From Sinosporangium siamense (lineage in GTDB: Bacteria > Actinomycetota > Actinomycetes > Streptosporangiales > Streptosporangiaceae), in the NCBI RefSeq assembly GCF_016863435.1, contig NZ_BOOW01000013.1:62001-126000 (forward strand): a DNA stretch of 64,000 nucleotides. Reading direction: 5' to 3'. Within the stretch, counting starts at the first letter, position 1; the number at the start of each line of letters is the position of its first letter. Shown here piece by piece: positions 1-64,000 of the stretch. The notes under the pieces were generated by a model that was not told where the DNA came from, searched no databases, and saw nothing but the letters and a program-made list of their open reading frames with translations. A program made the translations under genes and the position numbers.

Positions 1-119
1 TCGCTTGAGGGATTCGTCAGTTCGATCTAAGGGAACTTGTGAAACACCCTCACCCACGATGAGGGTACTTATACTGGTTTCGTATGCTTCGCTCCGCCGT
101 ACTTCGTGGTACTTCTCAG

Positions 120-164
120 CACTCGTGAGTGCTCGTGAGTATGGATGTCTAGTTGGATGTCTAG
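120..164. repeat. Two adjacent pairs of short direct repeats upstream of the FxsT-like gene
   Basis: CTCGTGAGT occurs at 122-130 and 132-140, and TGGATGTCTAG at 142-152 and 154-164, each pair separated by one base. The first repeat is itself an imperfect dyad (CACTC-GT-GAGTG). Such spacing of about one helical turn is typical of cooperative regulator binding, so this may be an operator for the operon that follows. That is inference; no regulator gene is visible nearby. Confidence 0.5.
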
Positions 165-270
165 GCGTTTCTTCGGTTTCACCGAGCCGGTTACCGAGGC
201 GCCGGAGGTCGATATGGATCGTTTGGTATCGCTGATGATTCTCGGCGTGGAACGGATACCCCGGTGGTGA
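145..270 (+). CDS. Possible small ORF coupled to the FxsT-like gene
   Basis: A 41-codon frame from ATG 145 (alternative ATG 157) ends in TGA at 268-270. The stop overlaps the start region of the next gene as GTGA (GTG 267-269), the coupling style used repeatedly in this window. The second half (residues 13-41) has ordinary protein composition, with acidic residues followed by a hydrophobic stretch. It does not end in the FxSxx motif of FxsA precursor peptides, so it is not an obvious RiPP precursor. The short repeats at 142-164 lie inside its 5' end and no good ribosome-binding site is seen, so it may be non-coding leader instead. Confidence 0.3.
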   Translation: MSSWMSRRFFGFTEPVTEAPEVDMDRLVSLMILGVERIPRW

Positions 271-3200
271 CCAGGACAGGCGGTGCAGGTAGCGGCATTA
301 TCATCTCTTTCCTCTCCTACGGCGGGGGAGCCGGCCAGACGGCGGCGGTCGCGAACATCGCCTGGATCCTCGCCGCCGCCGGGCAGAAGGTGCTCGTGGT
401 CGACAGCAGGGCCGAGGCCCCCGCGCTCCACCGCTACTTCGCCCCCTTCGGCCGCCCGCTCGTGATCAGGGACCGCCCCGCCGACCGGGGCGACCCGCTG
501 TCGGCGACCGTCCGCCTGGACTGCGACCCGCCCTCGCCGGAGGGCCGCGTCGACTACCTCGGCCCCGCCCTGCCCGAGCCCGCGCCGGGGATCAGGGGGG
601 AGAGCCCGCGCTTCGACTGGGCGGTGTGGTCGCGCCGCCTCCCCGAGCTCCGGCGCAGACTGATGGCGGCCGGCTACGACTATGTGCTCGTGGACGGGCC
701 CGCCGGCGGGGGTGACGCCGCCGTGGCGACCGCCGCCCAGCTCTCCGACTCCGTCGTGCTCTGCCTGTCGATGACGCCCGGCGTGATCCTCGGCAGCGGC
801 GCCCTGGCGCGGCGCATGCTGAGCAGGCGGTTCGAGGTGCGCATCCTGCCGGTGCCGATGGGGGTGGACGACCGCGACCCGCAGGGACTGCGCCGCGCCA
901 GGCTGCTGGCCCGCGAGCGGTTCGCCGCGATCACCACCGGCGGACCGGCGGTGCTGGGCCAGATCGAGGTGCCCTACCTGCCGGAGTTCTCCCACGACGA
1001 GAAGCTCGCCGTGCTGGTCGGCGGATCGCAGGCCGCACCGCTCGTGCGCGCCTACGAGCTGATGACCAGGGCGATCACCGACGACCGGGTGCGAACGGCG
1101 AACTCGCCGAGCGACGTGCTCCGGGAACGTTACATCCGCGCCCTCGACCACGCCTTCCCCACGCTCCCGCGCGCGGTCTCCATCGTCTACGCGCCGCGCG
1201 ACCGCGTGTGGGCCGACTGGTGCCGGGGGCTGCTCGGCGAGCACGGCGTGCCGACCGAGATGGTCTCGGTGATGCCGGCCAGGACGCTGCCCGCCGTCGA
1301 GGGCGGCCGCCACCTCCTGCTGATCTCACCCGGCCGGCTGATCGGCCTCAACCGGACGCACGTGGACGAGCCGCCGGGGGCCCAGCCGGGCGGCGGAGCC
1401 CAGGTCAGCCGCACCTTCGCCGTGTTGATCGACGACACCGAGCCGCCGGAGTGGGCCGCCTCGATCGACCGCATCGATCTGCGGGAGGTCAAGGAGGAGC
1501 AGGCCGAGGAGTTGCTGCGCAAACGGCTCGGGCTCACGCCGTTCCAGGAGTTCGGGCCGTCGCAGGGCACCCGTTTCCCCGGCGGGGTGAGGCGTGGCGG
1601 CACGGCGGAGGTCGGGGCGGCCCGGCTGCCCTTCCCTCCCCGATATGCCGGATTTGTCGGGCGAGATGGCTTTTTGGAGGAGATGCGGGACAACCTGGCG
1701 CCCACCACACTCGCCCAGGGGCCCTACTACCTGCGCGGCGCGGAGGGCGTCGGCAAGAGCCAGCTCGTGCTCGAATATGTCTACCGCTTCGCCTCCGACT
1801 ACGACATCATCTGGTGGATCCCCGGCGGCTCACGCAACGACATCCGCAAGGGGCTCGCCGACCTCGCCGTCACCCTGCAGATCCCCTCCAGAGGCGACGG
1901 GGCCAAGGCGATGCTCAAGGCCCTCGACGTCGAGCCCGCCCGCTGGCTGCTCGTCTACGACAACGTCGGCGACATCGCCCACCTCGACGGCCTCCTGCCG
2001 AGCTCGCGCGCCGGCCACGTCATCGTCACCCTGACCTCCACCGACCCCGAGAGCCCCGGCGAGCAGGTGCCTCCCTTCGAGCGGGAGGAGAGCGTCGCCC
2101 TGCTGCGCCGCGTGGTCCCCGCGCTGGACCCGGCGGGCGCCGCGACGGTGGCGCGAGCCGTACACGACGTCCCGCTCGCCGTCGAGCTGGCCGGGGCGTG
2201 GATCGGCGAGGACGCGCGGTGGCGGCGCTATCGCAACATCGGCGAGGGCGAGGCGGCGGCACTGGCGGTGACGAGGTTCCGCGAGGAACTGGCCCGGGAG
2301 GACGGCGCATCCTCGCGGGACGACTCCTCCGACATCAGGGCGATCGTGCGGATGGCCCTCAACGTGCTGAAGTTCCGCCGGCTCAGCGCCGGGGTGATCT
2401 GGATGCTCCAGCTCATCACCTTTCTCAACCCCGCGCATATCTCGCTGCGGCTGCTGCGCTCCTGGCCGGTGCTCGACGAGCTCGCCCGCTTCGGCGAGGG
2501 CCTCGACGACCCGCTGATGATCGACGCCGTGCTGGCCAAGGCCGAGTGCTACGGGCTGATCGAGGTGCGCTGGGGCAAGGACCCCGCCGTGCACACCAAC
2601 GCGCTCATCCAGCGGCTGATCCGCGAGGAGATGACCGAGGAGGAGACGAGAGTACGGCAGGCGCAGGCGTTGCGTGTGCTCGCGGCGCACGCCTATCCCC
2701 GGTTCGACCCGACCGACGACGCGCACAAGGCGGTGTTCGAGGAGCTGTGGAACCACCTGCGCCCCTCCGGCGCGCTCACCAGCACCGACACCCGCGTGTG
2801 CGACTGGATCCTGAACCAGCTCCGCTACCTCTACAACACCAGCAGAGGCAGCCGGCTGGAGGCGGGCCGCGAGATCGGCGCCGAGGCGATGGCGGTCTGG
2901 ACCCGGCACGCCGAGACCAGGGAACTCGTGCCCGACCTGCAGGTGCTGATGGCCAACCTCCAGCGGGCGCTCAACCGGTGGGACGAGGCCCACGCGCTCG
3001 ACCTCGGCGCGCTTGAGACCCTGCGGTCCCGCCACGGCCTGCGCAGCGCGCGCACCCTGGCCGCCAACCGCGGCTACGCCGCCGACCTGCGCGCCCTCGG
3101 CCGCTTCGACATGGCGGCGGCCGAGGAGCTCTCGATACTGCTGGTCTCCCGCTATCTGTTCGGCGACGACCACGAGCAGACCCTCGCCGCCGCCAACAAC

Positions 3201-4061
3201 TGCGCCCTGTCCGCCTATCTCGCGGGAAACGTGCACGAGGCGCTCGACCTCGAACAGCAGACCTACGCCAGGCGGGTCCGGCTGTGGGGCGCCGACTCCT
3301 ACTGGGCCCGCTGGAGCGGCTGCAACGTCGGCGTCTACCTGCGCGAACTCGGGCGCTACGAGGACGCGGAGGAGTGGCTGCGCAGCGTGCGCGAGAACGT
3401 CGGCGGGATCGGCGGCGCCACCCTCGACGTGGCCCGGCTGCGGCTGGACCGCAGCCTCGCCGCGACCTACCGCCGCCTCGGCCGCAAACTGGGCGACCCC
3501 GCCAAACTCGACCAGGCCCGCACCCTGCACAGCGCCACCCTGGAGGGGCACCGGGCGCTGTTCGGCGCGGACTACTCCTCGACGCTCGCCTGCACCGCGG
3601 GCTACGCGTGGACGCTGCACGCCGTCGGGGCGCACACGGCGGCCGTCGAGTACGGAACACTCGCCTACGAGGGCCTCAGCCGTACCGCCAACCCGTTCGC
3701 CATGGTCGCGGCGGCCAACCTCGCGGTCTTCCGGCGGGCCGTGGGCGACAAGGCCGCCGCCCGCGACCTCGGCGGGGAGGCGCTTGAACACCTGGCGGAA
3801 CGCCTCGGCGACCTGCACCCCTACACCCTGGCGGCCACCGTCAACCACGCCGGCACGCTGGCGGTCCTGGGCGATCACACCGGGGCGCTGCGCCTCGACC
3901 GCGGTGCCTGGGAAGGCTATGTCGCCCGGTTCGGCAGGGACAGTCCGTACGCCGCGATCGCCATGGCCAACTACGCCGACTCGCGCAGGCTTAGCCTGGG
4001 GGAGCCGGGCGCCGGCCGGCATGTGCGATCGGACATCGACATCGAGGTGCTGTGGTTCTGA
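264..4061 (+). CDS. FxsT-like protein: degenerate ParA/MinD domain, TIR-like segment, NB-ARC ATPase, TPR repeats
   Basis: 1265 residues in the layout of FxSxx-COOH-system TPR proteins (FxsT), regulators linked to radical-SAM peptide systems. Residues 13-270 match the ParA/MinD-type domain, but the usual KGGTGRT loop reads GGGAGQT (20-26) and the following acidic motif reads D47-S-R, so both signature lysines and the second aspartate are gone. Residues about 303-370 resemble a TIR/flavodoxin-like segment (SIVYAPRDRVWADW). An NB-ARC domain follows with an intact P-loop GAEGVGKS (492-499). The C-terminal third (about 850-1230) is alanine-rich tetratricopeptide repeats. Start is GTG 264 or GTG 267; the latter overlaps the stop of a small upstream frame. 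Seventeen bases separate it from the next gene. No fxsA or radical-SAM gene is visible; they could lie upstream of the window. Family assignment is from recalled motif similarity. Confidence 0.75.
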   Translation: MVTRTGGAGSGIIISFLSYGGGAGQTAAVANIAWILAAAGQKVLVVDSRAEAPALHRYFAPFGRPLVIRDRPADRGDPLSATVRLDCDPPSPEGRVDYLGPALPEPAPGIRGESPRFDWAVWSRRLPELRRRLMAAGYDYVLVDGPAGGGDAAVATAAQLSDSVVLCLSMTPGVILGSGALARRMLSRRFEVRILPVPMGVDDRDPQGLRRARLLARERFAAITTGGPAVLGQIEVPYLPEFSHDEKLAVLVGGSQAAPLVRAYELMTRAITDDRVRTANSPSDVLRERYIRALDHAFPTLPRAVSIVYAPRDRVWADWCRGLLGEHGVPTEMVSVMPARTLPAVEGGRHLLLISPGRLIGLNRTHVDEPPGAQPGGGAQVSRTFAVLIDDTEPPEWAASIDRIDLREVKEEQAEELLRKRLGLTPFQEFGPSQGTRFPGGVRRGGTAEVGAARLPFPPRYAGFVGRDGFLEEMRDNLAPTTLAQGPYYLRGAEGVGKSQLVLEYVYRFASDYDIIWWIPGGSRNDIRKGLADLAVTLQIPSRGDGAKAMLKALDVEPARWLLVYDNVGDIAHLDGLLPSSRAGHVIVTLTSTDPESPGEQVPPFEREESVALLRRVVPALDPAGAATVARAVHDVPLAVELAGAWIGEDARWRRYRNIGEGEAAALAVTRFREELAREDGASSRDDSSDIRAIVRMALNVLKFRRLSAGVIWMLQLITFLNPAHISLRLLRSWPVLDELARFGEGLDDPLMIDAVLAKAECYGLIEVRWGKDPAVHTNALIQRLIREEMTEEETRVRQAQALRVLAAHAYPRFDPTDDAHKAVFEELWNHLRPSGALTSTDTRVCDWILNQLRYLYNTSRGSRLEAGREIGAEAMAVWTRHAETRELVPDLQVLMANLQRALNRWDEAHALDLGALETLRSRHGLRSARTLAANRGYAADLRALGRFDMAAAEELSILLVSRYLFGDDHEQTLAAANNCALSAYLAGNVHEALDLEQQTYARRVRLWGADSYWARWSGCNVGVYLRELGRYEDAEEWLRSVRENVGGIGGATLDVARLRLDRSLAATYRRLGRKLGDPAKLDQARTLHSATLEGHRALFGADYSSTLACTAGYAWTLHAVGAHTAAVEYGTLAYEGLSRTANPFAMVAAANLAVFRRAVGDKAAARDLGGEALEHLAERLGDLHPYTLAATVNHAGTLAVLGDHTGALRLDRGAWEGYVARFGRDSPYAAIAMANYADSRRLSLGEPGAGRHVRSDIDIEVLWF

Positions 4062-4077
4062 GCACGCGGAGGGGAAC

Positions 4078-5106
4078 ATGACCACTCGGCATCTGGACGT
4101 GCGCGAGGATCTGGCTCCGCACGCGGTGGGCGAGCAGGCCCGGCTCAAGAGCTCCTATGAGTGGCTCGTCGAGCCCTGCAGGGAGTTCCTCGCCGCCGAC
4201 AGGGGTGTGCACTACCTCGCGCACTACACAGGGGGCATCTTCGACTTCGCCCTGCACGTGCTCGGCGACCCCGCCGTCGCCGCCCGTCCCGGCTGCGCGG
4301 GGGCGGTGTCGCGGATCGGCGGGTTCCAGCAGGCCGGGCGGATGATGATCTTCCAGGTGGACCGGGCGGACGACTACCTCGCCGACCTGAAGACCGGCGG
4401 GCTGATCAGGACGGTCGTGGAGAGCGGCTCTGGGGCCGCCGTCTGCGGTCACGTGCGCCCCTACGAGTCCCTGGTGGCGGTGACCCTCGACCCGTCCCGG
4501 GTGTGGGACGCGGACAAGGGCATGGCGGAGCTGATCGGCGACATCCGGGGCCTCGTGAGCCTGCCCGACGAGGACCTCGGCGGGTTCCGGCGCGACGCGG
4601 TGCCTGCGAGCCACCCGCTGAGCGGCGACCTGCGCACCGAATACGGCGCCCCGGACTCCGACCCGCTCATCGAACGCGCCGCCCGGCTCACCGCCGCCGA
4701 GGTGGGGCCCGCCGATCTCCACTACCTCGCGTACTACGACCACTGGAGCCTGCGGTTCGCCGTGGACTGCTTCGCCCACCCCGACCTCGTGCGCTTCTTC
4801 ACCGACACCACCCCCGAGGCGCGGCGGGCGAAATATGCCGAGCTGGGCAGCCGGGCCGCGGTGATCGCCGGGGACTTCGGCCACGCCATACGTCTTGTCA
4901 GCCGCGACAAACCCGTGCGCATCGTGCTTGACGTACGGCAGGGCGCGATCTACGTGCGCTGGCTCGACACCGGCCGCTACCTCGTGGGCGTCACCCTCGA
5001 CCAGTCCATGGTGGCCGCCGCCGAACGCCGCCTCGACACGCTCCGGCCCCACATCGCCGCCCTGTTCCCGGTGCCCGCGGACGGCGCGGCCCCGCTCACG
5101 GGCTGA
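4078..5106 (+). CDS. Protein of unknown function, internally duplicated, possibly tandem Roadblock/LC7-like
   Basis: 342 residues from ATG 4078, preceded by GGAGGGGAA. It probably forms an operon with the FxsT-like gene 17 bases upstream. I do not recognise the family. The protein appears to consist of two related halves: VHYLAHYTGGIFDFALHVL in the first matches LHYLAYYDHWSLRFAVDCF in the second, and each is followed by a basic/hydrophobic alpha-beta stretch. The segment at about 255-330, including RIVLDVRQGAIYVRWLD and YLVGVTLDQS, resembles the helix-strand pattern of Roadblock/LC7 proteins, which partner small GTPases or ParA/MglA-type NTPases in actinomycetes. A partnership with the degenerate ParA-like neighbour is inferred from context only. 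No signal peptide, membrane segment or catalytic motif was seen. Confidence 0.6.
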   Translation: MTTRHLDVREDLAPHAVGEQARLKSSYEWLVEPCREFLAADRGVHYLAHYTGGIFDFALHVLGDPAVAARPGCAGAVSRIGGFQQAGRMMIFQVDRADDYLADLKTGGLIRTVVESGSGAAVCGHVRPYESLVAVTLDPSRVWDADKGMAELIGDIRGLVSLPDEDLGGFRRDAVPASHPLSGDLRTEYGAPDSDPLIERAARLTAAEVGPADLHYLAYYDHWSLRFAVDCFAHPDLVRFFTDTTPEARRAKYAELGSRAAVIAGDFGHAIRLVSRDKPVRIVLDVRQGAIYVRWLDTGRYLVGVTLDQSMVAAAERRLDTLRPHIAALFPVPADGAAPLTG

Positions 5107-5167
5107 CCCGCCGCCGTCCTGGTACGGCACAGCACGGTTCGCCGGGCATGCTTGAGGACCGGGTTGC

Positions 5168-7489
5168 TCAGGTGCGGGCCTCCACGGTGGCGAGGACCGA
5201 GCGGTAGACCCGGGGGCCGAGGCCGTCGAACGCCTGGCGCAGGTCCCGTTTGCGGGCCAGGCCGGTGTCGCTGACCTCGGAGAACGGCGAGGTCCACTCC
5301 ACCAGGTGGTCGAGGCTGCGCATTGGCAGCAGGTCGGCCGTGGCCTCGTAGACGTCGCAGATCTCCCGCAGCCGGTCGAGTTCCTGCGGCGCGATGTCAC
5401 GCAACCCCGACTCCGAACCGATGCTCTCCAGCCACTCCTGCACACTGATCTGGAACTGATCCACCAGCTTGTAGAGCAGCAGAGTCGCCCCCACCGCCGG
5501 CAGCGCCCCCGGCGTGGCCAGCTCGTGCCGCAGTGCGCCGCCGCGCGCCGCGGCACGCGGGCCCCGGGGCCGACGCCGTCGTTCGACGGCGAAGAGCTGC
5601 CTGAGCACCCGGTCGAGATCGTCGAGCGCGCCGAGCGCCGCCAGGGCACGTTCGAAGTGCTGCCCGATGCTGATCGGCAGCCGGCTCGACCGGGTCGAGG
5701 GCATGGATCGGGAAGGGGCGGTGAAGCTGATCCACTCCATCAGGCCCTCGGTGATGCGCCGCATGTCGCGGATCTCGCCGCTGAGCCGCTCGGTGCGTTT
5801 GTCGAGCAGGTCGAGCACGCCGGAGCCGTCGCTCGCGACGATGCGGTCGGTGCTGGCGCGCAGCCACGAGCGGAACTCGTTGTCGAAGTTGATCGAGTCG
5901 TACTGGATGGGTGCCCGGTCGAACAGCGTGTTCACCTTGGCGGTCAGCGCGGCGGGCACCCGCCCGTTGATCACCAGCACGCGGCGCACCGGGTCGGCCT
6001 CGGCGAGCACCGAGGACGCGGCGACCTCCAGCCGGTCGACCTCGGCTTTGTTGAGCACGGTGTCGGTGATCCACACCGCGCAGGCGCCCGTGCGGCCGAC
6101 TGGGATCCAGAAGTCGACCACGATCCTGCCCTGGATGCGCCACTGCTCCTGGTTGACCCACCCCTCCGAGCTGACGATGCGGCGCACGGCCGCCTTGATG
6201 TCGACCGGTTCCGCCTGGCGGAAGACACGCCGGGCGACCTCCCCGACCAGCAGGCCGGTGACCCGCTCCTCGGGATCGCCGTCTACGGTGACGTCCTCGG
6301 CGCCTTCGGGATCGAGGTCGCCGGGTTCGCCGGCCGGGGCACGTGTTATCTCGTTCCGGTGCCGTCCGGCGACGACTTCTCCGTAGGAGTAGTGCAGGAG
6401 CCGGATCGCCTGCCGGGGGATGCCGTCGCTGATCCGGACGATCTCCTCGGGGGCGTCCTCGTCGAAACGCGGGTGCGGCCACGCGCCCAACTGGATCCGG
6501 ATATATGCCTTTATGTGGTCGGGGTTGAACGGGGAGGGGGAGAGGATCCGCACGCGCTCCTTGGCGCTCGCCGTCAACATCTGCCGCGTGTCCGGCAGCC
6601 CGAAGATGATCAGCAGGCAGCCGGCGTTCACAAAGGCGTTGAGCAGCCGCTCGAACGCCGGAGTGACCTCCGGCGTGCCCTCGAAGAGCGGCAGCAGCCG
6701 CTCGAACTCGTCGATCAGCACGATGAGCTTACGGCCGGTGCGCCCGTGCAGATAGGCGAGTACGCCGATGGCCTCGATGGCGGCGACCTCGCTGTCGATG
6801 GCGCACGTGATGCCGTGCTCCCGCAGCAGCGGATCGGGCTCGGCGCCGCTCAGCCAGGCGTGGACCGACGGCTGGTATTCGTCCTCCAGGACGAGCTGGA
6901 GCGCGACGGCGAAATCCTGCCAGATGGCGAACTCCGCGAGGGCCGCCCTGAGCCGGTCGAGGGAGACGTTGCGCGCCATGCCGAACCGGCTGATGATTTC
7001 CTCGGCCGACCTTTTGCGGAACTCCGGCTGCTGGGTGAGCTGCCGGAAGACCGCGCTCTTCTGCAGGTTGTCCATCAGGGTGAAATGATGGTAGTCCTCG
7101 GCGAGCTGCTTGATCTGCTCGGCGGATATTTTCTTGATAAACCGGTCTAAGTAGAGCCTTAATAAGCTCCGGCCGGGTTCGTCGAACTCGATGAGGACGG
7201 TGTCCTCGCTGCGGCGCCGGGTGACGGCGTGCAGGACCTCAAGGGCGATGTGCGTCTTCCCCGTGCCGAACTCGCCGATGACCGCCAGCGCGCCGCCGAG
7301 CCCGGTCGTGCCGGTGCGGCCGGGCTCCATCGCGGCCAGATAGTCGTTGACGAAGGCCTTGACCTCGATCAGCGTCGGTGTCTGCACCGTCTGCGGCGGG
7401 CTCGCGGGACCGATCGTCAGGTGGGCGATGGCCGAGGGCGGGAAGGGATTTCGATCCGGCGGATCGGTCTGGACCTCGCGTGGCCTCAC
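5168..7489 (-). CDS. AAA-type P-loop ATPase, third gene of a coupled cassette
   Basis: 773 residues, GTG start at 7489. The Walker A motif is GEFGTGKT (72-79) and the Walker B is LIVLIDEF with D260-E261, followed by a sensor-like strand LLIIFGLPDTRQ. This arrangement resembles KAP/ORC-like and BREX-type (BrxC, DUF2791) ATP-binding proteins, but I cannot assign a named family. Residues about 400-560 contain a mixed alpha/beta domain (VVDFWIPVGRTGACAVWITD) recalling a restriction-endonuclease-like core without an obvious E-x-K. The C-terminal 200 residues are helical, with a short arginine-rich patch. Its start overlaps the stop of the upstream ATPase by GTGA (7486-7489), so translation is probably coupled. 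It converges on the FxsT-like operon with 61 bases between the stops. Confidence 0.7.
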   Translation of the reverse strand: MRPREVQTDPPDRNPFPPSAIAHLTIGPASPPQTVQTPTLIEVKAFVNDYLAAMEPGRTGTTGLGGALAVIGEFGTGKTHIALEVLHAVTRRRSEDTVLIEFDEPGRSLLRLYLDRFIKKISAEQIKQLAEDYHHFTLMDNLQKSAVFRQLTQQPEFRKRSAEEIISRFGMARNVSLDRLRAALAEFAIWQDFAVALQLVLEDEYQPSVHAWLSGAEPDPLLREHGITCAIDSEVAAIEAIGVLAYLHGRTGRKLIVLIDEFERLLPLFEGTPEVTPAFERLLNAFVNAGCLLIIFGLPDTRQMLTASAKERVRILSPSPFNPDHIKAYIRIQLGAWPHPRFDEDAPEEIVRISDGIPRQAIRLLHYSYGEVVAGRHRNEITRAPAGEPGDLDPEGAEDVTVDGDPEERVTGLLVGEVARRVFRQAEPVDIKAAVRRIVSSEGWVNQEQWRIQGRIVVDFWIPVGRTGACAVWITDTVLNKAEVDRLEVAASSVLAEADPVRRVLVINGRVPAALTAKVNTLFDRAPIQYDSINFDNEFRSWLRASTDRIVASDGSGVLDLLDKRTERLSGEIRDMRRITEGLMEWISFTAPSRSMPSTRSSRLPISIGQHFERALAALGALDDLDRVLRQLFAVERRRRPRGPRAAARGGALRHELATPGALPAVGATLLLYKLVDQFQISVQEWLESIGSESGLRDIAPQELDRLREICDVYEATADLLPMRSLDHLVEWTSPFSEVSDTGLARKRDLRQAFDGLGPRVYRSVLATVEART

Positions 7490-8430
7490 TCGCCCTCCTG
7501 TGGTTCGCCGAAGAAGTCAATCCAATTGTTTCCGAGGAAGCTGTTGAGATTCTCGTAGCTTATGGGCGCGCCCCCGTGCTGGGGGACGTAAGTCGAATAG
7601 AACTTGCAGAAATATTTCTGCAGAAAGCGGAGGGTGAAGAACTCCTCCGACTCCCTGATGTCGGTGAGAAATTCGATGAGCGCGTCGTCCGGGATCGACG
7701 GCAGCTCCTCCTGCTCCTCCGGCGGGAATCGCCGCTCGCGGTCCCTGAACCACGCCAGCCCGTCGGACGCCTGCAGCTTGCCGATCCGCACCGGGACGAG
7801 CGCCGAGCTGAACTCCTTCCGGATCGTGTTCGCCGGGGTGATCCCGAAACTCGGGATCTCGGCGAAGAAGACGATGTGGTTGAGTGCCAGCCTGGCCAGT
7901 TCGAGTATCTCCTCCTCAGACTTCGCCCTCGGCATCAGGGCCAGCACAATGAGCTTGTTCTTCTTCAGCAGCCCGCTCAATAGCCTGTAGGAGAGGATGA
8001 GGTCCTCCTCGGGGTCCACCGTGGCGAGGGAGTTCCATTCCTCGGTGGTGAAGAATCCGCCGCGATCGGCGCGCAACTGGTGCACCAGGGCCTTGAAGAG
8101 GGTGCGGGCCCGCCTCCTGTGGTCGCCCTCCGGGAAAATGCTGAAGAGGTCGACGATCACCGGCTGGTTCCTTTTCGGGAGGAGCCTGCGGTGGAGCCAG
8201 CTCACGCATTTGTTGACCAGCGCGGTCTTCCCGCAGCCGTCGCTGCCGGTGACCAGCACCACGTGCCCGTGCACCTCGATGTTGCCGAGTTCGCCGAACG
8301 CGCGGGTGAAGGCGTCGAACGAGTTGAACACATCGTCCACGTCCACATAGAGCGCCTCGTGGGTCTCGTCGACCCACGGGCAGAGCGCTTTGCTGGAATG
8401 CACGATGGGCGGCGCGCAAAAGGGGGTCAC
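7486..8430 (-). CDS. P-loop NTPase, second gene of a coupled cassette
   Basis: 314 residues, GTG start at 8430. The sequence VVLVTGSDGCGKTALVNK gives a clear Walker A (G62 to T69). The later hydrophobic strand KLIVLALMPRAKSEEE lacks the usual acidic Walker B residues, so hydrolysis may be impaired or use other residues. The rest is charged and helical (PPEEQEELPSIPDDALIEFL) and may be a winged-helix or regulatory segment. It overlaps both neighbours by GTGA (8427-8430 and 7486-7489), which ties the three genes into one translational unit. The middle position, and the pairing with a larger ATPase that keeps Walker B, suggest a heteromeric complex; this is inference. Confidence 0.7.
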   Translation of the reverse strand: MTPFCAPPIVHSSKALCPWVDETHEALYVDVDDVFNSFDAFTRAFGELGNIEVHGHVVLVTGSDGCGKTALVNKCVSWLHRRLLPKRNQPVIVDLFSIFPEGDHRRRARTLFKALVHQLRADRGGFFTTEEWNSLATVDPEEDLILSYRLLSGLLKKNKLIVLALMPRAKSEEEILELARLALNHIVFFAEIPSFGITPANTIRKEFSSALVPVRIGKLQASDGLAWFRDRERRFPPEEQEELPSIPDDALIEFLTDIRESEEFFTLRFLQKYFCKFYSTYVPQHGGAPISYENLNSFLGNNWIDFFGEPQEGE

Positions 8431-9401
8431 GTCGAACGCTCCGAATCATGAGGGTTGCCCGGATTTGCGTCTTGTTGCGTCGTGCTGCGTGTCGTGCTCG
8501 TGCTGCGTCCGGCAGTGCGCGCCGCCCTCCTCGCCGCCCGTCGCGCTCGCCGGGTCCGCCGTGTCTCCCTCGACCTGCCCAAGGCCGCCCCGGCGAAGAG
8601 CATCAGACCGTTGCCCGCGACGAGGTCCGCGAGCAGCCGGTTGTCCCGCTCGAACGTCGCCAGCGCCGCCCGGATGCGCTCGGGTTCGGGATTGTGGCCC
8701 GACGACTGGATGGCCAGCCAGTCGTCGTAGCCGATGACGCGGAGCTCCCCCTCCAATGTGACGCGCAGACGCGCGGCCGGCTCCCCGCACCGCTTGTGCA
8801 TGCCGCCCACGAGGAGGATCTGGCTGAGAAGATCGGCGTGCCTGGCCCGGGTCATCACCGGGTCCGGCTGCCTGCTGTCGTTGTCCGTCCAGTCATGCAA
8901 CTGCTGGGCATATGCCTCCCGGAACGCGGTGAATCTGGCCATCAGCAGGTCGGCTTCCCGGCGCCTGCGGTCCGAGGCCACCCGCCACTCCGTGCTGGCC
9001 AGGGTCAGCACCGCCCCGAAGGCGACCGGCACAAGCACCCCCAGCCAGCCCGACGGCGCACCCCCGCCGCCCTCCGGCGGGGCGGCCCCCGGCGACGACG
9101 CGCGTAGCGCCGCGCAGGCCCGGTCGAAGGGCTCCTTGTGCTCCTTGCGCCACTGGTCGACCGTGAGCCACTTGCCGTGCACTTTGAGGTTGCCGCCGGA
9201 CTTCTCGCTCGCGATGCCGAGATTGACCGCCGCGATCAGCAGGGGGTCCCGTTGAGCGGGGGACAGGCAGAAGACGAGTTGCGCGTCCTGCGCGGGATCC
9301 GGCGCGGCGGCGAAGGCGGCGGGCCCCGCGAGGAAGGCCAGACCGAGCACCCAACCCGAGCAGACGAGTGACAGGCGACCGGGCGTCCGCCAACCTCCCA
9401 T
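8427..9401 (-). CDS. Membrane-anchored protein with extracytoplasmic N-terminal domain, first gene of a coupled cassette
   Basis: 324 residues from ATG 9401, chosen because GGAGG lies eight bases upstream; an alternative ATG at 9407 is too close to that site. Residues 1-32 form a signal peptide (hydrophobic core GWVLGLAFLAGPAAFA). An extracytoplasmic segment of about 80 residues with two cysteines (C45, C96) follows, then one transmembrane helix (about 118-136) and a cytoplasmic helical domain (140-285). The C-terminal tail is very basic (about 290-310) and then Ser/Thr-rich. No enzyme motif was recognised. The stop overlaps the start of the downstream ATPase by GTGA, so the protein is likely made in step with two cytosolic ATPases. 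A sensor or membrane-effector role is possible but unproven. Confidence 0.65.
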   Translation of the reverse strand: MGGWRTPGRLSLVCSGWVLGLAFLAGPAAFAAAPDPAQDAQLVFCLSPAQRDPLLIAAVNLGIASEKSGGNLKVHGKWLTVDQWRKEHKEPFDRACAALRASSPGAAPPEGGGGAPSGWLGVLVPVAFGAVLTLASTEWRVASDRRRREADLLMARFTAFREAYAQQLHDWTDNDSRQPDPVMTRARHADLLSQILLVGGMHKRCGEPAARLRVTLEGELRVIGYDDWLAIQSSGHNPEPERIRAALATFERDNRLLADLVAGNGLMLFAGAALGRSRETRRTRRARRAARRAARTAGRSTSTTRSTTQQDANPGNPHDSERST

Positions 9402-9929
9402 GACCATATCCTCCGTCTTTGCACAGCGAAAATATAGACCGGAGGTGTACCGGGTGATATGTACTCTATGCAATTGGGATCCGTCAACGGGCTCCGTGGC
9501 CCAATCGAAACTTCGCGCTAATTAGCACTTTTCCCGGTTGCTGGGAGTTGGCTGCCAAGTCTGGGCCGCACCAGGTCAGAGGCCCTCCGTTTTGTCCGGA
9601 TCAGGGGGTAGAGGGCCGGTGCCATGGCCCCAAAGGCTTCTTTCCCTCACTGCCTTGGGCGGGATTCTCCGTACATCGCATGCGGAGTGCGGCGGGAGTG
9701 GCCTTTTCCCTTGAGCGCATGACTCACCCATGCGGTCGGTTACCCCACGTGACAGGTGCGACCACGATTCAACGGGCAGTCATCGGGTTTTACCCGAAGA
9801 GCGCCATTTTCTACAGCGGCGAAGGATGAAAGACTCGGGGCACCGAGCTCAATTCCGCCGATCCGGCGCGAGCCGTACCGGTCGGTTCCCTCCAGTCTCG
9901 GCCGTCGACCCCTGTCGGGAGGCACGCTC
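9402..9929. other. Intergenic region between the divergent cassette and the antiporter gene
   Basis: About 530 bases with lower GC in the first 130 bases, where the promoter of the minus-strand cassette is expected. The short frames here have poor composition and no ribosome-binding sites. Just before the antiporter start, CCTCC (about 9890) could pair with the GGGAGG ribosome-binding site at 9917-9922, which might modulate translation. No recognisable riboswitch consensus was found. Confidence 0.4.
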
Positions 9930-11078
9930 ATGTCCGATGAGCGGAGCACAGGCACACGCGCCGCGGCACGTCAGTTGTTCGCCGCGCTTCTCGTCGCCGC
10001 CGCCGGGCTCATCAGCGCCCGGCTCATCCATGTGGACGTGGAGGACCTCGCCGCCTCCGGCGCCTACACCGTCCTCGCCACCGCGCTCCTCGCCGTCGGG
10101 CTGTTCGGCAGCACCTTCGGCATCTCGCGCGAGGTCGCCCGTTTCGACGTGCGCACCATCGTGCTCGCCGTCACCGCCGGCGTGCTGCTGAAGGCGGTCC
10201 TGATCGCGGGGGTCATGTACCTCGTTTTCCGGGACCCCGCGCACCTCGTGCTGGCGATCGCCGTCACCCAGATCGACCCGCTCTCGGTCGCCGCCCGCAT
10301 CGGCGGCTCCCGCATGTCCCCGAGGGCCAGGACGATCCTGCTCGCCTGGGCGTCGTTCGACGATCCGATCACCGTCGTGCTGACCGTCTATCTGTCGGCC
10401 TTCGCCCTGTGGTTGTCCACCGGAGGTACGGCCGACCTCGGCCTCGGCCCCTACCTCGCCACCTTGGGCTGGAACCTGGCCCTGGCCGCTGCGGCTCTGG
10501 TGACATGGGCCGTTCTGACGGCGCTTCGCCGGGGTCCGGCCTTCCAGGTGGCGGTGCTTCTCGCCGTCCTCTCGGTGGGCGTGGCCTTCAACCTCATGCT
10601 GGCCGTCGCCCTCACGGGCCTGTTCTTCCGCCCCGCGATCGCCCCCCACGTCGAACGCGCCACCAAGGTCGCCCTCCACGCGGCCACCTTCATGCTGGGC
10701 ATGCTGCTGGTGAGCCTGACCGGCGCCGGAGCCCTGGCCGGGGTGGTGCTGGGCGCCGCGGCGTTCGGCGCCCAGGCCGTGGCAGGACTCCTGGTGGCCG
10801 GCCGGGGCCTGCGCGGCGACCGCGTGTCCTTCGCCTTGGCCCAGCAGAACGGGATAACGGCAGTCATCCTCGCGTTATCCCTGCAGCCGGCATTTCCTCA
10901 GGCGGTGGCGGTGATCGCACCCGCGATCCTCACCGTCAACGTCCTGCACATCGCGACGAACTCTCTTTACGAGCGCCGCCTGTCCCGGTCCGCCGCGCTT
11001 TCCGCACGGGAGCGGGAGGACGTGTCGCCCGCGCCACCACGACGAGTGGAAAGCGGTCCGCAGCCGTCACGGCAGTAG
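9930..11078 (+). CDS. Cation:proton antiporter, CPA superfamily
   Basis: 382 residues from ATG 9930, with CGGGAGG eight bases upstream. After a polar N-terminus it has about 11-12 hydrophobic segments. TQIDPLSVA in the middle of the first half corresponds to the unwound helix motif (S/A-T-D-P) of NhaP/CPA1 exchangers. ASFDDPITVVL corresponds to the helix carrying the ion-binding acidic pair, here Asp-Asp rather than Asn-Asp, which in CPA proteins often points to electrogenic exchange. It probably exchanges H+ for Na+ or K+ across the plasma membrane. At 382 residues it is on the short side and lacks a long cytoplasmic tail. It stands alone, with its neighbour convergent. Confidence 0.8.
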   Translation: MSDERSTGTRAAARQLFAALLVAAAGLISARLIHVDVEDLAASGAYTVLATALLAVGLFGSTFGISREVARFDVRTIVLAVTAGVLLKAVLIAGVMYLVFRDPAHLVLAIAVTQIDPLSVAARIGGSRMSPRARTILLAWASFDDPITVVLTVYLSAFALWLSTGGTADLGLGPYLATLGWNLALAAAALVTWAVLTALRRGPAFQVAVLLAVLSVGVAFNLMLAVALTGLFFRPAIAPHVERATKVALHAATFMLGMLLVSLTGAGALAGVVLGAAAFGAQAVAGLLVAGRGLRGDRVSFALAQQNGITAVILALSLQPAFPQAVAVIAPAILTVNVLHIATNSLYERRLSRSAALSAREREDVSPAPPRRVESGPQPSRQ

Positions 11079-11167
11079 GGACGCGGCGGACGGTGGGCTC
11101 AGGGTTGCCCGCACTCGGCCCCGGGCGTTCGGGCAACCCGAATGCGCGTGTGACGTCCAGCGGCGTT

Positions 11168-11617
11168 TCAGCGCCGTTGGTGCCTCATCTGCAGGCGTCG
11201 ATGGTGAAACATCCCTGCCACGAATAGCACCACCCAGAAGAGGATGAAGTACTTAATAACCCCAAATCCACCAAAGGCCACAGCGAGCACTAGAAGTGGT
11301 ATCCAAGGCCACGGGCCCGGGCCGCCACGCCGCCTGTGCACCGGGAGCCCCCCTCTGTGAGGGTGCCAGTGGTTGTTGTGGTGCCGGGGGCCGTGCGTCC
11401 GCTTCTGCTGGGCTCGTGGGGCGGGGGAGGGGGCGGCCGGCAGGTCGGCGGTCACCCGGGCGAGGTCGCCGGCCGTGCGGGCGGAGAGCGCCAGGTCCAG
11501 GCGCTCGTCCAGCTCCTCCAAGGTGATGTGCCCGACCGCGAAGGCCTCCCGGAGTGCCGTCGCCGTGGCGTCCCGCTCCGTATGACCGATGCGAAGATCC
11601 TCTGGCTTGTTCGTCAC
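11168..11617 (-). CDS. DUF1707 (SHOCT-like) domain membrane protein
   Basis: 149 residues from GTG 11617, with AGAAGG just upstream. The N-terminal 55 residues are a DUF1707 domain (LRIGHTERDATATALREAF, then LEELDERLDLAL), a short helical module common in actinobacterial membrane proteins. A basic, histidine-rich linker leads to a hydrophobic hairpin of two transmembrane helices and a basic tail. It lies 25 bases downstream of the padR gene and is surely co-transcribed, so it is likely a target of that regulator and perhaps an envelope-stress component. The molecular role of DUF1707 is unknown. Confidence 0.75.
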   Translation of the reverse strand: MTNKPEDLRIGHTERDATATALREAFAVGHITLEELDERLDLALSARTAGDLARVTADLPAAPSPAPRAQQKRTHGPRHHNNHWHPHRGGLPVHRRRGGPGPWPWIPLLVLAVAFGGFGVIKYFILFWVVLFVAGMFHHRRLQMRHQRR

Positions 11618-11642
11618 GGTGCCTTCTCTCCCGGCCACGAGG

Positions 11643-12371
11643 TCACTCGTCTCCAGGATCGCCGTCGGCCAGGATGTGGTAAAGCTTTCTGCGGCTTTCA
11701 ATCAGCACTTCTCGGGCCTGCCGCACCTGCGCCGGGGTGCCCGTCTGCATGATCTGGAACATCGCGAACCCCGACTGCCGCGCCAGGTCGATCAGCTCCC
11801 ACGTCGGATCGTCGAGGTCGGGCGCCATCTCCTCCCACGGGGCCCGCATCTCCTGCTGATTGGCGTCCACATAAGCCCGCCCCTCCTCGGTGAGGTGGAA
11901 CGTCTTACGTCCCTCGGACTCCTCCGACCGCACCAGCCCCTCGTCGGCGAGTTGCTGAAGCGCCGGATAGACGGCCCCCGGACTGGGCTTCCAGCCCCCG
12001 TGGCTGCGTGCCGCGATCTCCTGAATGATCTGGTAGCCGTTGCGCGGCTCCTCCGACAGCAGCGCCAGGATCGCCGCCCGCACGTCCCCCCGCTTGGCCT
12101 TGCGTCCCCTGCTGCCATGCCGGTGCCCGCCCCCGAAGGGGAACCGCGGCGGCATCCCCGGCCATCCCTGCCCTTCTCCAAACCCGAACGGGAACCGCGG
12201 CCCCCGCCGCCGCGACTCCCGCGGCCCATGGCCCTCCCGGTGGGCCTCCTCCCCGTGCCAGCCGCCCGCCATGACAGTCCATGCCTCACGCATGGCCCGC
12301 TTCACGTGATCACGCACCTCACCGGCACCGGGACAGGCGTCACCCGCGCCCATCGAATGAGCCGAAGCCAT
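11643..12371 (-). CDS. PadR family transcriptional regulator
   Basis: 242 residues from ATG 12371, with AAGGGGG upstream. The first 95 residues are low-complexity and rich in Gly, His and Arg. A typical PadR winged helix follows (RAAILALLSEEPRNGYQII, then SPGAVYPALQQLADEGLV), and then a helical C-terminal domain for dimerisation. PadR proteins are repressors that respond to small molecules. Two perfect 12-base palindromes directly upstream (12388-12399 and 12422-12433) suggest autoregulation, and the DUF1707 membrane gene downstream is the probable co-regulated target. Confidence 0.88.
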   Translation of the reverse strand: MASAHSMGAGDACPGAGEVRDHVKRAMREAWTVMAGGWHGEEAHREGHGPRESRRRGPRFPFGFGEGQGWPGMPPRFPFGGGHRHGSRGRKAKRGDVRAAILALLSEEPRNGYQIIQEIAARSHGGWKPSPGAVYPALQQLADEGLVRSEESEGRKTFHLTEEGRAYVDANQQEMRAPWEEMAPDLDDPTWELIDLARQSGFAMFQIMQTGTPAQVRQAREVLIESRRKLYHILADGDPGDE

Positions 12372-12387
12372 GACATCCCCCTTCTTA

Positions 12388-12433
12388 AGACGATCGTCTC
12401 CAGATCGTTCTCGATGGCTCAACGATATATCGT
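12388..12433. promoter_or_regulatory. Putative PadR operator: two perfect palindromes
   Basis: AGACGATCGTCT (12388-12399) and ACGATATATCGT (12422-12433) are perfect 12-base palindromes lying 17-62 bases upstream of the padR start. Both contain CGAT/ATCG half-sites, with 34 bases between their centres. AT-rich dyads of this kind upstream of padR genes are usual autoregulatory operators. Confidence 0.6.
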
Positions 12434-12469
12434 CAACGTATCGCCATCAACCCCTAAGGTCGGTAATGG

Positions 12470-12498
12470 AAAACCCCGCACCGGATGCCGGTACGGGG
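12470..12498 (-). terminator. Rho-independent terminator
   Basis: CCCCGCACCGG (12474-12484) and CCGGTACGGGG (12488-12498) form an 11-base-pair stem with one mismatch and an ATG loop. On the minus strand the stem is followed by TTTTCC, so it terminates transcription coming from the phosphotransferase gene. Confidence 0.7.
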
Positions 12499-12635
12499 CG
12501 CAATCTGGTGGTTGCGACGCTGTACGGGCTCTCGCCGTTCCTCGTGGTGGGTGTCGGGCCAGGGCCGACAGGTCGCCGTCGGGCAGCAGGCGCTCGACCA
12601 GGGCGCGGCCGAGGCCGAAGGTCGTGGGGTCGCCG
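12499..12635 (-). other. Possible remnant of a gene 3' end
   Basis: Between the kinase stop and its terminator, one minus-strand frame reads TFGLGRALVERLLPDGDLSA, which looks like natural protein sequence with GC-biased third positions. It has no start codon and is out of frame with the kinase. It may be the residue of a deleted gene or an ancestral, frameshifted kinase C-terminus. Confidence 0.3.
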
Positions 12636-13559
12636 TTACGGCAGGCGGGGGAGGAGGGAGCGGGCGACGTCGAAGGCGCGGCTGATGGGGGACCAGGGGA
12701 CGCCGGGGGACCAGTCTTCTGCCGTCCATACGTCGGACATCATCGCCTTGACAAAGCCCCAGGCCACGACGCGGTCCACCGGCATCGCGAGTTCGTCGGC
12801 CAGTTGTTCCACGCGGGAGGGGACCAGGGCGGTCAGGGCCGGGTCGCGGTCGGCGGGGTCGGGGTTGAACAGCCAGGAGCCGACCTCGTAGCCGGGGTCG
12901 CCCACGAGGCCGTGCGGGTCGATGGCCAGCCATGGTTCGCGAGTGGCGCGGAGGATGTTGTCGTGGTGGAGGTCGCCGTGGAGGAGGACGCGGGCGGGGG
13001 CGGAGGCGCAGAGTTCGCGCATCAGGCCACCGGCGCGCACGACCAGGTCCAGCGGCAAGGGGCCGGTGTCACCGTAAACGGTCACATAGCTGTCGAACGC
13101 CTCCGCCTGGGTCACGGCCTCGGGGAGGGGGCAGCCGGGTGAAGGCGGCACGTGGAGGCGGCGCATCACACTGACCGCGGCCGACGTGGCTTCGCCGTCC
13201 CGGCCCGGCACCAGGTCGCGGCTGCGCCCGCCGGGGGCGACGTGTTCCAGGAGGAGCGCGCCGCGGCCGAGATCGGCCCGGAGGAGGCGGACGGCTCCGC
13301 GGCCGTCGAAGGCCGCGAGGGCGGGGGCCTCCTCGGCCAGAGACGTGCCGGTCGGCACTCCCAGTTTCAAGACGGCGGGCGTGCCGTCCTCGCAGGTGAC
13401 CGAGGTGACGTAGTGGTAGGACAGCTCATAGGGCTCCCCGACGGTGAGCTCCCAGTCGCGGGCGAGCTCCTGCAGGGTCGCTGGGAGATCCGCCAGCCAG
13501 TGCGCACCCTCGACACCCCATGTGCTCACCACATTGTGGGTCAACTCATCAGTGATCAC
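12636..13559 (-). CDS. APH(6)-like aminoglycoside/hydroxyurea phosphotransferase family protein
   Basis: 307 residues from GTG 13559. It matches the APH(6)/hydroxyurea kinase family: VLKLGVPTG carries the ATP-binding lysine, HGDLHHDNI is the catalytic loop with its Asp, and AIDPHGLVGDPGYE is the metal-binding DxD-like motif. Family members phosphorylate streptomycin at the 6-position or related small molecules. In producers and soil actinomycetes such genes are often chromosomal and may have metabolic substrates, so resistance cannot be concluded. It stands alone, with a terminator at 12470-12498. Confidence 0.8.
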   Translation of the reverse strand: MITDELTHNVVSTWGVEGAHWLADLPATLQELARDWELTVGEPYELSYHYVTSVTCEDGTPAVLKLGVPTGTSLAEEAPALAAFDGRGAVRLLRADLGRGALLLEHVAPGGRSRDLVPGRDGEATSAAVSVMRRLHVPPSPGCPLPEAVTQAEAFDSYVTVYGDTGPLPLDLVVRAGGLMRELCASAPARVLLHGDLHHDNILRATREPWLAIDPHGLVGDPGYEVGSWLFNPDPADRDPALTALVPSRVEQLADELAMPVDRVVAWGFVKAMMSDVWTAEDWSPGVPWSPISRAFDVARSLLPRLP

Positions 13560-13658
13560 TTCTTGGAGCGTAGCCGACCGGCACGAATGCCCCTCGCCGC
13601 CGCCGACCTGTACGGCGGAAGCGCCGGTGAGCCGGTCACCTGTCTTTCGCGGGCCACC

Positions 13659-14192
13659 TCACTCGGGCCGGTCGCGCCGGGCCTGGGCGAAGTTGCGGGC
13701 CTTGGCCCGGTTGCCGCAGACGCGCATGCTGCACCAGCGGCGGGTGCGGCTGCGTGTGGCGTCCCAGAAGACCCAGCCGCAGTCGTGGTCCGGGCACTGC
13801 TTGAGCCGCCGCCAGTCGCCGGTGGCGACGGTGAGGGCCCACGCGGCGGCGATCCGGCCGAGTGGGTCGGCGGAGGGAAGGGGGGAGCCCGGCTCCGGCC
13901 TCTCCCCGAGGCGGACGTGGAGGGGGAGGCGGTCGAGCACGGCCTGCCCGGTCGTGAGGTCGCCCGCCGGCGGTTCGCCGCCGTTGGTGATGAGCACGCG
14001 GGCGCGGATGCCGGTGCGCAGGTCGACGCCCTCCCCGTGGCGTGAGGCGGGCACGGGCAGGCCGTGGTCCGCCATCCACGTCGTGAAGCCCTCCGCGGTG
14101 GCGAACTCGTCCGTGCCCTCCTCGATGTCGACCGTGTTGGCGAAGTCGAGGATCAGGGCCACATGGGCGGGCGTCTCGCTCACGTATTCCAT
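13659..14192 (-). CDS. CGNR zinc-finger protein (ABATE domain), putative regulator
   Basis: 177 residues from ATG 14192. The N-terminal ABATE-type domain (LILDFANTVD) is followed by a C-terminal CGNR zinc finger: C and H residues in LKQCPDHDCGW, then RWCSMRVCGNRAKARNF. CGNR proteins are putative stress-related DNA-binding regulators of actinobacteria. It is divergent from an MFS exporter across only 66 bases, a typical regulator-target arrangement, so control of that exporter is likely. Confidence 0.85.
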   Translation of the reverse strand: MEYVSETPAHVALILDFANTVDIEEGTDEFATAEGFTTWMADHGLPVPASRHGEGVDLRTGIRARVLITNGGEPPAGDLTTGQAVLDRLPLHVRLGERPEPGSPLPSADPLGRIAAAWALTVATGDWRRLKQCPDHDCGWVFWDATRSRTRRWCSMRVCGNRAKARNFAQARRDRPE

Positions 14193-14258
14193 CTAAGCAC
14201 TTTGCCGGTTATGCTCCAACCATCTAACGGGATAGACGGTAACAAGTGTGGTGGAGCG

Positions 14259-15542
14259 ATGACGGTGAGTGAGGTGGACGTGGAGGTCGCGACACGCTCC
14301 ACGGAGCGGGAAGCCGGCGGGAGGACGGCGGTCAGGAACGAAGCCGCCCTGGTGGGCTTCATGGGCGTCAGCAACCTGGCCGACGGCATCTTCAAGATCG
14401 CTCTGCCGTACATGGCCCTCGCCCTGACCGACTCCCCGGCGCTCGTGGCCGGTGTGGCGCTCACGCTGACGCTGCCCTGGCTTCTCATCTCGCTGCACGT
14501 GGGCGTGCTCGTCGACCGCCTCGACCGCAGGCGCCTGGTGGTCGTGGGCAACCTCACCCGGCTGACCGCCGCGCTCGGCCTCCTCCTGGCATATGCGCTC
14601 GAGGCCCTGTCCCTCCCAATGCTCTACGGCGTGGGCCTGGTGGTCGGCGTGACCGACGTGCTGGTCAGCACCGCGGTGGGGGCGATCATCCCGGCCGCCG
14701 TGCCCCGGAGGCGGCTGGGGCGGGCCAACGCGTGGATCGCGGGGGCCGAGACGGTGGCCAACGAGTTCGCTGGGCCGGCGCTCGGGGGGCTGCTCCTCGG
14801 CATCGGCGTCTCGGTCGCGCTGGGGTGGACGGCGGCGGCGTTCGTGCTGAGCGCCGCGCTGATCATGCTCGTCGCGGGGCGGTTCCGCCCCGTCCCCGGG
14901 GAGGGCGAGTCCGCCGGCGGGAAGCGTTCGGTGCTGGGGGACATCAAGGAAGGCCTCCTCTTTCTCTGGCGAAACCCGCTGCTCCGGGTGCTCAACCTGA
15001 CGACCGCCGTGCTTGTGGGGGCGTGGTCGGCCTGGTTGGCGCTCCTGCCGACGTACGCCACGGGCGTGTTGTCCGTCGGCGCGGAGGGTTACGGTTTGCT
15101 CGTCGGCGCCATCGGCGTCGGCGGGCTGCTGGGCGCGGTGCTCGTGGCGCCGGCCAACCGGCTGCTCGGGATGCGCTGGGTGCTCTTCGCCGACCTGGTG
15201 GGGACGTTCCTGATGGTGTTCGTGCCGGTTGTCGTGCCGGAGGCGTGGGCGGTGGGGGCCGCGGCCTTCCTCGGCGGCATGGGCGGCACGTTGTGGAGCG
15301 TGAACGCCCGTGTCATCTCACAGACGGTCGTGCCCGATCACCTGCTCGGGAGGTACGGCGCGGCCGCGCGGACGGTGACCTACGGCGCGTTGCCGGTGGG
15401 CACGGTCGTGGCGGGAGCGGTGGCGGAGTTCGCCAGTCCTTCCGCCGCGTTTGCCCTGTTCGCAGTGGGTTCGGCGGCGGTGATCGTGCCTTTTTTGAAG
15501 GGGGTGACGGCGGCCAGGCTGAGGGCCGCGACGGCAGAGTGA
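14259..15542 (+). CDS. MFS transporter, putative exporter
   Basis: 427 residues from ATG 14259 (an alternative GTG 14265 is better spaced from GGAG). It has twelve predicted membrane helices. The N-terminal half carries the MFS loop signature as VGVLVDRLDRRRLVV between helices 2 and 3, as in EntS/MFS_3-type exporters. The central loop (RFRPVPGEGESAGG) is cytoplasmic. The substrate is unknown. Divergence from the CGNR regulator suggests inducible efflux. Confidence 0.85.
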   Translation: MTVSEVDVEVATRSTEREAGGRTAVRNEAALVGFMGVSNLADGIFKIALPYMALALTDSPALVAGVALTLTLPWLLISLHVGVLVDRLDRRRLVVVGNLTRLTAALGLLLAYALEALSLPMLYGVGLVVGVTDVLVSTAVGAIIPAAVPRRRLGRANAWIAGAETVANEFAGPALGGLLLGIGVSVALGWTAAAFVLSAALIMLVAGRFRPVPGEGESAGGKRSVLGDIKEGLLFLWRNPLLRVLNLTTAVLVGAWSAWLALLPTYATGVLSVGAEGYGLLVGAIGVGGLLGAVLVAPANRLLGMRWVLFADLVGTFLMVFVPVVVPEAWAVGAAAFLGGMGGTLWSVNARVISQTVVPDHLLGRYGAAARTVTYGALPVGTVVAGAVAEFASPSAAFALFAVGSAAVIVPFLKGVTAARLRAATAE

Positions 15543-15808
15543 GCTAGATCACGCGATTATCTCGAAATCCGGGAACAATACCTCGAAACCTAGGCGTTAT
15601 CTGGGCATAGACGGGATCGTTCCGTATCGGGAGGGCTGGGGGGTGCTCTCGGTGCCGGGATGGTCCCGTCTGTCGTTTCCAAGGCGCGCCGGAGTCCTCT
15701 GACCGGATCTGATCGGGTATCGCGCTGGTGAGGTCCTTGACTCTCACCCTGGCATCGTCAAGACGCCGGCGGCCCCCATTGAGTAGAGTCCCGTGCCGTG
15801 ATCTTCGC

Positions 15809-16537
15809 ATGATGGGGCATACGCACGCGCTGACCGGGGCTGTGGCGTGGCTCGGGCTGGCGCCGGTGTTCGCGGCGATGCCGTGGCTGAACGAATCGAC
15901 CCGGTGGATCGACACCGGCATCATGGCGGGCGCTCTGTCGCCCGCCGAACTTATCGCGGGGGCGCTGATCTGTGCGGGGGCGGCGATGCTGCCCGACCTC
16001 GATCATCCGAGCGCCACGATCGCCCAGACCTTCGGGCCGGTCACATGGGGGCTCAGCAAGGCGGTCAGCTGGGTTTCGGGTGGCCACCGGGGGGCGACGC
16101 ACTCGCTGGCGTTCGCGGTGTTGACCGGAGTAGGTGCGCATTTCCTGGCGAATCGATATCCGATCGGCAGGGACATCATGGTCGTGCTCATGATCGGGCT
16201 GGCGCTGCGCGCGATCGGCATCGGCGTGCCCGGGAAGAAGCTCGCGTCGGCGCTGGTCAACGTGGCTCTCACCGCGGGATTGTTCGTGGTCTTCCGCTCG
16301 TATGGGGTGGGTTACGCCTGGTTGGGCATGGCCGTGGGGGTGGGGTCCTTCATCCATGTGGTGGGGGACTGTCTCACCGAGCGCGGATGCCCGGTGTTGT
16401 GGCCGCTCCGCCACAAGTGGCTCTTGCCGTACAAGATCGGCATCAAGACCGGGAAGACCTTTGAGCAGAAGATTCTCGCTCCGATACTTTCCGTGGCTGT
16501 TGTCGGACTGCTGTATTGGCGACTTGCGCCTCTCTGA
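15809..16537 (+). CDS. YdjM-like metal-dependent hydrolase (DUF457), membrane protein
   Basis: 242 residues from ATG 15809 (or ATG 15812); no Shine-Dalgarno was seen, so the transcript may be leaderless. HTHALTGAVAW at the N-terminus, MLPDLDHPSATIA near 65 and SGGHRGATHSLAF near 95 are the His/Asp motifs of the LexA-regulated YdjM/DUF457 family. Three to four hydrophobic segments follow. Members are membrane-embedded, putative metal-dependent hydrolases of unknown substrate. It precedes acnA but is separated from it by 174 bases that contain likely control sites. Confidence 0.8.
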   Translation: MMGHTHALTGAVAWLGLAPVFAAMPWLNESTRWIDTGIMAGALSPAELIAGALICAGAAMLPDLDHPSATIAQTFGPVTWGLSKAVSWVSGGHRGATHSLAFAVLTGVGAHFLANRYPIGRDIMVVLMIGLALRAIGIGVPGKKLASALVNVALTAGLFVVFRSYGVGYAWLGMAVGVGSFIHVVGDCLTERGCPVLWPLRHKWLLPYKIGIKTGKTFEQKILAPILSVAVVGLLYWRLAPL

Positions 16538-16553
16538 GGATACTGATGAGTAA

Positions 16554-16598
16554 CTTGATGTCGAGACATCTAGGAAGATATCTTGACATCGAGACATC
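16554..16598. promoter_or_regulatory. Repeated dyad sites upstream of acnA
   Basis: CTTGATGTCGAGACATC (16554-16570) and CTTGACATCGAGACATC (16582-16598) agree at 15 of 17 bases and are 28 bases apart. A perfect palindrome AAGATATCTT (16575-16584) lies between them. The arrangement, 114 bases before the acnA start, suggests a paired operator in the acnA promoter. The regulator is not in this window. Confidence 0.55.
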
Positions 16599-16711
16599 CG
16601 CTGTAACTCGCTGTCGAGCTGCAACTTAGGCGAACCTAACTGTCAGGTGCGCTCACCGGGTACGGCAGGATTTTCCTGCGAACGACCATTGGCCCGAGGA
16701 GGCGAATCACC

Positions 16712-19438
<2,727 letters not shown>

Positions 19439-19475
19439 GCGGGGTCATCGGGGGTAGGTGCTTGCTCGGCACAAA

Positions 19476-19495
19476 GGCGGGCCGTAAGGCCCGCC
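19476..19495 (+). terminator. Hairpin downstream of acnA
   Basis: GGCGGGCC-GTAA-GGCCCGCC forms an eight-base-pair stem with a four-base loop 37 bases after the acnA stop. It is not followed by a T-run and may act together with the stronger hairpin at 19521-19560. Confidence 0.6.
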
Positions 19496-19520
19496 CGATC
19501 GGGTGAATTCTCCCCAAACC

Positions 19521-19560
19521 GAAACCGCCCGGTGGGATAACCCTCCCACCGGGCGGTTTC
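19521..19560. terminator. Strong bidirectional terminator
   Basis: GAAACCGCCCGGTGGGA (19521-19537) and its exact complement (19544-19560) form a perfect 17-base-pair stem with a six-base loop. It lies between the convergent acnA and metallopeptidase genes and serves both directions. Confidence 0.85.
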
Positions 19561-19572
19561 GCGTCGATTGGT

Positions 19573-20358
19573 CTAGGAGACCAGGCCCTTCGGGGCCTTG
19601 AAGGTGTTGCAGACCTGGGGGCCTTCGGCGTCCCAGCCCTTCTTCAGCCAGTGGGCGATGTTCTTGCCCTTGCCGTGCGACAACGAGTCGCCGTACTGCG
19701 CCATCTTCACGATGTACTTGAAGTCGAACTCCTTGCGGCCCAGGGAGTGCCACACGCTGCCGATGAACGCGCCCGACATGCACTCCGCCTGGAGCTCCAC
19801 ACGCCGCACATGGCCGAGCCGGACCTTCTCCGAGGCCTTCCTGCCCATCCGGCTGAGGGCGGGCAGGATGCCGGTGAGGTTCTGCACGTGGTGGCCGTAC
19901 TCGTGGGCGATCACATGCATCAGGTCGAGTTCGTACGGCTCAGCCAGCAGGGCCTTGTCGAGCAGCACGACCATGGTGCGCTTGTCCCAGCAGTAGACCG
20001 CCTGGGCGCCCTTGGGGAACCGCCCGCAGGCCGACGGCCCGATCCTGGGGATGACCTGGAACTTCGGCTTTACAAAGGGGATGCCCGCCTTGGCGAGCTG
20101 CTTGCTCCACGACTCGTTGAGGCAGTCGAGCAGGAACTCCAGGTAGACACGCACACCCTCCAGGTCGTCGGCCTGGACGGGGACCTCCTCACAGGTCTTC
20201 AGCTCGAGCGGACCGGTCTTGTAGATCGCATTGCTGGTCATCACCCGCGGGTAGGAGGCGGCCTGCTTGGCCTCGGCCTCCACTCCGGCGTGTGCCGTAC
20301 CGGCGAACATGAGGCTCGCCAGGGCGCCGGATGCGAGCGATTTGAGGGGGATTCGCAT
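19573..20358 (-). CDS. Secreted neutral zinc metallopeptidase
   Basis: 261 residues from ATG 20358 (AAGG ten bases upstream; GTG 20364 is possible). A signal peptide covers residues 1-25 (SGALASLMFAGTAHA). The zinc motif HEYGHH has H152, E153 and H156, and RRVELQAECMSGAF supplies the third ligand region typical of YpfJ/DUF2342-like neutral zinc metallopeptidases. Four cysteines probably form disulfides. The substrate is unknown; it should act outside the cell. It is a paralogue of the next gene upstream and both may share a promoter, although 109 bases separate them. Confidence 0.85.
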   Translation of the reverse strand: MRIPLKSLASGALASLMFAGTAHAGVEAEAKQAASYPRVMTSNAIYKTGPLELKTCEEVPVQADDLEGVRVYLEFLLDCLNESWSKQLAKAGIPFVKPKFQVIPRIGPSACGRFPKGAQAVYCWDKRTMVVLLDKALLAEPYELDLMHVIAHEYGHHVQNLTGILPALSRMGRKASEKVRLGHVRRVELQAECMSGAFIGSVWHSLGRKEFDFKYIVKMAQYGDSLSHGKGKNIAHWLKKGWDAEGPQVCNTFKAPKGLVS

Positions 20359-20467
20359 GTGCACAGAACCTTATTTGCGACAATGTTAGAGGTAAAGCCC
20401 AATTATCGTCATAAGTTGCGCGCGAAGGTGGCGCAATGGCGAGAACGGCTCTGCACTCGGCGAATTT

Positions 20468-21343
20468 CTAGGACACGCGGCTACTCGGAGCGGTCCACGT
20501 ATTGCACGCCGAAGGTGACCCTGCGTTAAAGCCGCGCTGCATCCAATATGCCTGGCTTGTGCCTTTACCGTGGTCGTTCGTCGGCCAGCCCTTGTGGCCG
20601 TTCTTCTGCGTCCAGCGGATCATGCCGTCCCACTCGTCCTGGTCCACGGGAAGACGGTTCTGCGCACTGCGCAGGAAGGCCCCGGCCAGGCAGTCCGCCT
20701 GCAGTTCCGAGCGGCGGGAGAGCAGGAGCTTAACGGACGCGCGACTGCGCGCGGCCTGCTCCCAGTAATAGGGAAGGATGCCTGCGACATATTGCACATG
20801 ATGGGCGTATTCATGGGCTACGAGCTGGGCAAGGCCCAGATCGAATGGATCGCGAAGATTACTCTTAGTGATGGCGATATATACGGTGCGATTGGTTCCG
20901 CAATAGACGCCGGTCGCGCCTTTGGTCCACTTGCCGCATGGGGTGGTGATGCGCGAGGTGACAAAACGCAGGTTAGGCCTGCTGAAGGGGATGCGGGCTT
21001 TCTTGAACTGCGCCGTCCACGAGGTGTTCAGGCATGCGTGCACCTTTTGCGCGTACAACCGGAAGGAGGCGGCGCTGCCCTTGCGGGTGGCCGTCGGGGC
21101 GCAGGACGAGACGGGCAGCGTGCCCGAGCGGTAGAGCGGGTTCGCCACGGCGGCGGCGCGGCCACGCGGCGGGGCCAGCACCGTGTTCCCGGCCGCCGAG
21201 CCGGCCGTTCCGGCGGCGGCCGAGGAGCGGACGGTGGTGTCGGCTGCCGGGGTGGCCGCCAGTGCCGTACCGGCCCCCATCAGGGTGAAGACCGTGGTCA
21301 CCGCCAGGAGTGACGGGAGTTTCCTCATGGGGAGATAGTTCAT
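20468..21343 (-). CDS. Secreted neutral zinc metallopeptidase, paralogue
   Basis: 291 residues from ATG 21343 (ATG 21328 also possible; neither has a clear ribosome-binding site). A signal peptide of about 36 residues is followed by an Ala/Thr-rich linker, then the same fold as the downstream neighbour: HEYAHH with H177, E178, H181 and RRSELQADCLAGAF. The shared C-terminal ending (SACNTWTAP versus QVCNTFKAP) and cysteine pattern show tandem duplication. It differs by a longer, low-complexity region after the signal peptide. Confidence 0.85.
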   Translation of the reverse strand: MNYLPMRKLPSLLAVTTVFTLMGAGTALAATPAADTTVRSSAAAGTAGSAAGNTVLAPPRGRAAAVANPLYRSGTLPVSSCAPTATRKGSAASFRLYAQKVHACLNTSWTAQFKKARIPFSRPNLRFVTSRITTPCGKWTKGATGVYCGTNRTVYIAITKSNLRDPFDLGLAQLVAHEYAHHVQYVAGILPYYWEQAARSRASVKLLLSRRSELQADCLAGAFLRSAQNRLPVDQDEWDGMIRWTQKNGHKGWPTNDHGKGTSQAYWMQRGFNAGSPSACNTWTAPSSRVS

Positions 21344-21531
21344 AGTGTGCCAACCATAGGCCAAAGAGAGATTTATCGGGGTTTGACTAAACGTATGTGG
21401 GTAACCCGGTACGGCGTGGTTCGCCAGGCTGTACCCGATCTGGAGAAGCTGAGGTGGGATCCGGGCGGGATTCGGAGTGTTCGCGAACTAGACTCGGTTC
21501 GATGGCGAGCTGGAGCAGAGGGGATGATTCC

Positions 21532-23454
21532 GTGAGCGAGCCGAGCGCAGGCGATGGCCTGCTGGCTTCGATCAAGGGACCGCGGGACGTCAAACGACTC
21601 AAACCGGAGGAGCTGCCGGCACTGGCCGCAGAGATCCGCGATCTATGCGTCGCCGCCGTGGCCAAGTCGGCGGGGCACCTCGGGCCGAACCTTGGCGTGG
21701 TCGAGCTGACCATCGCACTGCACCGGGTCTTCGACTCGCCACGTGACCGCATCCTGTGGGACACCGGGCACCAGGCCTACGTCCACAAGATGCTGACCGG
21801 CCGTGCCGGGCAGTTCGGCACCCTGCGCCAGGAGGGCGGCCTGTCCGGCTACCCGAGCCAGGCCGAGTCCGAGCACGACATCATCGAGAACTCCCACGCC
21901 TCGACCGCGCTGTCCTACGCCGACGGCCTGGCGAAGGCCTACACGCTGCGCGGGGAGCGCGACCGCGCGGTCGTCGCCGTGATCGGCGACGGCGCGCTGA
22001 CCGGCGGCATGGCCTGGGAGGCGCTCAACAACATCGCCGGCAGCAGGGATCAGGACCTCCCGCTGGTGATCGTGGTCAACGACAACGGCAGGTCCTACTC
22101 GCCGACGATCGGCGGCCTGGCCTCCCACCTGTCCGCGCTGCGCACGACCCAGCGCTACGAGGACATGCTGGAGTTCGTCCGGGACAACCTGACCAAGGTC
22201 CCGCTCGTCGGCAACCCGGTCTACGACACCCTGCACGGCATCAAGAAGGGCGTGAAGGACATCTTCGCGCCGCAGGCGATGTTCGAGGACCTCGGCCTGA
22301 AGTACATCGGGCCCATCGACGGACACAACACCGAGTTCGTCGAGGCGGCCCTGACCAAGGCCAAGGGGTTCCGCCGCCCGGTGATCGTCCACGTGATCAC
22401 CCGCAAGGGCCACGGCTACTCGCCGGCCGAGAACCACGACGAGGACTGCTTCCACTCGCCCAACGTCTTCGACCCGGCGACCGGCCGCGAGGTGCCCAAG
22501 CCGTACGGATGGACCAACGTCTTCAGCGACGAGATCGTCCGGCTCGCCAAGGACCGTGAGGACATCGTCGCGATCACCGCGGCCATGCTGCACCCGGTCG
22601 GCCTGGCCGACTTCGCCGAGGCGTATCCGGACCGCATCTACGACGTCGGCATCGCCGAGCAGCACGCGCTCACCAGCGCGGCCGGCCTCGCTCTCGGCGG
22701 GCTGCACCCGGTCGTGGCGCTCTACGCCACGTTCCTCAACCGGGCCTTCGACCAGCTCCTCATGGACGTCGCGCTGCACCGCCTGCCCGTCACGGTCACC
22801 TTGGACCGCTCCGGCGTCACCGGCGACGACGGTCCGAGCCACAACGGCATGTGGGACCTGTCCATCCTCCAGGTGATCCCCCACCTGCGCGTCGCCGTAC
22901 CCCGCGACGCCGACCGCCTGCGCGAGCTGCTCGCCGAGGCCGTCGAGGTCAAGGACGGGCCGACCGTCGTGCGCTACCCGAAGGGCCCGGCGGGCGAGGC
23001 CATTGAGGCGGTCGGGAAGCTCGGCGAGATGGACGTGCTGCTGGCCGGCGACCCCGACGTGCTGATCGTCGCCGTCGGCCCCATGGCGGCCATCTGCCTG
23101 GAGGCCGCGACGCTGCTCGACGCCCACGGAATCTCCGCCACGGTCGTCGACCCCCGCTGGGTCAAGCCGCTGGACGAGGCCCTCGTGCTCGCCGCGACCG
23201 CGCACAAGCTCGTCGTGGTCGTGGAGGACAACGGCCGCGTCGGCGCGGTCGGCGACGCAGTGGCCCGCCTGCTGCGCGACGCCGACGTCGACGTGCCGGT
23301 GCGGACCTACGGCATCCCGCAGCGGTTCCTCGACCACGCCAAGCGGCCCAAGATCCTGAACGAGATCGGGCTCACCCCGCAGGCCCTGGCCCGTCAGATC
23401 ACCGAGGCCGTCGCCAAGCGCAGCACTCCGCTGGAGAACCACCCGACCAGGTGA
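21532..23454 (+). CDS. dxs: 1-deoxy-D-xylulose-5-phosphate synthase
   Basis: 640 residues from GTG 21532, chosen because GAGGGG lies eight bases upstream and the usual Dxs start (LLxSIKGPRDxK) follows shortly; ATG 21502 would add ten residues. The enzyme condenses pyruvate and glyceraldehyde 3-phosphate, using thiamine diphosphate, as the first step of the MEP isoprenoid pathway. The ThDP motif [16 protein letters not shown], the catalytic H in [10 protein letters not shown], and the transketolase pyrimidine and C-terminal domains are all present. It is a single-gene unit with a terminator behind it. Confidence 0.97.
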
Positions 23455-23479
23455 TCCATTCGAGAGATCTCCGAGCTGA

Positions 23480-23513
23480 GGGGCCAAGTCAGATCATGAT
23501 TTGGCCCCTTGCT
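23480..23513 (+). terminator. Terminator of dxs
   Basis: GGGGCCAA (23480-23487) pairs with TTGGCCCC (23501-23508), with a 13-base loop followed by TTGCTT, 25 bases after the dxs stop. Confidence 0.75.
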
Positions 23514-23577
23514 TAGCGACAAAATGCGATTCTTACCTAATTGATCGGGTACGCACTTCCCACTGGGAGGTGTGGTG

Positions 23578-25062
23578 ATGGGCAATGGTTCGAAGAGTAT
23601 TTTCCGCACGAAGTCGATTGAGCAGTCGATCCGTGACACGGAGGAGCCCGGGCATCGGCTGCGCCGCAACCTGAGCGCGCTTGACCTCACCGTCTTCGGC
23701 ATCGGCGTCATCGTCGGCACCGGCATCTTCGTCCTCACCGGCCGTGTCGCCCGCGAGCTCGCCGGACCCGCCGTCGCCCTGTCGTTCGTCGTCGCCGCGA
23801 TCGTCTGCGCCCTGGCCGCGCTCTGCTACGCCGAGTTCGCCTCGACCATCCCGGTCGCGGGCTCGGCCTACACGTTCTCCTTCGCCACCATCGGCGAGTT
23901 TCCGGCCTGGATCATCGGCTGGGACCTCATGCTGGAGATGGCGCTGGGCGCGGCGGTGGTGGCGGTCGGCTGGTCGGGATATTTCACGTCTCTGCTCTCC
24001 ACCGCGGGCATCCACCTGCCCGCCTCCATCGCGGGCGACACAGCGGTCGTCAACGTGCCGGCCGCCGTGATCGTCCTCATCCTCACCGTCGTTCTCGTTC
24101 TCGGCATCAAACTCTCGTCCCGCGTCAACCTGGTCGTCGTCGCCGTCAAGGTGGCGGTGGTGCTCCTGGTCATCTTCGCCGGCCTGTTCTTCGTGAAGGC
24201 GGCGAACTACACCCCGTTCATCCCCCCGGCGGTGACCACCCCCGAGGTGGAGGGGCTGGCGGCGCCGCTCATCCAGGTGATGTTCGGCGTCACCCCCGTG
24301 GCCTTCGGCGTCATCGGCATCTTCTCCGCCGCCGCCATCGTCTTCTTCGCCTACATCGGCTTCGACGTCGTCGCCACCGCCGCCGAGGAGACCCGCAACC
24401 CCCAGCGCGACCTTCCGCGCGGCATCATCGGCTCCCTGGTCGTCTGCACCGTGCTCTACGTCGGCGTCTCCCTCGTCGTCGTCGGGATGGAGTCCTACAC
24501 CCGCCTCAGCGAGTCCGCCCCGCTCGCCGACGCCTTCCGTGCCGTCGGGCAGCCGTGGATCGCCGGCCTGATCAGCGTCGGCGCCATCGCCGGGCTCACC
24601 ACCGTGGTCATGATCCTCATGCTGGGGCAGAGCCGCATCCTGTTCGCCATGAGCCGTGACGGCCTCCTGCCGCCCAGCCTTGCTCAAGTGCACCCGAAGT
24701 ACGGCACGCCCGCCCGCACCACCGTCGTCATCGGCCTGCTGACCGCGGTCCTCGCCGGCCTCATCCCGCTGTCGGCCCTCGCCGAGCTGGTCAACATCGG
24801 CACACTGTTCGCCTTCGTCGTGGTGTCGATCGGCATCGTGGTGCTCCGCCGTACGCGCCCCGATCTGCCGCGGGCCTTCCGCACGCCGTTCGTGCCGGTG
24901 CTGCCCGCACTGTCGGTGCTCGCCTGCGTCTACCTGATGCTCAACCTGCCCGTTGAGACGTGGCTGCGATTCCTGGTGTGGATGCTGCTCGGCGTGGTGA
25001 TCTTCTTCGTCTACGGCCGCCGCCACAGCCGCGCCACCGTTCAGGTGCCCGTCGGAAAGTGA
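23578..25062 (+). CDS. APC-family amino-acid permease
   Basis: 494 residues from ATG 23578, with GGGAGG seven bases upstream. The N-terminal cytoplasmic segment with RTKSIEQSI, then LTVFGIGVIVGTGIFVLTG at helix 1, is the hallmark of the cationic amino-acid transporter subgroup (YfnA/CAT). About 12 helices are predicted, with FFAYIGFDVVATAAEE at helix 6 and GQSRILFAMSRDGLLP after helix 8. It probably imports an amino acid by proton symport; specificity is not apparent. It is monocistronic. Confidence 0.9.
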   Translation: MGNGSKSIFRTKSIEQSIRDTEEPGHRLRRNLSALDLTVFGIGVIVGTGIFVLTGRVARELAGPAVALSFVVAAIVCALAALCYAEFASTIPVAGSAYTFSFATIGEFPAWIIGWDLMLEMALGAAVVAVGWSGYFTSLLSTAGIHLPASIAGDTAVVNVPAAVIVLILTVVLVLGIKLSSRVNLVVVAVKVAVVLLVIFAGLFFVKAANYTPFIPPAVTTPEVEGLAAPLIQVMFGVTPVAFGVIGIFSAAAIVFFAYIGFDVVATAAEETRNPQRDLPRGIIGSLVVCTVLYVGVSLVVVGMESYTRLSESAPLADAFRAVGQPWIAGLISVGAIAGLTTVVMILMLGQSRILFAMSRDGLLPPSLAQVHPKYGTPARTTVVIGLLTAVLAGLIPLSALAELVNIGTLFAFVVVSIGIVVLRRTRPDLPRAFRTPFVPVLPALSVLACVYLMLNLPVETWLRFLVWMLLGVVIFFVYGRRHSRATVQVPVGK

Positions 25063-25065
25063 GAA

Positions 25066-25121
25066 CTCCCGGCCCCCGCAGGGCCGCTCGTGCCGGAACG
25101 AGGGCGGCGCGGGGCCGGGAG
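25066..25121. terminator. Bidirectional terminator between permease and fadB
   Basis: CTCCCGGCCCC (25066-25076) is complementary to GGGGCCGGGAG (25111-25121), with further GC-rich pairing in the loop. It separates two convergent genes. Confidence 0.65.
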
Positions 25122-25134
25122 GACTTTATGGACT

Positions 25135-27204
25135 CTATGCGGGGAGGGAGGCGACGCCGGGCGCGAGGAAGCGGGGGCTGGAGACGCCCTCCCGGTCGAG
25201 GTAGGGCGTGATGCCGCCGAGGTGGAAGGGCCAGCCGGCGCCGAGGATCATGCACAGGTCGATGTCCTGGGCCGCCGCGACCACACCCTCGTCGAGCATG
25301 AGGCGCACCTCCTCGGCGAGGGCCTCAAGGGCACGCCGGCGCACCTCCTCCGCCGTGGAGGGGGAGTCCCCACCGCCGAAGATCGCCACGGCCTCGGGAT
25401 CGAGGCTGAAGCCGGCCCCGTAGACGCCGGGTTTGCCCGACGCGACCAGGGCGGCCATGTTGGCCGAGACCGGGAAGCGGTCCGGGAACGCCTCGTGCAG
25501 GGTCTCGGCGACGTGGAGCGCCACGGCCGGGCCGACGAGCTGCAGCAGGGTGAACGGCGTGAGGGGCAGCCCGAGGTCGTCGAGCGCGTGCTCGGCTACC
25601 TCGAGGGGCGTGCCCTCGTCGACGGCGCCGATGACCTCGCCCATGAAACGGGTGAGCAGGCGGTTGACCACGAAGGCGGGGGCGTCCTTGACGAGGACGC
25701 ACGACTTGCGGAGGGTCTTGCCCACCGCGAAGGCGGTGGCGACGGTGGCGTCGTCGGTCTTGTCGCCCCGCACGATCTCCAGCAGCGGCATGACGGCGAC
25801 CGGGTTGAAGAAGTGGAAGCCGACGACCCGCTCGGGGTGTTTGAGGTCGGACGCCATCTTCGTGACCGACAACGAGGAGGTGTTGGTGGCCAGCACGCAT
25901 TCGGGCGTGACGACCTCCTCGACCTCGGCGAAGACCTTCTGCTTGACGGCGAGGTCCTCGAACACGGCCTCGATGACGAAGTCGGCGTCGGCGAAGGCGT
26001 CCTTGGTGAGCGAGCCGGAGACGAGGCCGCGCAGGCGGCTCGCCTCGTCGGCGGAGACCCGCCCCTTGGACTGGAGTTTGCCCACCTCGGCGTGAATGTA
26101 GGCGAGGCCCTTGTCGATGCGCTCCTGGTCGAGGTCGGTGAGGACCACGGGCACCTGGAGGCGGCGCGCGAACAGCAGCGCGAACTGCGACGCCATCAAC
26201 CCCGCCCCCACCACGCCCACCTTGGTGATCTTGCGGGCGAGGGACTTGTCGGGTGCGCCCGCGGGCCGCTTGGCGCGCCGCTGGACCAGGTCGAAGGAGT
26301 AGAGCCCGGCGCGCAGCTCGTCGCTCATGATGAGGTCGGCCAGGGCCTCGTCCTCCGCGGCGAAGCCCTCGTCGCGGGTGGCGGTGCGCGCCTGGGCGAT
26401 GAGGTCGAGCGCGCGGTAGGGCGCGGGGGAGGAGCCGCGGAGTTTGAGGTCGACCAGGCCGCGGGCGGCCTCGACGGTCTGGGTCCAGTCGCCCTCGGGC
26501 TCACGCCGCACGACCGTGGTCTCGCCGCGCAGGACGCCTGCGGCCCACCGCAGCGACTCCTCCAGGAAGTCGGCCGGCTCGAAGATCGCGTCGGCGACGC
26601 CGAGCGAGAAGACGTCCCGCCCCTTGATCATGCGGTTCTGCGACAGCGGGTTCTCGATGATCAGCTTGATCGCGGCCTCGGGACCGATGAGCCGCGGCAG
26701 CAGATAGGTGCCACCCCAGCCCGGGACAAGCCCGAGGAAACACTCGGGCAGCGCGAAGGCCGGCACCCCCGACGACACCGTGCGATAGGTGCAGTGCAGG
26801 GCGATCTCCACACCGCCCCCCATGGCGGCGCCGTTCACGAACGCGAACGACGGCACCGGCAACTCGCCGAGCCGGCGGAACACCGAGTGCCCGAGCCGTC
26901 CGATCTGCAGCGCCGTCTCGCGGTCCGCGATGTGCCCGACGCCCTTGAGATCGGCGCCGACGCCGAAGATGAACGGCTTGCCGGTCACGCCGACGGCGGC
27001 GAGTTCGGTGCGCCCGGCGACCGTGTCGAGCGCGTCCGACAGCGACATGAGCCCGCCGGGGCCGAACGTGTTGGGCTTGGTGTGGTCGAACCCGTTGTCC
27101 AGCGTGATCAGCGCGAGCGTGCCCGCGCCGCCGGGGAGTTCGACGTCGCGCACGAGGGCCTTGGTGACGACCTCGTCGGTGAAGAGATCCCTGATGTCGC
27201 TCAC
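25135..27204 (-). CDS. fadB: Fatty-acid oxidation multifunctional protein (enoyl-CoA hydratase / 3-hydroxyacyl-CoA dehydrogenase)
   Basis: 689 residues from GTG 27204, which overlaps the thiolase stop by GTGA. The N-terminal crotonase domain (about 1-290) has an oxyanion-hole region in FIFGVGADLKGVG and FVNGAAMGGGVEIAL. The NAD-binding domain begins with KVGVVGAGLMASQFALLF, and the C-terminal dehydrogenase domain contains VGFHFFNPVAVMPLLEIVRG. It hydrates and oxidises acyl-CoA intermediates, passing 3-ketoacyl-CoA to the thiolase made from the preceding gene. This is the typical actinobacterial FadB length. Confidence 0.95.
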   Translation of the reverse strand: MSDIRDLFTDEVVTKALVRDVELPGGAGTLALITLDNGFDHTKPNTFGPGGLMSLSDALDTVAGRTELAAVGVTGKPFIFGVGADLKGVGHIADRETALQIGRLGHSVFRRLGELPVPSFAFVNGAAMGGGVEIALHCTYRTVSSGVPAFALPECFLGLVPGWGGTYLLPRLIGPEAAIKLIIENPLSQNRMIKGRDVFSLGVADAIFEPADFLEESLRWAAGVLRGETTVVRREPEGDWTQTVEAARGLVDLKLRGSSPAPYRALDLIAQARTATRDEGFAAEDEALADLIMSDELRAGLYSFDLVQRRAKRPAGAPDKSLARKITKVGVVGAGLMASQFALLFARRLQVPVVLTDLDQERIDKGLAYIHAEVGKLQSKGRVSADEASRLRGLVSGSLTKDAFADADFVIEAVFEDLAVKQKVFAEVEEVVTPECVLATNTSSLSVTKMASDLKHPERVVGFHFFNPVAVMPLLEIVRGDKTDDATVATAFAVGKTLRKSCVLVKDAPAFVVNRLLTRFMGEVIGAVDEGTPLEVAEHALDDLGLPLTPFTLLQLVGPAVALHVAETLHEAFPDRFPVSANMAALVASGKPGVYGAGFSLDPEAVAIFGGGDSPSTAEEVRRRALEALAEEVRLMLDEGVVAAAQDIDLCMILGAGWPFHLGGITPYLDREGVSSPRFLAPGVASLPA

Positions 27205-28400
27205 TTCGCACCTTCCCACGCGGGGTTCTCCCAGATGACCGTTCCGCCCATGCCCATGCCCACGCACATCGTGGTCAGCCCGTAACGCACGTCGGGCCGC
27301 TCCCCGAACTGCCGCGCGAGCTGCGTCATCAGCCGCACTCCCGACGAGGCCAGCGGGTGGCCGAAGGCGATGGCCCCGCCGTACGGATTGACCCGCGGGT
27401 CGTCCTCGGCGATCCCGAAGTGGTCGAGGAACGCCAGCACCTGTACGGCGAAAGCCTCGTTGATCTCCACCAGCCCCATGTCGCCGATGCCCAGCCCGGC
27501 CAGGCGCAGCGCCTTCTCGGTGGACGGGATCGGGCCGACGCCCATCACCTCGGGCTCCACCCCGGCGAAGGCGTAGGACATCAGGCGCATCTTGGCGGTG
27601 AGACCGAGCTCCTCGGCCACCTCGGCGGCGGCCAGCACACACCCGGTGGCGCCGTCGTTGAGGCCGGCGGCGTTGCCCGCGCTGACCCGGCCGTGGGGCC
27701 GGAACGGGGTCTTGAGCGCCGCGAGTGCCTCCATGGTGGTGCCGGGCCGCGGCGGCTCGTCGGCGGTGGCGAGGCCCCAGCCCTTCTCGGCGGAGCGGGT
27801 GGCCATCGGCACGAGGTCGGGCTGGATGCTGCCGTCGGCATATGCCTTGGCGACCTTCTCCTGGGAGGCCACCGCATATGCGTCGGCGCGCTGCCGGGTG
27901 ATCGCCGGATAGCGGTCGTGGAGGTTCTCCGCGGTCATGCCCATGATGAGCGCCGAGCCGTCGACCAGCTTCTCGGCGAGGAACCGGGGGTTGGGGTCGG
28001 CGGCCTCGCCCATCGGGTGGCGGCCCATGTGCTCGACGCCGCCCGCGATGGCGACGTCGTAGGCGCCGAAGGCGATGCCCCCGGCGACGGAGGTGACCGC
28101 CGTCATCGCGCCCGCGCACATGCGGTCGATCGCGAAGCCCGGCACGGACTTGGGCAGGCCGGCGAGCACGGCGGCGGCGCGGCCGATGGTCAGGCCCTGG
28201 TCCCCGATCTGGGTGGTGGCGGCGATGGCGACCTCGTCCACCCGCTCGGGGGGAAGGGTGGGATTTCGCCGGATCAGCTCGCGGATCACGCGGATGACCA
28301 GATCGTCGGCACGTGTCTCGGCGTAGAGGCCCTTGGGGCCTGAACGGCCGAACGGCGTGCGTACTCCGTCGACGAAGACGACGTCACGAGACGAAGGCAC
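27201..28400 (-). CDS. fadA: Acetyl-CoA C-acyltransferase (beta-ketothiolase)
   Basis: 399 residues from GTG 28400, chosen because GAGGAG lies eight bases upstream; an earlier GTG (28409) overlaps that site. The active-site cysteine is in IDRMCAGAMTAV, the catalytic His in AFGHPLASSG, and the C-terminal Cys in TTMCVGMGMGG. It releases acetyl-CoA from 3-ketoacyl-CoA. It is translationally coupled to the multifunctional protein downstream, an alpha2-beta2-type pairing. Confidence 0.95.
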   Translation of the reverse strand: MPSSRDVVFVDGVRTPFGRSGPKGLYAETRADDLVIRVIRELIRRNPTLPPERVDEVAIAATTQIGDQGLTIGRAAAVLAGLPKSVPGFAIDRMCAGAMTAVTSVAGGIAFGAYDVAIAGGVEHMGRHPMGEAADPNPRFLAEKLVDGSALIMGMTAENLHDRYPAITRQRADAYAVASQEKVAKAYADGSIQPDLVPMATRSAEKGWGLATADEPPRPGTTMEALAALKTPFRPHGRVSAGNAAGLNDGATGCVLAAAEVAEELGLTAKMRLMSYAFAGVEPEVMGVGPIPSTEKALRLAGLGIGDMGLVEINEAFAVQVLAFLDHFGIAEDDPRVNPYGGAIAFGHPLASSGVRLMTQLARQFGERPDVRYGLTTMCVGMGMGGTVIWENPAWEGAK

Positions 28401-28537
28401 TCGGTTCACTCCTCAGTGCGCGGGTTGCGATGCTCCATGACCCACTTCGTCCCGCCGGGTGGGCGGCGAAGAAGGCCGTCGCAGGGCGACCGTGACCGAC
28501 GGAACCGCAGGGCGGGCTGAAAGGCTCACCCACCATG

Positions 28538-29308
28538 CTACTCGCCGGTAACTATATTCCAAGCTATCAGGGCCGCCAATGCCCCGAAGAGAAGAGCGTA
28601 GATCAACACGGTGCTCGGAACCCACAGATGCGCGCGCCCCGCCACCAGCGCCGTCACGGCCGACACCGCGCCGAAGGAGAGCACCGCGCCGCTCGAATCG
28701 GCCTCCTCGTACCCCGGATCCCACGGATCACCCGGGGGCGGCGCACCCCGCATCGCCCGCAGCGCCACGACCCAGGCGTCCCTCATCCACCAGAGCACGA
28801 ACCCCGCCCCCGCCGTCACCCCCGCCGCGCCCACCGTCGCCGCGGCGTGCCGCGCTGGCTCGGCCACACCCGGCAGGCCCGCCTCCGCGAGCAACCTCGG
28901 CAAGGCCAGAGCGAGCAGCAACGCCACCCCCCACCCGGCCGCCGTCAGCAGCCGGCTCGCCACCCGCCGCGCCCCTAGCCGGGCCGGCTCACGGGCGAAC
29001 AACTCCCGCTCCAGCCGCGCCGCACCGCGCGCGGCCCTGCCCCAGCGGATCTGCGTCACCGCCAGCGCCGGCACCGCGGCCACCGCCAGCGCGAGCGCCA
29101 CCACCGCGAACGGCGCCGCCCCACCGCCCGGCACCCGCGCCGCGATCATCTGCACCGCGGCCATCACCCCGACGGACCCGGCTAAAACCGAAACCGCCAC
29201 CCTCCCCGAAGCCCGCGCCCCGGCCCGCACCCGCGCAAGCCGCACCGCCCCCGGCAACCCCGAAGGCGGCGAGTGATAGAGACGTGAGAGGGGGGCGTCA
29301 CGCGGCAT
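28538..29308 (-). CDS. Hypothetical polytopic membrane protein
   Basis: 256 residues from ATG 29308. It has six or so hydrophobic segments (for example VAVSVLAGSVGVMAAVQ, GWGVALLLALALP, WVPSTVLIYALLFGALAALI) and a cytoplasmic acidic loop (GDPWDPGYEEAD). No family is recognised. It is very alanine-rich but coherent along its length, with good GC bias. It precedes the fadA-fadB operon by 137 bases on the same strand; a functional link is not evident. Confidence 0.65.
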   Translation of the reverse strand: MPRDAPLSRLYHSPPSGLPGAVRLARVRAGARASGRVAVSVLAGSVGVMAAVQMIAARVPGGGAAPFAVVALALAVAAVPALAVTQIRWGRAARGAARLERELFAREPARLGARRVASRLLTAAGWGVALLLALALPRLLAEAGLPGVAEPARHAAATVGAAGVTAGAGFVLWWMRDAWVVALRAMRGAPPPGDPWDPGYEEADSSGAVLSFGAVSAVTALVAGRAHLWVPSTVLIYALLFGALAALIAWNIVTGE

Positions 29309-30059
29309 TCTGCAATCATGCCGTCACCCCCCGCCACCGGGGGCCCACTTTCACCGACTCACCCCCTCCAGCCCCTTGAACACGCCAGGAGCCGAACCCG
29401 CACATGACCTGTACACGAGGGTGACTAGGCCCACGTCCGGCACCTTCCAGGCAGGCGGCGTGCAGCTGGGACGCCGGCCTGCACCCGTGTACGGCGTGAG
29501 CCAAGTCCATGTCCGGCGCCCCGCCCGGCGGCTCGCGCGCGGGGTGTGCACCACGTGAGCCCACATCAGGGCCCCGCCCACCTGGCAGTGGAACGCCTAG
29601 GGTCGCGGCCCAGGCACGGAAGAGGGGCCGACCAGCTCACCGCCCGGCCGGCGGCATGTGCCCGAGCCCGGTAGCCCGTCGTACCAGGTCGTCTCCCTCC
29701 AGCCGGGTGTCGCCGCGGTGTCCGCCGGACGGCACGGAACGGCCGCTGCGTGCGCGCGTGCCGTTAGGGGAGGGACGCCCGCCTGGCCGCGGAATGCCCG
29801 AGGTCGTGTCCCGCGCGGAGAGGCCCCGCTCGGGGCCGGCCTGGGGTCGTGGCCTGTGTGCCGGGGTGCGTGCGGCGTGAGCCGGATCCCCTTGCGGTGC
29901 CCGCCCCGGCCGGCGGCGGTGCCTGAAGCCGGATCCCGGTTGCGGTGCGCGCCCGGTTTGGTAGCGGGTGTCCGAGGCTCCGAGGCTGCAGCCGTACGTG
30001 GGTGCGGGAGCGCGTATACGGTGCCCGCCCGTCGGTCGACGGCGGGTGCCGGGGGCGGG
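29309..30059. repeat. Gene-free GC-rich stretch with degenerate direct repeats
   Basis: About 750 bases in which no frame has convincing protein composition or a ribosome-binding site. AGCCGGATCCC followed by TTGCGGTGC and GCCC recurs at about 29881 and 29930, and a third partial match (ACGGTGCCCGCCCG) lies near 30018. CGTCCGGC and TGTCCGGCGCC repeat near 29431 and 29511. This may be decayed coding sequence. Confidence 0.45.
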
Positions 30060-31301
30060 TTAGATTTCTCCCTTGTTTTCCAGTCTGGTTAGGGCCTTGG
30101 CCAGGGGGTGGGCGGTTAGGTCTACCTGCCAGTCTCGGGCGCCGAGGTCGCGTAGGCGGGCGGCGATGGACTCGTCGGAGATTTCCTCGGGGGGTTCCCA
30201 GGTGAGGCGGCGGACGGCGTCGGGCTGCAAGAGGTTCTCGGTCGGCATGCGGTGTTCGTCGGCCAGGGCGGCGACGACCGCGCGGGCGGCGGCGAGGCGT
30301 TTGGCGGCGACGGGGTCGCGGTCGGCCCACCGATTGGCGGGGGGAGGGCCGTCGCCGGGGGTGGTGGGCTGGGGGAGTTGCACCTCGCGCAGCATGCGGG
30401 CCTTGTTGATCGCGGCGAGCCAGTCGCGCAGATGCCGCCGGGCGCTGCGCCCGGTGAAGCCGCTTATCTCGGTCAATGTCCTGGTCGTACGGGGCGACTC
30501 AAGCGCCGCGGTCACGATGGCGGAGTCGGCGAGCACACGGCCGGGGGCCAGGTCGTTGTCCCTGGCGATGCGATCGCGTAGCTGCCATAGCTCGCGGACC
30601 ACCGCCAGGCCGCGTAGCGACCGCACCTTGTGTATGCCCGACGTGCGCCGCCACGGGTCGGCGCGCGGCGGTGGGGCGGGGGCGTTGAGCACCGAGTGGA
30701 ACTCCTGCTCGGCCCATTCCCGTTTGCCGCTTTCCTCCAGCTGCGTGGACAACACGTCCCGAAGCTCGATCAGCACCTCGACGTCGAGCGCCGCGTAACG
30801 CAGCCAGTCCTCAGGCAGCGGCCGCGTCGACCAGTCGGCCGCCGAGTGGCCCTTCTCCAGCCGGAGTCCGAGGATGGTCTCCACCATCGTGCCGAGCCCG
30901 ACCCGCTCGTAGCCGAGCAGCCGCCCGGCGAGTTCGGTGTCGAAGAGCTTGCGCGGTTTGAACCCCAGCTCCACGAGGCACGGCAGGTCCTGGGACGCGG
31001 CGTGCAGCACGATCTCCGCCTCCGCCAGCGCCGCGTCCAGCGCCGTGAGGTCGGGGCACGCCACGGGGTCGATCAGCGCGGTTCCGGCGCCGGTACGGCG
31101 GAGCTGGACCAGATAGGCCCGCCCGCTATAGCGGTAGCCCGAGGCGCGTTCGGCGTCGACGGCCACGGGCCCGTCCGCCGAGGCGAACGCCCGTATCGTC
31201 GCGGCCAGGTCCTCGGGGGCCTGGATGACATGCGGAATCCCCTCGCGGGGCTCGAGCAGCGGAACGACGTCGTGCTCAGGGATGGTTCTATCGTCGGTCA
31301 C
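30060..31301 (-). CDS. rnd: Ribonuclease D-like 3'-5' exonuclease with HRDC domain
   Basis: 413 residues from GTG 31301, which overlaps the DUF3000 stop by GTGA. The DEDDy exonuclease domain has motif I VAVDAERASG (D49, E51), motif II LHAASQDLPCL, and motif III YAALDVEVL with the Tyr and Asp. An HRDC domain follows (about 215-295; VVRELWQLRDRIARDNDL) and then an actinobacterial C-terminal extension. It processes or degrades structured RNA 3' ends. Co-transcription with DUF3000 is a conserved actinobacterial arrangement. Confidence 0.9.
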   Translation of the reverse strand: MTDDRTIPEHDVVPLLEPREGIPHVIQAPEDLAATIRAFASADGPVAVDAERASGYRYSGRAYLVQLRRTGAGTALIDPVACPDLTALDAALAEAEIVLHAASQDLPCLVELGFKPRKLFDTELAGRLLGYERVGLGTMVETILGLRLEKGHSAADWSTRPLPEDWLRYAALDVEVLIELRDVLSTQLEESGKREWAEQEFHSVLNAPAPPPRADPWRRTSGIHKVRSLRGLAVVRELWQLRDRIARDNDLAPGRVLADSAIVTAALESPRTTRTLTEISGFTGRSARRHLRDWLAAINKARMLREVQLPQPTTPGDGPPPANRWADRDPVAAKRLAAARAVVAALADEHRMPTENLLQPDAVRRLTWEPPEEISDESIAARLRDLGARDWQVDLTAHPLAKALTRLENKGEI

Positions 31302-31924
31302 GACCTGAAGGACTCCGGATCTTCACGCCTGCGCGGTGACAGGGACGCCACGTCTGGTGGTAGGGGAGGAATACCTGCGGCCAGGCACATCAGATCGCAC
31401 CAGGCGGCCGCGTGGCCGGAGAGGTCCTCGTCGGCCGGCGACCACGACGCGCGCAGCTCCAGCTCCGTGGAGACAGGGTCTTCGGCCTTGTTTCCGAACC
31501 CCTCCGAGACAGCTCTGGTCACCGTGCCGCCCGCGGCCCGGTAGCCGGCGCCGTGGGCGTCCAAGGACTCCGTCAGCCAGCTCCAGGCGACGGGCCCGAG
31601 CAGCGGATCGGTGGTGATCTCCGGCTCCATGTCCGCTCTGACGTAGGCGACCAGGCGGAACGGGCCGTCCCAGCCGCGCTGCCCGTCGGGGTCGAAGAGC
31701 AGGATGAGCCGCCCGACCGCGAGTTCGTCGTCGTCGCGGTAGACCGAGGCGCCCATCGCAGCTGAGTACGGCGCGAGCCGTTGAGGGGCCGGAATGTCCT
31801 CAAGCTCGATCTCAGGGCGGATCTCGCTGAGGCGCATGCTCTCGACCGCGCGTGTGAACACGGCGGGAGGCGGCGGCACGTCACCGAGGGTCATGTCGGA
31901 AGCGTAGGTCGTAGTTGGACGCAT
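31298..31924 (-). CDS. DUF3000 family protein
   Basis: 208 residues if started at ATG 31924; ATG 31894 and ATG 31960 are alternatives and no start has a strong ribosome-binding site. The core (FTRAVESMRLSEIRPEIEL, then QRLAPYSAAMGASVY, then ELELRASWSPADEDLSGH) matches the actinobacteria-specific DUF3000 family, whose function is unknown. GTGA coupling to the ribonuclease D gene suggests a role connected with RNA processing, but that is inference. Confidence 0.85.
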   Translation of the reverse strand: MRPTTTYASDMTLGDVPPPPAVFTRAVESMRLSEIRPEIELEDIPAPQRLAPYSAAMGASVYRDDDELAVGRLILLFDPDGQRGWDGPFRLVAYVRADMEPEITTDPLLGPVAWSWLTESLDAHGAGYRAAGGTVTRAVSEGFGNKAEDPVSTELELRASWSPADEDLSGHAAAWCDLMCLAAGIPPLPPDVASLSPRRREDPESFRS

Positions 31925-31950
31925 GGGGACCACGGAGGCGTGAGCAGGTG

Positions 31951-32094
31951 TCAGCGGCACTGGGCATTTTTCATCCGATTGAGCGAGCTTGGGTAGGTTG
32001 TCAGCACCAGGCGGGTCATGCTCATCTCGGGCATGTCCCAGCGGTGGCTCGCAGCAGGGGATGAAAAGGGCTCACTCCACATCGCGGTCATCAC
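31951..32094 (-). CDS. Possible small ORF upstream of DUF3000
   Basis: A 47-codon frame from GTG 32094 (or ATG 32091), with AAAGG five bases upstream. The product is Met-rich and includes SHRWDMPEMSMTRLVLTTY. It ends just before the DUF3000 gene and could be the first gene of that operon or a leader. No family is recognised. The lack of GC bias at several third positions argues for caution. Confidence 0.3.
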   Translation of the reverse strand: MMTAMWSEPFSSPAASHRWDMPEMSMTRLVLTTYPSSLNRMKNAQCR

Positions 32095-32561
32095 ACGGGC
32101 CTTTCGTCGTGTTGTGCTCCGACGTTGGCACGCCGCCGCGACATTTCCCCGCATCGCGCTCGGCGTGTCCCGAAAGTGGTGACAGAATCGATGCCGCGCG
32201 GTCCCTTGACGAACATTTGCGCCAATCGAGTAGAGATCACTACACCCCCGTGAGGCGCACTGTACTCTCCTTCGCCGGTGTCGGAAGCCAAGCGGGCACC
32301 TGAATGTGGTTGATTCTCCCGAAAACTGGTGGGCGAACTGGGTGAACGCCCCTAAACCTCCGGTGCCCCATGTGATCCACCCTTGGTTCCTCCCATGCCC
32401 ACCTTTCGGACATCCGACGCCCCACGGACACCCCTCCCCCCTACCTCCCGCGCACCTGCACATCACCTCATATGGCGACCCAAGCCTCTGCCGTACCCCG
32501 CGTCCCACGGGGGCACGGCATCAGTGCGCGGACCGCCTCCTGGTCATGGGAACCTGAAGGG
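32095..32561. other. Intergenic region before hemE
   Basis: About 470 bases with no convincing gene. The middle is less GC-rich. CTTGACGAACA near 32205, followed by TAGAGA about 19 bases later, could be a sigma-70-type promoter (spacing rather long) for the hemE direction. The last 200 bases before hemE are C-rich (ACCTCCGGTGCCCCATGTG). Confidence 0.35.
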
Positions 32562-33584
32562 GTGAATCCCGCTGACTCCGTCTTCATGCGGGCCTGCCGC
32601 CGCGAGCCCGTGCCGCACACTCCGGTCTGGTTCATGCGCCAGGCCGGCCGCTCGTTGCCCGAGTATCGGCAGGTTCGTGCGGACGTGCCCATGCTGGCCG
32701 CCTGCGCTACCCCCGACCTCATCGTTGAGATCACGATGCAGCCGATCCGGCGCTACGGCGTCGACGCGGCCATCTTCTTCAGCGACATCGTCGTGCCCCT
32801 CAAGGCCATCGGCATTGACCTCGACATCAAGCCCGGCGTCGGCCCCGTCGTCGCCGACCCCATCCGCGACCGGCGCGGCGTCGCCGCCCTGCGGCGCCTT
32901 GAGCCGGACGACGTGCCCTACGTCACCGAGGCGATCCAGTCGCTCGTCAAGGAGCTCGGCGGCACGCCGCTCATCGGCTTCGCGGGCGCGCCGTTCACCC
33001 TCGCGTCCTACCTGATCGAGGGCGGCCCCTCCAAGAACCACGATCACACCAAGGCCATGATGTACGGCGACGCCCCGCTGTGGCACGCCCTCATGGACCG
33101 GCTCACCACCATCGTGACCGACCACCTGCGCCTCCAGGTCGAGGCGGGGGCCAGCGCCATCCAGCTCTTCGACTCGTGGGTGGGCGCCGTCGCCCCGGCC
33201 GACTACCGCGAGTTCGTCATGCCCTACACGAGCCGCATCTTCGCCGCCCTCGCCGACCTGTCCGTGCCGCGCATCCACTTCGGCGTCGGCACCGGCGAGC
33301 TGCTCGCCCTCCTCGGCGAGGCCGGCGCCGACGTCGTCGGCGTCGACTGGCGGGTGCCCCTCGACGAGGCCGCCCGCAGGGTCGGCCCCGGCAAGGCCCT
33401 CCAGGGCAACCTCGACCCGGCCACGCTCCTCGCCCCCTTCGACGTGGTCGCCGAGCGCGCCCGCGACATCCTCGCCCGCGGCGGCAAGGCCGAGGGCCAC
33501 ATCTTCAACCTCGGCCACGGCGTCCTCCCCGGCACCGACCCCGACCAGCTCGCCCGCCTCACGGCCCTCGTCCACGAGAGCTGA
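32562..33584 (+). CDS. hemE: Uroporphyrinogen decarboxylase
   Basis: 340 residues from GTG 32562, which fits the usual actinobacterial start (short leader, then FMRACRREPVPHTPVWFMRQ); ATG 32472 would add 30 atypical residues. The enzyme decarboxylates uroporphyrinogen III to coproporphyrinogen III. The signature PVWFMRQAGRSLPEYR, the second motif (IGFAGAPFTLASYLIEGG) and the C-terminal HIFNLGHGVLPGTDP are intact. It opens the heme cluster with cgoX and chdC. Its last 70 bases are repeated three more times downstream. Confidence 0.96.
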   Translation: MNPADSVFMRACRREPVPHTPVWFMRQAGRSLPEYRQVRADVPMLAACATPDLIVEITMQPIRRYGVDAAIFFSDIVVPLKAIGIDLDIKPGVGPVVADPIRDRRGVAALRRLEPDDVPYVTEAIQSLVKELGGTPLIGFAGAPFTLASYLIEGGPSKNHDHTKAMMYGDAPLWHALMDRLTTIVTDHLRLQVEAGASAIQLFDSWVGAVAPADYREFVMPYTSRIFAALADLSVPRIHFGVGTGELLALLGEAGADVVGVDWRVPLDEAARRVGPGKALQGNLDPATLLAPFDVVAERARDILARGGKAEGHIFNLGHGVLPGTDPDQLARLTALVHES

Positions 33585-34183
33585 GCCCGGGCCGCCCCGG
33601 CCGCGGGGTGCCCGGGTGCGGGCCGGCGTACTCCCCGGGTCCGGGCGGGCACGGGCCGGTGGCCTGCGCGAGGCCGCCGGGGATGTGGGGGAGCGTGTGA
33701 TCATCCATCGGCCACGGCGTGCTCCCGGGCACCGACCCTGACCAGCTCGCCCGTCTCACGGCCCTTGTCCTAGAGGGCTGAGCCCCGGCCGCCGGGGTGC
33801 CCGGGGCCGGAATGGGCGGGGCCGCGTGATCATCGATCGGCTATGGCGTGCCCCTGGCACCAACTCCGACTAGCTCGCCCGCCTGACGGCCCTCGTCCGC
33901 GAGGGCTGAGCCCCGGCCGCCGGGGTGCCCGGGGCCGGGCGGGTGCGGGCCGGTGGCCTGCGCGAGGCTGCCGGGGATTGCCGCCGGGGATGTGCGGGAG
34001 CATGTGATCATCGATCGGCCACGGCGTGCTCCCGGGCACCGACCCTGACCAGCTTGTCCGCCTCACGGACTTCGTCCGCGAGGAGCCCCGGTCGCCGGGG
34101 TGCCCGGGGGCGGGCGGGCACGGGCCGGTGGCCTGCGCGTTCCGGCGGGCAGCGCCGCCGGGAGGTGTGGGACCGTGTGATCA
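33585..34183 (+). repeat. Three decayed tandem copies of the hemE 3' end plus trailer
   Basis: The last 70 or so bases of hemE (from 33511) and the GC-rich trailer up to TGATCAT are repeated with units beginning at 33708, 33837 and 34015 (unit lengths about 197, 129, 178 and 169 bases including the original). Copy 1 still encodes GHGVLPGTDPDQLARLTALV, then a changed ending and TGA. Copy 2 is frameshifted. Copy 3 reads GHGVLPGTDPDQLVRLTDFV and has lost the stop. Each trailer has GGCCGCCGGGGTGCCCGGGG or a variant and ends in GTGTGATCA or GCGTGATCA. The last TGATCA overlaps the stop codon of the convergent lipoprotein gene. Confidence 0.9.
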
Positions 34184-35233
34184 GCGGGGGGTCGGGTCTT
34201 CGGATCGCTCGGTCTTGTCGGTGTCCTCGTCGGTGCCCTTGTCGGGGTCCTTGGCGGTTTCCTTGGTCGTGGTCTCGGCGGGGAACGGCGGTGCGACGGG
34301 GATGGCCGGGAGGCGTGAGGCGCGGCGGCGCCGTACTCGGCGGCGCAGGGCGACGAGCAGCGCGCCCGCCGGGACGATCACGATGAGCCAGGGGATGAGC
34401 CAGCCGAGCACGGCGAGTGCTTCGCGGCCGCTCGCCATGAGGGAGTCCCAGCCGGAGGCGATGCTGGCGACGAAGCCGCGGGGTTCGTCGAGGGGGACGG
34501 GGGCGGTGGTCTCGGTGCCGGAGAGCTTGAGGGTGATCGAGGCCATCGTAGTCTGGGAGACCAGGGCTTTCTGGCGGGCCTGGAGGGACTCCAGTTCACG
34601 TTCGCGGTCGGAGAGTTCGCGCTCGACCTTGAGGACGTCGCCGACCGTCTCGGCCTTGCCGAGCAGGGTGCGCAGGGAGTCGATGGCGGAGCGGGCCGAC
34701 TTGAGGCGGCTGTCCACGTCGGCCATCACCTCGGTGACGTCCTCGGAGTTCTGGGTGAGGGAGCGGCGCTCGCCTACGGCGGTGCCGAGGGTGTTCAGGG
34801 TCGCCTGATAGGCGGCGGGCGGCACCTTGAAGGCCAGTTCGGCGGTCTGCCTGCTGTAGGAGTTGGACTCCTCGCGCACGAGGTGCCCTCCGGCGGCCGA
34901 GACGATCTGCTTGGCCTTGTCGGCGGCGGCCGGGACGTCGCGGACCCGCACGGAGAGTGAGGCGGTGTAGATGATGCTTCTGGGTTCCGCAGACAGTTTC
35001 GCGGGGGCGCCGCCCTGGGCTGTGGGGGTTGTCACGTTCCGGGCGTTCCCCGAATAGGCTTCGCCGGGCGCTGCCTCCTGCTTAGGCGCCGTGCCGCTGT
35101 CCTGGGCGCTCACCGCCGCGTGCTCCGCCTCTCCGGAGCCGCCGGAGTTGAGGGTGTTCTCGTAGCCGCCTCCACACGAGGACAGCGCCACAACGGCCAA
35201 TAGCGCGGTCAGCCCGAACCGCAGTCTCTTCAT
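34181..35233 (-). CDS. DUF4349 domain lipoprotein
   Basis: 350 residues from ATG 35233, with AAAGGGGG upstream. A lipoprotein signal peptide ends in the lipobox LSSC (C20). The DUF4349 region (SIIYTASLSVRVRDVPAAAD) is followed by a long coiled coil (DVDSRLKSARSAIDSLRTLL, then ERELSDRERELESLQARQ). One transmembrane helix near the C-terminus (WLIPWLIVIVPAGALLVALR) precedes a basic then Glu/Asp/Lys-rich tail. It is anchored at the outer face of the membrane and its function is unknown. It lies antisense between hemE and cgoX and is divergent from cgoX across 124 bases. Confidence 0.88.
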   Translation of the reverse strand: MKRLRFGLTALLAVVALSSCGGGYENTLNSGGSGEAEHAAVSAQDSGTAPKQEAAPGEAYSGNARNVTTPTAQGGAPAKLSAEPRSIIYTASLSVRVRDVPAAADKAKQIVSAAGGHLVREESNSYSRQTAELAFKVPPAAYQATLNTLGTAVGERRSLTQNSEDVTEVMADVDSRLKSARSAIDSLRTLLGKAETVGDVLKVERELSDRERELESLQARQKALVSQTTMASITLKLSGTETTAPVPLDEPRGFVASIASGWDSLMASGREALAVLGWLIPWLIVIVPAGALLVALRRRVRRRRASRLPAIPVAPPFPAETTTKETAKDPDKGTDEDTDKTERSEDPTPR

Positions 35234-35357
35234 GCCCCCTTTGACGGACAAGAACGGCAAAGCGGTTCGATGGTGGAGTCACGATGCGATCACGGCCCGC
35301 CAGGTACCGGTGGGGTGTGTGCGGAGTGCAGCGATACGGCGGGTAGCGTCGGATGCC

Positions 35358-36818
35358 ATGGAAGCCAATCGACGTCATGTCGTGGTGGTCGGCGGGGGCA
35401 TCGCCGGACTCGCGGCGGCCTGGTTCCTCCGGCAGGGCGGGGACCGGGTCCGGGTGACCGTGCTTGAGGGCTCGGACAGGGTGGGCGGCAAACTGCGCGC
35501 CTCCGAGATCGCCGGAGTCACGGTGGACGAGGGCGCCGAGGCGATGATCGCCCGGCGGCCCGAGGGCAAGGACCTGGCCGCTCAGGTCGGCCTCGGCGAC
35601 GACCTCGTGCTGCCGGGCACCACCTCGGCCTCGGTCCTTAGCAGGGGTGCGCTGCGGCCCATGCCGCAGGGCCAGGTGATGGGCGTGCCCTCGGACCTGA
35701 TGGCGCTGGTGAAGTCGGGCATCCTGTCGCCCGCCGGGCTGGCCAGGGTGCCGCTCGATCGCATTCTGCCGGCGACCCTGGTCAACACCGACGTGTCCGT
35801 GGCCGCCTACATCAGGGCCCGCCTCGGCGGCGAGGTGCTCGACCGGCTGATCGAGCCTCTCCTCGGCGGTGTCTACGCGGGGCGCGCCGACCGTCTGTCG
35901 CTCGATGCGACGATGCCGAGGGTCGCCGCCGCCGCACGCTCCGAGCGTTCGCTGCTGGCCATCGCGGGTGAGATCGCCGCTGAGGCGCCCGCGGACGCCG
36001 GTCCGGTGTTCACCTCGCTCCGCCGCGGCATGGGCAGTCTCCCGGACGCGGTCGCCGCCGCCTCGGGGGCGGAGATCCGCACCGGGACGATGGTGAGGGA
36101 GCTTCGCCGCACGCAGGAGGGGTGGCGCCTGGTCGTGGGGCCGGCCCGGGAGCCGGAGGTGATCGAGGCCGACGCGGTGATCGTGGCGGTGCCCGCGACC
36201 CCGGCACGCCGGCTGCTGGCCCCGGATGTGCCGAAGGCGGCGGCCGAGCTGGGCCGCTTCGACTACGCGAGCATGGCGGTCGTGACCTTGGCCTATCCGC
36301 GCTCGGCCTTCTCCGAGGCGCCGCAGGCCAGTGGCTACCTGGTGCCGCCGGTCGAGGGGCGGCCGGTCAAGGGGGCCACGTTCAGCTCGATCAAGTGGCC
36401 GCACATCACGGCCGACCACCCCGATCTGGTGGTGCTGCGCTGCTCCATCGGCCGCCTGGGGGAGGAGGGCCTGCTGCAGCGGGACGACTCCGAGCTGATC
36501 AATCTCGCCATGGACGAGATGGGCGAGATCATGGGCGTGCGCGGGCTGCCCAGGGACAGGCGGGTGACACGGTGGGGTGGCGGCCTCCCGCAATATGACG
36601 TCGGCCACCTGGACCGCGTGGCCAGGATCCGCGCCGCCGTCGCCCAGGAGCCGGGGCTCGCCGTGTGCGGCGCGGCCTACGATGGAGTCGGCGTTCCGGC
36701 GTGTATCAGCACGGGTCGCACGGCCGCGACCCGGATTCTCGACCATGTCCTGCGGGGGAGAGAATGGCGGGGCAACAACGTGAGCAATGTTCACTCTGTG
36801 GGCGGGGTCGGTCTGTGA
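35358..36818 (+). CDS. cgoX: Coproporphyrinogen III oxidase / protoporphyrinogen oxidase (HemY/CgoX type)
   Basis: 486 residues from ATG 35358. The N-terminal FAD motif is VVVVGGGIAGLAAAWFLR, and a second flavin-binding segment near the C-terminus reads GLAVCGAAYDGVGVPACI. In monoderm actinobacteria this flavoenzyme oxidises coproporphyrinogen III to coproporphyrin III in the coproporphyrin-dependent heme pathway. That role fits the chdC gene 77 bases downstream; older annotation would be hemG. The ferrochelatase (cpfC) is not in this window. Confidence 0.93.
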   Translation: MEANRRHVVVVGGGIAGLAAAWFLRQGGDRVRVTVLEGSDRVGGKLRASEIAGVTVDEGAEAMIARRPEGKDLAAQVGLGDDLVLPGTTSASVLSRGALRPMPQGQVMGVPSDLMALVKSGILSPAGLARVPLDRILPATLVNTDVSVAAYIRARLGGEVLDRLIEPLLGGVYAGRADRLSLDATMPRVAAAARSERSLLAIAGEIAAEAPADAGPVFTSLRRGMGSLPDAVAAASGAEIRTGTMVRELRRTQEGWRLVVGPAREPEVIEADAVIVAVPATPARRLLAPDVPKAAAELGRFDYASMAVVTLAYPRSAFSEAPQASGYLVPPVEGRPVKGATFSSIKWPHITADHPDLVVLRCSIGRLGEEGLLQRDDSELINLAMDEMGEIMGVRGLPRDRRVTRWGGGLPQYDVGHLDRVARIRAAVAQEPGLAVCGAAYDGVGVPACISTGRTAATRILDHVLRGREWRGNNVSNVHSVGGVGL

Positions 36819-36895
36819 CCAGTGTGTCCGCGTTCCTTTTCCGGGCAGATGAGGGCAGTGACTCACGGTCTGCTCGACTCGGAAGGGTGAGGTAG

Positions 36896-37594
36896 ATGGA
36901 AGAGAAGCCGCGGCTCAAGGCGCGCGACCTGAACAACGTGATCCGCTACACGATGTGGTCGGTCTTCAAGGTGCGTGAGCATTGCCCGGACGCCCGCGAG
37001 GACCTCGCCCGTGAGCTGGACGAACTCCTGGCGCAGGCCGCCGGGAAGGACGTCGTGACGCGCGGGATCTACGACGTGGCCGGGTTCCGCGGGGACGCCG
37101 ACATCATGTTCTGGTGGCACGCGCCGGCGCCCGAGGATCTTCAGGACGTCTACACGCGCTTCCGCCGTACGCAGGTGGGCCGCAAGTGTGAGCCGGTCTG
37201 GTCGGCGATGGCCCTGCACCGGCCCGCGGAGTTTAACAAGTCGCACATTCCCGCGTTCCTGGCCGATGAAGAGCCTCGGGGATATGTCTGCGTCTATCCG
37301 TTTGTGCGGTCCTTGGAGTGGTATCTCCTGGAGGATGCGGACCGGCGGCGAATGCTGGCCGAGCACGGGAAGAAAGCCCGCGACTATCCCGATGTGCGCG
37401 CAAACACGGTCGCCAGTTTCGCGCTGAACGACTACGAGTGGATGCTGGCCTTCGAGGCCGATGAGCTCCACCGCATCGTGGACCTCATGCGCACCTTGCG
37501 CGACACCGAGGCACGGCGGCACACACGCGAGGAGACGCCGTTCTTCACCGGCGTGCGCAAGCCCGCCGCGGAGATCGTCGCCTCGCTGCCCTGA
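36896..37594 (+). CDS. chdC: Coproheme decarboxylase (HemQ/ChdC)
   Basis: 232 residues from ATG 36896, with GAGGTAG just upstream. It belongs to the chlorite-dismutase-like fold. Catalytic Tyr134 lies in [14 protein letters not shown], and the heme-ligand His157 in [13 protein letters not shown]; these positions match the actinobacterial ChdC pattern. It uses H2O2 to decarboxylate two propionates of coproheme to give heme b. With cgoX it defines the coproporphyrin-dependent branch. Confidence 0.95.
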
Positions 37595-37627
37595 GCCCTG
37601 AACGCCGGGTTCCCGGCCGCACGCCAT

Positions 37628-37655
37628 CGGCCCGGTGGGAGTCTCCACCGGGCCG
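37628..37655 (+). terminator. Hairpin downstream of chdC
   Basis: CGGCCCGGTGG (37628-37638) and CCACCGGGCCG (37645-37655) form an 11-base-pair stem with a six-base loop, 33 bases after the chdC stop. It could also serve the convergent small ORF. Confidence 0.7.
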
Positions 37656-37662
37656 GCTTGGG

Positions 37663-37773
37663 TCAAAGCACTCGGACTCTCGTCTTTCCGCAGACACAGC
37701 ATCGCTGCACCACGACCTTGCCGATGCTCTCGACGGCCTCCCACTTGTGCCGCAGATGTAGACGGAATTTCAT
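37663..37773 (-). CDS. Small zinc-ribbon-like protein, 36 residues
   Basis: ATG 37773 to TGA 37663. The sequence has H6 and H9 in a basic start (RLHLRHKWE), then C25, C26 and C28 in QRCCVCGKTR, so an HxxH plus CxxC set could bind one zinc ion. The pattern RHxWE then CxxCGK is one I associate with short actinobacterial zinc-ribbon proteins of unknown function. The ribosome-binding site is weak (GGTGA). It lies on the opposite strand between chdC and msrB, inside a 300-base gap. Confidence 0.5.
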   Translation of the reverse strand: MKFRLHLRHKWEAVESIGKVVVQRCCVCGKTRVRVL

Positions 37774-37895
37774 CAACGATTTCACCGAGTCCCCGTCCGG
37801 TCTCGTTGGCCCCCGACCGCGTACTCAACGGTGCATGCGGCGCCCGACCCACCGGGTTGCCGGATGTTTACCGCCCGGCTACGCGAAGTGGAATT

Positions 37896-38297
37896 CTAGG
37901 TCGTCGACGCGAGGCGGAGCGAGATCGAGTTAATGCAGTAACGGTCGTCGGTCGGTGTCGGGTAGCCCTCTCCGTGGAAGACGTGCCCCAGGTGGGAGTC
38001 GCAGCGGGCGCAGCGCACCTCGGTGCGCGTCATACCGTGTGATCTGTCCTCGATCAGCGTCACGGCCTCGGAGCGGCTCGGCTCGAAGAACGACGGCCAC
38101 CCGCAGTGGGAGTCGAATTTGGCCTCCGAGGCGAACAACTCGGCGCCGCACGCTCGGCAGGAATAGACACCGATCGTCTTGCTGTCGGTGTATTCCCCGG
38201 TGAACGGGCGCTCAGTGCCGGCCTCCCTGAGCACGTGATATTCCTCGGGAGACAGCTCGGCTCGCCACTCGGCGTCACTCTTGAACACCTTGTCCAT
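37896..38297 (-). CDS. msrB: Peptide-methionine (R)-S-oxide reductase
   Basis: 133 residues from ATG 38297. Two CxxC pairs (SCRACGAELF and RCARCDSHLG) bind structural zinc. The core motifs are GWPSFFEP, GHVFHGEG and the catalytic cysteine in RYCINSISL. It repairs methionine-R-sulfoxide in proteins using thioredoxin. It is a single gene, divergent from the LigD-type polymerase across 99 bases. Confidence 0.96.
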   Translation of the reverse strand: MDKVFKSDAEWRAELSPEEYHVLREAGTERPFTGEYTDSKTIGVYSCRACGAELFASEAKFDSHCGWPSFFEPSRSEAVTLIEDRSHGMTRTEVRCARCDSHLGHVFHGEGYPTPTDDRYCINSISLRLASTT

Positions 38298-38396
38298 GAG
38301 CTTTAGCCTACGGCTCCGGCGGATGTCGTACGGCCTCGGGGTATCCGGCCTCCGGGTTTCGGTTGGCCGGAGCCTGGTTAGGGTAGCGTCCGAAAT

Positions 38397-39404
38397 GTGG
38401 CATCGCCGTACATCGAACTTGACGCCGGGGGACGGACCATCAAGGTCAGCAACCCGGACAAGATCTATTTCCCAGACATCGGAGCGACCAAGCGGGAACT
38501 GGTCGAGTACTACATCAGCGTGGGTGAGGGGGCTGTGCGTGCCCTGCGCGACCGGCCGACCTATCTCAAGCGCCACCCCGACGGGGTGCAGACCGATGCC
38601 ATCTATCAGAAACGCCTGCCGGCCCGGCACCCCGAATGGATGCAAACGGTCACCGTACGGTTCCCCAGCGGGCGCAGCGCCGACGCCCTCCGGGTGACCG
38701 ATCCCGCCGACCTCGCCTACTGCGCGAACCTCGGCACCATCGACTTCCACCCCTGGCCCTGCCGAGCCGACGACCTCGACCATCCCGACGAGCTGCGCAT
38801 CGACGTCGACCCTCAGCCGGGAACGGGGTTCGAGGAGGCCAGGACGGTGGCCTTCGCCGTACACGACCTGCTGGGCGAGCTCGGCGTCACCGGGTTTCCC
38901 AAGACGTCGGGCAGCCGGGGCATCCACATCAACGTGCGCATCGAGCGCCGGTGGACCTTCACGGAGGTACGGCATGCGGCCATCGCCCTCGCCCGGGAGG
39001 TCGAGCGGCGTCTGCCGGATCTCGTCACCTCGGCCTGGTGGAAGGAGGAACGTGGGGAAAAGGTGTTCATCGATTACAACCAGAACGCCCGGGACCGTAC
39101 GGTCGCCAGTGCCTACTCGGTCAGGGCCAGGCCGCACGCGCCCGTCTCCACGCCTGTGACGTGGGAGGAGCTGCGGACTGTGGATCCCGCGTCCTTTGAT
39201 CTGCGCACTGTGCCGGTGCGGTTCGCGGAGCTTGGGGATGTGCACGCGGCCATCGACGATCGGGCGTTCTCCTTGGATGCGCTGCTGGAGTGGTATGAGG
39301 TGGATGAGCGGGGGGATATGCCTTATCCGCCTAACTATCCGAAGATGCCTGGCGAACCGCGGCGCGTACAGCCGAGCAAGAGGAAGCGCGAAGGCGGCGC
39401 TTAG
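38397..39404 (+). CDS. LigD-type polymerase/primase (stand-alone Prim-Pol, NHEJ-related)
   Basis: 335 residues from GTG 38397. It is an archaeo-eukaryotic primase-type polymerase domain found fused in LigD or free-standing in actinobacteria. Metal ligands are D136 and D138 (RIDVDPQPGTGF) and D226 (VFIDYNQNARDRT), and the nucleotide-binding loop is SGSRGIHINVRIE. It fills or primes DNA ends during non-homologous end joining or excision repair. The ligase at 41527-42606 lies nearby on the other strand; Ku is not in the window. Confidence 0.92.
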   Translation: MASPYIELDAGGRTIKVSNPDKIYFPDIGATKRELVEYYISVGEGAVRALRDRPTYLKRHPDGVQTDAIYQKRLPARHPEWMQTVTVRFPSGRSADALRVTDPADLAYCANLGTIDFHPWPCRADDLDHPDELRIDVDPQPGTGFEEARTVAFAVHDLLGELGVTGFPKTSGSRGIHINVRIERRWTFTEVRHAAIALAREVERRLPDLVTSAWWKEERGEKVFIDYNQNARDRTVASAYSVRARPHAPVSTPVTWEELRTVDPASFDLRTVPVRFAELGDVHAAIDDRAFSLDALLEWYEVDERGDMPYPPNYPKMPGEPRRVQPSKRKREGGA

Positions 39405-39459
39405 GCGGGTGAGCTTGCTGCTCTGCTGGAGTTGATCCGACGGCGGGAGTATTCACCGC

Positions 39460-39590
39460 GCGGACTCGCCAGGTGGGTTCGCCATGTGGGCTCACTTGGC
39501 GGACTTGTCGTGTGGGCTCGCCGTGCGGGCTCACTGCGCGGAGTCATCGTGCGGGGCTCAGTTGGCGGACTCATCGTGTGGACTCACCAT
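39460..39590 (+). repeat. 13-base minisatellite, ten tandem units
   Basis: Ten consecutive units of 13 bases (one of 14, at 39551-39564) with consensus close to GYGGRCTCRYYRT, for example GTGGGCTCACTTG, GTGGGCTCGCCGT and GCGGACTCATCGT. Unit starts are 39460, 39473, 39486, 39499, 39512, 39525, 39538, 39551, 39565 and 39578. The period is not a multiple of three, so it is not a coding repeat. It lies between the polymerase and the secreted-protein genes. Confidence 0.85.
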
Positions 39591-39594
39591 GGGG

Positions 39595-39971
39595 TCCTCT
39601 GCCTGGGGCGAGGGCCCCGTTTTGGGGCCCGGGCCGATCTTTCTCATCTGTTGATATCGGTTTTCGGGACAAATGGCATTATTTGATGAGTGGCTATAAT
39701 TCACGCTCCCGAGAAAGGGTGAACTTAATCCCTTTACCGTGCCCGGCTTTTGATATACGTTTGTCGGCGACGGGGAGTTGTTCGGGGCGGGGGTTCCGAG
39801 GACGGCCGAACGGGATCGGCCGCGGGGCAAATCCATTGGTAAGGCTTCTTTGTGATTTTCGCGGTCTCGTGACCGATCTTATAGGCGCGTCTGAGCCGGC
39901 GTGGTTCCGCCTGTTCTGTCGTGCATTTCAATGGGAACAGGTGGTTCGCGAGTCTTAGAAAGGATTCGACG
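39595..39971 (+). promoter_or_regulatory. Hairpin and promoter region before the secreted-protein pair
   Basis: A hairpin GGGCCCC (39612-39618) / GGGGCCC (39624-39630) with a T-rich loop follows the minisatellite and may terminate upstream transcription. The region then becomes clearly AT-richer (39650-39760). A perfect TATAAT stands at 39695-39700, without an obvious -35 box at normal spacing, so promoter strength and exact position are uncertain. No gene is seen. Confidence 0.45.
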
Positions 39972-40436
39972 GTGAAGAAGACATTGCCGTGGCTATCCGG
40001 GTTGTCGGCCCTGTTGGCCGCCTTCCTGGTCACCCCTCACGCCGCCACGGGCACCGACGGGTCGCACGCGCCGTGGACGGCGGACCGCCGCCACTGTGTG
40101 GTCGACATGACCAACAACCAGCAGATTTCCTGCTACAAAACCGCCGCCCAGGTCGGCGCCGCCATTGACGCGGGCATCATCGGCATCGGCTACAGCGGGT
40201 TCGACTACCAGGGCCCGTCCCTCACCTTCGTGGGAAACCGCAGGTGCACTCCGACCCTCGCCGATGTGGACCACGAGGCCAGGTTCCCCTTCCTGCTCGC
40301 CATCAACTCCTTCCGCACATTCGCTAGTTGCCGCTCTAATCTCTCCGACCGTGCGGGGAGGGAAACCGGCTATCGCATCGACCACCCAAACCTGGGTCAA
40401 CTCGGCGGAATGATAGTGCGCATCCGCTGGAGTTGA
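39972..40436 (+). CDS. Secreted four-cysteine protein, beta/gamma-crystallin-like
   Basis: 154 residues from GTG 39972, with GAAAGGA upstream. The signal peptide is about 1-26 (ALLAAFLVTPHAA). The mature part has four cysteines (C42, C54, C92, C120) and the pattern CVVD, then YSGFDYQGPSLTFVG, ending in a Gly-Gly-x-I-x-R-I-R-W-S segment. This resembles small secreted beta/gamma-crystallin or peptidase-inhibitor-like proteins of actinomycetes. It is paralogous to the next gene, with C42 and C54 at identical positions. Function unknown; extracellular. Confidence 0.75.
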   Translation: MKKTLPWLSGLSALLAAFLVTPHAATGTDGSHAPWTADRRHCVVDMTNNQQISCYKTAAQVGAAIDAGIIGIGYSGFDYQGPSLTFVGNRRCTPTLADVDHEARFPFLLAINSFRTFASCRSNLSDRAGRETGYRIDHPNLGQLGGMIVRIRWS

Positions 40437-40618
40437 TTTCCGGTAAACCGTGAAATAACCGCGTGGAGTGGTTGATCTGTCATGCCCTCACGCGACCTGC
40501 CTTTCCCGTGAACCGATTCTTCACGAGAACACTGACTTTCCTTCCCCCGCGGCACGAGTGTGTGCCGCATGCAGTGAAGTCCCGAGCGAGGAGACTCGCA
40601 CCCCAGGAAAGGAACACC

Positions 40619-41236
40619 ATGAGTTCAAGGAAGCGATCGCTGGCGTGGCTGGCGAGTGCGGCAGCCCTCACGACCGCCGCTCTGACGGCCCCCGTTCCGG
40701 CGAGTGCCGCCGAGCCCGGCACGCCGGCCGAGGGCGACCACTGTGTGGTCAACCTGTCCAAGAACAACAAGACGACCTGTTTCGGCAGCTTCACCGCGGC
40801 CATCGCCGCCGCGACCGGCGGCGCCATCACCAACGCCCCGGCCGACCCGGCGGAGGCCGTCAACGACGCGGCGTTCAACGCGCAGCTCAAGCCGTCGGGC
40901 AAGGGGGAGAGCGCCGCCGATGCCGGGGCGTCCTCGGCCCGCCGCCAGCAGGTCATCGGCATCGAATATCAGCACTCGAACCACCAGGGCGCGTCCTACA
41001 CGTTCACCGGCAACCGCAACTGCACCGGTCCGACCACCGACGTGGACTTCTGGTTCGCCTTCCCCGGCGGATCCCCGTGGCACGACATCATCTCGTCGTT
41101 CCGCAACTACTCCAACTGCTTCACCGCCCACTACGAACACTCCAACTTCACCGGCCGTTCGACCCCCTACCAGGACGACCGTGACTACATCGGCGACTAC
41201 TTGAACGACCGGACCTCCTCCCTCCGCTGGAGCTGA
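40619..41236 (+). CDS. Secreted four-cysteine protein, larger paralogue
   Basis: 205 residues from ATG 40619, with AGGAAAGGA upstream. The signal peptide runs to ASA at about 30. The mature part has C42, C54, C135 and C167; relative to its neighbour it carries an insertion of about 45 residues (about 64-110, Ala/Gly/Asn-rich) between the second and third cysteines. HSNHQGASYTFTGNRNC, then HSNFTGRSTPYQDD and the end SSLRWS suggest two crystallin-type motifs. Produced by tandem duplication with the preceding gene; 182 bases separate them. Confidence 0.8.
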   Translation: MSSRKRSLAWLASAAALTTAALTAPVPASAAEPGTPAEGDHCVVNLSKNNKTTCFGSFTAAIAAATGGAITNAPADPAEAVNDAAFNAQLKPSGKGESAADAGASSARRQQVIGIEYQHSNHQGASYTFTGNRNCTGPTTDVDFWFAFPGGSPWHDIISSFRNYSNCFTAHYEHSNFTGRSTPYQDDRDYIGDYLNDRTSSLRWS

Positions 41237-41241
41237 CCCGG

Positions 41242-41327
41242 ACAGCGCTCCTGAAAACAGCGCCCCTCAAACAGCGCTCCCTAAATAGCGCCCATTAAAC
41301 AACGCCCCTCAAACAGCGCCCCGCTGG
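41242..41327 (+). repeat. Approximately 14-base minisatellite, six units
   Basis: Imperfect tandem units of 13-15 bases (ACAGCGCTCCTGAAA, ACAGCGCCCCTCAA, ACAGCGCTCCCTAAA, TAGCGCCCATTAA, ACAACGCCCCTCAA, ACAGCGCCCCGCTGG) begin six bases after the stop of the secreted protein gene. The unit is unrelated to the 13-base repeat at 39460-39590. Confidence 0.8.
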
Positions 41328-41394
41328 ACAGGTGCCGACCGGTAGGCGCCCAACCGGAAGAGCGCTAGAGGAAAAGCACGCCTGACGCAAAACG

Positions 41395-41430
41395 CCCGGG
41401 GTGTGAAGGCCGACGGCCTTCGCACCCCGG
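41395..41430. terminator. Strong hairpin between convergent genes
   Basis: CCGGGGTGTGAAGGCC pairs with GGCCTTCGCACCCCGG (one mismatch) around a short loop. This long stem separates the secreted-protein gene from the convergent ligase gene and probably terminates both. Confidence 0.75.
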
Positions 41431-41526
41431 TGCGCGTCGATATGCATCCGACGCCATGTCGGCGCAATGTCGTCAAGTCTCCCGCGCTCCTTGAGACCCT
41501 GCGGTTCCGCTTCTACCCGCAGGCCC

Positions 41527-42606
41527 CTAACGGGCCAGGATGGCGTCCAGGTCGTAGCCCAGAGGGCGTTCGAGCTGCTCATACGTGCACGACTCCGGGG
41601 TACGGTCGGTGCGCCAGCGGCGGAAGCGGGCCGTGTGGCGGAACCGGTCACCCTCCATGTGGTCATAGGCCACCTCGACCACCAGTTCCGGCCGGAGCGG
41701 GACGAAGGACAGGTCCTTCTTCCCCGTCCACCGCGACACCGCCCCCGGTAGGCGCTGCCCCACCGGCTGCTCCGCCCACGCCCCCCACGGGTGCTCGGCC
41801 AGATCGGTCGTGACGTACGGCGCGAGCTCGGTGACGAGTTCCGCGCGGCGGGCCATGGAGAAGGCGGCGGCCACCCCGATGTGGTGCAGCAAGCCGGCCT
41901 CGTCGTACAACCCGAGGAGCAGGGAGCCGACGACCGGGCCGCTCTTGTGCTGACGGTAGCCGGCGACGACGACGTCCGCCGTACGCTCGTGTTTGACCTT
42001 GAACATGACCCGTTTGTCCGGCATATAGCCTATGTGGCCGGGTTTGACGACAAGGCCGTCGATGCCGGCGCCTTCGAAGATCTCAAACCACTCGGCCGCC
42101 TGCTCGTCGTTGGTGGTGGCGGGCGTCAGCCGTACGCTCCGGTCGGCGACATCGCCCACGCCGGGCTCGAAGAGGGACCGCAGCCGGGCGCGGCGCTCGG
42201 AGAAAGGAGCGTCCATGAGGTCTTCGTCCCCGACAGCGAGCAGGTCGAAGGCGATAAACCACGCCGGGGTCTCCTGGGCGAGCAGCCGTACGCGGGACTC
42301 GGCGGGGTGGATGCGGTTCTGCAGGGAGTCGAAGTCGAGCTCCCGGCCGCGCTTGATCACGATCTCGCCGTCGATGACCACCCGCTCCGGCAGCTCACGC
42401 CGGATGGCGTTGAGCAACTCGGGAAAATAGCGGGTGAAGGGCCGCTCGTTGCGGCTGCCGAGGTGCACTTCGTCCCCGTCGCGGAACAGCACACAGCGAA
42501 AGCCATCCCATTTCGGCTCGTAATAGAGTGTGCCGTCCTGTGGCGGCACGGTCTTGATGGACTTGGCCAGCATCGGTGAGATTGGTGGGAGGACCGGCAG
42601 GTCCAT
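41527..42606 (-). CDS. ATP-dependent DNA ligase (LigC/LigD ligase type)
   Basis: 359 residues from ATG 42606. The nucleotidyltransferase motif I is EPKWDGFR with the adenylated Lys32; DGEIVI and IDGLVVKPG are motifs III and IV, and MFKVKHERTADVVVAG is motif V. An OB-fold domain follows and the protein lacks the polymerase and nuclease domains of full LigD. It joins nicked DNA in end joining or excision repair, probably with the stand-alone polymerase encoded 2 kb away. It starts four bases after the upstream reductase gene stop, so the two form an operon. Confidence 0.92.
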   Translation of the reverse strand: MDLPVLPPISPMLAKSIKTVPPQDGTLYYEPKWDGFRCVLFRDGDEVHLGSRNERPFTRYFPELLNAIRRELPERVVIDGEIVIKRGRELDFDSLQNRIHPAESRVRLLAQETPAWFIAFDLLAVGDEDLMDAPFSERRARLRSLFEPGVGDVADRSVRLTPATTNDEQAAEWFEIFEGAGIDGLVVKPGHIGYMPDKRVMFKVKHERTADVVVAGYRQHKSGPVVGSLLLGLYDEAGLLHHIGVAAAFSMARRAELVTELAPYVTTDLAEHPWGAWAEQPVGQRLPGAVSRWTGKKDLSFVPLRPELVVEVAYDHMEGDRFRHTARFRRWRTDRTPESCTYEQLERPLGYDLDAILAR

Positions 42607-42609
42607 GGT

Positions 42610-43329
42610 TCACCCCCGGACATACTTACAGAAGAGGAAACCCTCCTCTTCCAACACATGTGCCAGATCCATGGTGACCTGGCAGTTCTCTCCGTTCAGG
42701 ATGCGTGACGCGCCGCCGCCGAGGACCATCGGGCTGAGGGTCAGGCAGAGTTCGTCAAGCACTCCCGCGGTCGTGAGCTGGGCGTTCACCCGGGGGCCAC
42801 CCTCGCAGAGCACTCGGGTGAGCTCGCGTGCGTGCAGTTCGGCGACCGCGCGGGCGAGATCGACTCGCTCCTCGCCCACGATGATCACATCGGCCGTCTT
42901 GGCCGCCTCACGCCTGCGGTCGGCCGGGGCCGCCTCGCAGGTGAGCACGATGGTGCGCGCGTACGGCTCGGCATCGGCGAACAAGGGGCTGCCGAGGTCG
43001 AGGTCCAGACGGCGGGTGATCACCGCGATGGGGGGAGCGGGCGGGCGCCCGGCGCGGAGCTCCTCCCAGGAGCCGCGTGGCCGGGTCGGGCGGTAGCCCT
43101 CGGTGCGCACGGTCGAGGCGCCGACCAAGATCACATCGGCGAGGCCCCGCAGTACCCCGAAGATTCTCCTGTCGCCCTTGCTCGACAACCCCCCGGACAG
43201 CCCCTTCACCCACGCCGCCCCGTCGGCGCTCGCCACCATGTTGACCCGTAGCCATGGCCGCTCCTCCGGATAGGCGTAGGCCAGCGGGATGTCCACATCG
43301 TCGTCGGGTTCTGGAAGGAGTCTGCGCAC
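42610..43329 (-). CDS. Pyrimidine reductase / dihydrofolate-reductase-like protein (RibD C-terminal family)
   Basis: 239 residues from GTG 43329, with AAGG seven bases upstream. The fold is that of the RibD C-terminal reductase: VNMVASADGAAWVKG at the N-terminus, VILVGASTVRTEGYRP, and VLCEGGPRVNAQL near the substrate site. It probably reduces a pyrimidine or related substrate with NADPH, but the true substrate is not known for these stand-alone paralogues. It lies three bases upstream of the ligase gene; the reason for this pairing is unclear. Confidence 0.85.
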   Translation of the reverse strand: MRRLLPEPDDDVDIPLAYAYPEERPWLRVNMVASADGAAWVKGLSGGLSSKGDRRIFGVLRGLADVILVGASTVRTEGYRPTRPRGSWEELRAGRPPAPPIAVITRRLDLDLGSPLFADAEPYARTIVLTCEAAPADRRREAAKTADVIIVGEERVDLARAVAELHARELTRVLCEGGPRVNAQLTTAGVLDELCLTLSPMVLGGGASRILNGENCQVTMDLAHVLEEEGFLFCKYVRG

Positions 43330-43493
43330 CTGTCCACCTTGGCATATGTGTGGTGTGGTCCATGTATCCAGGTCCGGGTGCGTGGTGCTGGATACCGGTT
43401 TGGTGTAGGCGCTGACGAGGGGTGAGGCTAGCGCGTAGCGTTACGGCTCCGATGCGGGGTGTACACGGTTTACGGCCGGACGGGGGCGACGCG

Positions 43494-43892
43494 GTGTTGA
43501 GAATGGTCACGTTGGTGATGTGGCTGGTGACCGCGACGGTCGGGGTGCATCTGCTCTATCTGTGGCTTACGGGTGGCGGGTTGCGGCAGCAGGCCGCGAA
43601 GGTCACCCGGTTTCCGACCACCTTGGTCTTCTCGCATCCGACGCTGGCGGTGACGGCCCTTGGGGCGTGGATCGCCTATCTCATCACCTTCGATCGGCTT
43701 CTGGCCTGGGTGGCGTTCGGGGTGCTGACCGTTTCGGCTCTGCTGGGGTTCACGATGTTCACCCGGTGGCTGGGCGGGGGGCGGCACGCGAAGGGGGCGG
43801 AGAAGCGGTTCCCTGTGGTGTCGGTGGTGTTGCATGGGTGTGCTGGAGTGACCACATTTATTTTGGTGTTGTTAAGTGCTGTTGGGCCCTGA
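43494..43892 (+). CDS. Small four-helix membrane protein
   Basis: 132 residues from GTG 43494 (alternatives TTG 43497 and ATG 43503). Four hydrophobic segments are visible (LVMWLVTATVGVHLLYLWL, LVFSHPTLAVTALGAWIAYL, LLAWVAFGVLTVSALLGF, VVSVVLHGCAGVTTFILVLL). The histidines in FSHPTLAV and VVLHGCAG resemble heme-binding positions in small cytochrome-b-like membrane proteins, but this is only suggestive. No family is named with confidence. Confidence 0.7.
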   Translation: MLRMVTLVMWLVTATVGVHLLYLWLTGGGLRQQAAKVTRFPTTLVFSHPTLAVTALGAWIAYLITFDRLLAWVAFGVLTVSALLGFTMFTRWLGGGRHAKGAEKRFPVVSVVLHGCAGVTTFILVLLSAVGP

Positions 43893-44120
43893 CTGGGGGG
43901 ACCTAAAGGCCACTGGGTGAATTGTCGAGAGATGCGCTTGGCGTGCTGCTTGCGTGGTGTGGCGGGTTATGAAAAGTGAATAACTCTCCGATCCGGCCTT
44001 ACGCTGCGAACTTGAGTGGCGAACTTTCACTAATACCTTGTTGTGGCGATATTTCCTGATAGAGGATGAGGCTTGCGCTATCGGGGTGTCAGTCAACCCC
44101 CACGGAAGGAAGAGTTCACC

Positions 44121-44927
44121 ATGTCATCCCCCGCTCCTCCGGTCATCCTCACCGTGAAGAACTTCATCGACCTCGTCACCGAGTGGGCCGAGAACAACCA
44201 GAGCGACATCGCCGACTCGTGGTCGGCGGTGGAGGGCTGGGAGCTCTGGGCACAGATCGAACTACAGAAGTTCATCACCCGGAAACGCCGAGGTGCCGAT
44301 ATCGGAAAGCCGACCAAGGTCTACATCGACTCCGGAGAGAAGTGTGACTTCGTTCTCAATCAGAACACCACGGATGACAGAGCGCAGATGGCCATCATCG
44401 AGATCAAGGCCCAGTCCATGGGTAGCTATCGGAGTTTCGGCGCAAATTTCCTCAGCGACCTAGAAAAGTTAGACAACGTCACGTGGAGCTGGCGCAAGGC
44501 ACGTCGCGTCGCGTTGGGGTTCTTCTTCACGAAGGACGTGGGCACCGCCTACGCGGCCGCCACTCCTCTGGCCGCCGTCAACTTCGCCACTCTCCTGAGC
44601 AACTATCACCGGGTCTTCTTCTCGCGCAGGCTTCAGCCCGTGGTGCTCGCACCTGGTGACCTGAACACCCGCCGCCGGGAGATCACCCGTGACCCCGGCG
44701 AGGCTCACGACAGCGACGACAACCCCTTCATGGTCTACGAGCTCGGCATGGTGTGGCGCGACCTCGGGCCGACACCGGACTCGGACTATGAGTCCGACTC
44801 CGACAGCGGAAGCTCCAGCTCTTCCAGCTCCAGCTCCTCCAGTTCCAGCTCTTCGAGCTCAAGCTCCAGCTCAAGCTCGAAATCGTGGAGCAGCTCGTCG
44901 AGCTCCAGCATGGACATCGACGACTAG
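44121..44927 (+). CDS. PD-(D/E)XK nuclease-like protein with poly-serine C-terminal tail
   Basis: 268 residues from ATG 44121, with GGAAGGA upstream. Residues 35-100 look like a restriction-endonuclease-like core: an acidic residue in the helix GWELWAQIELQKF (E47), a variable strand region, then KCDFVLNQ (D76) and AIIEIKAQS (E94-x-K96). That is the D...ExK metal-binding pattern. The middle part (110-225) is ordinary globular sequence. From residue 216 the chain becomes acidic (DSDYESDSDSG), then has 23 consecutive serines (231-253), K-S-W, seven more serines and the end MDIDD. The serine codons are mixed (AGC, TCC, TCT, TCG, TCA, AGT). No close family is recognised. It is a lone gene followed by a hairpin and a small secreted peptide. 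Confidence 0.65.
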   Translation: MSSPAPPVILTVKNFIDLVTEWAENNQSDIADSWSAVEGWELWAQIELQKFITRKRRGADIGKPTKVYIDSGEKCDFVLNQNTTDDRAQMAIIEIKAQSMGSYRSFGANFLSDLEKLDNVTWSWRKARRVALGFFFTKDVGTAYAAATPLAAVNFATLLSNYHRVFFSRRLQPVVLAPGDLNTRRREITRDPGEAHDSDDNPFMVYELGMVWRDLGPTPDSDYESDSDSGSSSSSSSSSSSSSSSSSSSSSSSKSWSSSSSSSMDIDD

Positions 44928-45048
44928 CTCAAGACGATTCACGGCCGGCATGACCGGTTGCGGGGCACCACGACCCTCCTCGACATGACCCGCCATCGGC
45001 TCCCGCGTCCCGCAGGCCGCCGGAGCAGGTTCCTCCTGCCCGGGTGCG

Positions 45049-45071
45049 GCGGTGCCACCTGGTGGCGCCGC
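45049..45071 (+). terminator. Hairpin downstream of the poly-serine gene
   Basis: GCGGTGCCACC (45049-45059) and GGTGGCGCCGC (45061-45071) form an 11-base-pair stem with one mismatch, 120 bases after the stop. No T-run follows. Confidence 0.4.
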
Positions 45072-45197
45072 TGCGGCTGCCGGGGTGTGCGGCTGTTGTG
45101 TTCGCCGGCTCCGCCCGCAGTGGCTGTACGGAGAACCTTCAGATCGGAGACACAGTGGGAAGTGTGAGCTGAATCCCAGATTCCGAGGAGGTATGCG

Positions 45198-45407
45198 ATG
45201 AGATTCGCTCGGCGGGCCATCGCAACCGGACTTTCCGCGGCTGCGCTGCCGGCCGCGGCGCCCACCGGGGCGTCCGCGGACGCGGCCGGTTCGACGTCGT
45301 GCGTCGGCCAGGAGGGCGGGTTGTGCGCCAGGGCCCTGTCACGAGGGGGCTACCAGGCGGCCTACCGGAGGGAAACCCGTCCCGCCCCTTCCCGTGTGAA
45401 GGGCTGA
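45198..45407 (+). CDS. Small secreted peptide with two cysteines
   Basis: 69 residues from ATG 45198, with an excellent GAGGAGG ribosome-binding site. Residues 1-27 form a signal peptide (basic start RFARRAIA, hydrophobic core, cleavage after ASA). The mature peptide of about 42 residues has two cysteines (C35, C43; CVGQEGGLC), which may form a disulfide loop, and a basic end. No family is recognised. It ends eight bases from the convergent glgX stop. Confidence 0.6.
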   Translation: MRFARRAIATGLSAAALPAAAPTGASADAAGSTSCVGQEGGLCARALSRGGYQAAYRRETRPAPSRVKG

Positions 45408-45415
45408 GCCCGCCG

Positions 45416-47545
<2,130 letters not shown>

Positions 47546-47742
47546 CCATTGTCCTCGCCCGGACCCGCCCGCGCGGCCAATCCTCGCGAGACACGCCCGT
47601 GCTTCTCAGGCAGACATGCCCGCGAGGGCGCGAGGATCAACCGCGTCGGCGCGTGTCCTCGGCGGGCAGTCCGCGCGTGGCGCGCCCGTGCCCGGGCCGG
47701 TCCGCCTGTGGCGGTCGCGACGCCCGGGCACGGCGCGGCGGA

Positions 47743-48171
47743 TCAGCTGAGCAGCTCGGCCTGCAGCGTGATGGTGGTGCCGGCCAGCGCCTTGGAGACG
47801 GGGCAGTTGGCCTTGGCGCCCTCGGCGGCGGCCTGGAAGTCCTCGGCGGAGATGCCGGGGACGTGCGCCTTGACCGAGATCACGATGCCGGTGATGCCCT
47901 CACCCGGCTGGAAGGTCACGTCGGCGCGGGTCTCGACGGCCTGCGGCGGCGTGCCCGCCTGGGCCAGGCCGTGGGACAGGGCCATCGAGAAGCAGGACGA
48001 GTGGGCGGCGGCGATGAGCTCCTCGGGGCTCGTCTTGCCGCCCGCCTGCTCGGCGCGGGAGGGCCACGAGACGTCGAAGGTGCCGACGCCCGAGGAGTCC
48101 AAGGACACCGTCCCGGAGCCGTCCAGCAGCGCGCCCTTCCACTGGGTCGTCGCGGTGCGGGTGGTCGCCAT
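47743..48171 (-). CDS. OsmC family peroxiredoxin
   Basis: 142 residues from ATG 48171, with AGGGAG upstream. The N-terminal WKGALLDGSGTVSLDSSG is typical of OsmC rather than Ohr. The two redox cysteines lie in AAHSSCFSMALSHGL and KANCPVSKALAG. It reduces organic hydroperoxides in the cytoplasm. It is a single gene between glgX and an AidB-like dehydrogenase. Confidence 0.93.
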   Translation of the reverse strand: MATTRTATTQWKGALLDGSGTVSLDSSGVGTFDVSWPSRAEQAGGKTSPEELIAAAHSSCFSMALSHGLAQAGTPPQAVETRADVTFQPGEGITGIVISVKAHVPGISAEDFQAAAEGAKANCPVSKALAGTTITLQAELLS

Positions 48172-48230
48172 ATGAGTTCTCCCTAGTCGATCGCATGCAT
48201 GCACGGGCTTCCCCGCGCGTCTGTCCGAGC

Positions 48231-49856
48231 CTATTGCCCCGGCACCGCCCGCCCGATCACCACGTCGAGATTCAGTCCGCGCGGCAGCATGCCGTAGGCT
48301 CCGCCGCGCTGTTCGCCCAGGCGGGAGGCACAGAACGCGTCGGCGACGGCTGCCGGGGCGAAGCGGACAAGCAGGGCGCCTTGCAGGGTCAGGGTGGCGA
48401 GTTCGGCTATGCCGCGTGCCCGGAATTCAGCCTCTTCGGGGTCGCTGAGCGTTTTGCGGAGGCGTTCTGCGGCTTCGTCGAGCCGGCGGTCGGCGCCGGC
48501 GGCGAGGGCGATCTCATCGTGAAGCGCCTCGACACTGTCGGCCTCGCGGGTCACGGCCCGCAGGAGGTCGAGAGCGGAGACGTTGCCCGACCCCTCCCAG
48601 ATGCCGTTAAGCGGAGATTCCCGGAAAAGCCGCGGCATCTGCGACTCCTCCACGTAGCCATTGCCGCCGAGGCACTCGAGTGCCTCGGCGGCGTGCCCCG
48701 GCGCACGCTTGCACACGTAGTACTTTCCGGCGGCCAATGCCGTACGGCGGAGGGCCGCCTCGGCCGTGTCCCCGCGGCCGGCCCGGTCCGTCGCCCCGGC
48801 CAGCCGCATCGCCAGGGCCGTGGCGGCCTCCGACTCCAGGGCCAGGTCGGCCAGGACGTTGCGCATGAGCGGCTGGTCGATGAGCTTGGCGCCGAAGGCG
48901 GCGCGGTGGCGCGCGTGATGGACGGCCCGGGTGACCCCGGCGCGCATGCCGGCGGCCGAGCCGATCAGGCAGTCGAGGCGGGTGAGGTTGACCATCTCCA
49001 GGATGGTGCGCACTCCTCGGCCCTCCTCGCCGACGAGGAAGGCGACGGCACGGTCGTACTCGACCTCGGCCGAGGCGTTGGAACGGTTGCCCAGCTTGTC
49101 CTTCAAGCGCATCAGCCGCATCGTGTTGCGCGAGCCGTCGGGCAACACCCGGGGCAGCAGGAAGCAGGACAGACCCCCTGGAGCCTGGGCGAGCACCAGG
49201 AAGACATCGCACATGGGGGCGGAGTTAAACCACTTGTGGCCGGTGAGGAGGTAGGAGCCGTCGCCGAGAGGTTCGGCGGCGGTCGTGTTGGCGCGGACGT
49301 CCGATCCGCCCTGCTTCTCGGTCATGGCCATGCCGGCCAGCACACCCCGCTTGGCGTCGCGGGGCCGCAGCCCGGGGTCGTAGGCGGCGGCGGTGAGCGC
49401 GGGTTCCCACACGGCGGCGAGCTCGGGGGAGTGGCGGAGCGCGGCGATCGAGGCGTAGGTCATGGAAACGGGGCAGCCGTGGCCCGCCTCCACCTGCGAC
49501 CACACGAAGAACTTCGCGGCCCGCGCCACATGCGCCCCTGGCTCCTCGCTCACCCAGGGGAGGGCGGCGAGGCCGCGCTCCACCGCCGTTCTCATCAGGT
49601 GGTGCCACGCCGGATGGAACTCGACCTCGTCGAGGCGGTTGCCGTACCGGTCGTGGGTGCGCAGAACGGGCGGATGCTCGTTGGCCAGCCGCCCCCATTC
49701 GGCGGCCTCCTCGGTGCCTGCCAGCACCCCAAGGGCGTGCAGGTCGCCGAGGGCGGAGGCGGCTCCCTCCCGCCCGACGGCCTCCAGCAGCGCCGGGTCC
49801 GCGGCCAGATCGTGTCCGGTCGCCGGAGGGACCTGGTTGAGGACTTCATGGGTCAC
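48231..49856 (-). CDS. Acyl-CoA dehydrogenase family protein, AidB-like
   Basis: 541 residues from GTG 49856, with GGAGG upstream; ATG 49868 would lie inside that site. The FAD-binding loop AMTEKQGGSDVRANTT, the segment TGHKWFNSAPMCDVFLVLAQ, and the unusually long C-terminal part match AidB rather than canonical acyl-CoA dehydrogenases. AidB protects DNA against alkylation by a still unclear mechanism, and related proteins may have lost dehydrogenase activity. LECLGGNGYVEES is the conserved C-terminal motif. Confidence 0.9.
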   Translation of the reverse strand: MTHEVLNQVPPATGHDLAADPALLEAVGREGAASALGDLHALGVLAGTEEAAEWGRLANEHPPVLRTHDRYGNRLDEVEFHPAWHHLMRTAVERGLAALPWVSEEPGAHVARAAKFFVWSQVEAGHGCPVSMTYASIAALRHSPELAAVWEPALTAAAYDPGLRPRDAKRGVLAGMAMTEKQGGSDVRANTTAAEPLGDGSYLLTGHKWFNSAPMCDVFLVLAQAPGGLSCFLLPRVLPDGSRNTMRLMRLKDKLGNRSNASAEVEYDRAVAFLVGEEGRGVRTILEMVNLTRLDCLIGSAAGMRAGVTRAVHHARHRAAFGAKLIDQPLMRNVLADLALESEAATALAMRLAGATDRAGRGDTAEAALRRTALAAGKYYVCKRAPGHAAEALECLGGNGYVEESQMPRLFRESPLNGIWEGSGNVSALDLLRAVTREADSVEALHDEIALAAGADRRLDEAAERLRKTLSDPEEAEFRARGIAELATLTLQGALLVRFAPAAVADAFCASRLGEQRGGAYGMLPRGLNLDVVIGRAVPGQ

Positions 49857-49962
49857 GGAGGCCTCCAAAATCGCGTTCGGTTTCGCTCTACCACCTTCTC
49901 ATTAGCCGCGATTCCTCCCTACGGAGGAGCATGTCCGGCCAATAGCGGGATAAGTTCTAGGA

Positions 49963-50658
49963 GTGAATGATTCTGGGCGAATCCGTGCCTCGGACGCTGA
50001 GCGCGAGGCCGTCGTTGAACGTCTCCGCGAGGCATCGGTGGAAGGCCGCCTGACCCTCGCGGAGCTGACCGAACGCACCGAGGCCGCCTACACCGCCCAC
50101 ACTTACGCCGAACTCGCAGTGATCACCTCGGACCTGCCCGCCGCGGGCACCGGCCCGGCCCCGCTCGCCACGCGGCCGGAGAACGGTGAGCGTAAGCGCA
50201 GGTGGTTCGTCGCGATCATGGGGGACACCAAGCGGCGCGGCAAGTGGCGTGTCGACCAGGAGATCGGCGCGGTCGCCGTCATGGGCGACGTCACCCTCGA
50301 CCTGCGCCAGGCCGAGGTGCGCGGCAGCCAGATCGACATCCGCGCCACCGCGGTCATGGGCGACGTGAAGATCATCGTCCCGGACGGCGTCGAGATCGAC
50401 CTTGAGGGCGTCGCCATCATGGGCGACAAGAAGGTCAAGGTCGAGGAGGCCGCCCCCGGCGTCAACGCACCGGTGATCAGGGTCCAGGCTTACGCGGTGA
50501 TGGGCGACGTCAAGATCATTGGCGACTCGCACGCGGATCCGGTGAAGATCGAGTGGTCGGCGTGGCGGGAGAAGTGGCGGGAAGTCCGCCGCGAACTCCT
50601 CGGCGAAGACCTCCCGCCGAGGCAGGTCCACGGACACAAGCCTCGCCACTGGAGCTAG
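49963..50658 (+). CDS. DUF1707 protein with LiaF/bactofilin-like beta repeat
   Basis: 231 residues from GTG 49963, which directly overlaps AGGAG, so the start may be leaderless. A DUF1707 module at the N-terminus (IRASDAEREAVVERLREA) is followed by five A-(I/V)-M-G-D repeats whose Met residues are at 86, 107, 132, 153 and 180. This is the rung pattern of a beta-solenoid, as in the C-terminal domain of LiaF-type cell-wall stress proteins. There is no membrane segment. It is probably a cytoplasmic envelope-stress component; partners are not visible. Confidence 0.8.
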   Translation: MNDSGRIRASDAEREAVVERLREASVEGRLTLAELTERTEAAYTAHTYAELAVITSDLPAAGTGPAPLATRPENGERKRRWFVAIMGDTKRRGKWRVDQEIGAVAVMGDVTLDLRQAEVRGSQIDIRATAVMGDVKIIVPDGVEIDLEGVAIMGDKKVKVEEAAPGVNAPVIRVQAYAVMGDVKIIGDSHADPVKIEWSAWREKWREVRRELLGEDLPPRQVHGHKPRHWS

Positions 50659-50904
50659 TACAGCAAACGCGACATTGGCCACATCAGTCGCAATCTCCGA
50701 GGGAGAATTCCCTTTCCACCTGAGCGAGCCGGGAATTTAGGCCAAACTGACCAGGTCAGGCACTTGCCTGCAAGGGCGACGAAGGTCGCCGGACCGGATG
50801 AACGCGGATAGCCCCTCCTATCTACGGCTACTATCGTTCGTCGGAGTCAGGAGTCAGGTGTGTTCGGCCTGGAGCCCCGCTGTGCCCAGGGGGAGGAGAA
50901 CTGC

Positions 50905-51903
50905 GTGGTGGCTGCGTCCCAGGTCGCCCGTTGGCATGGAATGACACGGGTCCTGGCGGTGTCCCTCGTCGCCACCACCGTGATGGTAGGCGCACCAGGA
51001 GCGGTGCACGCCAAGCCCAAGCCCAGCGTCAAACAGCTCCGGCAAGAGCTCAAGCAGCTCCAGAAGGAGTCCGACGGCTACATCGGGAAGTATTACGAAG
51101 GCCGCAGGAAACTGCAGAAGGCCGAGAAGGACGAGCGGGCCGCCCGCGAAGATCTCAAGACCTCCCAGGCGCGATTCGACAACGCGGCCAAGCAGCTGCG
51201 CCTCATCGCCGCCGAACGCTACCGCTCAGGCGGCTTCGAACCGACCGCCGCCATCATCGGAGGCACCGACCCGGCTGCCATGCTGGGCCAGCTCGCGCTC
51301 ACCGAACAGCTCATGCTGGAGCAGAACGCCCGGCTCAGCGGCTTCACCGAAGTGCGCGACAACCACAAACGCGCCCAGCTCGCCGCCACCGACCGCGCCA
51401 GGGAACTGCGAACCTCCCTTGACGAGCTCGAAACGCAGCGCAAGGACGCCGTGAAGGTCATCGAGCAGATCAAGGACAAGATCGACCTCCTGCACACCGC
51501 CCCCGGCGCCCGCGGCGACGGCACCTTCGTGCCCCAGCTCCCCGGCGGATCCGACAACATCACCCCGCGCATGCGCCTGGTCAGAAACCTCATCGTGGAA
51601 CGCTTCGGCGTGCCGTACGGCGTGGGCTGCTATCGCTCGATCAGAGACGGCGGCGAACACCCTCTCGGCCGCGCCTGCGACTTCATGCTCAGCCGAGGCG
51701 GCGCCATGCCGGGCGCCACCGAAACCCAGCGCGGTCACGACATCTCCAACTGGGTGGTCAAGAACGCCAAGCGGCTCGGCATCATGTACGTCATCTTCCG
51801 GCAGCGCATCTGGCACGTACGCACCGGCAGCTGGCGCACCATGTCCGACCGCGGCGGCGCCACAGCCAACCACTACGACCACCCGCACATCTCGGTGTAT
51901 TAG
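50905..51903 (+). CDS. Secreted coiled-coil protein with LAS/M15-type peptidase signature
   Basis: 332 residues from GTG 50905, with GGGAGGAG six bases upstream; ATG 50941 would give a shorter signal peptide. The signal peptide ends near APGAVHA, then a long coiled coil (LRQELKQLQKESDGYI and onward) covers about 45-205. The C-terminal domain, similar to ARB_07466-like domains, has HPLGRACDF with H252 and D259 (H-x6-D) and HYDHPHISV with H326 and H328 (H-x-H). That is the zinc-binding pattern of LAS peptidases such as VanY and hedgehog-type enzymes. It probably acts on peptidoglycan. Confidence 0.8.
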   Translation: MVAASQVARWHGMTRVLAVSLVATTVMVGAPGAVHAKPKPSVKQLRQELKQLQKESDGYIGKYYEGRRKLQKAEKDERAAREDLKTSQARFDNAAKQLRLIAAERYRSGGFEPTAAIIGGTDPAAMLGQLALTEQLMLEQNARLSGFTEVRDNHKRAQLAATDRARELRTSLDELETQRKDAVKVIEQIKDKIDLLHTAPGARGDGTFVPQLPGGSDNITPRMRLVRNLIVERFGVPYGVGCYRSIRDGGEHPLGRACDFMLSRGGAMPGATETQRGHDISNWVVKNAKRLGIMYVIFRQRIWHVRTGSWRTMSDRGGATANHYDHPHISVY

Positions 51904-52027
51904 CTCGATGCCTGGCGTAGCGCTCGCAGGACAGCGTTGTGGGCGTGATGTGTGCCGGCGGGGGCCGGGGTAGTGCGGGGGCGGATCTCGTTGATCAGAA
52001 TGTTCCAGGTGGGCCTAGGAGGGCGTC

Positions 52028-52063
52028 AAAAAGCCGGCGGCGCGGGTCAAGCCCGCGCCGCCG
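52028..52063 (-). terminator. Rho-independent terminator of glyA
   Basis: CGGCGGCGCGGG (52035-52046) and CCCGCGCCGCCG (52052-52063) form a perfect 12-base-pair stem. On the minus strand it is followed by a T-run (complement of 52028-52032), 16 bases after the glyA stop. Confidence 0.85.
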
Positions 52064-52078
52064 TACAACGAACGAAGA

Positions 52079-53326
52079 TCAGAGCCCAGGCGTCGGGAAG
52101 CCCGCCGTCAGCTCGCTGACCTCGCTGTGCACGCGGGTGATCACGTCCTCGGCGTCGCCCTTGGCGAGGGCCGTGACGACCTCGTCCATCCAGGCGCCGA
52201 TCTGGCGCATCTCCGCCTCGCCCATGCCCCGGCTGGTGACCGACGGGGTGCCGATGCGGATGCCCGACGGGTCGAAGGGCTTGCGCGGGTCGTAAGGCAC
52301 CGAGTTGTAGTTGGTCTCCAGCCCGGCCCGGTCGAGGGCCTGGGCGGCCGGCTTGCCGGCGACGCCCTTGGAGGTGAGGTCGATGAGGATCAGGTGGTTG
52401 TCGGTGCCGCCGGAGACCAGGTCGAAGCCGCGGGCGAGCAGCTCGTCGGCGAGGGCCTTGGCGTTGGCGACCACCTGGTGGGCGTAGGCCTTGAACTCGT
52501 CGGTCGAGGCTTCCTTGAGGGCCACGGCGATGGCGGCGGTGGTGTGGTTGTGCGGGCCGCCCTGGAGGCCGGGGAAGACGGCCTTGTTGAGGGCCGTGGC
52601 GTGCTCGTCGGCGGTGGCCATGAGCATGGCGCCGCGCGGGCCGCGCAGGGTCTTGTGGGTGGTGGTGGAGATCACGTCGGCGTGGCCGACGGGTGAGGGG
52701 TGGGCGCCGCCGGCGACGAGGCCCGCGATGTGGGCGATGTCGGCCGCGAGCACGGCGCCGACCTCACGGGCGATCTCGGCGAACGCCGGGAAGTCGATCG
52801 TGCGCGGGATGGCGGTGCCGCCGCAGAAGATCAGCTTGGGGCGGTGCTCCAGCGCGAGGGCCCGCACCTCGTCGAAGTCGATGCGGCCGGTGTCCTGGCG
52901 CACGCTGTAGCGCACCGGGTTGAACCACTTGCCGGTGGCGGACACGGACCAGCCGTGCGTGAGGTGGCCGCCGAAGGGCAGCCCCATGCCGAGCACGGTG
53001 TCACCGGGGTTGAGGAACGCGAGGTAGATCGCCAGGTTGGCGGGCGAGCCGGAGTAGGGCTGCACGTTGGCGTGGTTGACGCCGAACAGCGCCTTGGCCC
53101 GCTCGACCGCGATGGTCTCGACCTGGTCGATGACCTGCTGCCCCTCGTAGTAACGCTTGCCGGCGTAACCCTCGGAGTATTTGTTGGTGAGCACCGTGCC
53201 GGTGGCCTCGAGGACCGCCTTGGAGACATAGTTCTCCGAAGGGATCAACTTGACAGTGTCGGCCTGCCGGCGCTCTTCGGCGGCGATGAGACCGGCGATC
53301 TCGGGATCTACATGAGCGAGGCTCAT
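52079..53326 (-). CDS. glyA: Serine hydroxymethyltransferase
   Basis: 415 residues from ATG 53326, with AAGGAGGGG upstream. The PLP-binding Lys225 lies in STTTHKTLRGPRG. VKLIPSENYVSK at the N-terminus and GGTDNHLILIDL in the large domain are family motifs. It interconverts serine and glycine while charging tetrahydrofolate. It has its own terminator (52028-52063). Confidence 0.97.
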   Translation of the reverse strand: MSLAHVDPEIAGLIAAEERRQADTVKLIPSENYVSKAVLEATGTVLTNKYSEGYAGKRYYEGQQVIDQVETIAVERAKALFGVNHANVQPYSGSPANLAIYLAFLNPGDTVLGMGLPFGGHLTHGWSVSATGKWFNPVRYSVRQDTGRIDFDEVRALALEHRPKLIFCGGTAIPRTIDFPAFAEIAREVGAVLAADIAHIAGLVAGGAHPSPVGHADVISTTTHKTLRGPRGAMLMATADEHATALNKAVFPGLQGGPHNHTTAAIAVALKEASTDEFKAYAHQVVANAKALADELLARGFDLVSGGTDNHLILIDLTSKGVAGKPAAQALDRAGLETNYNSVPYDPRKPFDPSGIRIGTPSVTSRGMGEAEMRQIGAWMDEVVTALAKGDAEDVITRVHSEVSELTAGFPTPGL

Positions 53327-53435
53327 AACCCCTCCTTGAGTGGACATCGTCGAATTGCCATGCGGAGGCCCAGGCGCCCGAACTCCGCACATCGCTCCCC
53401 GGTGGTGTGCCCCACCCCAACGCGCCGGTCGCGTC

Positions 53436-54413
53436 CTAGACGATAGCGGACCCGCGACCTGCGCGGGTCGTGCCCTCCGCCGGCCAGAGCCGGTCCACCT
53501 CGGCGTTGAGGGTCGCCCCGATGAGTACGGCGAGAGCCGTGATGTAGAGCCAGAGCAACACGGCCACCGGCGCGGCGAGCGAGCCGTACACCGACAGGGG
53601 GCTGAACCACGCGGCCAGCACCGCCCGCAGCACGGCCGCGCACACGATCCATATGAACAGGGCCAGCAGCGCCCCCGGCATCTCCCGCCACCACCGCGTC
53701 CGCACGGGCACGCTCACGTGGTAGAGCAGCGTCAGGAAGAGCACCGACCCCACGATCACCACGGGCCAGTAGAGCATGCTCACCAGCCCCGCCTGCTGCG
53801 GCAGCGCCGCCTGGAGCAGCGTCGGCCCCACCACCAGCACCGGCATCACGATGATCCCGATGAGCAGCGACACGAGGTAGAGCCCGAAGGACATGAGCCG
53901 GGTGCGGATGATCCCGCGCTCCTCGCCGAGTCCGTAGGCCACCGAGATCAGGTCGACGTAGACGAACAGCGCCCGCGACCCCGACCACAGCGACAACACG
54001 AATCCCAGTGAGATCAGCGACACCGTGCCCTGGTCCACGCCTCTTAAGACGTCGTCGATGAGCGGCGTGACGACACGGTCGACCGCGTTCTCGGTGAAGA
54101 GCAGGTGGGCCTGCTGCTCGACCCAGGAGCGGATGTCCACCACCGTGGACGGGCCGAGCACGGTGCTGAGGTGGGCCAGGACGCCGACGAGGCCGAGCAC
54201 GAAAGGGGGCAGGGACAGCAGAGCGAAGAAGGCCGCCTCGCCGGCGAGCCCGGTGACGCGATAGGTGATGCCCGCCATGGTGGTCGAGCGCACAAGCGCC
54301 CAGGCGTCGGTGCCCTTGATCCAGGTCAGCCCCGCTCTGGTGCGCGTGACGGCCCAGCGACGGCCGCGTCTGGCGCGGCCGGTCCGCTGTGGCGGGGCTT
54401 CGGTGGACGTCAT
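53436..54413 (-). CDS. YihY/BrkB family membrane protein
   Basis: 325 residues from ATG 54413, with AGGTGTT before it; a longer frame upstream is not needed. Six membrane helices are predicted. GLAGEAAFFALLSLPPFVLG and LVSLISLGFVLSLWSGSRALF, then GALLALFIWIVCAAVLRAVL and LLWLYITALAVLIGATLNAE match the YihY family once called ribonuclease BN. The function is uncertain; it is probably an envelope transporter or flippase-like protein. It lies 109 bases upstream of glyA. Confidence 0.88.
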   Translation of the reverse strand: MTSTEAPPQRTGRARRGRRWAVTRTRAGLTWIKGTDAWALVRSTTMAGITYRVTGLAGEAAFFALLSLPPFVLGLVGVLAHLSTVLGPSTVVDIRSWVEQQAHLLFTENAVDRVVTPLIDDVLRGVDQGTVSLISLGFVLSLWSGSRALFVYVDLISVAYGLGEERGIIRTRLMSFGLYLVSLLIGIIVMPVLVVGPTLLQAALPQQAGLVSMLYWPVVIVGSVLFLTLLYHVSVPVRTRWWREMPGALLALFIWIVCAAVLRAVLAAWFSPLSVYGSLAAPVAVLLWLYITALAVLIGATLNAEVDRLWPAEGTTRAGRGSAIV

Positions 54414-54587
54414 AACACCTAACGGTATTGCCACACCTCCCATCCCCGCGCCTATCAGCAATTTTTTCCTGTTTTGCGGAGAAGATGGCGTTGCTGAGGG
54501 GACGGATGAGGCGGCTGATGCGTCACTGATCTCAGCGGACGCGTCCGAAGTGTGGACCCGACATTGGACATTCAGGATGGGGCAGGT

Positions 54588-54683
54588 ATGGTTTTGGACA
54601 TGCCTGCGGACCCGATGCTCGTCGTGCGACGTCACGTCGACTTTCTACGTGTCCGCAGTGCCATCTGTCGCGACGCCCGTTGA
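54588..54683 (+). CDS. Cysteine-containing leader peptide upstream of sir
   Basis: 31 residues from ATG 54588, with GGATGGGGCAGGT before it. The core RRHVDFLRVRSAIC matches the actinobacterial putative leader peptides (RRHVDLxRxxSAxC) found in front of sulfur-assimilation genes. A single Cys codon (TGT) sits five codons before the stop. Ribosome pausing at this codon when cysteine is scarce is the likely control, as known for cysteine-responsive uORFs in mycobacteria. The sir gene starts 147 bases later. Confidence 0.8.
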   Translation: MVLDMPADPMLVVRRHVDFLRVRSAICRDAR

Positions 54684-54710
54684 ACCCCGCACCTGACTGT
54701 TGCCAGCAGG

Positions 54711-54788
54711 GCGCGCGACAGGCGTCTTGATCCTCACCTCCAAGACCCCCGGACTCAACGATGAGACGGGCGGTCGCCTGTGCCGCGC
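54711..54788 (+). promoter_or_regulatory. Possible attenuation stem-loop between leader peptide and sir
   Basis: ACAGGCG (54718-54724) is complementary to CGCCTGT (54775-54781), and the flanks GCGCGCG and GCCGCGCG extend the pairing imperfectly, closing a loop of about 50 bases. It could be the structure toggled by translation of the leader peptide. Folding has not been computed. Confidence 0.4.
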
Positions 54789-54830
54789 GTCCGTGACGCC
54801 GAATCCCTGTGAAGACGTAAGGACGCGCAC

Positions 54831-56513
54831 ATGACGACCCCGGCCAGGCCAGCCAGCCGGCACCACAAGCGCCCCAAGGGCGAAGGCCAGTGGGCCCTCG
54901 GCTATCGCGAGCCGCTTAACAAAAACGAAGAGAACAAGAAGAACGACGACGGGCTCAACGTCCGTCAGCGGATCATCGACATCTATTCCAAGGGCGGGTT
55001 CGACTCGATCGATCCCTCCGACCTACGCGGCCGTTTCCGATGGTTCGGTCTCTACACCCAGCGCCGCCCCGGCATCGACGGCGGCAAGACCGCCATCCTG
55101 GAGCCGGAGGAGCTGGACGACCGTTATTTCATGCTCCGCGTGCGCATCGACGGCGGCCAGCTCAGCCTTGAGCAGCTCCGGGTGATCGCCGACATCTCCA
55201 ACAAGTACGGCAGGGGCACCGCCGACGTCACCGACCGGCAGAACATCCAGCTCCACTGGATCGAGGTCGAGTCCGTGCCCGCGATCTGGGAGGCCCTGGA
55301 GGCGGTAGGCCTGTCGACCACCGAGGCCTGCGGCGACACGCCGCGTGTGATCCTCGGGTGTCCGCTGGCCGGCATCGACGCCGAGGAGACGATCGACGGC
55401 ACCAAGCCGATCGAGCAGATCTTCGAGCGCTACATCGGCGACGCCGCCTTCTCCAACCTGCCGCGCAAGTTCAAGGCCGCGGTCAGCGGCTGCACCGCCC
55501 ACTGCACCGTCCACGAGATCAACGACGTGGCGTTCGTGGGCGTGGTGAACGAGGCAGGGGAGCGCGGCTACGACATCTGGGTGGGCGGCGGCCTGTCGAC
55601 CAACCCGATGTTCGCCAAGCGACTTGGCGCGTTCGTCTCCGAGGAGCGTGTGCCCGAGGTCTACGCGGGCGTCTGCGGCGTCTTCCGCGACTACGGCTAC
55701 CGCCGGCTCCGCCACCGGGCCAGGATCAAGTTCCTGGTCAACGACTGGGGCGCGGAGAGGTTCCGCGAGGTCCTGGAGAAGGAATACCTCGGCTACGCCC
55801 TGCCCGACGGCCCGGCCCCCGAGGCCCCGCGCGGCGGCAGGCGCGACCACGTCGGCGTGCACCCGCAGCGCGACGGCAACTTCTACGTCGGGTTCGCGCC
55901 GAAGGTGGGCCGGCTCGACGGCGACAAGCTCCACCTGATCGCCGACATCGCCGAGCGGCACGGGTCCGGGCGGGTGCGCACCACCGTCGAGCAGAAGATG
56001 GTCATCCTGGACGTCGCCCCCGACCAGGTGGACAGCATCGTCGCCGACCTGGAGGCCGCGGACCTCCAGGTCAACCCCTCGACGTTCCGCCGCCAGACGA
56101 TGGCCTGCACCGGCATCGAATACTGCAAGCTGGCCATCGTCGAGACCAAGGGCCTGGCGGGCAAGCTCATCGACGAGCTCGAGCAGCGCCTGCCCGACTT
56201 CAAGGACCCGCTGACCATCAACGTCAACGGCTGCCCCAACTCCTGCGCGCGCATCCAGGTCGCCGACATCGGCCTCAAGGGCCAGCTGGTCGTCAACGAC
56301 AAGGGCGAGCAGGTGGAGGGCTTCCAGATCCACCTCGGCGGCTCGGTCGGCCTCAATCCCGTCTTCGGCCGCAAGGTCCGCGGGCTCAAGGCCACCGCCG
56401 ATGAACTGCCCGACTATGTGGAGAGGGTGCTGAAGAACTTCGAGGCCCAGAAGAACGAGGGTGAGACCTTCGCCGCCTGGGTCGCCCGCGCCGACGACGC
56501 GGATCTGAAATGA
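54831..56513 (+). CDS. sir: Ferredoxin-dependent sulfite (nitrite) reductase
   Basis: 560 residues from ATG 54831, with TAAGGA seven bases upstream. The siroheme-[4Fe-4S] ligands are C426 and C432 (CTGIEYC) and C468 and C472 (CPNSC). Two repeated sulfite/nitrite reductase ferredoxin-like halves are present. The linked cysH, zinc-ribbon and chelatase genes point to sulfite reduction to sulfide rather than nitrite assimilation. ATGA overlap couples it to the next small gene. Confidence 0.93.
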   Translation: MTTPARPASRHHKRPKGEGQWALGYREPLNKNEENKKNDDGLNVRQRIIDIYSKGGFDSIDPSDLRGRFRWFGLYTQRRPGIDGGKTAILEPEELDDRYFMLRVRIDGGQLSLEQLRVIADISNKYGRGTADVTDRQNIQLHWIEVESVPAIWEALEAVGLSTTEACGDTPRVILGCPLAGIDAEETIDGTKPIEQIFERYIGDAAFSNLPRKFKAAVSGCTAHCTVHEINDVAFVGVVNEAGERGYDIWVGGGLSTNPMFAKRLGAFVSEERVPEVYAGVCGVFRDYGYRRLRHRARIKFLVNDWGAERFREVLEKEYLGYALPDGPAPEAPRGGRRDHVGVHPQRDGNFYVGFAPKVGRLDGDKLHLIADIAERHGSGRVRTTVEQKMVILDVAPDQVDSIVADLEAADLQVNPSTFRRQTMACTGIEYCKLAIVETKGLAGKLIDELEQRLPDFKDPLTINVNGCPNSCARIQVADIGLKGQLVVNDKGEQVEGFQIHLGGSVGLNPVFGRKVRGLKATADELPDYVERVLKNFEAQKNEGETFAAWVARADDADLK

Positions 56514-56653
56514 CCGAGAGAGCCGTTCCCTTCCATTGCCCGTATTGCGGTGACGAAGACCTCGAACCCTATGAGACCGACGGCGGGTGGTACTGCAGGT
56601 CGTGCGCCCGCGCCTTCAAGCTGAAGTTCCTCGGGATCGGAGTACGAAGTTGA
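56510..56653 (+). CDS. Small zinc-ribbon protein between sir and cysH
   Basis: 47 residues from ATG 56510, which overlaps the sir stop by ATGA. Two CxxC pairs, C10/C13 (HCPYCG) and C29/C32 (WYCRSCAR), form a zinc ribbon, followed by a basic tail. Its own stop overlaps the TTG start of cysH. This small gene sits at the same place in Streptomyces sulfate clusters. It may be a scaffold or a regulator; function unknown. Confidence 0.85.
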   Translation: MTERAVPFHCPYCGDEDLEPYETDGGWYCRSCARAFKLKFLGIGVRS

Positions 56654-57378
56654 GCATGGTGGACATCGAACTCGGCCTCAGGCAGCAGCGCGGCACCCTG
56701 GACCTCCAGGACATCGTCACCTCCGCCGCCGTCTTCCTGGAAGAGGCCTCGGCCCGAGAGATCATCCGCTGGGCCGCGGCCACCTTCGGCGACCGGATGT
56801 GCATCACCGCCTCGATGAGCGACGCACTGCTCATCGACCTGGTGAGCCGGGTTAAGCCGGGCATTGACACTCTTTTCATCGACACGGGCTATCACTTTCC
56901 CGAGACCATCGGCACCCGCGACGCGGTGCGCCAGGTCTACGACGTCAACGTGATCGACGTGAAGCCGTCCCGGACCGTGGCCGAGCAGGAGCGGGATCTC
57001 GGCCCCCGGCTGTTCGGTCGCAACCCCGATTTGTGCTGCTATTTGCGTAAAGTGGAGCCTTTGAACCGGGCGTTGGAGCCGTACCTCGCGTGGATCTCCG
57101 GCATCCGCCGCGACGAGGCGGTCACCCGGGCGGGCATCAAGGTCGTCGAGTGGGACGCCAAACGGCAGATGGTGAAGGTCAACCCCATCGCCCGCTGGAC
57201 CCAGGAGGACGTCGACAACTACATCGCCGACAACGGTGTGCTGATCAACCCGCTGCACTACGACAACTATCCGTCGATCGGCTGCGCCCCCTGCACCCGG
57301 CAGGTCGCACCCGGCGAGGACCCGCGCAGCGGGCGCTGGGCGGGCCTGGGCAAGACCGAGTGCGGTTTGCACGTCTGA
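56650..57378 (+). CDS. cysH: Adenylylsulfate (APS) reductase, iron-sulfur type
   Basis: 242 residues from TTG 56650 (GGAG seven bases upstream, coupled by TTGA); ATG 56656 is the alternative. The iron-sulfur ligands are C129-C130 (DLCCYLRKVEPL) and C212/C215 (IGCAPCTR), a CC...CxxC set typical of APS rather than PAPS reductases. The catalytic cysteine is C238 in TECGLHV. It reduces APS to sulfite with thioredoxin, feeding the sulfite reductase made upstream. The APS-forming genes cysD and cysN do not follow. Confidence 0.94.
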   Translation: MSMVDIELGLRQQRGTLDLQDIVTSAAVFLEEASAREIIRWAAATFGDRMCITASMSDALLIDLVSRVKPGIDTLFIDTGYHFPETIGTRDAVRQVYDVNVIDVKPSRTVAEQERDLGPRLFGRNPDLCCYLRKVEPLNRALEPYLAWISGIRRDEAVTRAGIKVVEWDAKRQMVKVNPIARWTQEDVDNYIADNGVLINPLHYDNYPSIGCAPCTRQVAPGEDPRSGRWAGLGKTECGLHV

Positions 57379-57641
57379 CACCCCTTCCCGGCCGGCGCCC
57401 CGTGCGCCGGCCGGGCCCGGGGTACGGCAAAGGCCCGGCAGGCCGGTCGCCTCGCACGCCGCCGGTGCCCGGAGACGCGACACCCGCCGGTCATCGAAAC
57501 GCAACACCGCCGACATCGGCCCGGCCGATAGTGGCACAGCCGACAGTGGCCCAGCGCCGATCCGGGTCATCCGTACGGCTCATGCCGTACGCCCCGACGC
57601 ACACCGCCGCGCCCGCTCCCGAGAACGGCCCAAGACACGAC

Positions 57642-58376
57642 ATGACACGACACAACACACCGCTGATCGCCGTCGCGCACGGCTCGCGTGACCCGCGTGC
57701 CGCCACGACGGTCGAAGCCCTGCTCAGACGTGTGCGCCGGGCCCGCCCCGGCCTCGCCGTACGCGCCGCCTATCTCGACCACAGCGTGCCCACCCTCGGG
57801 CAGGCCCTCAAAGGGCTGGACGAGGCGGTGGTCCTGCCCCTCCTCCTGACCGCCGCCTTCCACAGCAAGGTCGACATTCCCACCGCGCTCCACGAGGCGG
57901 AGCTCGGCACCCCGCTGCGCCGCGTGCACTACGGACCCACCCTCGGCCCCCACCCGCTGCTTGTGCGGGCCTTGGAGCGCCGTCTGGAGGAGGCCGGGGT
58001 GCTCGTCGGCGACCCGAGCACGGCGGTCGTGCTCGTCTCGGCAGGTTCCAGCGACCCCGCCGCCAACGCGACCATCGCCGCCATGGCCCGCGACTGGTCC
58101 GCCGAGCGCGGCTGGTGGTCGGTCACCCCGGCCTACGCCTCCGCCGCCTCCCCCTCCCCCGAACAGGAGGTGACCCGCCTGCTGCGCTCCGGCGCGCCCC
58201 GGGTGGTCGTCGCGCCCTATCTGCTCGCACCCGGATATTTCTCCGACAAGGTACGGCGGGCCACCCTGGCCGCCGGGGCCACCTCGGTGGCCGACGTGCT
58301 CGGCGACGCTCCCGAGGTCGCCGCCGTCCTCCTGGAGAGGCATCACCAGGCACTCCCGGTTCTCGCTCCTCGCTGA
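57642..58376 (+). CDS. Sirohydrochlorin chelatase (CbiX/SirB-like)
   Basis: 244 residues from ATG 57642. It has two tandem CbiX-type halves: the first with the metal-binding IAVAHGSRDPRA and LLLTAAFHSKVDIP, the second with VVLVSAGSSDPAAN and VVAPYLLAPGYFSDK, in which the histidines are replaced. It inserts Fe2+ into sirohydrochlorin to make the siroheme needed by the sulfite reductase. It lies 264 bases behind cysH. Confidence 0.9.
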   Translation: MTRHNTPLIAVAHGSRDPRAATTVEALLRRVRRARPGLAVRAAYLDHSVPTLGQALKGLDEAVVLPLLLTAAFHSKVDIPTALHEAELGTPLRRVHYGPTLGPHPLLVRALERRLEEAGVLVGDPSTAVVLVSAGSSDPAANATIAAMARDWSAERGWWSVTPAYASAASPSPEQEVTRLLRSGAPRVVVAPYLLAPGYFSDKVRRATLAAGATSVADVLGDAPEVAAVLLERHHQALPVLAPR

Positions 58377-58459
58377 AAGCGGCACGTCGCGATTGACGCG
58401 AGGTCCGCCGGGGACGACCTTTGACGTGACCGCCCGGTCGACGCCGAGGGAGGTGCCGG

Positions 58460-59872
58460 TTGGCCACGCCGACCTCGGACGTCCCCGGCGGAAATCTGCG
58501 CCGGGAGTTCACTTTCGCCTCGACGTTCTCCTTGGCGTTCGCGTTCATCTCGCCGATCATCGCCCTCTACGCGATCTACGCCCTCGGCCTGAGAACCGCC
58601 GGGCCGCCGTTTTGGTGGGCCTTCCTCGCGGTTTTCGCGGGACAACTGCTGGTCGCGACGGTCCTGGCGGAGCTGGCCAGCCGATGGCCGGTCGAGGGCG
58701 GCCTGCTCCAGTGGTCGCACCGCCTCGTCGGCCCGCGCTACGGCTGGGCCACCGGATGGGTCTACATCTGGACGCTGACCACCCTGGCGGTCGCCACGGC
58801 CTACGCGTGCAGCGCCTTCGCCGCCCGCCTGCTCGGCCTCGGCGAGCCGCCGGTCGCCGTCCGCCTCGCCCTGGCGCTCGCCGTCGTCGCGTTGTCCACG
58901 CTGCCCAACCTGGTGGGCCCGCGGGCCCTCAAGGTGTTCGTGCTGGTCGCCCTCGCCTGCGAGGCGATCGGCTCGCTGGTGCTCGGCACGGTCCTGCTGG
59001 TGTTCCACCGCGCCAACGACCTGTCCGTCCTGTTCGGCGGCTCGGCGGGCGACTTCTCGGCCGGGGCCTTCGTCGGCGCCGTCGCGATCGTGGGCTGGGC
59101 GTTCATCGGTTTCGAGAGCGCCGCCGACGTGGCCGAGGAGGTCAGAGAGCCCGAGCGCGCCGTCCCGAAGGCGCTCGTGCGCTCCCTGGTGCTCGTCGCG
59201 CTGACCGTCATGTACGCCGGGCTGGCCCTCATCCTCGCCACCCCCGACCTCGGCGCCGTCACGGCGGGCGGCGTCCCCGACCCCATCTCCCACACCGTCG
59301 CCGCCACCCTCGGCCCCGCCGCCGTGCCCGTGGTCATGCTGGTCGTGTGCACCGGCTTCATCGCCGGCATGGCCGCCATCGGCGCCGCCGTCTCACGCGT
59401 CGTCTACGCCCTCGCCCGCGACCGCGAGCTCCCCTTCTCCCGCGGCCTCGGCGTCCTGTCCGCTGCCCAGGCCATCCCCCGCAACGCCGTACTCGCCTGC
59501 TCGGCCCTGGCCGCCGCCCTGCTCGTCCTGACGGTGTCCGCCGGCCTCTACGACACCCTCATCGCGATGTCCACGGGCGGCTTCTACCTGGCCTTCGCCC
59601 TGCCGGTCCTGGCCCTCCTCGCCCACCGCCGTCGCGGCGGGTGGCACGGCGGGCCGTGGCGCCTGCCGTCCGTGCTCTCCGCCACGGTGAACGTGCTCGC
59701 GGGCCTCTGGCTGGTGGCCGAACTCGTGAACATCGTGTGGCCACGCGACACGGGGGCACCCTGGTATGTCCAGTGGGGTAGCCCGCTCATGTTCGGGGCC
59801 GTCGCCGTACTCGGCGTGGTGACCCACCGCGCGCGGCGATGGGAGCGCCTCAACGGACGGGCGCCACTTTGA
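58460..59872 (+). CDS. APC-family amino-acid permease
   Basis: 470 residues from TTG 58460, with GGGAGG just upstream. About 12 membrane helices. FTFASTFSLAFAFISPIIAL at helix 1 and WAFIGFESAADVAEEVREPE at helix 6 match the APC superfamily (GABA/choline-permease-like subgroup). Substrate unknown. It follows the chelatase by 83 bases on the same strand, but a functional link to sulfur is not apparent. Confidence 0.88.
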   Translation: MATPTSDVPGGNLRREFTFASTFSLAFAFISPIIALYAIYALGLRTAGPPFWWAFLAVFAGQLLVATVLAELASRWPVEGGLLQWSHRLVGPRYGWATGWVYIWTLTTLAVATAYACSAFAARLLGLGEPPVAVRLALALAVVALSTLPNLVGPRALKVFVLVALACEAIGSLVLGTVLLVFHRANDLSVLFGGSAGDFSAGAFVGAVAIVGWAFIGFESAADVAEEVREPERAVPKALVRSLVLVALTVMYAGLALILATPDLGAVTAGGVPDPISHTVAATLGPAAVPVVMLVVCTGFIAGMAAIGAAVSRVVYALARDRELPFSRGLGVLSAAQAIPRNAVLACSALAAALLVLTVSAGLYDTLIAMSTGGFYLAFALPVLALLAHRRRGGWHGGPWRLPSVLSATVNVLAGLWLVAELVNIVWPRDTGAPWYVQWGSPLMFGAVAVLGVVTHRARRWERLNGRAPL

Positions 59873-59928
59873 CCGGCGTGAGTCACAGGTTCTCAAGTAT
59901 CGACACCGCTTAGGGGCTGTCACAGCCA

Positions 59929-60090
59929 TCAGCCGAACACGAACTCGAACTCGGATTCAGGGGATGTGCCCTGGAGTGCGGGCATCTCCTCCGGCCGGTC
60001 ATGCAGACGTTCCACGACGAAGATCGTCGGTGGTCCGGGGGAGGGGACGGGGGCGTGGTTGGGAGGGTGTCCTTCGACGAAGAAGTGCAC
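59929..60090 (-). CDS. Possible small ORF divergent from marP
   Basis: A 53-codon frame from GTG 60090, with AGGG four to five bases upstream. The product has a proline-rich first half (PPNHAPVPSPGPP), then IFVVERLHDRPEEMP and an acidic/aromatic ending SEFEFVFG. Composition is plausible and third positions are mostly G/C, but no family is recognised and it overlaps the likely promoter region of marP. Confidence 0.3.
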   Translation of the reverse strand: MHFFVEGHPPNHAPVPSPGPPTIFVVERLHDRPEEMPALQGTSPESEFEFVFG

Positions 60091-60121
60091 AGCACCCTGA
60101 TCGGCTGGCTACGGTTAAGGC

Positions 60122-61309
60122 GTGCGTGGCGACCTTCTGGACATCATCCTGATCGTATTGATGGTCATTTTCGGCGTGTCCGGCTACCGTCGAGGCTTCA
60201 TCATCGGCGTCCTGAGCTTCATCGGGTTCGTGGGCGCGGGTTTCCTCGGCATCGCCATCGCCCCGTCGATCGCCGAGTCCCTGGTCGCCGGTGAGACCGA
60301 GCAGGCTCTGCTGGCGCTCGTCATCGTCTTCCTGAGCGCCATGATCGGCCAGTTCGCCTTCTCCACGATCGGTGCCGTCGTGCGCAGCCACGTCACCTGG
60401 GAGCCGGCCAAAGTGGCCGACGCCGTCGGGGGCACCTTGACGAGCGCGGCGTCGGTGCTGGTGATCGCGTGGATGATGGGGTCGCTACTCAGATATTTCC
60501 CCTACCCGGTGCTCAGCCAGCAGGTCAACGGCTCCCTGCTGTTGTCGACGGTGGACCAGGCGCTGCCGCCGTCGGCGAGGAGGTGGCAGGAGCCCTTCCG
60601 GGACCTGATGGATCGCTCCGGCTTCCCGACCGTCTTCAGCGCGATAGGGCCCAGCCCGATCGTCGAGGTCCCCCCGCCCGACCAGAGTGTGCTTAAGTCC
60701 GGTCTGCTTCAGCGGGCGCGCAAGGGCGTCGTCAAGGTCCAGGGGCGCGCCCCCTCGTGCAACAAGCAGATCGAGGGCACCGGCTTCGTCTACGCGCCGG
60801 ACCGGGTCATGACCAACGCCCACGTCCTCGCGGGCGTGACGCAGGGCCTCACCGTGAGCGACCACGAGGGACGCGTCCACCAGGCCCGCGTCGTGCTCTT
60901 CAACCCCAACCGCGACATCGCGGTGCTCCATGTCCCCAACCTCAACCTGCCGAGCCTCCGCTTCCACGGGACCGCCTCCAAGGGCGACGACGCGCTCATC
61001 GTCGGCTACCCCCGCGGCGAGGGCTTCAAGGCGCGCCCGGCCCGCATCCGCAACAAACTCAAGGCCGAGGGCGGCGACATCTACGGCAGGGACGCCGTCC
61101 GCGAGACCTACGCCATCCGAGGTGTGGTGCAACCGGGCAACTCCGGCGGCCCGCTCCTCACTCCCGACGGCCGTGTCTACGGCGTGATCTTCGCCGCGGC
61201 CACCGACGACGACGAGACCGGCTTCGTCCTCACCGCCTCGGAGGTCCGCGCCGACGCTCAGGTCGGATCCACAGCCACCAAGCCCGTCAGCACCCAGGTG
61301 TGCGACTGA
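60122..61309 (+). CDS. marP: MarP family membrane serine protease
   Basis: 395 residues from GTG 60122. Four N-terminal transmembrane helices of the CvpA type (about 5-120) are followed by a periplasmic trypsin-like protease. The triad is H234 (TNAHVLAG), D265 (NRDIAVLHV) and S341 (GNSGGPLL), and cysteines lie near 220 and at the C-terminus (C394). In mycobacteria MarP preserves intrabacterial pH in acid by processing cell-wall hydrolases. It is likely an envelope-stress protease here too. Monocistronic. Confidence 0.93.
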   Translation: MRGDLLDIILIVLMVIFGVSGYRRGFIIGVLSFIGFVGAGFLGIAIAPSIAESLVAGETEQALLALVIVFLSAMIGQFAFSTIGAVVRSHVTWEPAKVADAVGGTLTSAASVLVIAWMMGSLLRYFPYPVLSQQVNGSLLLSTVDQALPPSARRWQEPFRDLMDRSGFPTVFSAIGPSPIVEVPPPDQSVLKSGLLQRARKGVVKVQGRAPSCNKQIEGTGFVYAPDRVMTNAHVLAGVTQGLTVSDHEGRVHQARVVLFNPNRDIAVLHVPNLNLPSLRFHGTASKGDDALIVGYPRGEGFKARPARIRNKLKAEGGDIYGRDAVRETYAIRGVVQPGNSGGPLLTPDGRVYGVIFAAATDDDETGFVLTASEVRADAQVGSTATKPVSTQVCD

Positions 61310-61438
61310 ACCGGTAGCACCTCGCTCTTCCGCCGCAATGGCGAGGATCGATGTCCACGAGGCAACTCATTGTACGGCCGCGATGTCTGCGGCATGCAGG
61401 GCACATCTGTCCTCGGCAGGCTGACGCAGAGCCGATCC

Positions 61439-61924
61439 CTACAGCCGAACGATAGCCGTCCGGACGGGGTCGAGGTGTAGTTCGTAAGGCCCGAAGCAGT
61501 CGGCCGCGAGGGTCGCGACCGGAGCTCCGCAGGGACACGCCCGGTTGAGTCCCTGGTCACCGGCCGGCCCGCAGCACCCACCGCTGTTCTCCCAGTCGGG
61601 CAGGGGCTGAAGGCCGGGGGCGTCCCCGGGGTGTATCAGCACTGTGTCCTGGACGCCCGCCGAGATGACGAAGCCCTCTTCGCGGGAGACCAGAGGCCCG
61701 CGGGACTGGGCCGGCTTCGGGTTCTCCTGATCGTCCTGCACGACGTAGGGAGGTCCCCAGGGCTCCGGGTCGATCGCGTAGCAGCCCTGCGGGACAGTGG
61801 AAGGCGCTCGGCGGCTTTCCTTGTCCCGGTCCTGATCGTCGCCTGAGACGGCAGGGATCGCGGCAAGCTCGGCCAGGTCCGGAGTGATCGCGGTGCCGCA
61901 CTTGGAGCAAAGGAAGACGGTCAT
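61439..61924 (-). CDS. Zinc-ribbon-containing hypothetical protein
   Basis: 161 residues from ATG 61924, preceded by GAAAAG. It begins with a CxxC pair (FLCSKCGTAITPDL) and has more cysteines near the C-terminus (GGCCGPAGDQGLNRACPCG), so two zinc sites are possible. The middle holds a linker rich in Asp and Arg and the segment PQGCYAIDPEPW. This resembles uncharacterised actinobacterial proteins. It lies 52 bases downstream of the LuxR-type HTH gene on the same strand. Confidence 0.7.
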   Translation of the reverse strand: MTVFLCSKCGTAITPDLAELAAIPAVSGDDQDRDKESRRAPSTVPQGCYAIDPEPWGPPYVVQDDQENPKPAQSRGPLVSREEGFVISAGVQDTVLIHPGDAPGLQPLPDWENSGGCCGPAGDQGLNRACPCGAPVATLAADCFGPYELHLDPVRTAIVRL

Positions 61925-61976
61925 CTTTTCGTTGTAGTGCTCAGGGCTGCCGGTTCGCTGGTCGGGGCACGGGTGT

Positions 61977-62198
61977 TCAAGCGGTTTCGTGTCCGCGTAG
62001 ATAGTGCAGGACTGCCAGGACGCGGCGGTTGTGGTGGGTGGAGGGTGGGAGGTCGAGGCGGTCGAAGAGGGTGGAGATGCGTTTTTCCACGGCGGCGGGG
62101 GTGAGGTGGAGGCACTCGGCGATGGAGGTGTTGGAGCGGCCCTCGGCCATGAGGACAAGGATCTCACGCTGGGCGGCGGTCAGTCGGCGCATGTCCAT
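61977..62198 (-). CDS. Solitary LuxR/NarL-type HTH protein (no receiver domain)
   Basis: 73 residues from ATG 62198, with AGGGAG seven bases upstream. The whole protein is a LuxR-type DNA-binding domain (LTAAQREILVLMAEGRSNTS, then LTPAAVEKRISTLFDRLDL, and RRVLAVLHYLRG). Normal NarL-type response regulators have about 130 more N-terminal residues. The good ribosome-binding site argues that the short form is expressed. It may be a truncated response regulator or a stand-alone HTH. It is divergent from tetR across 80 bases. Confidence 0.75.
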   Translation of the reverse strand: MDMRRLTAAQREILVLMAEGRSNTSIAECLHLTPAAVEKRISTLFDRLDLPPSTHHNRRVLAVLHYLRGHETA

Positions 62199-62249
62199 AC
62201 TGCTCCCTAGGTAGGGAAAACCCGAGAGTTCTCCCTGTTCTCTTGCCAC

Positions 62250-62267
62250 ATTCTGACCGGTCAGAAT
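62250..62267. promoter_or_regulatory. TetR operator, perfect 18-base palindrome
   Basis: ATTCTGACCGGTCAGAAT is a perfect 18-base palindrome ending 11 bases before the tetR start. The position and symmetry are those of a TetR-family autoregulatory operator, and it lies between the divergent tetR and luxR-like genes. Confidence 0.8.
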
Positions 62268-62278
62268 AAATACTGTCC

Positions 62279-62890
62279 ATGCGGACAAGCGAGAAGGCCT
62301 CCCTCATCGAGGAGATCCGCCGCCGGCAGATCGTGACGAGCGCGATCGAGACCATCGCCGGCAGCGGCTTCAATCAGGCGTCGCTCACGGAGATCGCCAG
62401 GAACGCCGGCGTCAGCAAGGGCGTGATCGGCTACCACTTCGAGGGCAAGGACGAACTGATCCAGCAAGTGGTCACCACCCTGCTGCGGGAGTCGAACGAT
62501 TACATCAAGGAGCGGGTTCGGGCCCAGGAGAAGGCGGCCGATCAGCTCAGGGTCTACATCGAGGCCAGCTTCGCCTTCATGGGCGAGAACCGTGCGAACT
62601 TCGTCGCGTTGGTCGACATCTGGGGCAGCTTCGGGAGTGTGGCGGCCAAGCGGGCGTTCAACGCGACGGCGTATGAGCCATGCCGGCGCCACCTGTCGGG
62701 CATTCTCCGGGCAGGGCAGGAGAAGGGGGAGTTCCGGGACTTTCCCGTGGAGACGGTGGCGACCATGCTCCAGGGGGCCGTCGACGGGGTGATGCTCCAA
62801 TGGGTGTTCGACGAGCGGGCCGTCGACCTGGCGGCGTGCGCGGCCGAGTTGACGGCGATGTTCGACCGCGCCACGGCGGTCGAGCCGTGA
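62279..62890 (+). CDS. TetR family transcriptional regulator
   Basis: 203 residues from ATG 62279; no Shine-Dalgarno is apparent, so the transcript may be leaderless. The helix-turn-helix is QASLTEIARNAGVSKGVIGY, followed by YHFEGKDELIQQV. The C-terminal ligand domain is of the BetI/AcrR-like type. Its stop overlaps the start of the acyl-CoA ligase by GTGA (62887-62890), so ligase and regulator are co-expressed, and the ligase substrate or product is the likely ligand. Confidence 0.9.
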   Translation: MRTSEKASLIEEIRRRQIVTSAIETIAGSGFNQASLTEIARNAGVSKGVIGYHFEGKDELIQQVVTTLLRESNDYIKERVRAQEKAADQLRVYIEASFAFMGENRANFVALVDIWGSFGSVAAKRAFNATAYEPCRRHLSGILRAGQEKGEFRDFPVETVATMLQGAVDGVMLQWVFDERAVDLAACAAELTAMFDRATAVEP

Positions 62891-64000
62891 GCCTTGGCCA
62901 CCTGCTCCGCGAGCGGGCGGAGGCGGCGGGTCACCGTACTCTGCTGCGTTTTCCCGGAGTGGCGGAGTTGACCGTGGCCGACGCCGATCTCCGGTCGAAC
63001 CGGCTGGCCAACGGCCTGGCCAGGCTCGGCGTCGGGAAGGGCGACCGGGTCGTGGTCATGCTGGCGAACGGGCTCGGCTTTCCCCTGCTGTGGTTCGCGC
63101 TCGCCAAGCTGGGTGCCGTGATCGTGCCGGTCAACGCGGGCTACCGGCGCGACGACCTGCGCCACGTGCTCACGGACTCGGGCGCGGGGGTGGCCGTGGC
63201 GGGCACGCCGGAGGCGGCCCGCCTGCTGCGCGACGCGGGCGGCGTGCGTGCGGTGGTCATGCTCGACGCCGCCACCGGCGACCCCCGCGACGGGGAGTAC
63301 GGCACAGCCATCGACATCTCGGACCCGCACTTCGAACTCGGCGACGTCGGGCCGGGTGACCTGCTCAACCTGCAATACACCTCCGGCACCACCGGGTTCC
63401 CCAAGGGGTGCATGCTGACCCACGGCTACTGGCTGCGGCTGGCCGGGGCGGCGGCGGACCTCATGGAGGTGCGTGAGGACGACGTCGACATGACGGCTCA
63501 GCCGTATTCCTATATGGACCCGCAGTGGAACACCGTGCTGTGCCTGATGGCGGGGATTCCGCTGGTGGTGCTGCCGCGCTTTTCCGCCTCGGGGTTCTGG
63601 GGCTCGGTGCGTGAACATGGGGTGACGTTCTTCTACGTGCTCGGCACGATGCCGGTCTACCTGCTCAAGCAGCCGGCCGATCCGGTGCTGGACCGGGCGC
63701 ACCGGGTGCGGGCCGTGTTGTGCTCCGGCATCGCCCCGGGCATCCACCGCGCCTTGGAGGAGCGCTGGGGTGCGCCGTGGCGTGAGGCATATGGCAGCAC
63801 GGAGACCGGGGTGGACCTCTTCGTCCCGCTGGAGGACGCCGGCAGCGTCGGGTCGGGGCTGATGGGGCGGCCGGTGCCGGGGAAACGGGTGGAGATCCGG
63901 GACGGCGAGATGGTGGTCAAGGGCGAGCCGATGATGCTCGGCTACTGGAACCGGCCACCGGTGTTCGACGACGGCTGGTTCCACACCGGCGACCTGGTGG
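62887..64000 (+). CDS. AMP-binding acyl-CoA synthetase, partial at window end
   Basis: At least 371 residues from GTG 62887; the frame stays open to the window end, so the C-terminus is missing. ANL-family motifs are clear: the phosphate-binding loop YTSGTTGFPKG, AYGSTETG, and GWFHTGDLV at the very end. The sequence is closest in style to CaiC-like carnitine/crotonobetaine-CoA ligases (GCMLTHGYWLR, SYMDPQWN). It activates a carboxylic acid to its acyl-CoA through an acyl-AMP. Control by the coupled TetR protein is likely. Confidence 0.9.
   Translation, partial: MSLGHLLRERAEAAGHRTLLRFPGVAELTVADADLRSNRLANGLARLGVGKGDRVVVMLANGLGFPLLWFALAKLGAVIVPVNAGYRRDDLRHVLTDSGAGVAVAGTPEAARLLRDAGGVRAVVMLDAATGDPRDGEYGTAIDISDPHFELGDVGPGDLLNLQYTSGTTGFPKGCMLTHGYWLRLAGAAADLMEVREDDVDMTAQPYSYMDPQWNTVLCLMAGIPLVVLPRFSASGFWGSVREHGVTFFYVLGTMPVYLLKQPADPVLDRAHRVRAVLCSGIAPGIHRALEERWGAPWREAYGSTETGVDLFVPLEDAGSVGSGLMGRPVPGKRVEIRDGEMVVKGEPMMLGYWNRPPVFDDGWFHTGDLV

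What the first reader, a model, noticed from the sequence alone, without database searches (positions are those of the whole stretch)
5168..9401. Three-gene membrane/two-ATPase cassette with GTGA joints at both junctions
A signal-peptide and single-helix protein with an extracytoplasmic domain and basic cytosolic tail is followed by a P-loop NTPase and a larger AAA-type ATPase, each overlapping the next by GTGA. Tight coupling suggests a fixed-stoichiometry complex. I cannot map the trio to a named system. It converges on an FxsT-like STAND-type protein, so the whole 0-9.4 kb block may be a conflict or signalling island.
Basis: partly seen in the sequence, partly recalled or inferred. Interest (0 to 1): 0.75.

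Follow-up and report, generated by a model that had tools for sequence, protein, structure and literature searches.

The report
ATPase module of a peptide-signalling island
A membrane protein and two ATPases found side by side in a soil bacterium belong to a larger, recurring gene island built around a small chemically modified peptide and an immune-receptor-like protein; the peptide part was already known, and I found no description of the ATPase part.

Summary
In detail: three minus-strand genes (M 9401-8427, S 8430-7486, B 7489-5168) overlap by GTGA. Such overlaps are ordinary; the island is the finding. FxsB, an aKG-HExxH hydroxylase and the precursor fxsA lie just upstream of the window (its last 30 bases...GFVSSI-stop, are window 1-30); FxsT (264-4061) and P5 (4078-5106, predicted tandem Roadblock/LC7) follow. 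So the trio sits in an FxSxx-COOH cyclophane-peptide system. In named actinobacterial genomes 44 of 53 loci called for B have FxsT within 2.7 kb and 43 have P5. In 200 family genomes 19 of 23 with B hold full-length P5, against 2 of 177 without. B is an intact ORC/BrxD-like AAA+ ATPase; S keeps a P-loop but lacks Walker B acids; M has a two-cysteine ectodomain and a membrane helix. A fixed-stoichiometry trio is not general: M and S are both recognised in 24 of the 53 loci. Divergent S'-B' pairs sit beside FxsB in a second layout. Best reading: an ATP-driven membrane control module for FxsT. Function is inferred, not shown.

The parts
1..30 (+). 3' end of fxsA, precursor peptide ending GFVSSI-COOH; the whole gene is L002:11827-12030 (67 aa, P0006), mostly outside the window
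   Evidence: TIGR04268 E 8.9e-7, 29.0 bits against cut-off 28; translation
264..4061 (+). FxsT-like protein: ParA/KGGVGR-like N-terminus, weak TIR-like stretch, STAND-type ATPase, TPRs (P0004)
   Evidence: NF040586 E 1.5e-185; NF047398 3.3e-15, below its cut-off; TPR_12 3.7e-20, TIR_2 0.0039 below cut-off
4078..5106 (+). P5: predicted tandem Roadblock/LC7 protein (P0005)
   Evidence: no family hit; AlphaFold2 pLDDT 92.0, pTM 0.91; Foldseek: no match at E 0.001 or better, first row a Mon1-Ccz1 complex chain (probability 0.57), then MglB and Roadblock chains at probability 1.00, TM by target 0.60-0.79, best E 2.1e-3
5168..7489 (-). B: ORC/Cdc6/BrxD-like AAA+ ATPase with an alpha/beta middle domain and a helical C-terminal part (P0003)
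   Evidence: AAA_22 4e-7; mad8 1.4e-5; mad8 in 13, BrxD in 8, BrxC_BrxD in 7 of 21 family members; model pLDDT 80.5; Foldseek ORC/Cdc6, RFC, TnsC, BrxC, mainly the AAA+ part; Walker A K 63/64, Walker B D 63/64, E 60/64
7486..8430 (-). S: P-loop protein without Walker B acids (P0002)
   Evidence: P-loop K in 48 of 53, Walker B position reads hhLLP (P in 50 of 53), E191 in 51 of 53; an 82-column lid-region match to B, hhalign probability 96%
8427..9401 (-). M: signal peptide, small ectodomain with two conserved cysteines, one TM helix, cytosolic part (P0001)
   Evidence: Cys45 in 33 of 40 and Cys96 in 35 of 40, gaps in the rest; alignments; no family above cut-off
9930..11078 (+). N: multi-pass membrane protein that lies between B and P5 in many relatives; here on the other side of M. 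Antiporter-like by eye only
   Evidence: 10 homologues 46-51% identical to it; no Pfam or PDB match

Best explanation
The trio is the membrane-tethered ATPase control module of an extended FxSxx-COOH peptide system. Shown: gene content, recurring order, co-occurrence, ATPase motif states. Inferred: FxsB and the HExxH enzyme make a cyclophane-bearing, hydroxylated peptide from FxsA; M senses an envelope event or the peptide through its two-cysteine ectodomain; S (a nucleotide-binding pseudo-ATPase) links M to B; B, an ORC/BrxD-like AAA+ remodeller, then licenses or restrains assembly of FxsT, a STAND receptor expected to trigger a growth-limiting or suicidal response. P5 (Roadblock scaffold) and N (membrane protein) act in the same step.
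For: Core Fxs genes beside it. Of 53 named loci called for B, 44 have FxsT within 2.7 kb, 43 P5, 40 HExxH, 36 FxsB, 36 a recognised FxsA (layouts). In the family survey 19 of 23 genomes with B also carry full-length P5, against 2 of 177 without B, Fisher p 1e-20, phylogeny not corrected. In 4 of the 19 (G068, G098, G120, G091) the Fxs genes and the trio lie on different contigs; in G098 they are at least about 36 kb apart, in the other three the drafts cannot tell. B and FxsT distances correlate at rho 0.91 over 53 loci (duplicates among 8 listed loci dropped), permuted maximum 0.32. Divergent S'-B' pairs recur beside FxsB in a second layout, in 5 of 12 loci fetched from the 25 places. Kaur 2020 links FxSxx peptides and AP-ATPases to conflict systems (section read).
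Against: No experiment. M and S are both recognised in only 24 of the 53 loci; of these 24, 17 have FxsT nearby, 17 P5, 14 HExxH, 10 FxsB and 10 FxsA, so complete trios are less often with the peptide genes than B alone; five of them (L103, L104, L109, L111, L119) have HExxH but no recognised FxsB. Trios without Fxs neighbours exist (G102, G062, G130, Streptomyces L078 and L079). FxsT is far commoner than the trio: 172 against 23 of 200 genomes. The distance correlation may only reflect species relationships. Nothing joins B to FxsT physically.
Confidence: 0.45

Rival explanations
1. The trio is an export or surface-display motor for the modified FxsA peptide: M and N form the membrane path and S-B supply ATP, in the manner of ExeA-type secretion ATPases.
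For: Membrane protein plus AAA+ ATPase next to a peptide-modifying operon; N is a conserved multi-pass protein; B has a weak match to the XrtA/PEP-CTERM-associated ATPase family TIGR03015, E 0.0013. No systematic search for another exporter was made.
Against: M has one main helix; M-S-B also occurs near sub-threshold DO-GTPase2 matches with vWA, PP2C or kinase-like genes and no Fxs gene recognised (L036, L178) and without Fxs genes in the fetched stretch (L173, L078); N was recognised in only 27 of 53 named loci.
Confidence: 0.2
2. The trio is an autonomous anti-phage module of BrxD/MADS8-like type that acts on nucleic acid and merely shares an island with the Fxs genes.
For: Remote similarity of B to mad8 and BrxD; DNA-handling AAA+ proteins (ORC, TnsC, RFC) are among its nearest folds; trios without Fxs neighbours exist.
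Against: Co-occurrence with P5, also in genomes where the two are on different contigs; M has an extracytoplasmic part; no match on phages or plasmids at 1e-5; of the middle-domain positions looked at, D459 is kept in 53 of 64 but 476 varies, so no nuclease motif is evident.
Confidence: 0.2
3. Ordinary operon linkage with a housekeeping envelope function; the Fxs neighbourhood is a tolerant region.
For: None of the three has a tested function; M and S are missing beside B in many loci.
Against: The same order recurs in several actinobacterial families (titles, family assignment recalled), and B is patchy: 23 of 200 family genomes, and no strong hit besides the window genome in 396 genomes of the phylum.
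Confidence: 0.1

Closest known systems
FxSxx-COOH peptide-processing systems (FxsA, FxsB, HExxH, FxsT; NCBIfam; Kaur et al. 2020 eLife, PMC7159879, section 'Peptide-processing systems')
   Same: All four known components are present beside the trio; the paper mentions stand-alone actinobacterial versions with an AP-ATPase carrying an inactive MinD/ParA-like domain, which fits P0004
   Different: M, S, B, P5 and N are not mentioned in the three sections read; Roadblock, BREX, antiporter and KAP (whole words) do not occur in the main text. Supplements and figures were not seen
BrxC/BrxD (BREX) and MADS8 ATPases
   Same: Remote sequence similarity and ORC-like AAA+ core of B
   Different: The window protein does not match PF10923; it is often paired with a Walker-B-less partner and a bitopic membrane protein
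DO-GTPase / GAP1-N2 conflict systems with kinase, PP2C and vWA (Kaur 2020, section 29)
   Same: Remote M-S-S-B sets sit in loci that resemble these (L036, L178)
   Different: The DO-GTPase2 and kinase matches are below the Pfam cut-offs; P0001-P0005 have no such hit
MglB and other Roadblock/LC7 proteins
   Same: Predicted fold of each half of P5
   Different: Tandem in one chain, no sequence-level hit; a partner small GTPase was not searched for

Membership tests
FxSxx-COOH peptide system | small precursor with F-x-S-x-x C-terminus | tested here: met
   P0006 ends FVSSI; TIGR04268 29.0 bits, cut-off 28. In 40 relative loci with B and a recognised FxsA (duplicates not removed): 14 end F-x-S-x-x, 6 aromatic-x-N-x-x, 14 have aromatic-x-S/N within the last 14 residues, 6 other
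FxSxx-COOH peptide system | FxsB radical SAM/SPASM maturase | tested here: met
   TIGR04269 450.5 bits, cut-off 370
FxSxx-COOH peptide system | aKG-HExxH hydroxylase | tested here: met
   TIGR04267 154.1 bits, cut-off 40
FxSxx-COOH peptide system | FxsT STAND-TPR protein | tested here: met
   NF040586 619.1 bits, cut-off 300
BREX BrxC/BrxD | match of B to PF10923 | tested here: not met
   not among hits of P0003 at E up to 1; 7 of 21 family members at E up to 0.01
BREX BrxC/BrxD | other BREX genes (PglZ, PglX, BrxB) nearby | not tested
   only P0001-P0005 and the members of A1 were scanned against PADLOC
VMAP-ternary system | MoxR-vWA pair nearby | not tested
   no dedicated search was made
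Roadblock/LC7 (P5) | fold | tested here: met
   model; Foldseek probability 1.00 to many MglB/Roadblock chains, though E is 2.1e-3 at best
Roadblock/LC7 (P5) | sequence profile | tested here: not met
   no Pfam or NCBIfam hit at E up to 1
CPA-type antiporter (N) | sequence profile | tested here: not met
   the resemblance of QIDPLSVAA and SFDDP to antiporter motifs is recalled, not tested

The most novel reading that the evidence does not exclude
A nine-part surveillance machine in mycelial actinobacteria: a self-made cyclophane peptide is read at the membrane by a disulfide-bonded ectodomain protein, passed through a pseudo-ATPase/AAA+ pair and a double-Roadblock scaffold, and gates an NLR-like receptor (FxsT), so that neighbouring hyphae share an alarm or commit suicide. 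The S-B pair would be a general plug-in ATPase switch reused by DO-GTPase-like and KAP-containing conflict systems.
Probability: 0.15. Interest if true: 0.85.

Novelty: new variant of a known kind. Interest (0 to 1): 0.6.

Why it matters
FxSxx-COOH systems are very common in this family (FxsT at E up to 1e-60 in 172 of 200 genomes), yet in the searches I made I found no experiment on what the peptide does; Kaur 2020 predicts a toxin or signal. A defined, co-occurring ATPase module gives concrete partners to test, and it links a RiPP pathway, a STAND receptor, AAA+ ATPases and a Roadblock protein in one island.

Tried and rejected
Rejected: the GTGA joints as a finding (ordinary, and variable in relatives). 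Rejected: a docking-motif reading of the N-terminal NPF shared by S and B (30 of 53 and 32 of 64 within the first 45 residues, 2 of 896 other proteins); it may be the N-terminal signature of ExeA-like AAA+ proteins (recalled), so I use it only as a sign of common descent. Rejected: trio as BREX (membership not met). Surveys that found little: the single S protein gave the window genome and one weak hit (E 6e-4) of 296 genomes of the phylum; the B profile gave the window genome and five partial hits (E 1e-13 to 8e-11) of 396, so B is rare outside its order; the named loci come from a pattern scan of a much larger set. Called absences of M, S and FxsA may be misses: a re-scan of raw ORFs in 29 loci found M in two (L100, L108). 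The FxsT-like call in L079 is a 578-aa match 8.3 kb from B and I do not count it; L122 (Chromobacterium, 269 aa) is probably not a true B. Literature: searches for FxSxx-COOH, FxsA/FxsB, FxsB with cyclophane, FxSxx or radical SAM, cyclophane-forming with radical SAM, FxsA/rSAM/HExxH, BrxD/DUF2791, TIR-like/NB-ARC/roadblock, and KAP with radical SAM and STAND gave one paper on the Fxs system, PMC7159879 (abstract, sections 24, 29, 33 and found passages seen). PMC12636437 and PMC8195603: found passages only. The library lacks most subscription papers; Haft and Basu 2011 and Morishita 2024 were not read.
Full report
What is there. The window is G000:C13:62001-126000; a genome of the same genus (G004) is Sinosporangium album, judged by equal contig length and place (G004:C56 and L066). 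Three minus-strand genes, M (9401-8427), S (8430-7486) and B (7489-5168), overlap by GTGA at both joints. They face FxsT (264-4061) and a 342-aa protein, P5 (4078-5106).

The island extends upstream of the window. In L002 (C13:50001-70000) the HExxH beta-hydroxylase (8969-10240, minus), FxsB (10366-11496, minus) and fxsA (11827-12030, plus) pass their NCBIfam cut-offs.

Conservation in the family. A search with B in 200 family genomes found matches in 23, the window's own included. I fetched wide loci for all 22 relatives and called genes with a simple codon model of my own. In 14 of the 22, M, S, B, P5 and FxsT lie together; in 4 more (G068, G098, G120, G091) FxsT and P5 lie on another contig, at least about 36 kb away in G098 and undecidable in the three other drafts; in 4 (G062, G075, G102, G130) no P5 was found. 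P5 at full length was found in 21 genomes, of which 19 have B (Fisher 1e-20; relatedness not corrected). FxsT itself is in 172 of 200, so the trio marks a subtype, not every Fxs system.

Conservation in named genomes. A pattern scan gave 57 loci, 53 with a gene called as B, one of them (L122, Chromobacterium, 269 aa) probably not a true B. Of the 53, 44 have FxsT within 2.7 kb of B (a 45th call, in L079, is a 578-aa match 8.3 kb away), 43 P5, 40 HExxH, 36 FxsB, 36 a recognised FxsA and 27 N. S was called in 37 and M in 23, or 25 after a re-scan of raw ORFs of 29 loci. M and S are both present in 24; of these 17 have FxsT nearby, 17 P5, 14 HExxH, 10 FxsB, 10 FxsA. Five of them (L103, L104, L109, L111, L119) have HExxH but no recognised FxsB. 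Loci without FxsT: three Spongiactinospora loci (L076, L077, L088) whose Fxs set is on another contig, two on contigs that end right after B (L081; L105, whose genome holds HExxH, FxsA, FxsT and P5 on another contig), L072, L078 and L122.

Fourteen loci of Micromonospora and Verrucosispora have B with neither M nor S (in L086 the contig begins at B), while five others of these genera have both. Thirteen loci, 11 of them Saccharothrix, have S-B without M. In six of the fourteen that I printed (L067, L069, L070, L075, L081, L096) a membrane-protein-like gene of about 600 aa lies upstream and divergent, in two of them with other genes between; the one scanned carries TrkA_N and RyR domains (L070).

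The usual order is M S B facing N P5 FxsT FxsA, then FxsB and HExxH outwards. In the window N lies on the far side of M instead (9930-11078). Over 53 loci with B, FxsT and P5 (eight listed loci, held twice or without the set, were dropped) pairwise distances of B and FxsT correlate at 0.91, B and P5 at 0.73, FxsT and P5 at 0.77, permuted maxima 0.29-0.33; species relationships alone could give this. B is rare in the phylum at large: no strong hit besides the window genome in 396 genomes, and none on phages or plasmids.

Proteins. B: AAA_22 hit, remote BrxC/BrxD and mad8 matches in family members, AlphaFold model of pLDDT 80.5 whose best structural neighbours are ORC1/Cdc6, TnsC, clamp loaders and, lower down, a BrxC fragment, with TM scores by query of 0.12-0.28, so mainly the AAA+ part. 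Over 64 sequences Walker A and Walker B are nearly invariant. The middle domain (about 412-530) has an alpha-beta-beta-beta-alpha-beta order like restriction-enzyme folds; that is my reading of the model and it was not searched on its own. S: over 53 sequences the P-loop is kept, while the Walker B strand ends in LLP and a glutamate ends the next strand, so S probably binds nucleotide but hydrolyses poorly (inference). Its lid region resembles that of B. M: signal peptide, ectodomain with two conserved cysteines, Trp and Phe, a TM helix, a cytosolic part. P5: confident model of two alpha-beta-beta-alpha-beta-beta-beta-alpha repeats; Foldseek gives MglB and other Roadblock chains at probability 1.00 with E of 2.1e-3 at best, below a first row from a Mon1-Ccz1 complex at probability 0.57. 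FxsT: NF040586 plus a ParA/KGGVGR-like start.

Other settings. A profile search of 200 genomes of the order found 21 with B at 1e-20. Of 12 loci fetched from its 25 places, four hold M-S-B with FxsT, P5, N and FxsB (L174-L177), one M-S-B without Fxs genes (L173), one M-S-S-B beside sub-threshold DO-GTPase2 and kinase matches (L178), five a divergent S'-B' pair directly beside FxsB and HExxH with FxsT near (L168-L172; S' reached the S profile at 1e-4 to 1e-3 in four and is by eye in L172; FxsA was recognised in two), and one a B' without Fxs genes (L179). In L170, the only one of these scanned, the gene before S' is a KAP ATPase (E 1.3e-36) and an nSTAND1-TPR protein lies beside FxsA. So B-type ATPases are joined to Fxs systems in two layouts.

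Mechanism. I propose an ATP-driven membrane control module for FxsT (0.45), against peptide export (0.2), autonomous BrxD-like defence (0.2) and an unrelated function (0.1). The chemistry of the peptide is taken from the NCBIfam names and from passages of PMC12636437 that cite a characterised radical SAM/HExxH protein.

Novelty. The Fxs core and its link to conflict systems are known (Kaur 2020, section read). In the searches named under Tried and rejected I found no account of M-S-B, P5 or N with it. I therefore rate it a new variant of a known kind.

Noticed in passing
L168-L172 (for example L170:3898-18009): A second Fxs layout: KAP ATPase, S', B' (889-928 aa), FxsB, HExxH, FxsT, in two of five a recognised FxsA, and an nSTAND1-TPR protein; Pfam was run only on L170, the others resemble it by eye.
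   Followed up: partly
L036:8529-17018 and L178:1016-17448: M-S-S-B remote copies inside loci with sub-threshold DO-GTPase2 hits, vWA and PP2C (L036) and a sub-threshold kinase hit (L178).
   Followed up: partly
L070:7303-9638 and five other Micromonospora/Verrucosispora loci: A TrkA_N plus RyR membrane protein (domains tested in L070 only) and a protein of about 170 aa, divergent from B, where M and S are missing.
   Followed up: partly
L159-L162, L165: P5-N pairs without trio or FxsT recognised in the fetched 20 kb; their P5 matches the family mainly in the C-terminal half.
   Followed up: no
L066/L040 (Sinosporangium album): FxsA-like peptide ends GFRNAI (F-x-N) and no FxsB or HExxH was recognised within the fetched 20-22 kb.
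   Followed up: no
L103, L104, L109, L111, L119: M-S-B loci with FxsT, P5 and HExxH but no recognised FxsB.
   Followed up: no
window 11643-12155 -: A gene that looks like a PadR-type regulator near N (by eye only).
   Followed up: no
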